A stretch of 36,268 nucleotides of DNA from a virus, in IMG/VR virus record IMGVR_UViG_3300025769_000355, positions 1 to 36,268 of that record; one strand, 5' to 3'. The stretch's first letter is position 1, and each line of letters begins with the position of its first letter. Below, piece after piece: positions 1 to 36,268 of the stretch. The notes under the pieces were generated by a model. The model saw nothing but the letters and a program-made list of their open reading frames with translations, was not told where the DNA came from and made no database searches. Both the position numbers and the translations under genes were made by a program.

Positions 1-2101
1 CTTGGTCTAATTTAACTCCTATAACATCTCCATTAGTATAAGAAGCACCATAAGAACTATCTGTGCTGCCATCTCTTTGAGTTCCATCTTGGTTATACCA
101 AAAAGCCTCTGACCAATTTTGAGGGTCAGCAGCACTTAAATTTCTATTAGCACTTGCTATACCTATTTTTGTTAATCCAACTGTAGTAACTAAATATTCA
201 GCATACCATTTTCCTGATTCAATAATTTGTGATGCAAACTGTCCACCAAAACTACTACCGTGAACTATCTTTAAATTACCTTCTGATAAAGTAGTGTAAG
301 CATCAGGTATTAAAGGATTAAGCGTAGCAAAGTTATTCGTAGGACTATCAACAGATATATCTGACTCTGTTAGGTTATTAGAAGTCCAGTCATTATTGTT
401 ACCACTTTGGTCTAGCCAGTATGCGTACTCTCGTTTGTCAGCGAAAGCCATATAGATGTAGTTATCACCATTTCCATTCATACCTCCACCACGAGCCTTT
501 ATTTGGAAACCATTAGAATCAAAATCAATACCTAATTCATAGTTTGTTGTTTGTTCTATAGTTTCTGCATCTGATGTATTAGGTTCAAGAAAAGACCTAA
601 CTTCATTTGTAGGATTTCTAGTACTATCAAAAATAAGCCAATCAGCACCACCGTTTGTTTTTCGTATAAGAACGAATGCGGGTTTAAATCCTAATGTCAC
701 ACTCGGTCCTGCTAAATTACCATTACCAGTATAACTTCCAAACTTACTATACCCAGTTACACTATGCCAACAGTAGGCTATAAATCCTTCATTATTTGTA
801 TTAACATTGTTTGCATTTATTGTTCCATCTTGTAATGTAAAAGTTGTAGAACTTCTTGCTCCTATTCCTCCACCTGATTGCCCAGTTGCAACATTAAATA
901 CAGCACCTGTTTCATTTAAACCTAATGCTTCATTAGTACCTAAGCTAACGTGTCCTGTGTACCAAGTGCTTCCATTATCGCGTCCTTTCAATATCACCAT
1001 ATCAGGTGTAGAACTAAGTCCGTGTCCTACAGTTTGATTAGAACCTCCATTGCCAGTATAAGAAACTATACTCTGTCCATAAGTAGGATTTGCTCTGACA
1101 GTTGAAGTAATACTTCCGTTAGTGTTAGTAGCATTAGAGCCACCCATATCCCAGCTCCAAGCTACATAAGAATATCCGTTAGTAAACCAATCTGTATTAG
1201 ATGTAAAACCATCAGTAGTAGGAGCAATAGAAGTTAAACCTGAATAAAATGCGTTAGTTAATGAAGTAGAACCATACCTATCAAAACCAGTAATTGCATC
1301 ACTTATTGCAGAATTTTGTGCATTTAGCCTTGATTTTGCCCAGACTAAATCAGCTTTAAACCCTACACCACCTACATACATAGGTGCAGTATTTTTCCAA
1401 GTAACCGTACTAAAACCTTCTACTGTATAGTCTTGTTTAAACGGTAGGTAGAATCCATTAGTACCATAAGTGCCTGAATACTTTATAGGCTTCCATTCAC
1501 CGTATGTACCTGTTTCACCGAAGTCTGCTGGGGTTAAGGCTTGTCCATCTATGAAGTTTACTTCACCTAAAAAACCATCGTGATAAGCAGAAGGATTACC
1601 ATCTGAACTTCTTGCACCTAAAAAATGACTGTTAGCATTATTTATACAAGAATTTGGAGAGCCTGAAGCTACATCAGTTCCAGTTAATGTAATTTCAGAA
1701 CCATTAACATACATTCTTAGTCTATGACTTGCAGTTGCATTTGCAGAATCCCAAACAACTATAATATGTAACCAAGCACTTGGGTCACGATATTTGGCAT
1801 TGCTTGTTTTAGTGTAAGTAGCAGAGGCAGTTTTAACTTGCAAAGAAAGTTCATCTGTATCTGTAAATCTTAATACATCTCGAACACTTGAAGAAATATA
1901 TGCACCAAATAAAGCTGGATATGAAGAATTTGTTATATTTCCTCTTTTTACCCAACCACTCCAAGTCCATTTGTTTAAATTACCAGCACTAGATGGAGTC
2001 CAACCTAGATAAGGTGAGTCATCATCATTAAACTTAAGACTCTGGTCTATAGTATAAGCCTCTCCAGACTTATACATCCATTGTGGTGAACCTATTGCCA
2101 T
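1..2101 (-). CDS. LamG-type (concanavalin-like) tail appendage protein, C-terminus off the window edge
   Basis: The reading frame opens at an ATG at 2101 and stays open to base 1, giving 700 visible residues with no stop. The N-terminal ~230 residues have the LamG/jelly-roll look (WTWSGWVKRG, WLHIIVVWDSA, RLRMYVNGS, LGARSSDG, FLGEVNFIDGQ). Then come Gly/Ser/Thr/Asn-rich repeats typical of large marine phage appendage proteins (VSYTGNGG, DMVILKGRDNGSTW), and a SPRY-like tail (WYAEYLVTT, GDVIGVKLDQ). It follows the tail fibre gene and probably forms a receptor-binding or glycan-binding virion appendage. Joined to the right edge of the window, the frame continues in phase for 9 codons to a TAG. 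Homologues usually run further, so the true C-terminus is uncertain. The family is recognised by pattern only. Confidence 0.75.
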   Translation of the reverse strand, partial: MAIGSPQWMYKSGEAYTIDQSLKFNDDDSPYLGWTPSSAGNLNKWTWSGWVKRGNITNSSYPALFGAYISSSVRDVLRFTDTDELSLQVKTASATYTKTSNAKYRDPSAWLHIIVVWDSANATASHRLRMYVNGSEITLTGTDVASGSPNSCINNANSHFLGARSSDGNPSAYHDGFLGEVNFIDGQALTPADFGETGTYGEWKPIKYSGTYGTNGFYLPFKQDYTVEGFSTVTWKNTAPMYVGGVGFKADLVWAKSRLNAQNSAISDAITGFDRYGSTSLTNAFYSGLTSIAPTTDGFTSNTDWFTNGYSYVAWSWDMGGSNATNTNGSITSTVRANPTYGQSIVSYTGNGGSNQTVGHGLSSTPDMVILKGRDNGSTWYTGHVSLGTNEALGLNETGAVFNVATGQSGGGIGARSSTTFTLQDGTINANNVNTNNEGFIAYCWHSVTGYSKFGSYTGNGNLAGPSVTLGFKPAFVLIRKTNGGADWLIFDSTRNPTNEVRSFLEPNTSDAETIEQTTNYELGIDFDSNGFQIKARGGGMNGNGDNYIYMAFADKREYAYWLDQSGNNNDWTSNNLTESDISVDSPTNNFATLNPLIPDAYTTLSEGNLKIVHGSSFGGQFASQIIESGKWYAEYLVTTVGLTKIGIASANRNLSAADPQNWSEAFWYNQDGTQRDGSTDSSYGASYTNGDVIGVKLDQ

Positions 2102-2102
2102 A

Positions 2103-3476
2103 TTATGCGAAAGCCAGTTGTGGAGTTCCTAGTAAAATTCTTCCTGAAGCAACGACAACATAAGGAACAATGTCAGTTGCCGAAGCTGTAGAGGTTAGTG
2201 TCAGTCCAGCACCTCCAGCAGTTTCGTAGTCTGTACCTAGTGCTACTGTACGAGAGCCTGTGCCATCTTGTATGAATGTGATAAAGCCAGACTGTCCTAC
2301 TGTTTCCGTAGTAGGATTGGCTAGAGTTACATTACCTGTAAGTGTAAGTACAAAGTTTTGATTCGTGCTAAAGTTAAGAGTAACTGAACCTGTGTTTGAT
2401 GTGTCAGTATCAGTAGAACCTTGTGCTGCTCCCGTCATAGTGCCACCAGACTTCATTAAAGCACCAGCAGCAGCTACATTAGTAGCGTCAGTTACATCAG
2501 CACTAGCTTCAATACCATCTAGTTTAGCACCATCTGTAGCTACATCTCTACCATCAAATGTAGAGTTAGTAGTAATAGCACCAGTCATTGCACCACCAGT
2601 CTTAGGTAAGGCAGCATCCAAGGCTGTTTGTAAGCCTGTAGTATCTGCAACAACTAAGGCTCTAGCAGCTGCTTGATTACTAGCGTTACCAATAAATACA
2701 TTACCATCATTCAAGTTTGGAGTAGCATTAGAACGTCCTGCACCACCAACTTTAATAATACCAGCAGTAGCGTGAACCCTCTGTATCTTACCTACATTCT
2801 GAATTAAGCTACTCTCACCTGTAGGAGCACTATTAGTTAATGCACCAGCAGTTGTAGAAACATACAAGGTATCCCCTAAAGCCCACCCAGCATAATCTGT
2901 TTTAGTATCTGCAAGAGAACCAAAGGTTACAATCTCAACACTAGCATTATTATTAGCAGCAGCATACGCTAAACCAAAGGCAGGCATCTTAGCACTATCA
3001 TTAGCATCAGCAAGACCTACCGTAGGTACATCACCAGAAACACCTTTGATATATACTACCTGACCCTGAGTAATTGCAACGCCTTCATCATTCTTAGCTG
3101 TAAATCGAATAGGTCCGTTTAAAGGACCAATGAAATCAGGAGCAGTAACTGAACCAGTAAAGGTTGCGCCAGTAAGCATTGCTGCGCCTGCTGCGGTTAC
3201 GTTTGTTACGTCTGTTACATCAGCATTAGTTTCAACAGTATCTAACTTTGTACCATCTGCTGATAAATCTCTACCATCAACAGTTTCTGAGCCGCTCATA
3301 ACTATATTACCAGTCATAGTACCACCTGCTAATGGTAGCTTAGTAGCGTCTGTTACACCTGCTAGTAGGTTTGTGGCTGTTACTTTCTTAGAAGTACCAC
3401 TATCATTAATTAATAGTTCTTCACTTCCTGCTAATGAAGTTTTTGCTGCTAAGGCTGATACTTTAGTTGTTGCCAT
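2103..3476 (-). CDS. Repeat-containing tail fibre protein
   Basis: A 457-residue protein of low complexity, rich in Ala, Thr, Gly, Asp and Val, with the short fibre signatures LPLAGGTMTG and GGTMTGA. A ~42-residue module occurs twice, at about residues 67-108 and 308-349. Both copies follow the pattern DGRD, DG-KLD, ADVTD-TNV, AAGA and end in TFTG or TMTG. The middle part (about 120-245) looks like a beta-rich decoration or trimerisation domain, and the C-terminus (about 360-457) resembles fibre tip regions. It lies between capsid-proximal genes and the LamG-type protein, which suits a distal tail appendage. Receptor specificity cannot be read from the sequence. Confidence 0.75.
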   Translation of the reverse strand: MATTKVSALAAKTSLAGSEELLINDSGTSKKVTATNLLAGVTDATKLPLAGGTMTGNIVMSGSETVDGRDLSADGTKLDTVETNADVTDVTNVTAAGAAMLTGATFTGSVTAPDFIGPLNGPIRFTAKNDEGVAITQGQVVYIKGVSGDVPTVGLADANDSAKMPAFGLAYAAANNNASVEIVTFGSLADTKTDYAGWALGDTLYVSTTAGALTNSAPTGESSLIQNVGKIQRVHATAGIIKVGGAGRSNATPNLNDGNVFIGNASNQAAARALVVADTTGLQTALDAALPKTGGAMTGAITTNSTFDGRDVATDGAKLDGIEASADVTDATNVAAAGALMKSGGTMTGAAQGSTDTDTSNTGSVTLNFSTNQNFVLTLTGNVTLANPTTETVGQSGFITFIQDGTGSRTVALGTDYETAGGAGLTLTSTASATDIVPYVVVASGRILLGTPQLAFA

Positions 3477-3478
3477 AT

Positions 3479-3664
3479 TTACTCCGTAATAATGTAGTTA
3501 GGTGATGCTGCTGTAGATGTTTCAGTAATAATGTAATAACCACCTTGTTCAATTTCAATTTCTGCTGCTGTAGATTGTGTGACATCAAACTCTCTTTCCC
3601 ATTGCCTTCTGTTAAGGTACATCCCAATAGTTTTCTTTTGTTTCCAACCAAATTTCTTAGCCAT
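3479..3664 (-). CDS. Small protein of unknown function in the tail fibre operon
   Basis: A 61-residue product with a basic N-terminus (MAKKFGWKQKKTIG) and a Thr/Ile-rich C-terminus that may be beta-structured (GGYYIITE). The ATG overlaps the stop of the upstream gene as TAATG, so translation is probably coupled. Just downstream comes the ATG of the fibre gene, across a 2-bp gap. I do not recognise a family. The position suggests a small virion or appendage-adaptor component, but that is inference. A frame-shifted overlapping ORF at 3463-3651 was discarded in its favour because of the TAATG coupling. Confidence 0.6.
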   Translation of the reverse strand: MAKKFGWKQKKTIGMYLNRRQWEREFDVTQSTAAEIEIEQGGYYIITETSTAASPNYIITE

Positions 3665-4263
3665 TATAAACCTTCTCTAAAATGTCTGACACCTGCTGCT
3701 TGTCTTTCTGATAAACTTCTAAGCTCTACTTTAAACTGCTCAACTAAAGGAGCAAAAGCTATTTGCTGAGCCGTGGAAGTATCTCTTTTAATACTCTTGC
3801 CGGTAGGAATCTGAGGTGCTTTAGTAGCTGTTCTCTTTCTTTCGTCTGTCTTGACACTAAACAATCCTCCCATCCTATCTTTATATTCTGTTGTCTTTAC
3901 TTTAAGACCTGCTTCGTGAGACTTAGAAGAAGGCTCTGTACCTTTGTATTCCTTAGGTTTGTTTTCCATAGATAAATCTGTAACAGGTTCTAGTACGTCT
4001 TGTTCTTCAGTCATACTATCTAACATTTCCATTAGATTGTCTACTTCACTAGTTTCTTCATCAATACTATCGTCTGGAAACTGCAGACCATTCTCTTCAA
4101 CGTATGCTGCAACCTCTTCAGGACTTGCTCCGGGATTTTCTATTTTATATGTACGCTCTAGTATTTCATCATATAACTTTTTAATTTTATTCTTAAATGC
4201 TTCTAGCTCTAGACGACTAGAAGAATCTTCAAATAAACTAATGTGTTTTCTTTTAGTAGCCAT
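3664..4263 (-). CDS. Hypothetical protein with acidic centre, capsid-tail gene interval
   Basis: A 199-residue hydrophilic protein. The N-terminal ~45 residues are basic and helical (KNKIKKLYDEILERTYKI), the centre (about 60-95) is strongly acidic, and the C-terminal third is Lys/Arg/Ser/Thr-rich before a helical end. There are no membrane segments and no signal peptide. It lies between the Zn-ribbon gene and the small tail gene and is co-transcribed with them. Its start follows the upstream TAG by 1 bp with only a weak ribosome-binding site, which suggests coupling. No family was recognised. Confidence 0.65.
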   Translation of the reverse strand: MATKRKHISLFEDSSSRLELEAFKNKIKKLYDEILERTYKIENPGASPEEVAAYVEENGLQFPDDSIDEETSEVDNLMEMLDSMTEEQDVLEPVTDLSMENKPKEYKGTEPSSKSHEAGLKVKTTEYKDRMGGLFSVKTDERKRTATKAPQIPTGKSIKRDTSTAQQIAFAPLVEQFKVELRSLSERQAAGVRHFREGL

Positions 4264-4264
4264 A

Positions 4265-4516
4265 CTATCCCGTATAAGATTGATTCTTTTGACTTTCTGT
4301 CATTGACTTTCTTTTCTGTTCTCTCATATTCCATTTATGAGTATCAGCAGCAAAAGAACTATAGTTGCTACCGTATTGAAAATTAGTACAGAAACTTAAT
4401 TTATAATGAGCAGGTTCTCCACATTCTTCACAAATCTGAGTCTCCTCTCTTTTACTGTAAGATACTAACATCTCTGTAGTATGTTTGTTCTTACATTCAA
4501 AATCATAAAAAGGCAT
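4265..4516 (-). CDS. FmdB-type zinc-ribbon small protein
   Basis: An 83-residue protein starting MPFYDFECKNKH, which matches the start of FmdB-family zinc ribbons. Candidate zinc ligands are Cys8, His12, Cys29 and Cys32 (ICEECGE); the second knuckle residue is His in place of the usual Cys. The C-terminal half is polar. A good ribosome-binding site (AGGAG) precedes the ATG. The gene follows the major capsid gene in the same operon. Phage members of this family are common but lack a defined role; DNA or RNA binding, or a regulatory role late in infection, is possible. Confidence 0.7.
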   Translation of the reverse strand: MPFYDFECKNKHTTEMLVSYSKREETQICEECGEPAHYKLSFCTNFQYGSNYSSFAADTHKWNMREQKRKSMTESQKNQSYTG

Positions 4517-4542
4517 AGTTACTCCTAATTAATTCAGTGTAA

Positions 4543-4560
4543 CCCTCTCGTGAGAAAGGG
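4543..4560 (-). terminator. Hairpin just downstream of the major capsid gene
   Basis: In the minus-strand transcript, CCCT pairs with AGGG across an imperfect CTC/GAG-containing stem, 17 bases after the capsid stop codon. No U-run follows, so this is at best a partial terminator or an mRNA-stability hairpin that could raise capsid mRNA relative to downstream genes. Confidence 0.35.
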
Positions 4561-4576
4561 CTACTGCTCAATTAAC

Positions 4577-5515
4577 TTATGAGCCCGGTACTACGAAAGC
4601 AAGTCCTGCGTTATTACGCATTTCTCCAACACCATAAATAGTGTCAGAAGTGAACAAGTCACCAAGATACTCCTGTTTATATTGAGTCTGGCTCCTGACG
4701 CCCACTTGTTCCGCTAGAGCGATTGCATCTTTGTGTAGTAATACACCTACTCTATCCGCACCAGAGTTACCTGCTGCTGAAGGACAGTTAGATGAAATGT
4801 ATACGTCTACACCGTAGATTTGACCAATCTTACCGGTTTTAATTGCGTCACCAGAACCAATGAACTGTTGCTCAGTGAATCTGTTGATACCTAGCAAGTC
4901 ATTAGCACAGACTGGTGGAATGATTAATGAACGATTGTCCATTGGTACATCCGCATCGTCAAGTTTTAGAAGCATAGCTCTAATACCTGCGTCTGTAATG
5001 TCTGCTGCGTTTGAAGAAGAACCGTTGTAGAAAGCTGCTGTACCTGAACCTAGGTATGCTTTTTCCCAAGATGAAGCTCCAGAACCGCCTACAGTACCGC
5101 CCTGTAAACCTTCAGTAAGGTTTAGTAGGTCAGTGTCCACCTGTTTGGCGAGAGCATAGCCCGCATCGTCAGTGTAGAACTTTCTGAGAGAGCTCAATGC
5201 TTGAACTTCTGTGATATCTTCAATCAATACAGAGTATTCATAGTGCTTATCAATCGAAAGATTGGTAGTACCGTGAGTATCGCCCTGAATTGCTACTTTT
5301 GTATTTGCTGCCTTAGCTGTCGCAGAACCACGAGTCGGCGTTGGAATGTGAATAGTATCACCTTTTTTACCTTTATGATTCAAGCGAGTAACTAATGGAG
5401 CGACCACCAAGTTTGATTTGTACGCTGCGATAGTCTCATCCGACCAAATTTCTGGGATGAAATTCGCACCCGTAGTAACCGTTTGATGGTTAGTGCCGAT
5501 TGCACCTGTTGCCAT
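4577..5515 (-). CDS. Major capsid protein
   Basis: A 312-residue protein placed immediately after the scaffold gene, the standard position for the major capsid protein. The sequence has the HK97-fold look of podovirus coats: an N-arm (MATGAIGTNHQTVTTGANF), the start of the body IPEIWSDETIAAYKSNLV, then GDTIHIPTPTRGSA and ALAKQVDTDLL, and late strands that include IYGVDVYISSNCP. The segment SSLRKFYTDDAGYALAKQ resembles the spine-helix region. A strong ribosome-binding site (CAGGAG) precedes the start. The protein builds the icosahedral head in the cytoplasm. The assignment rests on synteny plus pattern. Confidence 0.9.
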   Translation of the reverse strand: MATGAIGTNHQTVTTGANFIPEIWSDETIAAYKSNLVVAPLVTRLNHKGKKGDTIHIPTPTRGSATAKAANTKVAIQGDTHGTTNLSIDKHYEYSVLIEDITEVQALSSLRKFYTDDAGYALAKQVDTDLLNLTEGLQGGTVGGSGASSWEKAYLGSGTAAFYNGSSSNAADITDAGIRAMLLKLDDADVPMDNRSLIIPPVCANDLLGINRFTEQQFIGSGDAIKTGKIGQIYGVDVYISSNCPSAAGNSGADRVGVLLHKDAIALAEQVGVRSQTQYKQEYLGDLFTSDTIYGVGEMRNNAGLAFVVPGS

Positions 5516-5546
5516 AATATTACTCCTGTGTTATAGTATAATCAAA

Positions 5547-6362
5547 TTATTTGACTCTACCTTCAGCATAGGCATTGTATATTTCATCAGCTAAGTCTGC
5601 ATATCTATTAGGGTCTGTTGTTTTAAGACGTATTAGGTCTGCCCTACGATATGTTTTCTTACCTGCTGTAGATTCGCTTGAACTTCTAGATTCAGTCTTA
5701 CTAGATTTTAGTGCTTTCTTTCTCGTTTCTGCTTGTTCTTTTTTAACTTCTGCAGTTTTATCAATCATTGAACGCTCTTTCCAGTGTGTCAATAATTCAT
5801 CTGCTGCGTCATAGTTATAAGAATCAGCTTCTTGAAATAAGTTAGTTCTAAATTTACTAGCTTGAACCCAATCTTGAAATTTAGCATCTTGTACAATGTC
5901 TACATAATCAGGATGAGTCTGTTCCAGTTGTGCCTTGCTCGTTTCTTGTTTTTGCTGAGCTTGGAATTTCTGAAACTCTTGAAACTTAGGATGTTTTTCT
6001 ATTAAAGAATTAACCGCTTTATTGGGGTCTTCAAAAAAATCTTCTTCTGTTTCGTTGTTGTTTGAGTTTTGTGTCGCTTGACTTGTCTGTGGGTCATTTC
6101 TAGATATTTCGGCTTTAAGGAAACTGTCTGATAAACTTCTTAACTCTCCAATCTCTTGGCTTTTACGTCCAAGTTCTTGTTCTAAGTTTTGATAGCTCTT
6201 GACTATATCCTCTACACTTTTACCTGAGAATTTATCCGGGACTTCAAAAGCAGGTTCTTGTGTTTCTGCTTCCCCAGCCTCTAGGGTTTCTTCAGGTTCT
6301 ACTGTGTTTTCTACCTCTACATCTGCTGATTCGTCAACAGGGTCTACTACTATATTGCTCAT
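5547..6362 (-). CDS. Capsid scaffolding protein
   Basis: A 271-residue, highly charged, predicted helical protein. The N-terminal ~40 residues are acidic (Glu-, Asp- and Val-rich). A coiled coil follows (VEDIVKSYQNLEQELGRKSQEI), then a Gln/Lys/Glu-rich helical middle, and the C-terminus is basic (about residues 215-271, KKTYRRADLIRLK). An acidic-coiled-basic layout and a place between portal and major capsid genes are typical of podovirus scaffolds, whose basic C-terminus contacts the coat protein. It is probably absent from mature heads. Confidence 0.85.
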   Translation of the reverse strand: MSNIVVDPVDESADVEVENTVEPEETLEAGEAETQEPAFEVPDKFSGKSVEDIVKSYQNLEQELGRKSQEIGELRSLSDSFLKAEISRNDPQTSQATQNSNNNETEEDFFEDPNKAVNSLIEKHPKFQEFQKFQAQQKQETSKAQLEQTHPDYVDIVQDAKFQDWVQASKFRTNLFQEADSYNYDAADELLTHWKERSMIDKTAEVKKEQAETRKKALKSSKTESRSSSESTAGKKTYRRADLIRLKTTDPNRYADLADEIYNAYAEGRVK

Positions 6363-6410
6363 ATCATTGTTCTCCGCCCGTTAGGGTTATGAAGTTGTAA
6401 AAAGATGACG

Positions 6411-6644
6411 CTAGTTGTCTAGTTCTGTCATCGCTGCTTTTGTTGCGTCTTCTAAAACAATCATCTGTCTTAGAATTGACAACTGACCTCTGGCAAACCA
6501 TAGGTCTTTTTCGTTATTGATAGATTCTATTCTCTTGACTGATTCAGACATAACCTTTAATTCTTCTATAAGGTCTGCCCATCCTTCAGTTTCTAATAAG
6601 TCAATCCTATCTCTATAAAATTCTTCGTCTTCTTTATTTGCCAT
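6411..6644 (-). CDS. Small helical protein of unknown function in the head operon
   Basis: A 77-residue acidic, all-helical product (WADLIEELKVMSESVKRIES, then DLWFARGQLSILRQMIVLED). It resembles the small helical proteins often found between portal and scaffold in marine podoviruses, but I cannot name a family with certainty. The start overlaps the stop of the upstream gene as TAATG. A role in head assembly is suggested only by position. Confidence 0.6.
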   Translation of the reverse strand: MANKEDEEFYRDRIDLLETEGWADLIEELKVMSESVKRIESINNEKDLWFARGQLSILRQMIVLEDATKAAMTELDN

Positions 6645-6934
6645 TAAGATTTTTTGTGTCTATTGCAAAAATTTCTAGCTGCTGCTTCAGAGCTAAAGCC
6701 CCATTTCTTTAATGCTAATGCTTTACGGGTAGGCTTACCTTTCGCATCTATCATAGGTCCTGCCATACCGGCAAATCTACAAGCAAAGGATACACGTCTA
6801 CTATCTGTTCCGCTTCCTTGTGGTGCTTTTAGATTGCCTCCTGTCTCTCTATTATAAGAAGCTCTACCTTTAGCGTTTAAGCCACCTTTAGGATTCTTAC
6901 CTTCTTTACGCTGCCACGCTGCTGTCTTAGCCAT
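6644..6934 (-). CDS. DUF6321-like small basic protein
   Basis: A 96-residue basic protein with the recognisable pattern AWQRKEGKNPKGGLNAKGRASY followed by RRVSFACRFAGMAG and a C-terminal NFCNRHKKS. This resembles the DUF6321 family, found in many marine phages between portal and scaffold or tail genes. The two conserved Cys (in FACRF and NFCNR) could bind metal or DNA. The function of the family is unknown. The gene is in the head operon, 3 bp from the portal stop. Confidence 0.7.
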   Translation of the reverse strand: MAKTAAWQRKEGKNPKGGLNAKGRASYNRETGGNLKAPQGSGTDSRRVSFACRFAGMAGPMIDAKGKPTRKALALKKWGFSSEAAARNFCNRHKKS

Positions 6935-6937
6935 ATA

Positions 6938-8869
6938 CTATCCTTGTAACTTTTCTTTTGCTGTAGCTATATTTAATAATGTTTCAGATTGTAAGTGTTC
7001 TATTTCAGGTATGTTTCTCATAGTTTCACTATCTTTATTTTCTGTGTCTGCTCTCATCTTATCAATAGAAGCTAAATCTTTTTGTAGTTTAAGGAACTTC
7101 TCTTGTATCTTAAGTTCACTAGGCTGTGCTGCTCCCGCTTCTGCTGCGTTCTTCATAGCCTTAGTTGATTCTTCTTGAGCTTCTGCTTGAGTCTTAGATA
7201 TATCTGCCTGTAATTGCTGTAGTTGTAGCTGTTGAGCCATCTGTTGCATTTGTTGTTCTTCAGGATTAGGCTGCATACCTTCCATAAGTGACTGTACAAC
7301 TTGTTCTCTGTTATGTATGCTAGAGTTTTGAAAGACAGATAATAATATAACATTAAAAGCAGGAGAGTCTTTAGGTATAGCTTGCAATAAACTAACCATT
7401 TGTTGTGCTTCTAGCTCTTTAGCCATAATACCCATAGTTGAATAAGGTATAAATTTATAATCGACAACAGGATATCTATCTACGTCAAACTGTACCTTTC
7501 TCCACAAACACTTATTAATCATAGGAATAAGGAATGTGTTTTGAAAGTTCATCAATGTACGCTTTTGTCTCTTAATTGCAGAAGATTGTTGCATAGACAT
7601 ACCTGCAGAGGTAGCTCTTTCTGCACTTCCTTGAGACGAATCTGAAGCACCTGTGCCCATTTGTATCATACTTTGTAGGCTTGCTACTTGATTGTATGTA
7701 TTTTGGTCGGTGCTACCTAAGGATAATGGCATTATTGCTTGTCTTGGGTCGCCATTAGTAAGAATAGTCTTACCCGGTCTGACTTCTAGCTTGACTCCGC
7801 GAGGCATACGAGTTGCGTCGGCAGCCATCATTGGTGTAGTAGTCAGAGCTAACGAGTCAATTCGTGCTCTCATTTCAGCGTCTAGTGCTTTTTGTGGATT
7901 ATATCCCTTCTCACAAACACCTCTACCCCAAAACTTGTTTGGTACAATGTCGTGTTGATATGATATAAAAGGTCTATCTTCCATCATAAATGGATTAGCA
8001 ATAGCTCTTAATATGTATTCATCGTTAGCCATAGTAACTACAGCTTCAACTAACTCATCATCATTATACTCAAAGTCATCCATATCTTCGTCTTCAGATA
8101 GGAATCTTGCGGGTACTTTACCCCAGTATTCTGTAATTTTTATTTGGTCGTTAGCGTCTGGACGCGACTCTTCAGGGTCAAAACCTTTTAATCTATCTAC
8201 ATTATAGCTACCTTCTATAGGTATATCTCTATATGTACCATTTTCTATACCTTCTATAATGCTATGTCTAGGTTTAATTACTTCGTGTGCAACGCCTAGT
8301 GCTTCTTGTATATTAACCGCAGAAGGGTCAATAAGAAATTCTTTTGGGCTAATAGCCTCTACTTTAACATCTACAGATACCGTTTCTTGTAGTATTCTCT
8401 CAGTTGTCATTGTTCCTTCTACAGGAACTTCTACTGGATATTTCCAAGTATTCTCTTCTACAGATATCTTACCAATACCAGTACCATATACAGCACCATT
8501 AAGAAAGACCTCACATAATGCGTCTTTACATCCTGTAGATTCTAAGTCTTCTTGAAGTAAATTTCTTACATACTCAGCATCGCTAGGGTCTTGGTCTAAC
8601 ATATCATCTTTGATATCAAACCATTTTCCTCTGCCAAATGTAGCCTCTTCGATTTCTGCTACAGATGATTCAACTGCTTGTTGTAATGCAGGAGATATTA
8701 ATCTAGATTTTTCAGACTGCCTAGTCTTATCACTAGCTTTCCATATGCCTCGCCATAGACGATAATATTCGTCCCACATATCTAAATAATTAGAATCTCT
8801 GTGGTTTCTCCACTCTTCTAATCGAGTGTCAAGCCATCCTGCTAGTCCTTGATATTTATTTTCTTCCAT
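6938..8869 (-). CDS. Portal protein (head-tail connector)
   Basis: A 643-residue protein directly after TerL with TGATG start-stop coupling. The N-terminus (WLDTRLEEWRNHRDSNYLDM, then YYRLWRGIW) and the early VESSVAEIEEATFGRGKWFD segment have the look of podovirus portals that bind DNA and TerL. The central part alternates beta strands and helices. The C-terminal ~110 residues form a Gln/Glu/Lys-rich helical barrel region (LQLQQLQADISKTQAEAQEE), like the portal barrel in P22-type proteins. Length fits that family (~500-730). It forms the dodecameric channel for DNA entry and exit. Confidence 0.88.
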   Translation of the reverse strand: MEENKYQGLAGWLDTRLEEWRNHRDSNYLDMWDEYYRLWRGIWKASDKTRQSEKSRLISPALQQAVESSVAEIEEATFGRGKWFDIKDDMLDQDPSDAEYVRNLLQEDLESTGCKDALCEVFLNGAVYGTGIGKISVEENTWKYPVEVPVEGTMTTERILQETVSVDVKVEAISPKEFLIDPSAVNIQEALGVAHEVIKPRHSIIEGIENGTYRDIPIEGSYNVDRLKGFDPEESRPDANDQIKITEYWGKVPARFLSEDEDMDDFEYNDDELVEAVVTMANDEYILRAIANPFMMEDRPFISYQHDIVPNKFWGRGVCEKGYNPQKALDAEMRARIDSLALTTTPMMAADATRMPRGVKLEVRPGKTILTNGDPRQAIMPLSLGSTDQNTYNQVASLQSMIQMGTGASDSSQGSAERATSAGMSMQQSSAIKRQKRTLMNFQNTFLIPMINKCLWRKVQFDVDRYPVVDYKFIPYSTMGIMAKELEAQQMVSLLQAIPKDSPAFNVILLSVFQNSSIHNREQVVQSLMEGMQPNPEEQQMQQMAQQLQLQQLQADISKTQAEAQEESTKAMKNAAEAGAAQPSELKIQEKFLKLQKDLASIDKMRADTENKDSETMRNIPEIEHLQSETLLNIATAKEKLQG

Positions 8870-10134
8870 CAGTATCCTGCAACGTCATCATACGGTTTCC
8901 ACTCCTCTTCTAATTCTATAGTGTGCATAAAGTCTGCTACACTAACTTGGTCTATGTATGCGAGTGAGTCGATAATGTCGTCGTGTGTTCCTTTACTAGG
9001 AAACTCTATTAACTGTGTCTCTAACTCGCTATTCCAATCAGAATTACGATTAAATGTAATCTTACCGTGCTCCATTCTACCTTGCAGAGCCCAAGTAATT
9101 CTATCTGCTTTCTTCTTACCACCGTGGGTTACGTCTGTTATGACTACCCATCTACCTTGTGTTCTCATCTCATCCTGAAGATAAGGTAAGATAGCGTTTT
9201 TTAACGCTCCAGATTCTATTCCGACAGTCGTTGCCTGATTCTCAATTGCAGCCTGTAATATTTTAGAAGCAGTTTCTTTAATATTCCATCTACCGTGTAG
9301 TATATCTTTGACCCACCACTTATCACCGTGGATTTTAACGATTGATATAGCTGTTTCATCTAACTTACTCCCTTTAAGACCACGTTCCTTTTCAACCGCT
9401 TCAAAGCCCGCAGGGTCAACCGCAATAACAAAATTGCCTTCCTCCGGTTCATTCTCATCGTACTTAATCCATTCATTTTTAAATATACCACCAGTAAAAC
9501 TTACAAAGGATGCTTCAAATTCTTGTCTGAACGCTTGCGTCGACATTGTTCTTCTAGCAACTTCTACCTCTTTAGGGTCTATTAGAGGGTTATCTATAGA
9601 TGTATACTGGAATGCTTCCCAGTCTTTATCTTTCTCTGCCTCTAAATACAAATCATAAAAGTGATTCTTCCCGGCAGGAGTCCCAATAAAGAGTGCACCA
9701 CCTTTTACATCTGAAAGTGTTGGTCTTATAATCTGTTCCCAGACTTCTACCTTCATAGAAGCATATTCATCAAGAACGACATAAGCAAGTCCCACGCCCC
9801 TTAGAGTATCTGGTCGGTCACTGCCCTTCAAACTAATTCTTCTACCATTAACTAACTTCATAGTAGCTGTATTTTCGTGGGTAGTCTCTATAAGGTCTGT
9901 CCCGTGAAGGAGTTCCTTGAGCATATTCCACATAATATCTTTAGCTTGTTGGAATGTAGGACCTATATAAAAGACATCCTTACTTTCCGACTGTAGAGCC
10001 TTGATGATTAGTATCCACGCTGCTAGTCTGGACTTTCCAAATCGCCTACCCGCACTTACTACTTTAAATCGGGCAGTGCTATTGAAGATTTCTAGCTGTG
10101 CTGGATGTAATTGTACATCTAACTCTTTAGCCAT
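8869..10134 (-). CDS. terL: Terminase large subunit (packaging ATPase and nuclease)
   Basis: A 421-residue protein with both terminase domains. The ATPase has Walker A AGRRFGKS at 28-35 and Walker B YVVLDEYA with Asp122-Glu123. A coupling motif follows (FIGTPAGKNHFYDLY, about 149-163). The RNase H-like nuclease shows Asp240 (VIAVDPAG), Glu307 (VGIESGA) and Asp385/Asp386 (THDDIIDSLAY), the three acidic positions expected. It pumps DNA through the portal and cuts concatemers. The start overlaps the TerS gene by 8 bp and the stop overlaps the portal start. Confidence 0.95.
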   Translation of the reverse strand: MAKELDVQLHPAQLEIFNSTARFKVVSAGRRFGKSRLAAWILIIKALQSESKDVFYIGPTFQQAKDIMWNMLKELLHGTDLIETTHENTATMKLVNGRRISLKGSDRPDTLRGVGLAYVVLDEYASMKVEVWEQIIRPTLSDVKGGALFIGTPAGKNHFYDLYLEAEKDKDWEAFQYTSIDNPLIDPKEVEVARRTMSTQAFRQEFEASFVSFTGGIFKNEWIKYDENEPEEGNFVIAVDPAGFEAVEKERGLKGSKLDETAISIVKIHGDKWWVKDILHGRWNIKETASKILQAAIENQATTVGIESGALKNAILPYLQDEMRTQGRWVVITDVTHGGKKKADRITWALQGRMEHGKITFNRNSDWNSELETQLIEFPSKGTHDDIIDSLAYIDQVSVADFMHTIELEEEWKPYDDVAGY

Positions 10135-10525
10135 TACCGATACTCACAATTGTTTTGTCAATATCAGCTTCTTCTATTATTACACCATCTTCATATGTTA
10201 GTTCTTTTTGGTCTTTCTCTTCTATTTCTATTTTCTTAGCTTCGAGACCACCAACATTGATAATTACATTGCCTTTATCTTCTGAAGACCTAAACTCTAC
10301 TGCCTTAGTTGTAGGTATAATTCTATCCATACACATCTTAAGACAAGTCCTATCACCTTCGAGTGCTAAGTCTATTACTTTCTGGACAATTTCTGGTCCT
10401 CTATTAGACATCAACTCTCTACTTAGGGCTGTATATTTGTTGACACTGCCCTTGGGTCTTCCATTAGGGTTTAAACTCTTCATACCCTTGTACAAATTGG
10501 GTGAACCTTTATTTTTTTTAGACAT
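10127..10525 (-). CDS. Probable terminase small subunit (GRPKGS/DUF5681-type)
   Basis: A 132-residue protein, first gene of the leftward operon, overlapping TerL by 8 bp. It contains LNPNGRPKGSVNKYT (about residues 18-32), the DNA-contacting motif of many phage small terminases and DUF5681 proteins, followed by helices (LSRELMSNRGPEIVQKVIDLALEGD) that could form an oligomerisation core. The C-terminal half is acidic. TerS rings recognise the packaging site. Synteny makes this likely; no experiment or family search supports it here. AAGGAG lies 7 bases before the ATG. Confidence 0.75.
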   Translation of the reverse strand: MSKKNKGSPNLYKGMKSLNPNGRPKGSVNKYTALSRELMSNRGPEIVQKVIDLALEGDRTCLKMCMDRIIPTTKAVEFRSSEDKGNVIINVGGLEAKKIEIEEKDQKELTYEDGVIIEEADIDKTIVSIGNG

Positions 10526-10637
10526 CCTAACTCCTTAGTGTACTATAGTTTCAACTAAAATGGTAATTAGAATGATAATAAAAGGTTATTTCTAAGAGAA
10601 GCCTTTTTAGGTGAATCTTTTTTTAATCTATAGTAAT

Positions 10638-10666
10638 ATTATAGCATACTTTTCGATGAATGTCAA
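10638..10666 (-). promoter_or_regulatory. Perfect-consensus sigma70 promoter for the leftward arm
   Basis: On the minus strand the -35 is TTGACA (10661-10666) and the -10 is TATAAT (10638-10643), with exactly 17 bp between. Predicted start is near 10631, about 105 bases before the TerS gene. A perfect match to the bacterial consensus, together with the absence of a phage RNA polymerase gene, indicates transcription by host polymerase. Confidence 0.85.
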
Positions 10667-10842
10667 TAGTAAAACTTAAATTAATTACTAAAGTCCCTCC
10701 CCGCACCTTTAGATTTCTAGAATTTCTCTAATAAATAACTACTTTTACCCAAATTCTCTCCAATCTGCGAGTGAGCCTTAATATTAATAATCTCTGGTAG
10801 CATTGAGCCTCCCCACGGGTACTTATGAGACACACCAGAAAA

Positions 10843-10954
10843 GGGACTAAGTCTCACATAGTGGAACTTGGGACTAAGCTGGGACTAAGCTGAAGAATCT
10901 TGGGACTAAGTAAGGGACTAAGCTGAAATCTTAAGGGACTAAGCTGGGACTAAG
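10843..10954 (+). repeat. Seven direct 9-bp iterons, GGGACTAAG
   Basis: Exact copies start at 10843, 10870, 10881, 10902, 10914, 10935 and 10946. Steps are 27, 11, 21, 12, 21 and 11 bp, so most copies lie near whole helical turns on one DNA face. A 20-bp double unit (two iterons joined by CT) occurs at 10870-10889 and 10935-10954. Arrays like this bind replication initiators or repressors cooperatively. No cognate protein can be named. Confidence 0.85.
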
Positions 10955-11059
10955 TCTCACTATTTGGAACTTGAGAGAATTTGAGAAGAAAGAGGGCGTG
11001 AGTGAGAATATTTAGGCAGTTGTCTCATTATGTGAAACACTTGTCTCATTATGTGAGAC
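10851..11059. promoter_or_regulatory. Four palindromic operator-like sites, GTCTCA-N5-TGnnAC
   Basis: Sites are at 10851-10867 (GTCTCA-CATAG-TGGAAC), 10954-10970 (GTCTCA-CTATT-TGGAAC), 11022-11038 (GTCTCA-TTATG-TGAAAC) and 11043-11059 (GTCTCA-TTATG-TGAGAC, a perfect inverted repeat). The last two are 21 bp apart, two helical turns. A half-site TGAGAC is at 10826-10831. The first two sites each begin on the last G of an iteron. The fourth lies between the -35 and -10 of a possible rightward promoter. This fits a dimeric repressor or activator. Confidence 0.7.
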
Positions 11060-11069
11060 TTAATATACT
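11041..11069 (+). promoter_or_regulatory. Possible rightward promoter overlapping an operator palindrome
   Basis: TTGTCT (11041-11046), 17 bp, then TATACT (11064-11069). Four of six bases match the consensus -35 and five of six the -10. The perfect palindrome at 11043-11059 fills most of the spacer, so a protein bound there would block polymerase. The first gene starts 390 bp further on. Confidence 0.5.
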
Positions 11070-11089
11070 GTGGTATAAATACAACAGAC

Positions 11090-11139
11090 TTGTTGCAAAG
11101 ACACAACAAACCATAGTATTTGTTGAGGAAATACAACAA
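11090..11139. repeat. Two tandem palindromes TTGTTG-N8-CAACAA, 30 bp apart
   Basis: Perfect 6-bp arms occur at 11090-11095/11104-11109 and 11120-11125/11134-11139. Both copies are 20 bp long and offset by exactly 30 bp. An extra ACAACA lies at 11081-11086 just before them. This is a second binding-site family in the control region, distinct from the GTCTCA sites. Confidence 0.65.
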
Positions 11140-11280
11140 GTTAGCTGAGAGGCTCAAGAATAGCCCGTATTTGAGAGATTATCTTCAGGCACTAGGTATA
11201 CGAGGGTAGAGAAAAATAATGGCTCAGAAAGTAAAATCAATTATTATTGGGTGAGTAATATAATCACTAGGGTAAAAGAC

Positions 11281-11313
11281 AATCGTCCAAATATGGGCGA
11301 ATTTGGGACGATT
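11281..11313. repeat. Imperfect 12-bp inverted repeat in the control region
   Basis: AATCGTCCAAAT (11281-11292) pairs with ATTTGGGACGATT (11301-11313) with one bulged base and an 8-base loop. There is no T-run, so it is not a terminator. It could be a protein-binding site or a structure at an origin. A weak TTGGGA-16-TATAAA promoter overlaps its right arm (11303-11330). Confidence 0.5.
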
Positions 11314-11351
11314 AGAGCATTTTGTATAAAAATGTAGCAATTCCAAAGAAA

Positions 11352-11369
11352 TTGTTAAAAATTTAACAA
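11352..11369. promoter_or_regulatory. Palindrome TTGTTAAA-AA-TTTAACAA, copy 1 of 6
   Basis: Perfect 8-bp arms around AA. This copy lies about 20 bp upstream of the -35 of the promoter for the first rightward gene. The other copies are at 12082, 14064, 15641, 17574 and 23953, all in the rightward arm. Confidence 0.7.
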
Positions 11370-11387
11370 AAATAATATAAATAATGC

Positions 11388-11417
11388 TTGTTTTTAATTT
11401 GTTTTTGTGTTTATAAT
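11388..11417 (+). promoter_or_regulatory. Rightward early promoter with leader hairpin
   Basis: TTGTTT (11388-11393), 18 bp, TATAAT (11412-11417). The predicted start is near 11424. The transcript would begin with a GCCAAC-CCTT-GTTGGC hairpin at 11427-11442, which could protect the 5' end. AGAGGA then serves as ribosome-binding site for the gene at 11469. Confidence 0.7.
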
Positions 11418-11468
11418 ATAGCCACTGCCAACCCTTGTTGGCGGATAAACTAAAAGAGGATAAATAAA

Positions 11469-12071
11469 ATGAAAAACTTAACTAAGAAACAAATCGAAAC
11501 AATGGTCTCTAACGCTGATGAAACTATCAAATCAATGACTTCATTAGGAAAGGAACTAAACAACAAGGAAAAAATTTCCGACTCTATAATCGAACATTTC
11601 AAAGCGACAGAGTTTGGCACAGGGCAGAACTTCAATGCGTTGACAGTCACAATCAATCATTACCTAGAGATTTTTGAGGGTGATGAGTTAGCCGACCTTA
11701 AGAACGGTATTAGGAAAGTATTTCAGCCTAACTTAGCAAGTGCCAAAGTTCAAAAGGCTTTATTTTCAGCAGATATCGAAAAGCAAAAGACTCATAAGAT
11801 AGCTATGAAGAAAGTAAATAAAGAAATGTTAGCTGAGTTTGATGAGTCTTTATTGGGTCAGTATGTCGTAGTCATTGAGAGCAAAAACAAAGGCGGTAAT
11901 GGTGGCGCAGATGGTGACGGTGACGGTGGCGCAGATGGTGATGAGCCAGTAAGCGTTAGTGAGCCGACATTCAATGAGTTGAGAGACGCCAAAATTAAAG
12001 CGGTTATGGCTCAGTTTAATATGACTACAGCAGATATGAGAATATGGTGCGACAATAACCCCGACGCATAA
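11469..12071 (+). CDS. First rightward-arm gene, protein of unknown function with Gly/Asp-rich linker
   Basis: A 200-residue protein, the leader gene of the early arm behind a good promoter. The N-terminal ~130 residues are helical and mixed-charge (KKQIETMVSNADETIKSM, then LADLKNGIRKVFQPN). A Gly/Asp-rich low-complexity linker (about 142-160) follows, then a C-terminal helical patch (FNELRDAKIKAVMAQFNMTTA) that could be a small DNA-binding or docking domain. No family was recognised and no clear helix-turn-helix is seen. As the first early gene it could be a regulator, host-takeover factor or single-stranded DNA binder. The coding 3' end and stop sit in a CCCCGA/TCGGGG hairpin. Confidence 0.75.
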   Translation: MKNLTKKQIETMVSNADETIKSMTSLGKELNNKEKISDSIIEHFKATEFGTGQNFNALTVTINHYLEIFEGDELADLKNGIRKVFQPNLASAKVQKALFSADIEKQKTHKIAMKKVNKEMLAEFDESLLGQYVVVIESKNKGGNGGADGDGDGGADGDEPVSVSEPTFNELRDAKIKAVMAQFNMTTADMRIWCDNNPDA

Positions 12072-12077
12072 TCGGGG
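12059..12077 (+). terminator. Hairpin over the stop codon of the first early gene
   Basis: CCCCGA (12059-12064) pairs perfectly with TCGGGG (12072-12077), with the TAA in the loop. No U-run follows; instead the second TTGTTAAA palindrome starts 4 bases later. Partial termination or mRNA 3'-end protection is possible. Confidence 0.4.
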
Positions 12078-12081
12078 TAAA

Positions 12082-12099
12082 TTGTTAAAAATTTAACAA
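12082..12099. promoter_or_regulatory. Palindrome TTGTTAAA-AA-TTTAACAA, copy 2 of 6
   Basis: Identical to copy 1 over 18 bp. It occupies the gap between two early genes, 20 bp before the ATG at 12120. It could act on DNA (operator) or on RNA (5'-leader hairpin). No promoter elements fit it well. Confidence 0.7.
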
Positions 12100-12119
12100 A
12101 ATTAAATAGGACAAAAAAA

Positions 12120-12683
12120 ATGGAAAATACAAAATTAGATAAATTAGTAAATGACGGATTAAATGCAAACGATAACGGTTTCTGCACGGTGATTGCTCTT
12201 GCGGTGGCTTTTGATAAGACATATCAAGAAGCCGCCCAAATTATGAGGGGTTATGGCAGACGTCACCGTAAAGGAATGCACCGCCACGTGATGGAGTACG
12301 CCATACAAACCGAAGCAATAAAGCACGGCTACAGATACTCAGTTTATGACTCAGAACACGTTAGAGATGGCGAAATAAGAGTCAACGCACACAGAAGAAG
12401 AACGGAAGTTAGTGTGCAAGAGAAGTTCGGCGTAGTGGGAAAAATGACGGTCAATAATTGCCTTAGATATTTAAACCCAAAGAAAAAATATATTATAGGT
12501 GTTAGAGGTCACGCCGTCGCTGTTGCTGAGGGTAAGGTGCAAGATTGGACAGAGGGCAGAAGACATCAAGTTAAGCATATAATAGAATTAGACGCACCGT
12601 CTGAGAGTCCACAGAAGCCCGAAATTAAGCCGATAATTAAAAAGGCTAGTATGTCCCTTGATGATATGATATCATTGCTATAA
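12120..12683 (+). CDS. Possible papain-like cysteine protease or transglutaminase-fold early protein
   Basis: A 187-residue protein with a candidate catalytic layout: Cys22 in NGFCTVIALAVAF at the start of a helix, His131 in GVRGHAVAVAEG and Asp142 in KVQDW. A helical Cys followed far downstream by a His on a strand and an Asp/Asn a few residues later is the arrangement of papain-fold peptidases (C39/transglutaminase-like). The middle is rich in His and Arg (GRRHRKGMHRH), which could bind nucleic acid. The C-terminal ~40 residues are a Pro/Lys linker ending in MSLDDMISLL. Target and role are unknown; an early host-modifying enzyme is possible. A hammerhead ribozyme follows the stop codon. Confidence 0.7.
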   Translation: MENTKLDKLVNDGLNANDNGFCTVIALAVAFDKTYQEAAQIMRGYGRRHRKGMHRHVMEYAIQTEAIKHGYRYSVYDSEHVRDGEIRVNAHRRRTEVSVQEKFGVVGKMTVNNCLRYLNPKKKYIIGVRGHAVAVAEGKVQDWTEGRRHQVKHIIELDAPSESPQKPEIKPIIKKASMSLDDMISLL

Positions 12684-12690
12684 TTAACAA

Positions 12691-12749
12691 TCGAAACGCC
12701 CTGCGGGGCGTCTAGCAACACGGGCTAGGTTGCTACTGATGAGAAGCCC
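12691..12749 (+). ncRNA. Type II hammerhead ribozyme with loop I pseudoknot
   Basis: All core elements are in order. GAAA (12693-12696) leads into stem III, ACGCCC (12696-12701) paired with GGGCGT (12706-12711) around loop TGCG. C at 12712 is the cleavage-site base. Stem I is TAGCAAC (12713-12719) paired with GTTGCTA (12729-12735). The core CTGATGA is at 12736-12742. Stem II, the open one, is only G12743-C12692 and A12744-T12691. Loop I contains GGGCT (12722-12726), fully complementary to AGCCC at 12745-12749, a pseudoknot that could replace the usual loop-stem II contact. Predicted cleavage is between 12712 and 12713, splitting the mRNA of the flanking genes and leaving a hairpin on each end. 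Confidence 0.88.
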
Positions 12750-12761
12750 ACAAATAATAAT

Positions 12762-12779
12762 AATAACTATATGGAGATA
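12762..12779 (+). repeat. Duplicated leader element AATAACTATATGGAGATA, copy 1
   Basis: An exact 18-bp sequence that includes the ribosome-binding site (TGGAGA) of the gene at 12787. The second copy is at 13503-13520 before the gene at 13527. The match extends beyond the Shine-Dalgarno core, so the two genes share a 5'-leader, by duplication or by common regulation. Confidence 0.7.
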
Positions 12780-12786
12780 TACCAAA

Positions 12787-13188
12787 ATGGATAACTTAAA
12801 ACTAGAAACAATCGCAGATTTTTTAAGAGTTGATGCAGACCAAATCGAAGAGGGCTTAGGCGAAAATACATTCGAGTTCGGAAGTGAGGAATACTTAGTA
12901 GTGACAAATGAAGAAGCCTACGAAATAGCCGAAGAATATATAAAAGAGTCTGTTTGGGCATTTAGACCGTCTTTCCTTGCGGAGCATAGCAACGTAAGCG
13001 AAGACATATTTCAAGCACTACAGGAAAAATGCTATGAAGACGCTAACGAAATGATATTAAATTCAATTATTGATATTGATGATTTTGTTGATAGTGCGAT
13101 TAGCTGTGACGGTATCGCACATTTTTTGAATACCTATGATGGCGGAGAAGAAAGTCTAAACGATTTATACATCTACAGAATTAATTAA
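12787..13188 (+). CDS. Acidic early protein of unknown function
   Basis: A 133-residue, very acidic protein (MDNLKLETIADFLRV, then EEAYEIAEEYIKESVWAF and a C-terminal DGIAHFLNTYDGGEESLND). Similar small acidic proteins occur in many phages and plasmids, but I cannot name the family. High negative charge leaves DNA mimicry or enzyme inhibition open. The start at 12787 is chosen because GGAG lies 10 bases upstream; an in-frame TTG at 12730 would run through the ribozyme. Hammerhead cleavage would give this mRNA a 5'-hydroxyl end starting with a 7-bp hairpin. Confidence 0.72.
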   Translation: MDNLKLETIADFLRVDADQIEEGLGENTFEFGSEEYLVVTNEEAYEIAEEYIKESVWAFRPSFLAEHSNVSEDIFQALQEKCYEDANEMILNSIIDIDDFVDSAISCDGIAHFLNTYDGGEESLNDLYIYRIN

Positions 13189-13206
13189 TAATAGGAGATA
13201 ATGACA

Positions 13207-13434
13207 ATGATTAAATTTGAAACTGAACACTATCACGGTGAGATTAGAAAAGATAATACTTGGGGTTGGTTCGAGCATATCGAGTTAGGCGAGGACGGCG
13301 GAACAGGTAATTTTAAGATTGATATTAATGACGTTTACTGGGCGGTTGTTGATATGAATTATTGCTACGACCTACCGTCGGAGGTATATGAACTCTTAGA
13401 GGATAGAATCGAAGTACCACAGATGCAATTCTAG
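13207..13434 (+). CDS. Small acidic early protein, unknown function
   Basis: A 75-residue product beginning MIKFETEHYHGEIRKDNTWG, with alternating aromatic and acidic residues (WGWFEHIELGEDGG, NDVYWAVVDMNYCYDLP) that suggest a small beta-sheet fold. GGAG at 13194-13197 is 9 bases from this ATG; an in-frame ATG at 13201 is only 3 bases away and less likely. It sits 18 bp after the previous gene and is followed by a hairpin and a terminator. No family was recognised. Confidence 0.65.
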   Translation: MIKFETEHYHGEIRKDNTWGWFEHIELGEDGGTGNFKIDINDVYWAVVDMNYCYDLPSEVYELLEDRIEVPQMQF

Positions 13435-13481
13435 ACACTTTTATTGTCTAGCCCTACTAACCCCCTTGACTGGGGGTTTTT
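13431..13481 (+). terminator. Hairpin plus rho-independent terminator
   Basis: A 7-bp stem CTAGACA/TGTCTAG (13431-13451) covers the stop codon. It is followed by a classic terminator, AACCCCC-TTGACT-GGGGGTT with a T-run (13459-13481). It should end or thin out transcription from upstream before the gene at 13527. Confidence 0.8.
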
Positions 13482-13502
13482 GGGTGTAAGAACCTTAAAT
13501 TT

Positions 13503-13520
13503 AATAACTATATGGAGATA
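13503..13520 (+). repeat. Duplicated leader element AATAACTATATGGAGATA, copy 2
   Basis: Identical over 18 bp to 12762-12779. It lies 22 bp after the terminator T-run and supplies the ribosome-binding site for the gene at 13527. An in-frame ATG inside the element (13512) would place the start on the ribosome-binding site and was not chosen. Confidence 0.7.
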
Positions 13521-13526
13521 AATAAA

Positions 13527-13802
13527 ATGGAAATTAGTATATATTCAAGTGACATCAGAGACTTTGATAGAGAACTAGATAGAAAGTTCGATATTAACGA
13601 AGAGTTCGGGAGAAACATTTTTGATGATAGAGGTAGGCTATCACTAGAGAATTATGAATATGCGGTAGAGCCTAATACATACATTGCAGTTTTGATTGAA
13701 ATGCAAGAGCAGATAGACGACTTAAAAAAGACTCTCGAGCAGTTGAAGCACAAATCCGACTGGGTTAGCGGTTACGATGACCACGGGTGGAATACTAAAT
13801 AG
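13527..13802 (+). CDS. Small early protein with C-terminal coiled coil
   Basis: A 91-residue acidic protein starting MEISIYSSDIRDFDRELDRK. The C-terminal half carries a clear coiled-coil stretch (IEMQEQIDDLKKTLEQLKHK) and ends GYDDHGWNTK. It is probably an oligomeric accessory protein. It follows the shared leader element and a terminator, so its expression may depend on readthrough or an unseen promoter. No family was recognised. Confidence 0.65.
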   Translation: MEISIYSSDIRDFDRELDRKFDINEEFGRNIFDDRGRLSLENYEYAVEPNTYIAVLIEMQEQIDDLKKTLEQLKHKSDWVSGYDDHGWNTK

Positions 13803-13811
13803 GGGCATTAT

Positions 13812-13943
13812 ATGCAACAATCAAGAAAAATAATTAAAATACCTGTTAAAGATAGGGATATTACCGTTCAAATCTCACGAAAAAAGAGACGGCAACGGCT
13901 GAGAGACCACAAGCTACACCGTAAGCTGAAGTTTATATTTTAG
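13812..13943 (+). CDS. Tiny basic protein
   Basis: A 43-residue product, MQQSRKIIKIPVKDRDITVQ followed by an Arg/Lys-rich segment (SRKKRRQRLRDHKLHRKL). An AGGGG sequence 8 bases upstream can serve as ribosome-binding site. Such basic miniproteins often bind nucleic acid, but nothing more can be said. It lies 9 bp after the preceding stop and before a terminator, which fits a real last gene of a small operon. Confidence 0.5.
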   Translation: MQQSRKIIKIPVKDRDITVQISRKKRRQRLRDHKLHRKLKFIF

Positions 13944-13966
13944 CAAGGGCATAGCCTTCCTACACT

Positions 13967-14006
13967 AGAGAAGTCCGCTAGAATCGAATCCTGCGGACTC
14001 TCTTTT
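13967..14006 (+). terminator. Rho-independent terminator
   Basis: AGTCCGC (13972-13978) pairs with GCGGACT (13993-13999), extended by AGAG/CTCT across one bulged A, then TTTT. The loop contains TCGAATCC, which recalls a tRNA T-loop, but no tRNA cloverleaf can be drawn. Confidence 0.7.
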
Positions 14007-14063
14007 CCCGGTTTTAGTCCAAAAATCTCTAATATAGGGGTTTTTGTAGTAAAACTAGAGAAA

Positions 14064-14081
14064 TTGTTAAATTTTTAACAA
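14064..14081. promoter_or_regulatory. Palindrome TTGTTAAA-TT-TTTAACAA, copy 3 of 6
   Basis: Perfect 8-bp arms. The centre is TT instead of AA. It lies 21 bp upstream of the ATG at 14103, the same distance class as copy 2 upstream of its gene, which favours a role in the leader of each gene. Confidence 0.7.
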
Positions 14082-14102
14082 TATTAAAACAAGGATTAAA
14101 TT

Positions 14103-14306
14103 ATGGTAAATAAAAATGGTAGAAACTGGACGCCTCTAAAAGAGGTATCCCTAATAGACTGCGCGACGGAATATAAGAAGATGAAAAATCTTTACCTAGA
14201 CGCAGACTTTGATGATAAAATGGAGTTAGCTTTATTCTATAAGGGTAAAGCTGACTACTATAAAGCCCTATACGATAAAGGGATTGAACACACAGTAAAC
14301 TTTTAA
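14103..14306 (+). CDS. Small helical early protein, unknown function
   Basis: A 67-residue product, MVNKNGRNWTPLKEVSLIDC then helical (ATEYKKMKNLYLDADFDDKM) with a Tyr-rich end (FYKGKADYYKALYDKG). AAGGA lies 8 bases before the ATG. It is the first gene after a terminator and a TTGTTAAA palindrome, and heads a run of tightly packed small genes. No family was recognised. Confidence 0.65.
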   Translation: MVNKNGRNWTPLKEVSLIDCATEYKKMKNLYLDADFDDKMELALFYKGKADYYKALYDKGIEHTVNF

Positions 14307-14319
14307 GGAGAACTATATA

Positions 14320-14502
14320 ATGATTAACGAGAAACCTTTTATGCAACGCCTTACTGAGGCTTACGAAGAGCAGAAATACACTTACTTTGTGACTGATGGT
14401 GAGGGTAACTGTATGGCTGAAAATATGGCAGAAATTGACGCCCGTGTGTATGCTATGAAACACGGTTGGTCTGTAGGACGAAAGGAGGTCAACGATGGCT
14501 AA
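14320..14502 (+). CDS. Small early protein, unknown function
   Basis: A 60-residue acidic product (MINEKPFMQRLTEAYEEQKY, then FVTDGEGNCMAENMAEIDAR). A strong AAGGAG precedes it. The 3' end overlaps the next start by 8 bp and carries that gene's AAAGGAGG ribosome-binding site. No family was recognised. Confidence 0.65.
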   Translation: MINEKPFMQRLTEAYEEQKYTYFVTDGEGNCMAENMAEIDARVYAMKHGWSVGRKEVNDG

Positions 14503-14638
14503 CCCTAATAACAATAAAAACTTTAATGACGAAGCTCTAAGAATTAACAGAGAGTTAAAGAGAGAGAATGACAGACTTAAAGAGAAAATTAAACTATTAT
14601 TAGAAATTATAGAGGAGCAGGTAAATGGCGGACATTAA
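14495..14638 (+). CDS. Small leucine-zipper-like protein
   Basis: A 47-residue protein whose main part is a single charged amphipathic helix (ALRINRELKRENDRLKEKIK followed by LLLEIIEEQ), a plausible dimeric coiled coil. The ribosome-binding site AAAGGAGG is excellent. It overlaps both neighbours by 8 and 14 bp, which supports real translation. It could be a small regulator or scaffold. Confidence 0.6.
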   Translation: MANPNNNKNFNDEALRINRELKRENDRLKEKIKLLLEIIEEQVNGGH

Positions 14639-14783
14639 TGGAGTAGAAAGGACTTATGCTAATAAGGACGAGTATGACTGGGAAGGTGGTGAAGTAGACG
14701 AGTACACCAACACTCAACAAATATTAAACTCTCCTGAATTTCAGAAAGAGTATAACGAGTGGTTAGATGGAGTACAGAAATGA
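14625..14783 (+). CDS. Tiny acidic protein
   Basis: A 52-residue acidic product (MADINGVERTYANKDEYDWE to NEWLDGVQK). GAGGAG lies 9 bases upstream, inside the previous gene. Stop and next start overlap as ATGA, so the genes are translationally coupled. No family was recognised. Confidence 0.6.
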   Translation: MADINGVERTYANKDEYDWEGGEVDEYTNTQQILNSPEFQKEYNEWLDGVQK

Positions 14784-14959
14784 GATGTAAATGTTGTGAT
14801 GCTGTACTCAACGAATGGGAAGCTAAAGCTAGAGAGCCTACAGATAAGTCTAAGTTTGTTGATTTATGCTCTGTCTGTAGGTATCACTCTAACCCTTATA
14901 CTTGGCTAGATGATGATGAGGTCATAAATAAAGAAGATTTATCTATTGACTCTGATTAA
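14780..14959 (+). CDS. Small zinc-ribbon protein
   Basis: A 59-residue product with two cysteine knuckles, MRCKCCDAVL (Cys3, Cys5, Cys6) and LCSVCR (Cys30, Cys33), a likely zinc ribbon. The C-terminus is acidic (DDDEVINKEDLSIDSD). The ATG overlaps the preceding stop as ATGA; a longer in-frame start at 14759 lacks a ribosome-binding site. Similar small zinc proteins are common in T7-like and cyanophage early regions, with unknown function. Confidence 0.7.
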   Translation: MRCKCCDAVLNEWEAKAREPTDKSKFVDLCSVCRYHSNPYTWLDDDEVINKEDLSIDSD

Positions 14960-14974
14960 TAAGTATGATAAAAT
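14946..14974 (+). promoter_or_regulatory. Promoter for the replication operon
   Basis: TTGACT (14946-14951), 17 bp, TAAAAT (14969-14974): five of six bases match each consensus hexamer. The -35 lies in the end of the zinc-ribbon gene. The predicted start is near 14981, upstream of two hairpins and the SSB gene. Confidence 0.65.
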
Positions 14975-14990
14975 ATTACTATAGATTCAG

Positions 14991-15078
14991 CTAAAGTGAT
15001 AATCATTATGGTTATTACTTTAGTTAAATCTAAAGACCTAAGTTAGTTCTTGAGACCGCTAACTTAGGTTTATTTTTC
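14991..15078 (+). terminator. Two-hairpin leader ending in a rho-independent terminator before SSB
   Basis: Hairpin 1 is CTAAAGTGATAA (14991-15002) paired with TTATTACTTTAG (15012-15023), 12 bp with one G-U. Hairpin 2 is ACCTAAGTTAG (15036-15046) paired perfectly with CTAACTTAGGT (15059-15069) followed by TTATTTTT. Placed between a good promoter and the SSB gene, this is either an attenuator, an end point for upstream transcripts, or a ~95-nt small RNA. Confidence 0.75.
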
Positions 15079-15101
15079 TAGGTCTCTAGGATATAACAAT
15101 T

Positions 15102-15509
15102 ATGATAACTACAGGTATAGCAAAGTACGTCTATTTAGACAGTACAGAAAAATTCAATGGTGAGGATACTGGTAAGTACACACTTACTGTCGCTATTGAT
15201 GATAAGGAAGCCACGGCACTAGAAAAAGCAGGTGTCAAGGTTAGGACTATTCAGACAGAGGATGGTGGGTCTTACAAAGCCCGTAAATTCTCCACTAAAT
15301 ATCCTCTATCCTTTGATATGGTGAAGACTTCAGATGGTGAGGCTATCGGACACGATTTCGGGGCTGAGTCTGAAGTACAGGTACTTTGGAAAGCGGGGAA
15401 TGAACATCCCCAACACGGTGTCGCTACATACTTGACTGCGGTTAAGGTTATGAAGCGTACTGAAGGCTATAAGTCTGCCGACGAAGAGACAAGTGAGTTC
15501 TTCGCATAA
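15102..15509 (+). CDS. Single-stranded DNA-binding protein, T7 gp2.5-like
   Basis: A 135-residue protein upstream of the primase-helicase. The strand-rich body (GIAKYVYLDSTEKF, GKYTLTVAIDD, VQVLWKAGNEH, ATYLTAVKVMKR) suits an OB fold. The C-terminus is acidic and aromatic (ADEETSEFFA), as in gp2.5 and other SSBs, where the tail recruits polymerase and helicase. It is shorter than T7 gp2.5 (232). Function is inferred from tail and context. Start: ATG at 15102 with a weak AGGAT. The 3' end overlaps the primase-helicase start by 17 bp. Confidence 0.75.
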   Translation: MITTGIAKYVYLDSTEKFNGEDTGKYTLTVAIDDKEATALEKAGVKVRTIQTEDGGSYKARKFSTKYPLSFDMVKTSDGEAIGHDFGAESEVQVLWKAGNEHPQHGVATYLTAVKVMKRTEGYKSADEETSEFFA

Positions 15510-17163
15510 CCCCTCTACTTTTGTAGAGCATAAGCCCTGCCCTGCCTGTAGAGATACAGGTGGGGACAGAGCAGGTGATAACCTTTCAGTCTACTCTGAC
15601 GGACACGGTTATTGTAATGCCTGTGGTCACTATGAAAAAATTGTTAAAAATTTAACATTTGATACTACAAGCAATAATTTTAATATGGAGAATAATTCTA
15701 TGCAAAGTATAACGCCACGAGGTACAAGTGGGGCTATGATTAAAGATAGAAGGATTTCCTCTGACATCACCAAGAAATTTGGTGTGACGGTAAGCTACGA
15801 CAAAGGTGGTAAGATAGACAAACACTACTATCCATACTACGACTCAAAAGATAGCAATAACTTAATTGGCTACAAAGAGAGAACTGTCGCAACTAAAGAG
15901 TTTCAGATTATTGGAACTAATAAGGGTTCAGGTCTATTCGGACAGAACGCTAATCGTTCAGGGGGTAAATACTTAACTATCTGTGAGGGCGAACTAGATG
16001 CCCTTTCTGTGAGCGAAATGTTTGACGGCAAGTGGCAGGTCGTATCACTAAAGAACGGGGCTAATTCAGCCGCTAGGGACGTCAAGGATAACTTAGAGTA
16101 CATCGAGTCCTTTGATAATGTGGTCTTATGTTTCGACCAAGACCAAGCAGGTTTTCAAGCAGTTAAAGACGTACAGGATATTATATCTGTAGGTAAGCTG
16201 AAGGTCTGTAAGTTGCCTATGAAAGATGCTAGTGAGATGCTAATCAATGGTAAGATTAAAGAGTTCACCAATGCTTGGTGGTCTTCTGAGTCTTACACAC
16301 CTGCGGGAATAGTCAAGGGTGTAGACACTTGGGAACATCTTCTAAAAGATGAGAACCTCGTCAATATTGATTATCCGTGGGCAGGTCTTAATAAACTAAC
16401 CTACGGCTTTAGGTCTAAGGAACTGGTAACTATAACGAGTGGTTCGGGTATGGGTAAGACTAGCGTTGTTAAGGAGTTAGAAGCATACATACTTGATAAG
16501 ACTGACGATAACTTAGCTATCATTCACTTAGAGGAATCTATCGAGCGTACTGTTAAAGGTTTGATGTCTATCGAAGCTAACTCACCTATTCACATACCAC
16601 AGTATGAGAGAGAGTTAAGCCCCGAAGATAAAAAGGCTCTATGGCAGAAATCGGTAGGTGATAAGAATGTATACTTCTATGACCACTTTGGTAGTATGTC
16701 GGAAGACTCACTACTTAATGTGATTAGAACTTATGCTAAATCTTTTGATTGTAAGTGGATAGTTTTAGACCATTTATCTATTGTAGTTTCCGACCAAGAT
16801 GGTATACTAGACGAAAGAAAAGCAATTGACGCCATTATGACAAACCTTAGAAAGATAGTTCAAGAGACGGGCATAGGATTATTCCTTATCTCTCATCTCA
16901 GACGACCACAAGGTAAAGCACACGAAGAGGGCGGACAAGTATCGCTATCTGAGTTAAGAGGCTCTGCGGCAATCGCTCAACTGTCTGACATCGTTATAGG
17001 CTTAGAGCGTAACCAACAGGACGATGACCCTATCATTCGTAATCAAACAACACTACGAGTTATAAAGAATAGGTTCTCAGGTCTGACTGGCAAGGCTTGT
17101 AAGTTACAATATAATAGTGAGACGGGAAGACTTTCGGAGGTAATTGATGAAGGCTTTTTTTGA
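15493..17163 (+). CDS. Primase-helicase, T7 gp4-like
   Basis: A 556-residue bifunctional replication protein (T7 gp4 has 566). Domains in order: zinc-binding (Cys16, Cys19, Cys41, Cys44); TOPRIM primase with Glu165 in ICEGELDALS and Asp215/Asp217 in CFDQDQAG; RecA-type helicase with Walker A SGSGMGKTS at 316-324, an acidic IIHLEES motif, Walker B WIVLDHLS, and the C-terminal LISHLRRPQG and ELRGSAAIAQLSD motifs. It unwinds duplex and makes primers for the adjacent polymerase. The start is GTG with a poor ribosome-binding site, overlapping SSB. A second ribosome-binding site and ATG lie inside at 15700. The 3' end overlaps the polymerase start. Confidence 0.94.
   Translation: MSSSHNPSTFVEHKPCPACRDTGGDRAGDNLSVYSDGHGYCNACGHYEKIVKNLTFDTTSNNFNMENNSMQSITPRGTSGAMIKDRRISSDITKKFGVTVSYDKGGKIDKHYYPYYDSKDSNNLIGYKERTVATKEFQIIGTNKGSGLFGQNANRSGGKYLTICEGELDALSVSEMFDGKWQVVSLKNGANSAARDVKDNLEYIESFDNVVLCFDQDQAGFQAVKDVQDIISVGKLKVCKLPMKDASEMLINGKIKEFTNAWWSSESYTPAGIVKGVDTWEHLLKDENLVNIDYPWAGLNKLTYGFRSKELVTITSGSGMGKTSVVKELEAYILDKTDDNLAIIHLEESIERTVKGLMSIEANSPIHIPQYERELSPEDKKALWQKSVGDKNVYFYDHFGSMSEDSLLNVIRTYAKSFDCKWIVLDHLSIVVSDQDGILDERKAIDAIMTNLRKIVQETGIGLFLISHLRRPQGKAHEEGGQVSLSELRGSAAIAQLSDIVIGLERNQQDDDPIIRNQTTLRVIKNRFSGLTGKACKLQYNSETGRLSEVIDEGFF
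15641..15658. promoter_or_regulatory. Palindrome TTGTTAAA-AA-TTTAACAT, copy 4 of 6 (inside primase)
   Basis: Seventeen of 18 bases match copy 1. It lies after the zinc-domain codons and 41 bp before the internal ATG at 15700. In the reading frame it encodes V-K-N-L-T. Confidence 0.6.
15687..17163 (+). other. Candidate internal start giving helicase-only form (gp4B-like)
   Basis: Inside the primase-helicase gene, GGAG at 15687-15690 is 9 bases before an in-frame ATG at 15700 (codon 70). The shorter product would lack the four-Cys zinc domain and keep TOPRIM and helicase. T7 gene 4 makes exactly such a pair by internal initiation at codon 64. The long form here uses GTG and a weak site, so the internal start could dominate. 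Not proven by sequence alone. Confidence 0.55.
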
Positions 17164-18919
17164 TATAGAAACTGACGGTCTCGAAGCTACTAGAGTACAT
17201 TGCATCTGTGCAATGCTTGACAACGATGAGACTACTGTATACAACTTTATAGGAGGAGAAGCGAATGGACTTTTTCGAAAATGGTTGGCATCAGAGAATG
17301 TCGACACTCTTATTGGACACAACATTATTAATTTTGATGTTCCTGTTCTGCGTAGGCTTACTGGGATGGATTGGTCTTTTAATTTACGGGACACTCTCGT
17401 TCTTTCTAGACTATATAACCCTAGCCTTGACGGTGGGCACTCTCTAAGAGCGTGGGGTGAGAGGCTTGGTGATTATAAGGATGACTATCAAGGTGGATGG
17501 GAAGAGTATAGCCACGATATGTTAGAATATTGTCAGCAAGATGTGAGAGTTACTAAAGCTCTTTACAATCATTTTGTTAAACATTTAACTTTTTCTGAGG
17601 CAGTTGATTTAGAACATACGACGGCTGAGATTATTAAGCAACAGACCGACAATGGTATGATACTTAATGAAGAACGTGCCTATGAACTACTAGCTGAGAT
17701 GAAAGAGAAAGTGTTGGACATAGAGGATGAGGTACACGAAAGATTTAAACCTCTGCCTGTGTGGGTAGACTTAGTTCATCCTAAAGACAAGATGAAGAAT
17801 AAAGATGGCAGTATCTCTAAGAGGTATCAGGCACAGTTAGATAAAGGTGCACACTTTCAAGATTGTAAGTGGGGATACTTTGAGTACCCTGAGTTCAACT
17901 TAGGCTCTCGTCAGCAGATAGCTAAGTATCTACAACACTTCGGTTGGAAGCCTAAAGCATTTACTGAGAAGGGCAATCCTATCGTAGATGAGAAGGTGCT
18001 TAAATCTGTTAATATACCTGAAGCACAATTGATTGTAGATTACTTGACACTAACCAAGCGTGTTGCTATGGTTAAGAGTTGGGTAGAAGCTATTGATGAG
18101 CGTACTGGTCGAGTACACGGAAGAGTAAACCCTTGCGGTGCGGTGACTGGTAGGATGACACACTCTAATCCTAATTGTGCTCAAGTCCCTGCGACTAGGC
18201 ACGGAAAAGACGGAAAGGTTCTTTGGGGTTTTGAGGGTGGCTATGGTGCTGACTGTAGAGACTTGTGGACTGTCCCTAAGGATTATAAGTTGGTTGGGTG
18301 TGATGCTAGTGGTCTAGAACTTAGAATGTTAGCACACTATATGAATGATGATAAATACACTAATGAGATACTTAATGGTGACATTCATTCTGCTAATCAG
18401 AAGTCAGCAGGACTACAGACTAGAGACCAAGCTAAGACTTTCATCTATGCGTTCCTATATGGTGCGGGAGATGTTAAGATTGGTGAGGTAGCAGGAGGTG
18501 GTGCTAAACGTGGGCGTATACTTAAGAAGAACTTTCTTGACAATACTCCTGCATTAAAACAACTGCGAGAGAAAGTTTCCGAATCAAGCGGTAAGGGTTG
18601 GGTTACTGGATTAGATGGACGTAAGCTACACATACGCTCACAACACTCAGCACTAAACACTCTACTACAGAGTGCAGGTGCGGTGATTATGAAGAAAGCG
18701 TTGGTACTATTGGACTCTTATGCTAGACAGTATGACTTAGATTATAAGTTCGTACTGAATGTGCACGATGAGTTCCAATGCGAGGTCAGAGAAGACCAAG
18801 CAGACTTCTTCGGAGGTCTAGCGGTAGGGTCTATCATTCAAGCAGGTAAATCTTTTAAACTAAACTGTCCTTTGGACGGTGAATATAAGGTAGGTGAAAC
18901 GTGGCAACAGACTCATTAA
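17147..18919 (+). CDS. DNA polymerase, family A, T7 gp5-like, with 3'-5' exonuclease
   Basis: A 590-residue replicative polymerase. Proofreading motifs: Exo I FFDIETDG (Asp6, Glu8), Exo II GHNIINFD (Asp64), Exo III YCQQDVRV (Asp132). Polymerase motifs: A CDASGLELR (Asp386), B RDQAKTFIYAFLYG (Arg426, Lys430, Tyr434, Tyr438), C NVHDEFQ (Asp541, Glu542). Tyr434 aligns with E. coli Pol I Phe762 and T7 Tyr526, a residue type associated with virulent phages. No 5'-3' exonuclease domain, as in T7. GGAGG at 17136-17140 fixes the ATG at 17147; a TTG one codon earlier was rejected. Confidence 0.95.
   Translation: MKAFFDIETDGLEATRVHCICAMLDNDETTVYNFIGGEANGLFRKWLASENVDTLIGHNIINFDVPVLRRLTGMDWSFNLRDTLVLSRLYNPSLDGGHSLRAWGERLGDYKDDYQGGWEEYSHDMLEYCQQDVRVTKALYNHFVKHLTFSEAVDLEHTTAEIIKQQTDNGMILNEERAYELLAEMKEKVLDIEDEVHERFKPLPVWVDLVHPKDKMKNKDGSISKRYQAQLDKGAHFQDCKWGYFEYPEFNLGSRQQIAKYLQHFGWKPKAFTEKGNPIVDEKVLKSVNIPEAQLIVDYLTLTKRVAMVKSWVEAIDERTGRVHGRVNPCGAVTGRMTHSNPNCAQVPATRHGKDGKVLWGFEGGYGADCRDLWTVPKDYKLVGCDASGLELRMLAHYMNDDKYTNEILNGDIHSANQKSAGLQTRDQAKTFIYAFLYGAGDVKIGEVAGGGAKRGRILKKNFLDNTPALKQLREKVSESSGKGWVTGLDGRKLHIRSQHSALNTLLQSAGAVIMKKALVLLDSYARQYDLDYKFVLNVHDEFQCEVREDQADFFGGLAVGSIIQAGKSFKLNCPLDGEYKVGETWQQTH
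17574..17591. promoter_or_regulatory. Palindrome TTGTTAAA-CA-TTTAAC, copy 5 of 6 (inside polymerase)
   Basis: The 14-bp core GTTAAA-CA-TTTAAC is intact but the right outer bases are TT. It lies in the polymerase gene just after Exo III. Translated, it gives V-K-H-L-T in the same phase as copies 4 and 6. Confidence 0.5.
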
Positions 18920-19338
18920 AGAGTGGCTATCGTTTTGATAGAGTTAATTCTAAAGGTGAAGTCATTTTTAGAAGGGACACTAATGAAACTTTAGAGTATG
19001 TCGAGAAGTACTTAAATTCTAAAGGTATTGAATATGAAGCTAGAAAAGGTGCTTATATGTTATGGATAAAGAGAGATAAGTGGTATGCTTATTATTATAC
19101 AACTGGAAGATGGCATCCTTATGTAAAAAATAACTATCCTAAGAAACATTATAGGTCTAATGGGATAGACGATTTTATAACAAGGTTTACAAAAGATAGT
19201 AAGATAAAAGAAAAGGTAGATTCACATTTAGGTTGTTTTTCATATCCTAATTGTGATATTAACCCATCAGGTTGTACTGTTCATAATGATGATTATGAAG
19301 AGTATGGACATAGAGATAACAAGGAGGTACAAAAATGA
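18901..19338 (+). CDS. Protein of unknown function in replication operon
   Basis: A 145-residue basic, aromatic-rich protein (YMLWIKRDKWYAYYYTTGRW) with a C-terminal Cys/His-containing region (LGCFSYPNCDINPSGCTVHN) that could bind metal. It starts with GTG within the last codons of the polymerase gene (19-bp overlap), behind a weak AAGGT. The next gene's AGGAGGT is inside its end. No family was recognised. The context suggests DNA metabolism. Confidence 0.65.
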   Translation: MATDSLKSGYRFDRVNSKGEVIFRRDTNETLEYVEKYLNSKGIEYEARKGAYMLWIKRDKWYAYYYTTGRWHPYVKNNYPKKHYRSNGIDDFITRFTKDSKIKEKVDSHLGCFSYPNCDINPSGCTVHNDDYEEYGHRDNKEVQK

Positions 19339-19598
19339 GTACAAACGCACTAAAAACAACAGTAAAATATACAAAGAAAGATAGAGTAATTATAACTATA
19401 GATATGGAACATTATGAAAAATTATGTGATGGTTATAATAAACTCAGAAGAGCTTGTAATATGATGATGGAAACAAATGATTTATATTTAAGTGATATGA
19501 GAAACCTTGATGATTTACAACACGAAATGCAATTCTTAGGTTTTGTAAGAGGCGACCATTATTGGAGTGATGTTACTATTCCGAAGGAGACTGAGTAA
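19335..19598 (+). CDS. Small protein of unknown function in replication operon
   Basis: An 87-residue, mostly helical product (MSTNALKTTVKYTKKDRVII, then MEHYEKLCDGYNKLRRACNM, ending GDHYWSDVTIPKETE). AAGGAGGT precedes the start. It overlaps the upstream stop by 4 bp and shares the A of TAATG with the exonuclease gene. No family was recognised. Confidence 0.62.
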   Translation: MSTNALKTTVKYTKKDRVIITIDMEHYEKLCDGYNKLRRACNMMMETNDLYLSDMRNLDDLQHEMQFLGFVRGDHYWSDVTIPKETE

Positions 19599-20482
19599 TG
19601 AGTACAGATACTCTAGTAAGCGACATATATCGTATGATTGACACCAAGGATATTCCTGAAGGTGTGCCTGTCGAACAAGTAATAAATGACTTCGGTGAGA
19701 ATATGAAGCAGATATTGAGAGATAATATCACAGAGCACGAGTTTGATAGACGTAAGCTCCGTATGTCTAACATAGGTAAGAAAGATAGACAGTTGTGGTA
19801 TTCTTATAATGGCTATGAGGGTGAGAAACTGCTGCCCCATACAAGAATCAAGTTTCTATATGGTCACTTGATTGAAGAGATGGTACTAGCTCTTACTAAA
19901 CTTTCGGGTCACGATGTGACACACGAACAGAAGCAAGTAGAAGTAGATGGTATTAAAGGCTCTATGGACTGTAAGATTGATGGTGTGCTGACTGATGTTA
20001 AATCAGCATCATCTTATGGCTTTAAAAAGTTCAAAGATGGCTCATTAGTTAATGATGACCCCTTTGGATATATAGACCAAATCAAAGGCTATGCTCACGC
20101 TGAGGATACTACAGATATTGGTTGGTTAGTTATGGATAAGACCAACGGACATCTTACATATCTAAAGTATGATATGGCTGATGAGTCTCAATGGTACTGG
20201 TCGAAGTTAAACTTTTTCTCTATACCTGAAAGAATAAAGAATATAAAGAAAATAGTTAAAGCAGAGACACCGCCTGAGAGATGTTATGAGGTTATACCCG
20301 ATGGTAAGTCAGGAAATATGAAATTACCTGTCGGTTGTAGCTACTGTGCGTATAAGCACGATTGTTGGGGTGAAGACCTAAGAACATTCTTATACTCTAA
20401 TGGACCTCGTTACTTGACGCAGGTTGTACATTTACCTAACGTAATAGAGGTGGATAGAGATGGCAATAAAGTATCGCAGTAA
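19598..20482 (+). CDS. RecB/Cas4-like PD-(D/E)XK exonuclease with cysteine cluster
   Basis: A 294-residue nuclease. The fold motifs are His90 (YGHLIEEM), Asp124 (GSMDCKIDG), the metal-binding Asp133-x-Lys135 (LTDVKSAS) and the QxxxY-type motif QIKGYAHA (Gln161). The C-terminal CSYCAYKHDCW, with Cys247, Cys250, Cys256 and the earlier Cys229, resembles the iron-sulphur cluster of Cas4/AddB-type nucleases. In phages of this type it occupies the place of T7 gp6 exonuclease: recombination, primer removal or host DNA breakdown. Cluster binding is inferred. Start couples as TAATG with the previous gene. Confidence 0.85.
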   Translation: MSTDTLVSDIYRMIDTKDIPEGVPVEQVINDFGENMKQILRDNITEHEFDRRKLRMSNIGKKDRQLWYSYNGYEGEKLLPHTRIKFLYGHLIEEMVLALTKLSGHDVTHEQKQVEVDGIKGSMDCKIDGVLTDVKSASSYGFKKFKDGSLVNDDPFGYIDQIKGYAHAEDTTDIGWLVMDKTNGHLTYLKYDMADESQWYWSKLNFFSIPERIKNIKKIVKAETPPERCYEVIPDGKSGNMKLPVGCSYCAYKHDCWGEDLRTFLYSNGPRYLTQVVHLPNVIEVDRDGNKVSQ

Positions 20483-20825
20483 GCTAGAGAAAGAATGTTC
20501 CGAAGCTCTTGGTAAGGAATGGAAGTATGAACCTTGTAGGATAGCCTATACTATCCGTAAAAACTATACGCCTGATTTCGTTAAAGGCAAGTACCACATA
20601 GAAGTTAAAGGGTTCTTTCGGAGTGGGGATAGACAGAAGTATAAATCAATTGCTGAACAGATGAGATTTGAAGGCAAGGAGTTAATATTTCTGATGCCCC
20701 GCCCCGATTCTAAAGTAGCCAAGGGTAATAAAATTACTTACAGGAAATGGTGTGAGAAGTATGACATCAAAATATTTTCAACTAAAGAAATTAAGGAACT
20801 AAAGAAATGGACGAAGATAAAATAA
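20460..20825 (+). CDS. Endonuclease I (Holliday junction resolvase), T7 gp3-like
   Basis: A 121-residue protein matching the T7 endonuclease I core: YRSKLEKE with Glu10 (T7 Glu20), YTPDF with Asp39 (T7 Asp55), and HIEVKG with Glu48 and Lys50 (T7 Glu65, Lys67). The C-terminal YRKWCEKYDIKIFSTKEI also parallels T7 (YGEFCEKHGIKF). It resolves branched replication and recombination intermediates before packaging and may aid host DNA degradation. Slightly shorter than T7's 149 residues because N- and C-terminal extensions are missing. Overlaps the exonuclease gene by 23 bp. Confidence 0.9.
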   Translation: MAIKYRSKLEKECSEALGKEWKYEPCRIAYTIRKNYTPDFVKGKYHIEVKGFFRSGDRQKYKSIAEQMRFEGKELIFLMPRPDSKVAKGNKITYRKWCEKYDIKIFSTKEIKELKKWTKIK

Positions 20826-21025
20826 ATCCTAACCATTATAAACAAGGTAATATTGAGGTCATAGATTTTATCTTAGACCAAGATATGGACTACCTAACTG
20901 CCTCGATAACTAAATACATTTGCAGGTGGAGATTTAAAAACGGTTTAGAAGACCTAAAGAAAGCTCGTTGGTTCTTAGATAAACTTATAGAACACGAGGG
21001 AGGACAGTATGGCTCTAACTCTTAA
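20807..21025 (+). CDS. DUF3310 protein
   Basis: A 72-residue protein with the full DUF3310 pattern: INPNHYKQGNIEVIDFI, then LTASITKYICRWRFKNGLED and LKKARWFLDKLIEHE. The family is widespread in phages, usually in nucleotide or replication operons, and is often loosely called nucleotide kinase-like, without biochemical proof. It overlaps both neighbours by about 18 bp, showing tight coupling. Confidence 0.85.
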   Translation: MDEDKINPNHYKQGNIEVIDFILDQDMDYLTASITKYICRWRFKNGLEDLKKARWFLDKLIEHEGGQYGSNS

Positions 21026-21176
21026 TGAACTTAAAGAACGTATAGTCCAAGAAGCAATAGACCCTTGTACTCTGTGTGAGGTATTAGATATAACAACAGA
21101 AGATATCTTACACGAGTTCGAGGATAAATTAATAGACAAACGGGAGGAGTTTGACGATGTTGATGATACCTACTGA
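21009..21176 (+). CDS. Small acidic phage protein
   Basis: A 55-residue protein, MALTLNELKERIVQEAIDPC followed by TLCEVLDITTEDILHEFEDK. The ELKERIV-DP-TLCEVLDIT-EDIL pattern is familiar from many phage genomes but has no assigned function. It is entirely helical and acidic at the C-terminus (REEFDDVDDTY). GAGGGAGGA lies just upstream inside DUF3310. It overlaps the next gene by 20 bp. Confidence 0.68.
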   Translation: MALTLNELKERIVQEAIDPCTLCEVLDITTEDILHEFEDKLIDKREEFDDVDDTY

Positions 21177-21378
21177 GAACTTTATTATGATGGCATTAGC
21201 GTTTCTTACATTAGGAGCAATCTTAATATGGAGACACGGTGCTAAATGTTATGATAGAGGGATAACTGATGCGATACTTATGCACAGAAACGGAAGACTA
21301 AAATATAATACTTACTTAGATGACAATGGTAGCAAGATGATAAACATTGAAATTGACCCACTAGAAGGAGATGAATAA
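21157..21378 (+). CDS. Small single-pass membrane protein
   Basis: A 73-residue protein with one N-terminal membrane helix (NFIMMALAFLTLGAILIW) followed by a soluble basic-then-acidic tail (RHGAKCYDRGITDAILMHRN). GGGAGGAG at 21142-21149 suits the ATG at 21157 better than the in-frame TTG at 21151. It lies between the DUF3310 operon and the ribonucleotide reductase. It may modify the host envelope, but nothing is specific. Confidence 0.6.
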   Translation: MLMIPTENFIMMALAFLTLGAILIWRHGAKCYDRGITDAILMHRNGRLKYNTYLDDNGSKMINIEIDPLEGDE

Positions 21379-23362
21379 ATTGAATAAATTACCAAATGAT
21401 TACCAAAACTTTATAGCCTTAAGCAGATACGCTAGGTGGCTACCTGAAAAGAAAAGAAGAGAGACTTGGAAAGAAACTGTAGCACGTTACTTTGATTTTA
21501 TGGAAACACACCTTATAGAGAATACTAAGATAGGAGAAGTTACAGAAAAACTAGACCCAAAGACTAGGAAGATACTTGAGGATGCGGTATGTAACTTAGA
21601 AGTTATGCCTAGTATGAGAGCTCTTATGACCGCAGGACCTGCTCTAGCTAAGAATAATATAGCAGGATATAACTGTGCTTATCTTAGTGTAGACCACCCT
21701 AAAGCATTTGATGAAACATTGTTTATACTTATGCACGGTACTGGTGTAGGGTTCAGCGTAGAGAGACAACACGTCAATAAACTACCTGATGTTCCTGAGA
21801 CTATGGTAGATGTAGAGGATGTTATTGTCGTACAGGATAGCAAAGAAGGATGGCAATCAGCTTTCCGTAAACTTATCACTTATTTATATGATGGTGAGAT
21901 GCCTAAGTGGGACTTTTCTAAGGTGAGACCTAAAGGTGCTAGACTACAGACATTCGGTGGTAGGGCTAGTGGTCCTGAACCTCTACTTGATTTGTTTAAC
22001 TTTTCTACTAACATCTTTAAAGAAGCAGGGGGACGTAAACTTACGTCGTACGAATGTCACCGGATGATGTGTAAGATTGCTGAGGTTGTAGTTGTAGGTG
22101 GTGTACGCAGGTCAGCCCTTATCTCTCTATCTAATCTTACTGATGAGCGTATGCGTAATGCTAAGAGTGGTCAATGGTGGTCAGATACTCCTGAGATGGC
22201 TTTAAGTAATAATAGTGTATGTTATACAGAGAAGCCTGATATTGGCATCTTTATGAAAGAGTGGACGTCTTTATATGAGTCTAAGTCAGGTGAGCGTGGT
22301 ATCTTCAACAGAGAAGCCGCTATCAAACAAGTAGCATCTATAGGCAGACGTGACACAGACCACGACTTTGGTTGTAATCCTTGTAGTGAAATCATACTGA
22401 GAGATGGTCAGTTCTGTAATCTTACTGAGGTTGTGGTAAGAGCGGAAGACACGCAGAAGGATATACTCCGTAAGGTTAGACTAGCTACTATATTGGGTAC
22501 GTTCCAAGCGTCACTAACTAACATTAAACGCTTACGTCCTAAGTGGGTACACAATACAGAAGAGGAAGCACTACTAGGTGTATCTCTTACTGGTATTATG
22601 GATAATGCTTTTATGAACGGTAGTAGTGATGACAGTAGAGGATACTACGGCAAGAGAAGTTTAGCTGACTTTTTAGTAGACCTTAGAAAAGAAACAGTTA
22701 AGACTAATGAGCATTGGTCAGAGCTACTGGGAATTCAACAAGCTACTGCTACTACTGCTATTAAGCCTAGTGGTACGGTAAGCCAGTTAGTTGATAGTGC
22801 TAGTGGTATACATACTAGACATAGTGATTATTATATCCGTAGGGTTAGAGCAGACGCTAAAGACCCTATAGCACAACTTATGGAAGACCAAGGCATACCT
22901 TGCGAGGCTGATGTTATGAAACCTAATAGTGTTAAGGTATTCTCTTTCCCTATGAAAGCTCCTGATGGTGCTATAACTAGAAACGAAAGGACTGCTATAG
23001 AACAACTAGAGTTATGGCTCAAGTATCAGAGACATTACTGTGAGCATAAGCCTAGTGTAACTATTAGTGTTAGGGAACACGAGTGGATGGAAGTAGGTGC
23101 GTGGGTATACAAACACTTTGATGAAGTATCAGGTGTTAGTTTCCTACCGCACTCAGACCATACATATCAGCAAGCACCATACGAGGAGTGTGATAAGAAG
23201 ACACACGATGCACTAGCTAAGACTATGCCCAAGCAAGTCAACTGGGATTTGATTAGCGAGTATGAACTTACTGACTCTACAGTAGGAACTAAGACACTAG
23301 CTTGTACTGGTAGTGTATGTGAGCTTGTTGATTTAGTAGAAGAAGAGAGGGATATAGAATGA
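21371..23362 (+). CDS. nrdJ: Ribonucleotide reductase, class II (adenosylcobalamin-dependent, monomeric RTPR type)
   Basis: A 663-residue RTPR-type reductase that converts ribonucleotides to deoxynucleotides for phage DNA. Matching features: CAYLSVD (Cys102, first redox Cys), NPCSE (Asn336, thiyl Cys338, Glu340), FCNLTE (Cys349, second redox Cys), and the C-terminal ACTGSVCELV with Cys645 and Cys650, spaced as in the Lactobacillus enzyme. No class I metal site is present, so it needs B12 from the host. It is somewhat shorter than bacterial RTPR (~740). AAGGAG abuts the ATG at 21371; the TTG at 21380 (9-base spacing) may be the real start. Confidence 0.93.
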   Translation: MNKLNKLPNDYQNFIALSRYARWLPEKKRRETWKETVARYFDFMETHLIENTKIGEVTEKLDPKTRKILEDAVCNLEVMPSMRALMTAGPALAKNNIAGYNCAYLSVDHPKAFDETLFILMHGTGVGFSVERQHVNKLPDVPETMVDVEDVIVVQDSKEGWQSAFRKLITYLYDGEMPKWDFSKVRPKGARLQTFGGRASGPEPLLDLFNFSTNIFKEAGGRKLTSYECHRMMCKIAEVVVVGGVRRSALISLSNLTDERMRNAKSGQWWSDTPEMALSNNSVCYTEKPDIGIFMKEWTSLYESKSGERGIFNREAAIKQVASIGRRDTDHDFGCNPCSEIILRDGQFCNLTEVVVRAEDTQKDILRKVRLATILGTFQASLTNIKRLRPKWVHNTEEEALLGVSLTGIMDNAFMNGSSDDSRGYYGKRSLADFLVDLRKETVKTNEHWSELLGIQQATATTAIKPSGTVSQLVDSASGIHTRHSDYYIRRVRADAKDPIAQLMEDQGIPCEADVMKPNSVKVFSFPMKAPDGAITRNERTAIEQLELWLKYQRHYCEHKPSVTISVREHEWMEVGAWVYKHFDEVSGVSFLPHSDHTYQQAPYEECDKKTHDALAKTMPKQVNWDLISEYELTDSTVGTKTLACTGSVCELVDLVEEERDIE

Positions 23363-23493
23363 AATATTTATTAATTGTTTTTGTTTTTGCAACGGGATGC
23401 TCTGAGTTGCAAACTAAGTTTGATATGCACAAGGATGAACAACTAACTTGCAGAGCAGAAGATGAATCGCTATGTGCGGGGTGGAAACTATGA
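23359..23493 (+). CDS. Tiny predicted lipoprotein
   Basis: A 44-residue protein with a hydrophobic leader MKYLLIVFVFATGC; Cys14 is a lipobox-like site (ATGC). The mature part is short and has two more Cys (LTCRAEDESLCAGW). The start overlaps the reductase stop as ATGA and its own stop overlaps the next start. Small lipoproteins at the end of a phage early arm can serve lysis (Rz1-like) or superinfection exclusion; neither is proven. Confidence 0.6.
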   Translation: MKYLLIVFVFATGCSELQTKFDMHKDEQLTCRAEDESLCAGWKL

Positions 23494-23612
23494 GAGAAAA
23501 AATAGAAATGTTCTTACACTGTACACTTGCAATAGCGACAATAGTTTCTACGAGTTGTCTAGTCTATGTAGTTATGTGGCTAGAAGCTCTTAGGAAAGGG
23601 TGGCTTGTATAG
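23490..23612 (+). CDS. Tiny membrane protein
   Basis: A 40-residue product with a single membrane helix (LHCTLAIATIVSTSCLVYVV) and a positive C-terminus (ALRKGWLV). It starts in ATGA overlap with the preceding lipoprotein gene, making a possible membrane-acting pair. It is too short to assign to a family. Confidence 0.52.
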   Translation: MREKIEMFLHCTLAIATIVSTSCLVYVVMWLEALRKGWLV

Positions 23613-23644
23613 CCGATGTTTTACATTTAATATAGGAGTAAAAT

Positions 23645-23887
23645 ATGTTAGAGAAAGTAAAGAACGGTGCTGATGGTGCGATTGACGTTGGTATCAAATT
23701 AATTAGCTTATCAATTATATTACAGATTATCTTCGGTCCGAAGGTAGCCTTCCTTACAGGAGATGTAATTGGTTCTATTTTAGGTATAGTATGGACCTTA
23801 GGCAATGGGGGATTGGCAGGTATAATCGCAGCCCTTATCATTTGGAGGCTACTTGACAAAGACATAGTCAATGAGCTCAAAGACTAA
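23645..23887 (+). CDS. Small two-helix membrane protein
   Basis: An 80-residue protein with two hydrophobic helices, about residues 16-32 (GIKLISLSIILQIIFGP) and 41-68 (VIGSILGIVWTLGNGG then LAGIIAALIIW), and charged ends. Size and layout would suit a class II holin, but the gene lies at the end of the early arm and no endolysin is adjacent, so this is only a possibility. ATAGGAG is 7 bases upstream. Confidence 0.62.
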   Translation: MLEKVKNGADGAIDVGIKLISLSIILQIIFGPKVAFLTGDVIGSILGIVWTLGNGGLAGIIAALIIWRLLDKDIVNELKD

Positions 23888-24014
23888 GGCTAATAAAAAC
23901 ACTTGGGGTCTCGTCCGTATGGATGGGACTTCCAAGTTATACCACTCATTAAAAGTTAAACGTTTAACAAAAACTCAGCCTAGAGATTTATGGAAGAACG
24001 ACTGGAGAAAATAG
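23871..24014 (+). CDS. Small basic protein
   Basis: A 47-residue basic protein, MSSKTKANKNTWGLVRMDGT then SKLYHSLKVKRLTKTQPRDL and WKNDWRK. The composition suggests nucleic-acid binding. It overlaps the preceding gene by 17 bp and is followed 1 bp later by the next start. The sixth TTGTTAAA-type palindrome lies in its middle, encoding V-K-R-L-T. No family was recognised. Confidence 0.58.
   Translation: MSSKTKANKNTWGLVRMDGTSKLYHSLKVKRLTKTQPRDLWKNDWRK
23953..23970. promoter_or_regulatory. Palindrome GTTAAA-CG-TTTAAC, copy 6 of 6
   Basis: A perfect 14-bp palindrome with the TTGTTAAA right flank (AA) and altered left flank. It lies 46 bp before the last rightward gene (24016) and inside a small gene, in the same reading phase as copies 4 and 5. 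Confidence 0.5.
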
Positions 24015-24015
24015 T

Positions 24016-24450
24016 ATGAATGAAGACAAAGTTATTAAAGCATTAAACAGTATGAAATATAATTTTGAACCTATGGATGATAAGTTCTCTAGGTATGATG
24101 CTTTTGATAAAGAGCACGGCATTATGCTAGAGATTAAATGTAGGAAGAAACATTATCCTGACACTTTAATTGAAAAGATTAAGTTTGATTGGAACAAAAA
24201 ATTTGCAGAAGAAAACGATTTAGAGTTTTGGTACGCAGTATCTATGCCTAACAAACCCGGCAGTCATACTATTTATATCTTTGACCCTGCTAATCTAGAA
24301 GCAGAAGAAGAGGGATATGATTTTAAATGGCACATAAAAAAACTCCCTGAGAAAACTGAGTTCCAAGGGAGTCAATGGATAGACAAAGAAGTTGGTTATC
24401 TACATATAGATGATTGTCTATTATCTTTTGAAGAACGTACTAATCACTAA
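24016..24450 (+). CDS. Possible PD-(D/E)XK-fold protein, last rightward gene
   Basis: A 144-residue protein with a candidate nuclease core: Asp28 (SRYDAFD), then Glu39-x-Lys41 in GIMLEIKCRKKH, the D-x10-ExK spacing seen in small PD-(D/E)XK enzymes, followed by helices and EFWYAVSMPNK. A structure-specific or restriction-like nuclease is possible; no family match is claimed. It is the last gene of the rightward arm, and its 3' end overlaps the convergent gene by 11 bp. The leftward terminator hairpin lies within it. Confidence 0.6.
   Translation: MNEDKVIKALNSMKYNFEPMDDKFSRYDAFDKEHGIMLEIKCRKKHYPDTLIEKIKFDWNKKFAEENDLEFWYAVSMPNKPGSHTIYIFDPANLEAEEEGYDFKWHIKKLPEKTEFQGSQWIDKEVGYLHIDDCLLSFEERTNH
24336..24372 (-). 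terminator. Leftward rho-independent terminator inside the convergent gene
   Basis: Read on the minus strand, ACTCCCT (24372-24366) pairs with AGGGAGT (24348-24342), with a partly structured 17-base loop, then seven T (24342-24336). It sits about 70 bp past the last leftward stop codon and should end the late transcript. Confidence 0.75.
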
Positions 24451-24964
24451 ATTTATTTATTACCTCACCTAATTTACCTTGACCGTATCCGTATTGAGAC
24501 GATTTAGACCAGTCTTGATTCTGTGGTACGGTCTCAGTATGTGTAAACAATCCTCTCTGATATGCCTCATCAAAGGACATACCCGTACCTCCCGCAACAT
24601 TAGCACCTAAGTCATCTACAGAGAAACCGGTGCTACCTTTAAAATAACCTTCTTCTGGATTGAAGTAAGGCACTCTCTGGCTATCTCCAATTTCTTTGCC
24701 TACACCTACAGCTAAAGCTAAAGGACCTCCTACGTTGTATTTTAGGTTCTGCGTAGCGAAGTAGTGAGATAACAAATCTTTATCAGCATTAGGATACACC
24801 TTGTTTCCTTCACTGTCTACTAAATTCATAATAGCTTTAACTTTGTTATCTACATCGGATTTATCATAATCGAGTTTATTCTGTACAAACTCTAATGTAC
24901 CGTCTACCATTCTAGAGCCTTTTCTTATAACATTAGTAAATAGTCCTGCTAAGTTAGGGTTCAT
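24440..24964 (-). CDS. Last leftward gene, putative virion-associated protein
   Basis: A 174-residue protein with a helical N-terminus (LAGLFTNVIRKGSRMVDGTL) and a Gly-rich middle (YNVGGPLALAVGVGKEIGDS), ending in polar low-complexity sequence (SSQYGYGQGKLGEVINKF). No lysozyme, amidase or protease motif is visible. It starts in ATGA overlap with the large protein upstream, so it probably works with it, perhaps as an ejection or internal protein. No family was recognised. Confidence 0.6.
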   Translation of the reverse strand: MNPNLAGLFTNVIRKGSRMVDGTLEFVQNKLDYDKSDVDNKVKAIMNLVDSEGNKVYPNADKDLLSHYFATQNLKYNVGGPLALAVGVGKEIGDSQRVPYFNPEEGYFKGSTGFSVDDLGANVAGGTGMSFDEAYQRGLFTHTETVPQNQDWSKSSQYGYGQGKLGEVINKFSD

Positions 24965-26553
24965 TGTTCTGCTCCTAAAACTGCTCCCGATACGGCTCCT
25001 GCTTGAGACATACCCGGAGTTACTCTTTTAGAAGGTAACTTACCTATGGTATTTACTAACTCATCAGCTTTATTTCTCATAGCGGGGTCTGCTATTCTTC
25101 TAGCAACAAAACCCGTTGCAGTAGGAATTAAAAAAGCCGGATGGAGATAAGAACCTGCAAAAGCTAACATAGTTAGGAATCTGTTAGAATTTGGAGATAA
25201 TTCAGCAGTCCTTTGGATAGTTCTTTCTATTATCCCTCCTTTTATAAACTGTTCCATTATTTTTTGCTCTGCATTAGAAAAATATTTCATAGATTTAGGA
25301 TTATTTAAAATATTTAAGACAGCATTTTTATATAAATCAACATCGGACATTTTACTAAAAGCACTTTTAGTTCTTTTAACAGCTTGAAATGCTTGGTCTA
25401 ATTTTTCTGCTTTTTTATAAAGACTATTAGCAACTCTAGCGGCTTCTAGTTCAGGAAACTGAGAGCCTTTTGCTTTTATAGTGTCGTCCACTAAATCCAT
25501 CATTTCTAAAATCATTTTCTGTTCTGGATGTTTGTTATATAAAGTAGACAATGCTTGCTTTACGTTATCCATCTGCATTAATGTATACTCTTTATTTCCT
25601 GCTTTTAAAGACTTAAAAACATTTAAAGCAGCAGTAACACCTTTGTCTTTTATTGCTGTGTGATGTCCTTCTATAGCTATTTGATTTGCTTTACTAAACA
25701 TTTCAGAAAAGTCTTTATTATTAAAAAGACCGTAAGATGTTTTTACATCTTCATAAGCAGTGTTTTTTAATTCTCTTAGTTTTGTAATACTTGGATTTTC
25801 TTTATTTTTTTTAAATAGGTTTTTTAGTTTTTCAGCTCCTTTACCAACTAAGGGTATTGTTTTTTCTAACCCTAAACCAAAAATACTACTTGCAACTCCA
25901 GTTGTTATACTGTCTACCGCTACTCCTCCTAAAGATTCTTCAGTAGAAGTTCCTGCACCATAAACAGCACCTACACTTCCAGAAGCAGCCATCGCTTGCT
26001 TTCCTGTTTTCATTTGCTTTATTATTTTAGGTGCTTTAAATATACCCGCAGGACTAACTACAGCACCCCCTAATTCGTATTTTAATGCTGTCATAGGTTG
26101 ATTAGTTCTAAACTCTTTTATTCTCTCTCTTTCCGAGTCTCTATACTTAGAATATAAATCAGCAAAAGATTCTTCTCCTGCTTTTCCAGATACTATATCA
26201 GATAGAGCTCCCATAGCTCCTTGTATTTCATCTCCCCACCCAAAAGTTTGTCCTTGAAAAACAAGCCTAGCTTTATCGTCTAAACTAGGAGTCCATTCAT
26301 TAGGTATGTTCCTGTTTAGAGGGTCAAACTTATCTCCCATTGCAATTTCAAAAGCAGCATTAAAATCCTCATTGCTTAACCCTACACTATCTGCCCATAC
26401 ACCTAAAGGCATAGCATCTTCTGGAGTTTCTGCGTCTTCTTTTTGTTTTTCCCACATTCTATATGCGAACTCTCCGTTAGAAAATTCAGAGTAAGGAACA
26501 CCGGCTGAAGTTTTTCCTCCCGGAGTGTTTTTTATTACATAGAAATTTGACAT
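24961..26553 (-). CDS. Putative internal virion (ejection) protein
   Basis: A 530-residue protein. The N-terminal ~150 residues are soluble (FAYRMWEKQKEDAETPED). Gly/Ala-rich hydrophobic stretches follow (ASGSVGAVYGAGTSTEESLG, SITTGVASSIFGLGLEKT), then a long Lys-rich helical part (about 240-440), and a final hydrophobic helix near 460-485 (LTMLAFAGSYLHPAFLIP). Membrane-active segments in a late-gene protein next to tail genes fit a podovirus ejection protein that helps DNA cross the envelope. No transglycosylase motif is seen. Assigned from context. Confidence 0.6.
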   Translation of the reverse strand: MSNFYVIKNTPGGKTSAGVPYSEFSNGEFAYRMWEKQKEDAETPEDAMPLGVWADSVGLSNEDFNAAFEIAMGDKFDPLNRNIPNEWTPSLDDKARLVFQGQTFGWGDEIQGAMGALSDIVSGKAGEESFADLYSKYRDSERERIKEFRTNQPMTALKYELGGAVVSPAGIFKAPKIIKQMKTGKQAMAASGSVGAVYGAGTSTEESLGGVAVDSITTGVASSIFGLGLEKTIPLVGKGAEKLKNLFKKNKENPSITKLRELKNTAYEDVKTSYGLFNNKDFSEMFSKANQIAIEGHHTAIKDKGVTAALNVFKSLKAGNKEYTLMQMDNVKQALSTLYNKHPEQKMILEMMDLVDDTIKAKGSQFPELEAARVANSLYKKAEKLDQAFQAVKRTKSAFSKMSDVDLYKNAVLNILNNPKSMKYFSNAEQKIMEQFIKGGIIERTIQRTAELSPNSNRFLTMLAFAGSYLHPAFLIPTATGFVARRIADPAMRNKADELVNTIGKLPSKRVTPGMSQAGAVSGAVLGAEQ

Positions 26554-26561
26554 TTAACCTC

Positions 26562-27773
26562 CTAAAATGCTGATTCTTGTTTTTTCTCAACTAAAGTAAC
26601 TATAGGCTCTCCTGATACAGGGTCTTTTGTTACCTCATATGTACTTGATAACTTTAAGTCTTTTATTTCTTCTGTTCCTTTAGCATTCATAAGAATTAAC
26701 ATATTTTTATAATGGTCTTGTATTTTTTCAAGATTAGCATAAAAAACTTCAGGTTGTTGGTCTAGACTTAAGCTACCTAATGATGCCTGTAATGCTACTA
26801 ATTCTTGTATTGCTACTTGACCTAATGCTCCTCCAGTAGGTGACGCCTCTCTCATAGCTTGTAGTTTGTCAAAACCTATGTTTGCCGTTATAGCTAGTAT
26901 AGCGTTTTCCATATTTTTTCTTTTAGTTCCCGGATATCCTGTAGCACTTAATGCCTTTGCTTCTACTGAAAATATAGCGTCTCTAGTTGATTTTACAACA
27001 CCCTTACCAACTTCTGTCATTCTGTCATTATATATATCAAAAGCACTATCTACAAGTTCTAACACATTATTTGCTTGACCTATAGTTAATTGTTCTTTTA
27101 ATGCTGTTATCCTTTCTAATTCTTTTGCAGCTTTGTCTGCAGGCGAACCCGGAATTTCTGTAGCTCCGATAATGTTTCCGTCCTCATCTTTGACTGCCAT
27201 AAAGTCTGTAGATAAATTAACATCTTCACCTGTTGAAAATTTATCTGTTACATAAGGATTTCCATCTGCGTCCCTAATAACTTCATATTGGTTAGTATCT
27301 GGATTTAACTGCATTCTTATAGTTTGTGACGAATTATTAGGATTTCCTACTTCAATAGTTGGTTTTTTAGTAAACCTAGCATTTGCATCTGCTACCTGTT
27401 GATTTACTCTGTTGTCTTCTAAAGTGTCTGATAGTGTTCTAGCTCTCTCAGCAAATGATTGTGATAGTTGAGGATAGCCCGCCTGTATAAAATCTTGTGA
27501 TAGAGAGAATAAAACTTTAGGGTCATTCTGGTCAGCAGTAGAGTATCTAGATAAGATATTCTGTACATCTTCTTGTTTCTTTTGATTTCTAGTTTTCATA
27601 CCTGCCATTCCTGCCAAGCCTTCTATAAGCATACCACTACCTAGACCTGCAGCATAAGCCCCTGCTTCACCTTTTCCTAGTTTAGCTACTGCCATAGCTC
27701 TATCTCTCATAGATTGGTTCTCTGCTGAAGCTAAGTCTCCTGCACTAAATAAACCTGTTATTCCTGTTGCCAT
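26562..27773 (-). CDS. Putative internal virion protein
   Basis: A 403-residue protein with an Ala/Gly-rich N-terminus containing a hydrophobic stretch (GAYAAGLGSGMLIEGLAGMA), then helices (DPKVLFSLSQDFIQAGYPQL) and a beta-rich middle (about 150-215), and a helical C-terminal half (ELERITALKEQLTIGQANNV). It lies between the frameshift-bearing internal protein and the 530-residue protein, so it probably belongs to the same ejection complex. AAGGAA precedes the ATG. No family was recognised. Confidence 0.6.
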   Translation of the reverse strand: MATGITGLFSAGDLASAENQSMRDRAMAVAKLGKGEAGAYAAGLGSGMLIEGLAGMAGMKTRNQKKQEDVQNILSRYSTADQNDPKVLFSLSQDFIQAGYPQLSQSFAERARTLSDTLEDNRVNQQVADANARFTKKPTIEVGNPNNSSQTIRMQLNPDTNQYEVIRDADGNPYVTDKFSTGEDVNLSTDFMAVKDEDGNIIGATEIPGSPADKAAKELERITALKEQLTIGQANNVLELVDSAFDIYNDRMTEVGKGVVKSTRDAIFSVEAKALSATGYPGTKRKNMENAILAITANIGFDKLQAMREASPTGGALGQVAIQELVALQASLGSLSLDQQPEVFYANLEKIQDHYKNMLILMNAKGTEEIKDLKLSSTYEVTKDPVSGEPIVTLVEKKQESAF

Positions 27774-27782
27774 AATTATTCC

Positions 27783-27929
27783 TTAAAAGTTGTATTGACC
27801 TAAACTTAATCTATCAGAAAAAAGCCTAGGAGGTAAAACTGTAAAGTACCCATCATCTGCTGTAGCTATTTGATGTTCTTCACCATAAACATTAGTCCCC
27901 CTAGAATTACTAGGGGCTACAGCTTTCCC
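27783..27929 (-). other. -1 programmed frameshift site and 46-codon extension
   Basis: The slippery heptamer G GGA AAG (27929-27923, minus strand) is in the right phase of the 271-residue gene, 2 codons before its TAG. This is the heptamer used by phage lambda G/GT. Six bases later a perfect 7-bp hairpin begins, CCCCTAG-TAATT-CTAGGGG (27916-27898). A slip to -1 skips the stop and reads 46 more codons (AVAPSNSRGTNVYGEEHQIA, then TADDGYFTVLPPRLFSDRLS, LGQYNF) to TAA at 27783, 9 bases before the next gene. Without it this gap has no explanation. Confidence 0.82.
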
Positions 27930-28732
27930 GCATAACTTCCTCCCATAGCACTGTAAGCGTCAGACTGTGTACTCGGAGCTAACATACCGCCACCGCCTTT
28001 TTTATCAAACATACTATAAAAATCATCAAGGTCATATTTTTTTACTTGCTCTAAAAGACCTGCTGTTTGAGACTGTTTAAGTTTTGTGTAGGCATCTGCT
28101 GCTTCTCTAACTCCTTGTGTGTTAGCTCTTACATCAACACCTGCACCTATTGTTTGACCTAATTCTGCTTGTGGTCTTAGCATACCCGCAGTAGCACGAG
28201 CATCAGCACCAAATCCAAGTGCTTCGGCTCTAAGCATATTTCTGTAGTCCATACCAGTTCCTATAGCAGCCATTTGACCTCTCATTCTATCTCTACCGAT
28301 AGCATCTTCAATAGCCATTTGGTCATAGTAACCTTGTGTTCCAGTCCTACCTTGTGCTATAGCAGCTTCTTGTCCTTGAAGTCTCTGTTGATTAAAGGCA
28401 TCAGCATTAAACTCTTCAAACATTTTAAACTGTTCTTGTGCAAGTTTATTAGGGTCGCCCATCATATTCTGCAACTCTTGATTTGCCATCGAAGACGAGC
28501 CCAAGAATCCTTGCATCATAGCCTGATACTCAGGATTTAAGGTTTGAATCATCTCTTTAGTCTCAGAGTCAAACTCTACGTTGCCTGCAGGACCTCTACT
28601 ACTCCAAGGTAGTGACCTTTCGTATGCTAGTTCCCTTTGCTGTTCAGCATATGCACGCCTGTCTTTTGCGTCTTTCCTCGCTTGGTATTGACCAAAAAGA
28701 CCAACTCCTGCGTTTATTAATGCTCCAATCAT
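27917..28732 (-). CDS. Internal virion protein, T7 gp14-like in character, with frameshift-extended form
   Basis: The zero-frame product has 271 residues. It starts with a hydrophobic Ala/Gly helix (MIGALINAGVGLFGQYQARK), then a Gln/Ala/Glu/Arg-rich helical region (KDRRAYAEQQRELAYERSLP, LRAEALGFGADARATAGM) and a Gly-rich end. A short membrane-active N-terminus plus a long helix is typical of small podovirus ejection proteins (gp14-like). A -1 frameshift at codon 270 would give a 316-residue form. AGGAG is 9 bases upstream. It follows the collar-type fibre gene and precedes two larger internal proteins. Confidence 0.7.
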   Translation of the reverse strand: MIGALINAGVGLFGQYQARKDAKDRRAYAEQQRELAYERSLPWSSRGPAGNVEFDSETKEMIQTLNPEYQAMMQGFLGSSSMANQELQNMMGDPNKLAQEQFKMFEEFNADAFNQQRLQGQEAAIAQGRTGTQGYYDQMAIEDAIGRDRMRGQMAAIGTGMDYRNMLRAEALGFGADARATAGMLRPQAELGQTIGAGVDVRANTQGVREAADAYTKLKQSQTAGLLEQVKKYDLDDFYSMFDKKGGGGMLAPSTQSDAYSAMGGSYAGKL

Positions 28733-28743
28733 TATTTAATCTC

Positions 28744-29385
28744 CTATGCTGTGCGTTTCCACATATAGACTACTATATATGGTTGTAAAATATCGTGAGT
28801 GTGTGCTGCTCCACCACCTGCTGCTTGTATTACTCCACTTGAGCCAAGATTAGGCTCACCAGCAGAACTATCAACAGCTTCTACTGTTGTCTGTCCATTT
28901 TGTAAAAGAAGCCTGTCATAACTTCCATCACTATGGTTATGTGAAGGTATTTCACTAAGTGTTAATGTGTGTGAATCTGTTTCAGCACCACCTGTAGCAT
29001 TAAGCGTATCAAATGTACCACTTGATGCTTTACCTACTGGAACTTTACCTTCTGCGTAAGCTGCCCAAGTACCAAATCCAAGAAGTGTTGCTGGGTTTGT
29101 TGATACAGCAGCATTCATATATATTGAACCTACTGGGTATATTGCCTGTAAAGCTGTTTGCACAAAAGCAGTTGTTGCCACTTGCGTTGTATTTGCTCCT
29201 GTACTTGCTGTTGTTGCACTAAATGCTTCGGCAGCATCTCCGTTAATGTCTGCTTTAGTATTTACTGCTGTTTCTACTGCTGAAAATTCAGTGTGGAAAT
29301 CAGCTCCTGATATTACTTTTGCTGCATCTGAGTCTGCTAAAGCATCTTTTCCAGACCAAGCTACAACTTTTGAATAGTCTGCCAT
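28744..29385 (-). CDS. Tail collar-type fibre protein (T4 gp12/MdpB-like domain)
   Basis: A 213-residue protein. The N-terminal ~80 residues are Ala/Thr-rich (FHTEFSAVETAVNTKADING, TTQVATTAFVQTALQA). The collar-domain signature follows: YPVGSIYMNAAVSTNPATLL, GFGTWAAYAEGKVPVG, LSEIPSHNH, AHTHDILQPYIVVYMWKRTA. The His-X-His pairs (HNH, HTH) bind metal in the T4 short-fibre domain. It is probably a trimeric virion fibre used for host recognition. It starts in TAATG overlap with the tail-tube gene upstream. Confidence 0.85.
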   Translation of the reverse strand: MADYSKVVAWSGKDALADSDAAKVISGADFHTEFSAVETAVNTKADINGDAAEAFSATTASTGANTTQVATTAFVQTALQAIYPVGSIYMNAAVSTNPATLLGFGTWAAYAEGKVPVGKASSGTFDTLNATGGAETDSHTLTLSEIPSHNHSDGSYDRLLLQNGQTTVEAVDSSAGEPNLGSSGVIQAAGGGAAHTHDILQPYIVVYMWKRTA

Positions 29386-30989
29386 TATCTTATTTTCCCT
29401 TGTTTATGTAAAAGTGTTAAGTCTTGTAAAGACGCATCAAAGCCATTACTCTGTACGCCTATAGATATTTTTATATTTTTTGCTGAACCTGTAAGAGGTG
29501 TTCTATATTCTTGTAATCCATATACAGGTTTGTAGGTTACACCTGACTTACCATATAAAGATGTACTAGCTCCCCATAAAGCAGTAGAGCCTGTAGTAGT
29601 AGGATTTAAAGTTATAGATGTAGTTTTAGATGCAGTAGCACTAAAATCTTTATACCATTTTAATGCTAGGTTAGCACCTGAGCCACCTTCCATAACCATA
29701 AATAACCTCTTTAACAGAGACGCACCTACAGACTCTCCTAGGTTTACCCATACAGTTTCAAAGCTACCAGTATAAGAAGCGTAACTATATGTAGTACCAT
29801 TAGCTGCTAAGTCTGAATCGTAGTATCCTTCATAAGTAGCAATGCTCCCATCTTTCTGTCCTATTAGCATACCATAAGTATCTGTATACGCTATGCTAGC
29901 AGGTTCCCTATCTAAATCAAATGTCCAAGTAGTTATTCTAGGAGCTTGATTAGGAGTTAAATGTTTAAAGTCAAAAACATAAGTAATGTTACTAGCAGTA
30001 AAAGTCATTACATATATTCCTTCGTTCTCTATATAAGCTGACTTAACTTCTGTACTCTGACCTATGTTTCTAATTAGCGTGTCTTTAACATTTACTGACA
30101 AATCAGTTAGAGGTACTTTATCTTTTTCAGATGTACGAGCTAGTGACCTAAGACCAGTAGAAGATAAGAATACTAAATCATCTCCGATGTGTTGTACCGA
30201 ATCTCTAGCTACACAACCTACTCCTCGTATAACCTCATTAAGTTTCATACTGCCTACAACATCAGGACTTTCGTATATAGCTATATTGTTCTTACCAAAT
30301 ACAGCAAGTTGTCCATAAAATGGAGCAATAGCTATTATGTCATCTTTTCCCCAAACTTTCTTTAAATCAAAAGAACCACCACCGTTTCCTGTAGTATAGT
30401 CATCAGAGTCTAACAGAGCAGAATAATGTAATACATCTTTTTCTTCTGCTACACCACCAACCCACATACGCCCATAAAATCCTACACCACAGCTAGGTTT
30501 AAACTCACCTGACGTTACTGTAGCAGGTCTAGTAGCATTATCAAAAGCTGCCCACTTAGAACCTGAACCTTGTGAACCGTCGTATCTCTGCGGTACAACT
30601 CCTTCGTGTAAACAAGTAAGCCTACCATTAAAATTTATAAACTGCCAATCACCGTCTGTACCCGTAACTGTATGTTTTGTGTCTGCACTTCCTGTAGGAA
30701 ACGCAGCGTTAGGCGTTGTAAAATCTACAGTGTATATACTTGTACCGTGACTAGCAAATATTTTTTTAGTTGCTCCGTCTTGATGTTCTACAATACCTTT
30801 TATAGCTGTTCCACTTGGAGCTACTTTTTGTTTAAATCCTTTGCGTAGAGATATACGACCTGATTCTCTAATCACAACATTTTCTGCCTTAGTTAAATAA
30901 GATGGGTCTAATGACGCAGGATTAGCTTGTGTGTTTAATCCATTAAGACCTATGTTAGTTAAAGACTGATACTGTAATTGCTTAGCCAT
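29385..30989 (-). CDS. Tail tube/hub protein (tubular protein B or stabilisation type)
   Basis: A 534-residue, beta-rich protein beginning with the typical GLNTQANPASLDPSYLTKAE segment (shell of N-Q-DP-L-ENV), then ESGRISLRKGF and repeated blades such as IFASHGTSIYTVD, DGDWQFINFNGR and QLAVFGKNNIAIYES. These features suit the beta-propeller nozzle protein of short tails. The Gly-Leu-Asn start and the location after the adaptor support tubular protein B or a P22 stabilisation-type role. It forms the distal tail channel. Overlaps both neighbours as TAATG. Confidence 0.78.
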   Translation of the reverse strand: MAKQLQYQSLTNIGLNGLNTQANPASLDPSYLTKAENVVIRESGRISLRKGFKQKVAPSGTAIKGIVEHQDGATKKIFASHGTSIYTVDFTTPNAAFPTGSADTKHTVTGTDGDWQFINFNGRLTCLHEGVVPQRYDGSQGSGSKWAAFDNATRPATVTSGEFKPSCGVGFYGRMWVGGVAEEKDVLHYSALLDSDDYTTGNGGGSFDLKKVWGKDDIIAIAPFYGQLAVFGKNNIAIYESPDVVGSMKLNEVIRGVGCVARDSVQHIGDDLVFLSSTGLRSLARTSEKDKVPLTDLSVNVKDTLIRNIGQSTEVKSAYIENEGIYVMTFTASNITYVFDFKHLTPNQAPRITTWTFDLDREPASIAYTDTYGMLIGQKDGSIATYEGYYDSDLAANGTTYSYASYTGSFETVWVNLGESVGASLLKRLFMVMEGGSGANLALKWYKDFSATASKTTSITLNPTTTGSTALWGASTSLYGKSGVTYKPVYGLQEYRTPLTGSAKNIKISIGVQSNGFDASLQDLTLLHKQGKIR

Positions 30990-31669
30990 TATTGGTAATT
31001 AGTAGTTACAAACCATTCGTTTTCATATTGAGTATTTCCACTATCTAGCATAACTGCTTGTGCTAGAGAGCTTGCTGCTTCTTGTGCAGCTATAGAAGAT
31101 TGTGTTCCTCCGTCTTCTCCACGCTCTGCTATTGCACGAGCATAAGCACCTAAGATTACAGGCTTAGATGGTATTTTGATACTTGTAGTAGCTGACGTTA
31201 ATTCGTCTTGATACTTAACTATATCAAAAGATATTGTCTGAGCTTCTGTAGGTATAGGAGATAAATCTACTTTAAGATTATTAGAACTATCTGCTCCATT
31301 AAAAGCATAGTAACTAGGTTCTCCTGTAGGGTCAGTAGGATATTTAATACTGTTTATGTAATGTTGTGTCACCGGTGACAAAGTATTGCCAGTAGAGTTG
31401 TTAGTTACATCTAACACTTTAAACTCTTGACCAGAAGATAAGTTATAATTTTTTGTAGCTGCTACAGTAGAAACATTAACTGTTTCCCTTAGAACTAACC
31501 AATCGTGGTAAGACTCTATACTTCTCTTAGCATCGTTAATTAAAGAGCCTATAACTTTCTGATAGTCATTTACTGTAGAACTATCGTTAATAGCTCCAGA
31601 CCAATCAGAAGCTACTGTGTCTTCTCTTAGTCTTATTAATACTTGATTTATTAGTTCTCTATATGTCAT
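30989..31669 (-). CDS. Tail adaptor protein (tubular protein A type)
   Basis: A 226-residue protein starting MTYRELINQVLIRLREDTVA, the common start of podovirus head-tail adaptors (T7 gp11-like). Helices (KVIGSLINDAKRSIESYHDW) and strand segments follow, with AYARAIAERGEDGGTQSSIA at the C-terminal helix. It connects the portal to the tail nozzle encoded next. The ATG at 31669 couples as TAATG to the upstream stop; an in-frame ATG at 31726 would lie inside the upstream gene and has no ribosome-binding site. Confidence 0.82.
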   Translation of the reverse strand: MTYRELINQVLIRLREDTVASDWSGAINDSSTVNDYQKVIGSLINDAKRSIESYHDWLVLRETVNVSTVAATKNYNLSSGQEFKVLDVTNNSTGNTLSPVTQHYINSIKYPTDPTGEPSYYAFNGADSSNNLKVDLSPIPTEAQTISFDIVKYQDELTSATTSIKIPSKPVILGAYARAIAERGEDGGTQSSIAAQEAASSLAQAVMLDSGNTQYENEWFVTTNYQ

Positions 31670-32106
31670 TATTTCCCCTTGGCTAATTGTGCACCAAAAT
31701 AAAATTCTATAATCATTGTAGCCCAAGCAAACACTTCATCAAACTTAAGCACTGCTCCTGCCTGTACTGTAACATACTCTATTGTATCTGGTGTAAGTTC
31801 AAAGCCAAGTAAACTTGCTCCTTCAATTACAGTAGGTACAACAGTAGGCACGTTAAAAAACACTGGAGCTACTTGCGTAAATATAATTAAAGATAATATA
31901 ACAAATATAATTACTCGTCTATTAAGAGCAGCCATTGGGCTTTCTTTGTCTGCTGCGGACCTAGCATCATTAATTGATTTGTCTCTGACTGCAAACTGTT
32001 GCATCATTAACTTTTGATTTTCTGCTGCTGCTTGGCTTTTAAGTGCAAACAACTTACCAATAAACCCTAAGGCTATAGGTGCTATGTTTGTTAAAAGTGC
32101 TATCAT
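31669..32106 (-). CDS. Membrane protein, possible holin
   Basis: A 145-residue protein with up to three hydrophobic segments: residues 1-20 (MIALLTNIAPIALGFIGKLF), about 64-85 (RVIIFVILSLIIFTQVAPVF) and a weaker C-terminal one (FAWATMIIEFYFGAQLAKGK). A charged helix (SQAAAENQKLMMQQFAVRDK) separates the first two. Three-helix phage membrane proteins of this length next to tail genes are often holins, but no endolysin is adjacent. AGGAG at 9 bases favours this ATG over one at 32181. Confidence 0.6.
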   Translation of the reverse strand: MIALLTNIAPIALGFIGKLFALKSQAAAENQKLMMQQFAVRDKSINDARSAADKESPMAALNRRVIIFVILSLIIFTQVAPVFFNVPTVVPTVIEGASLLGFELTPDTIEYVTVQAGAVLKFDEVFAWATMIIEFYFGAQLAKGK

Positions 32107-32312
32107 AATACTACTCCTAATGCTTCCATAAGACCTACGTTTGCAATAACATAAAAGATAATTGCACCGTAGACGCCCCATTTAATTTGTAATAGTGAGG
32201 TGTTTATCTTAGCTATACATTTGTTTGTGTCGTCAATTTTGCTAAACAACTTTGCTATTTGACCTGCGTGTTTGTCTAGTTGTACTTGCATTCTTCTAAG
32301 CTCGTCTTCCAT
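32103..32312 (-). CDS. Coiled-coil protein with C-terminal membrane anchor
   Basis: A 69-residue protein. The first ~45 residues form a heptad-like helix (MEDELRRMQVQLDKHAGQIA, KLFSKIDDTNKCIAKINTSL), and the end is a membrane segment (WGVYGAIIFYVIANVGLMEA). It overlaps the holin-like gene by 4 bp and the preceding stop by coupling. Coiled coil plus tail anchor resembles accessory lysis or superinfection proteins. No family was recognised. Confidence 0.65.
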   Translation of the reverse strand: MEDELRRMQVQLDKHAGQIAKLFSKIDDTNKCIAKINTSLLQIKWGVYGAIIFYVIANVGLMEALGVVL

Positions 32313-32462
32313 TTACTTCCCCACATTTTTCATAGCCACTCTATGCGACTCAGTAAAACTCAAGCCTTTTCTCATAAGTCTTTTCATTTCCTGCATATGC
32401 TTCTTGCTGTGATGTTCTTTGTGCTTATCTAGAGTAGCTAATTGTCTTTTAGTAAGTGCCAT
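32313..32462 (-). CDS. Small basic helical protein
   Basis: A 49-residue protein, MALTKRQLATLDKHKEHHSK then KHMQEMKRLMRKGLSFTESH and RVAMKNVGK. This Lys/His-rich pattern is one I recognise from many marine phage genomes, usually as an unassigned miniprotein near tail genes. The start and stop are both coupled to neighbours (TAATG and TAAATG contexts). Function unknown; nucleic-acid or membrane contact is possible. Confidence 0.65.
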   Translation of the reverse strand: MALTKRQLATLDKHKEHHSKKHMQEMKRLMRKGLSFTESHRVAMKNVGK

Positions 32463-32518
32463 TACTTTTTCTTCTTCTTGCCTTTAGATTTTTTATAAGG
32501 TTTGTTACCGTATCCCAT
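32462..32518 (-). CDS. Lys-rich miniprotein
   Basis: An 18-residue ORF, MGYGNKPYKKSKGKKKKK. It is supported by a strong AAGGAGA ribosome-binding site 6 bases upstream and TAATG coupling to the next gene. Similar MGYG-K-Lys-rich peptides are annotated in cyanophages and other marine phages. It is too short for certainty. Confidence 0.5.
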   Translation of the reverse strand: MGYGNKPYKKSKGKKKKK

Positions 32519-32527
32519 AATATCTCC

Positions 32528-32995
32528 TTAGTTTGCTAGTGGATTGTCTAATGATTCTTGTATCCGTTTGTTTATGTCCTCTTTAGTTTTCTCTACTTTT
32601 ATCTCAAACCTATCTAACTTTGTATCATAGTTAGTAAGTTTAGTATCTACCGATTGTAACTTAGTATCTACTTTAGATTCTAAAGACCATTGACTGTTTC
32701 TTAGGTCTGTCATATCTTTCTTTAATTCTATCTTTATAGCGTCAGCGTGTTGTTCTATTCTTTCTACATCACTAGATGTCTTTTTCATCTGTGACTCTAT
32801 AGCTCCAAGGTCCAAATTTGCGATTCCTTCGACTTTCTGATACATAAGAAAGCCACCATATAGAGTACCAATAATCGTTGAAATAAAGGCAAATGCTGCG
32901 ACTATACTCGTACCACTTAAACGTAGACCAAACAGTTTGAGCTTCTTATCTTTTATGCCCTCGCCTTTGCTTACTAATTCTTCTAGGTCTGCCAT
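32528..32995 (-). CDS. Membrane-anchored coiled-coil protein
   Basis: A 155-residue protein with a short cytoplasmic N-terminus, one membrane helix (TSIVAAFAFISTIIGTLYGG, about 29-48), then a long, probably periplasmic coiled coil (DVERIEQHADAIKIELKKDM, WSLESKVDTKLQSVDTKLTN) with Lys-Leu/Asp-Thr repeats. The layout recalls Rz-type spanins (inner-membrane anchor plus periplasmic coiled coil); an outer-membrane partner could be the lipoprotein encoded at 33770-34288. This pairing is inference. It overlaps the neighbouring stop by 1 bp. Confidence 0.62.
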   Translation of the reverse strand: MADLEELVSKGEGIKDKKLKLFGLRLSGTSIVAAFAFISTIIGTLYGGFLMYQKVEGIANLDLGAIESQMKKTSSDVERIEQHADAIKIELKKDMTDLRNSQWSLESKVDTKLQSVDTKLTNYDTKLDRFEIKVEKTKEDINKRIQESLDNPLAN

Positions 32996-33417
32996 CAGTT
33001 TTCAAATCCACCGTCTTGTAATTGCTTTAAGTATTCTATTTCTTGTTTAAGTTTCTGTACCTCTAATCTTCTTCGTTGTAATTCTAATTGGTATAAAGTA
33101 TTACAATTAATTCTTTCACTAGGTCCATCTAAAGGTATTATAATTCTAGCATACAAACCTATGTCTTTAGTCTGTGGTCTCTCTCCTTCTTTACCTATAA
33201 TTGGTGTGACTGCATTATTTATTATTCCAGTCATACCTAACTCAAAGTTAGTAGTACCACCTATGCTATTCTTACAATCTAAATCACCGGCTCTAATACT
33301 ATCTGTACCGCTACTGTATCCAGCACTTGGCAAGGAGAAGGTCATAGAGTTACTGTCTGCTATAACCTGTGTGCTAAGAAAAAAGGCGTAGCAACACACA
33401 TACCTCAACCACTTCAC
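32995..33417 (-). CDS. Exported protein with C-terminal coiled coil
   Basis: A 140-residue protein with a signal peptide (MKWLRYVCCYAFFLSTQVIA). The mature part is beta-rich (TFSLPSAGYSSGTDSIRAGD, GLYARIIIPLDGPSERINC), then a coiled-coil end (LELQRRRLEVQKLKQEIEYL). The pattern IGLYARIIIPL-PERI-C followed by a Leu/Arg-rich helix recurs in marine phage proteins I have seen without a known role. It starts with GTG in GTGA overlap with the upstream stop. Part of the exported-protein cassette. Confidence 0.65.
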   Translation of the reverse strand: MKWLRYVCCYAFFLSTQVIADSNSMTFSLPSAGYSSGTDSIRAGDLDCKNSIGGTTNFELGMTGIINNAVTPIIGKEGERPQTKDIGLYARIIIPLDGPSERINCNTLYQLELQRRRLEVQKLKQEIEYLKQLQDGGFEN

Positions 33418-33785
33418 TTAAACCTCGAACATATTCTTGATGCTATCATTGTCTTAGTTTTTTTACTTCCTCTTAGTTTAGACAAGGAGCATATGTATTC
33501 TGCCCTGTCTACATTCTTTGAACTAATATACACATCAAATTTAACGTGGCTTAAGTAATCTAACTTTAATATCTTATAATCAGTTACAAAAGGTATTGGC
33601 TTCCACTCTTTATCAAATACGCCAATCTCATAATATTTAACATCTTCTCTTTTGTTGAACATATTCATTGTAGTTTTGTGTACCCCTTCTATTTGAGTTA
33701 CAGACCACTTTGGATATGTAGGCGTCATCTCGTGAGCTGCTACAGATGTACATAGCAGTGCCCACAGTATTACTGAGCGACACAT
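33414..33785 (-). CDS. Exported single-domain protein, weakly chaperone-like
   Basis: A 123-residue protein with signal peptide MCRSVILWALLCTSVAAHEM. The mature sequence is strand-rich (TTMNMFNKREDVKYYEIGVF, PFVTDYKILKLDYLSHVKFD) and ends in a basic, Cys-containing tail (SLSKLRGSKKTKTMIASRIC). The Ig-like look and MTPTYP start faintly recall the N-domain of fimbrial chaperones, but it is too short for a full PapD-type protein and I do not claim homology. Overlaps its neighbours at both ends. Confidence 0.6.
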   Translation of the reverse strand: MCRSVILWALLCTSVAAHEMTPTYPKWSVTQIEGVHKTTMNMFNKREDVKYYEIGVFDKEWKPIPFVTDYKILKLDYLSHVKFDVYISSKNVDRAEYICSLSKLRGSKKTKTMIASRICSRFK

Positions 33786-34288
33786 TCAGCAACTACTACT
33801 GCTGTATAAGAACCACCCGGAAATGCTTTCTGTTGTCCACCGCCATAAGTAGCTTCGGACTGGACATCTACCCATAAAGTTCCAGCGTGTGCCATAGCGT
33901 ATTGTCTTAAAGCACCAGTAGTTGTACTGGCTGTTTGGTATCCATCAAAGTCACTTCCTGATGACTGTGCTACTGCTACTGCACCTGTCCAAGCAACTGT
34001 GTCACTTAGGCTAGGGCTAGAGCTAAAAGAAGTAGGGTAACTAACCTGTGCGTAATAAGCATTAGCAAGCGATACGTCAAACCTTACTATAGGTTTCTGA
34101 CCACCACTAGCAGGTGTTGTTGTTAAAGTATAAGCGTTAGGGTTTCCGTAAACTCCGGGTGTGTCCGTGTTAACTATACATCTAGACTCTACTGAGCCTG
34201 TAATATCTGCGTTGGCTTCTACCTTACTAGCGAACAAAGAGCAACCAGTAAGACTAAGAACTAAAGCTGTTAATAATAATTTATTCAT
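33770..34288 (-). CDS. Predicted lipoprotein, pilin/spore-coat-U-like in character
   Basis: A 172-residue protein with a clear lipoprotein signal (MNKLLLTALVLSLTGC, lipid Cys16). The mature part is a Ser/Thr/Ala-rich beta protein: an early SRCIVNTDTPG and a final FPGGSYTAVVVAECVAQ. One Cys near each end and a closing beta strand are seen in SCPU and fimbrial subunits. It lies between two signal-peptide genes. Outer-membrane placement is predicted; roles from lysis to surface modification are open. Confidence 0.65.
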   Translation of the reverse strand: MNKLLLTALVLSLTGCSLFASKVEANADITGSVESRCIVNTDTPGVYGNPNAYTLTTTPASGGQKPIVRFDVSLANAYYAQVSYPTSFSSSPSLSDTVAWTGAVAVAQSSGSDFDGYQTASTTTGALRQYAMAHAGTLWVDVQSEATYGGGQQKAFPGGSYTAVVVAECVAQ

Positions 34289-35166
34289 TTGTATTGTCCC
34301 TCTATCATTTGATTCATTAAATTGTCTTGGGCTAAACTTTGTAGTGCTCTTCTGTTGTCAACCACCTCTCCTCCGTCCAATGAAATAGATTCCCTGTATA
34401 CTCCTCCGGGAACTGTCGCTGCGTAGTAAGACCTTACATTAGTAGCGTTATTTATTGTCTGTAGTAGAGCAGATTGAGATACTGTGTTAGCTATCGTTAG
34501 AGCATTTTCAGATGCAGCCAAAGCCATTTCTAGTCTGCCTTCATCTTCCTCGTCTTCTTCTCTCTCTTCCCTCTCTTCTTTTTCTTCCTCATACAAGTCA
34601 CTATCGGTTTCTTCAGTAGCATCTATAACTGCGTCATCATCAAGTGCATCATATATTTCTATCTTAGGTATAACCGGCATCGGCTCAACATAACCCGGAC
34701 AACTCTCGTCATTCTGTGGGTCGAAACACTTGTCAAACCTATACATATAAACCACTTTTGCATCTTCTAGTGTACCTATGCCAGTAGTTTGTATCGAACC
34801 TTCACCGAACTGACTAACTGGTGTGTACGGTAGAGGTACAAGTCTTTGTATCTTCATACCTGTGCCATCAGTCCAGTCTTGTGTATCTTGAAAGATATAC
34901 CCACCATCTACATCTTTATTCTGTACTGTGACTATGTACTCATCTCCGGCTTCTTTTGTTACCTTATAATTATAGATAACACCACTTATGTCTAATCCGT
35001 CTTCTACACTAACTCCTAGTGTGTCTGACGTCATACCCCATATTAAGCCATCTACTGCTGCGTTACCTGTGTATCCAAAGGTATAGCTAGAAGAGTATGA
35101 AAGCTGCGGCAACAGTACCCATAATGCTAAGAGCCTTATCACGTTTTTCTTGTGCAGTAATTTCAT
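34285..35166 (-). CDS. Exported protein with acidic charged central region
   Basis: A 293-residue protein with a signal peptide (KKNVIRLLALWVLLPQLSYS). The N-terminal half is beta-rich (GYTGNAAVDGLIWGMTSDTL, DISGVIYNYKVTKEAGDEYI). A highly acidic Glu/Arg stretch at about 200-225 (EEEKEEREEREEDEEDEGRL) may be a single charged helix, and the C-terminus is helical and polar. GAGGAGGA before the ATG at 35166 supports this start over 35214. It overlaps the preceding gene by 80 bp in another frame, a long overlap. No function is known to me. Confidence 0.65.
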   Translation of the reverse strand: MKLLHKKNVIRLLALWVLLPQLSYSSSYTFGYTGNAAVDGLIWGMTSDTLGVSVEDGLDISGVIYNYKVTKEAGDEYIVTVQNKDVDGGYIFQDTQDWTDGTGMKIQRLVPLPYTPVSQFGEGSIQTTGIGTLEDAKVVYMYRFDKCFDPQNDESCPGYVEPMPVIPKIEIYDALDDDAVIDATEETDSDLYEEEKEEREEREEDEEDEGRLEMALAASENALTIANTVSQSALLQTINNATNVRSYYAATVPGGVYRESISLDGGEVVDNRRALQSLAQDNLMNQMIEGQYK

Positions 35167-35620
35167 CTTCCTCCTCTGGCATTGGTATTGTGTCTGTGTG
35201 TACAGCCCAAGCATCCTTTGCTTTTTGTCCTATAAGTCCATCTATAGGGCACGGAGTCCCAGCCGACATCATCGCTTCCCATACATCAGGGTCTTGACAC
35301 ATTACACTAACTGCTGCTACTTTCATACCAAAGTTATACAGCTTCTGTGCCTTCTTGAGTCTAAGGCAATTATCTTCTGTGTACGTTGTTCCTACTGAGA
35401 GTCCGAGTATCTGTGTCTGTACTGAACCACTAGAGGAAATCGTACATAAATCTGAGGTGTTGCCACTACCAAATTGAGGTGCTATTGCACTAGGTGGCGG
35501 GCTTTCTACCTTAGTTGTCTGCGTACCATTTGTTGTAACAACACTTGTTGAATCTGTAACAATAGGGTCTGATGCAAATACCGAACTTGACAACAACAAC
35601 ACAACAAATAACTTTCTCAT
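35087..35620 (-). CDS. Exported protein with conserved cysteine region and C-terminal membrane helix
   Basis: A 177-residue protein with a signal peptide (MRKLFVVLLLSSSVFA). A Ser/Thr-rich part is followed by a Cys-rich helical domain (DNCLRLKKAQKLYNFGMKVA, AVSVMCQDPDVWEAMMSAGT, PCPIDGLIG), then an acidic segment (PMPEEEDEITAQEKRD), and a closing hydrophobic stretch (ALSIMGTVAAAFILF). The Cys domain resembles a family I associate with marine phages but cannot name. The 3' 80 bp also encode the start of the next protein. First gene of the exported cassette. Confidence 0.68.
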   Translation of the reverse strand: MRKLFVVLLLSSSVFASDPIVTDSTSVVTTNGTQTTKVESPPPSAIAPQFGSGNTSDLCTISSSGSVQTQILGLSVGTTYTEDNCLRLKKAQKLYNFGMKVAAVSVMCQDPDVWEAMMSAGTPCPIDGLIGQKAKDAWAVHTDTIPMPEEEDEITAQEKRDKALSIMGTVAAAFILF

Positions 35621-36231
35621 TAGTCAGCTACTAAACTCACAAATGCTGGGTCTACTTCATCCGTAGGGTTAGCAGTAAAGTGTGTACACATATCTATTTC
35701 TCTAGTTAATGTGTATGTATCAGAACCATAACTTACATTACCGTCATCATCATATACAGCTACTTTTCTAGTTTCAGTATGAGGTTTATTCTCATAAGCT
35801 ATAACACCAGCTAAATCTGATATGGCATTAATAGCTGTCTTAATTGTTTCGTGTTCGCTATACAAAGTAGTAGCGTATGTAGCAATGTTACTTGGCACAG
35901 CAGTACCACCTTTGGCTGCTCTTGACCAGTACCAGTCTATGTCTGCTAATTTACTAGCTACAGCACTTCTAGCTTTCTCTAACATATTAGCTTTAAGCGT
36001 GTCTACATCTCTGGCTGTTGAGGCATATGTGCCTACAACCTCATCACCACTTGTATCTACAGTAAACTCACCATTCCAATAGTATCTGCTATCAGGAGTG
36101 ACTTCTCTGTATGCCTTAATGCCTAGTGAGGTAAGTGTTGTACTATCCCTAAAGATTGTTCTAGGATAAAGCACATCACTAATCTCCATAGATTTAGGTG
36201 TTTTAATTATCTGTCCGTTAAAGTACCACAT
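35620..36231 (-). CDS. Appendage-associated or tail fibre accessory protein
   Basis: A 203-residue protein (MWYFNGQIIKTPKSMEISDV, then helices KANMLEKARSAVASKLADID and a Thr-rich end). A start with an aromatic FNG-I-TP stretch and a Trp-Tyr helical middle (DIDWYWSRAAKGG) is seen in phage tail fibre assembly or DUF4376-like proteins. AGGAG lies 6 bases before the ATG. If the window is circular, it directly follows the LamG-type protein, whose TAG overlaps this ribosome-binding site, supporting a fibre accessory role. Confidence 0.65.
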   Translation of the reverse strand: MWYFNGQIIKTPKSMEISDVLYPRTIFRDSTTLTSLGIKAYREVTPDSRYYWNGEFTVDTSGDEVVGTYASTARDVDTLKANMLEKARSAVASKLADIDWYWSRAAKGGTAVPSNIATYATTLYSEHETIKTAINAISDLAGVIAYENKPHTETRKVAVYDDDGNVSYGSDTYTLTREIDMCTHFTANPTDEVDPAFVSLVAD

Positions 36232-36268
36232 ATTTTCTCCTATCGAGCGTTACTATTTTTAAAAGGTG

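Follow-up and report, generated by a model that had tools for sequence, protein, structure and literature searches.

A predicted self-cleaving type II hammerhead ribozyme of a known kind between two early phage genes

The stretch of DNA analysed here (the window) is the 36,268-base IMG/VR record of an uncultivated phage; within it, a short structured element lies between two rightward early genes. The relevant features are as follows.

12120..12683, + strand: upstream early gene, 187 aa, PHROG 3754 family (annotated function unknown), stop codon TAA at 12681-12683
12691..12749, + strand: type II hammerhead ribozyme including the pseudoknot (Rfam RF02276 match, letter-by-letter check)
12691..12692, + strand: 5' strand of stem II, UC, pairing with GA at 12743-12744 (letter-by-letter check)
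12693..12696, + strand: core GAAA, G12 being position 12693 (Rfam match, letter-by-letter check)
12696..12711, + strand: stem-loop III, 6 bp with loop UGCG, ACGCCC (12696-12701) pairing with GGGCGU (12706-12711)
12712, + strand: cleavage nucleotide C17, cut predicted at 12712/12713 from the family
12713..12735, + strand: stem-loop I, 7 bp with the 9-nt loop ACGGGCUAG, UAGCAAC (12713-12719) pairing with GUUGCUA (12729-12735)
12722..12726, + strand: pseudoknot strand GGGCU, in loop I (letter-by-letter check, covariation)
12736..12742, + strand: core CUGAUGA, G8 being G12741 (Rfam match, letter-by-letter check)
12743..12744, + strand: 3' strand of stem II, GA (letter-by-letter check)
12745..12749, + strand: pseudoknot strand AGCCC, after stem II (letter-by-letter check, covariation)
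12750..12786, + strand: A/U-rich leader with the Shine-Dalgarno sequence GGAG at 12772-12775, before the ATG at 12787
12787..13188, + strand: downstream early gene of 133 aa, for which no family was found; where relatives share the ribozyme, other small genes take its place

The stop codon of the upstream gene is located 7 nt before the ribozyme. The protein family encoded by this gene keeps C22, H131 and D142, and the structural model, which is of moderate confidence (pLDDT 68), resembles many viral proteins of unknown function; a tblastn search of phage isolates with the protein gave no match. A preliminary description of this DNA had called the gene product protease-like. We regard this as possible and not as established, because the matches of the model to solved PDB structures are weak; a few of them are to cysteine peptidases (PCAT1, ComA).

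Several other signals surround the early genes. A terminator-like hairpin followed by TTTTT (13462-13476, + strand) stands behind the gene at 13201-13434 and may be the end of a transcript that starts at the predicted ribozyme cut. The divergent intergenic region at 10843-10976, which has the structural genes running leftward on one side and the early genes running rightward on the other, contains several copies of GGGACTAAG in iteron-like direct repeats of 30-31 nt. A perfect sigma-70 promoter (TTGACA and TATAAT separated by 17 nt, the latter preceded by TG) is found at 10638-10666 on the - strand and is aimed at the leftward structural genes.

In a scan of the whole window with 4227 Rfam families, the Hammerhead_II model (RF02276) matched 12689-12752 on the + strand over its full length (model positions 1-66), with 40.2 bits compared to a gathering threshold of 37 and an E value of 5.7e-05, and no other family matched with E up to 5. 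A match to opuB (12.1 bits, cut-off 75 bits) was rejected as noise. Both the identification as a type II hammerhead and the parts named in the preliminary description, i.e., the core, the 6-bp stem III, the 7-bp stem I, the 2-bp stem II and the GGGCU/AGCCC pseudoknot, are confirmed at the positions listed above, as is the location on the sense strand between two genes. Stems I and III are closed and stem II is open, as in the type II permutation. The core has the form CUGAUGA...GAAA with a cleavage nucleotide other than G, and loop I pairs with the 3' tail as in the majority of RF02276 members.

Base pairs were counted in ten gap-free related ribozymes from other phage contigs (alignment A3), which form a chosen subset because misplaced members had been dropped from the count (two from a 15-sequence alignment and L068 from an 11-sequence alignment). 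In this ten-member alignment 98% of 200 cells stay paired when the pseudoknot is included, compared to only 37-46% when the structure is slid by 1-3 columns, and 19 cells are changed on both sides versus 6.2 in shuffles, with none of 500 shuffles as high. Compensatory changes affect two pairs in stem III, three in stem I and one in the pseudoknot, six in all. The pseudoknot itself, which the preliminary description had proposed, is general to the type (PMC3088659), and its outer pair G12722-C12749 is replaced by A-U in three of the ten relatives. The outer pair of stem II is missing in two of the ten, and the core positions are invariant across all aligned relatives. Judged from these alignments, the element is a genuine type II hammerhead under selection, for which cleavage is predicted.

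Nested folding without the pseudoknot slightly favours an alternative hairpin CUAGC/GCUAG (12712-12716/12724-12728), with -20.9 versus -19.2 kcal/mol. Inspection showed this hairpin to be absent from relatives such as L004, L011 and L017, and a conserved alternative fold was rejected. An intrinsic terminator at 12696-12711 was rejected as well, because no U-run follows stem III.

A type II hammerhead (E up to 0.1) is present in ten of 50 IMG/VR records reached mainly via the primase/helicase gene, in nine of them over the cut-off, and further carriers detected by a lineage pattern include contigs of L217, L220, L223, L224, L225 and L226. In ten or more other contigs the equivalent place is occupied by a ribozyme of the window's type. 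Those of L011, L017 and L067 are 95-97% identical to that of the window, while in the same pairs the upstream proteins are 31-36% identical and the downstream gene is without counterpart. In L002 and L009 the ribozyme is identical to the letter and followed by different genes; in L009 the match to the window starts at 12609 and runs to the end of the ribozyme, and the sequence up to 12608 and that behind the ribozyme are divergent. At least five different small genes are found behind the ribozyme among the relatives. The window has one copy, L075, L165, L225 and L226 two each. In these four, two ribozyme subtypes in tandem enclose a few small genes (L075 4220-4763, L165 5100-5641, L225 3529-3888, L226 11068-11793), the second being the window's subtype and the first having ACGGCUGA as its loop and an AGCC tail set off by a longer spacer.

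In fifteen relatives covering the terminase-to-ssb interval, both the ribozyme and homologues of g11469, g12120 and g12787 are absent, which implies that this phage group can do without the ribozyme. L060, among the ribozyme-lacking relatives, was covered by the Rfam search alone, and L122, a distant phage with a type II hammerhead, is not counted among the negatives. Relatives that keep both flanking genes and have lost the core, which the preliminary description had named as counter-evidence, were looked for among the relatives and not found. Judged by DNA polymerase, the closest isolates are marine phages (HTVC103P with 49%; also Slicky01, CRP-113 and HTVC134P), none of which has a type II hammerhead. 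The 11.4-13.5 kb segment had no BLASTN match among phage isolates, and the lineage pattern was absent from 84,980 bacterial and archaeal species, each represented by one genome.

Type II hammerheads between phage genes are common. The preliminary description had considered a ribozyme at this place unusual, which is wrong, because at least 119 stretches in IMG/VR match one strict type II hammerhead pattern and named isolates carry such ribozymes too. Streptomyces phage Celia has two in the 3-kb stretch scanned, one of which (locus position 1498) starts at the end of annotated gene 71 and finishes just before gene 70, and Streptomyces phage Alvy (L244 1-3021) has five over the cut-off in 3 kb. 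Six over the cut-off are found in 4.4 kb of metagenomic DNA (L172 1-4381), and the dense arrays in L172 and L244 suggest serial processing of small genes. A further locus (L123 2661-4097) has four in 1.5 kb, all with UGGCA in loop I and with UGCC or CGCC in the tail.

The placement of these ribozymes follows a rule, as evident from 128 distinct type II hammerheads taken from phage contigs. A stop codon ending an open frame lies at most 15 nt before the ribozyme on the same strand in 88 (69%), compared to 11 (9%) on the opposite strand and 7% of random same-strand places. Similarly, a Shine-Dalgarno-like site with a start codon follows within 45 nt on the same strand in 108 (84%), against 14 (11%) on the opposite strand and 16% of random same-strand places. 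Pairing of loop I with the tail by at least four Watson-Crick pairs occurs in 58 of the 128, versus an average of 21 and a maximum of 34 when the tails are redealt. ORF length was dropped as a guide to the local coding strand; long antisense ORFs occur and make it uninformative.

From the sequence, structure, covariation and position rule we infer cleavage and an effect on mRNA stability or translation. The element is probably a working ribozyme that cleaves the early polycistronic mRNA co-transcriptionally and leaves a hairpin at each new end. Stems III and I would form as the RNA polymerase leaves the element, the pairing of loop I with the 3' tail would lock stem II alongside stem I, and self-cleavage would follow between C12712 and U12713. 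Since the type II topology places a closed stem on each side of the cut, each product would have a hairpin at its new end: the upstream mRNA would finish with stem III and a 2',3'-cyclic phosphate, 29 nt past its stop codon, and the downstream mRNA would open with a 5'-OH and stem I, 74 nt ahead of its start codon. Hairpins can reasonably be expected to protect both RNA ends, given what is generally known of RNA decay. The likely benefit is that neighbouring early genes obtain separate, end-protected mRNAs with independent half-lives. As to the role proposed in the preliminary description, a separation of the two mRNAs that tunes stability or translation, the part concerning mRNA processing is favoured by the arrangement of stop codon, ribozyme and Shine-Dalgarno sequence on the sense strand.

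We also have to consider a regulated ribozyme, in which cleavage is turned on or off depending on whether the upstream gene is translated, or by a factor of phage or host origin, with the result that gene output responds to conditions. A ribosome terminating at the stop codon would cover stem II and GAAA and could block folding, for which the close spacing here and in the phage-wide set, as well as the competing CUAGC/GCUAG fold, could be taken as indications. However, compact phage genomes would give close spacing too, the competing hairpin is not conserved, and the short loops contain no added ligand-binding domain, and we consider regulation unlikely. Rather improbable, in our opinion, is the broader proposal that phages widely employ type II hammerheads next to stop codons as a device in which cleavage is gated by translation termination of the upstream gene and which also marks the borders of exchangeable gene cassettes; if true, this would make the window one case among many.

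That the ribozyme DNA serves mainly as a conserved junction for homologous recombination swapping early-gene cassettes, with cleavage secondary, appears decidedly improbable. Ribozymes 95-100% identical amid different genes on either side, the extent of similarity with L009 and the variety of genes behind the ribozyme are consistent with such a junction, but the compensatory pair changes keep RNA structure and not DNA identity, and the sense-strand stop/Shine-Dalgarno rule needs an RNA role. The same covariation, in maintaining the pseudoknot, stands with the invariant core and the absence of a terminator-like U-run behind stem III against the very improbable case that only the two hairpins matter, for RNA stability or RNase processing, and that the catalytic core is incidental, even though stems III and I are stable hairpins. 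The probability of a chance look-alike is negligible. The motif is simple, and a relaxed hammerhead scan (stems of at least 4 bp) gave three matches in 300 genomes simulated with the size and dinucleotide content of the window. A stricter gapped pattern had no match in 100 shuffles. The Rfam match and the conservation at the equivalent place in other contigs contradict a chance origin, and covariation refutes it.

The window's ribozyme is thus real and well supported, and of a kind already known. Which role hammerheads play in prokaryotic biology is an open question (PMC6155905). The comparative placement and the pattern of gene exchange are the part worth following: the placement rule and a constant ribozyme between exchanged genes make one possible role, in which polycistronic phage mRNA is split into end-protected pieces, directly testable in cultured phages, e.g., in Celia and Alvy.

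A claim to novelty fails because the type II fold, the minimal stem II, the exact pseudoknot and the phage contexts were published in 2011, together with kinetics (PMC3088659). Similar ribozymes cleave at more than 1.2 per min in 0.5 mM Mg2+ and require the pseudoknot (PMC3088659). The window's ribozyme shares with RF02276 (Perreault et al. 2011, PMC3088659) the open stem II of 1-2 bp, the closed stems I and III, the standard core, the C at the cleavage site, the pairing of loop I with the 3' tail and the intergenic setting in phages or prophages; it differs in loop I, which is ACGGGCUAG in place of the common GUGGUG form, and in nothing else.

As in the haloviruses HF1 and HF2 (HHphage), the hammerhead is located just upstream of an early gene, a further precedent that speaks against the place being unusual. 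In these lytic phages the 5' end of the early transcript maps at most 3 nt from the cleavage site; HHphage is a core variant in an archaeal virus and lies 13 nt before the start codon, compared to 37 nt from ribozyme end to start in the window (PMC3088659). The clustered prophage hammerheads of Agrobacterium, Azorhizobium and Clostridium (PMC3088659), like those of Celia and Alvy, flank single small genes of inconstant identity, as here, but the window has one copy only. Triple arrangements from Agrobacterium self-cleave upon transcription in E. coli (PMC3088659). Finally, the pseudoknot replaces loop-loop contacts as in the crystal structure of a pseudoknot hammerhead (8YDC, PMC11300833) and in the pistol ribozyme, and fast cleavage is expected; there the pseudoknot takes the place of the whole of helix II, whereas the window's ribozyme keeps a stem II of 2 bp.
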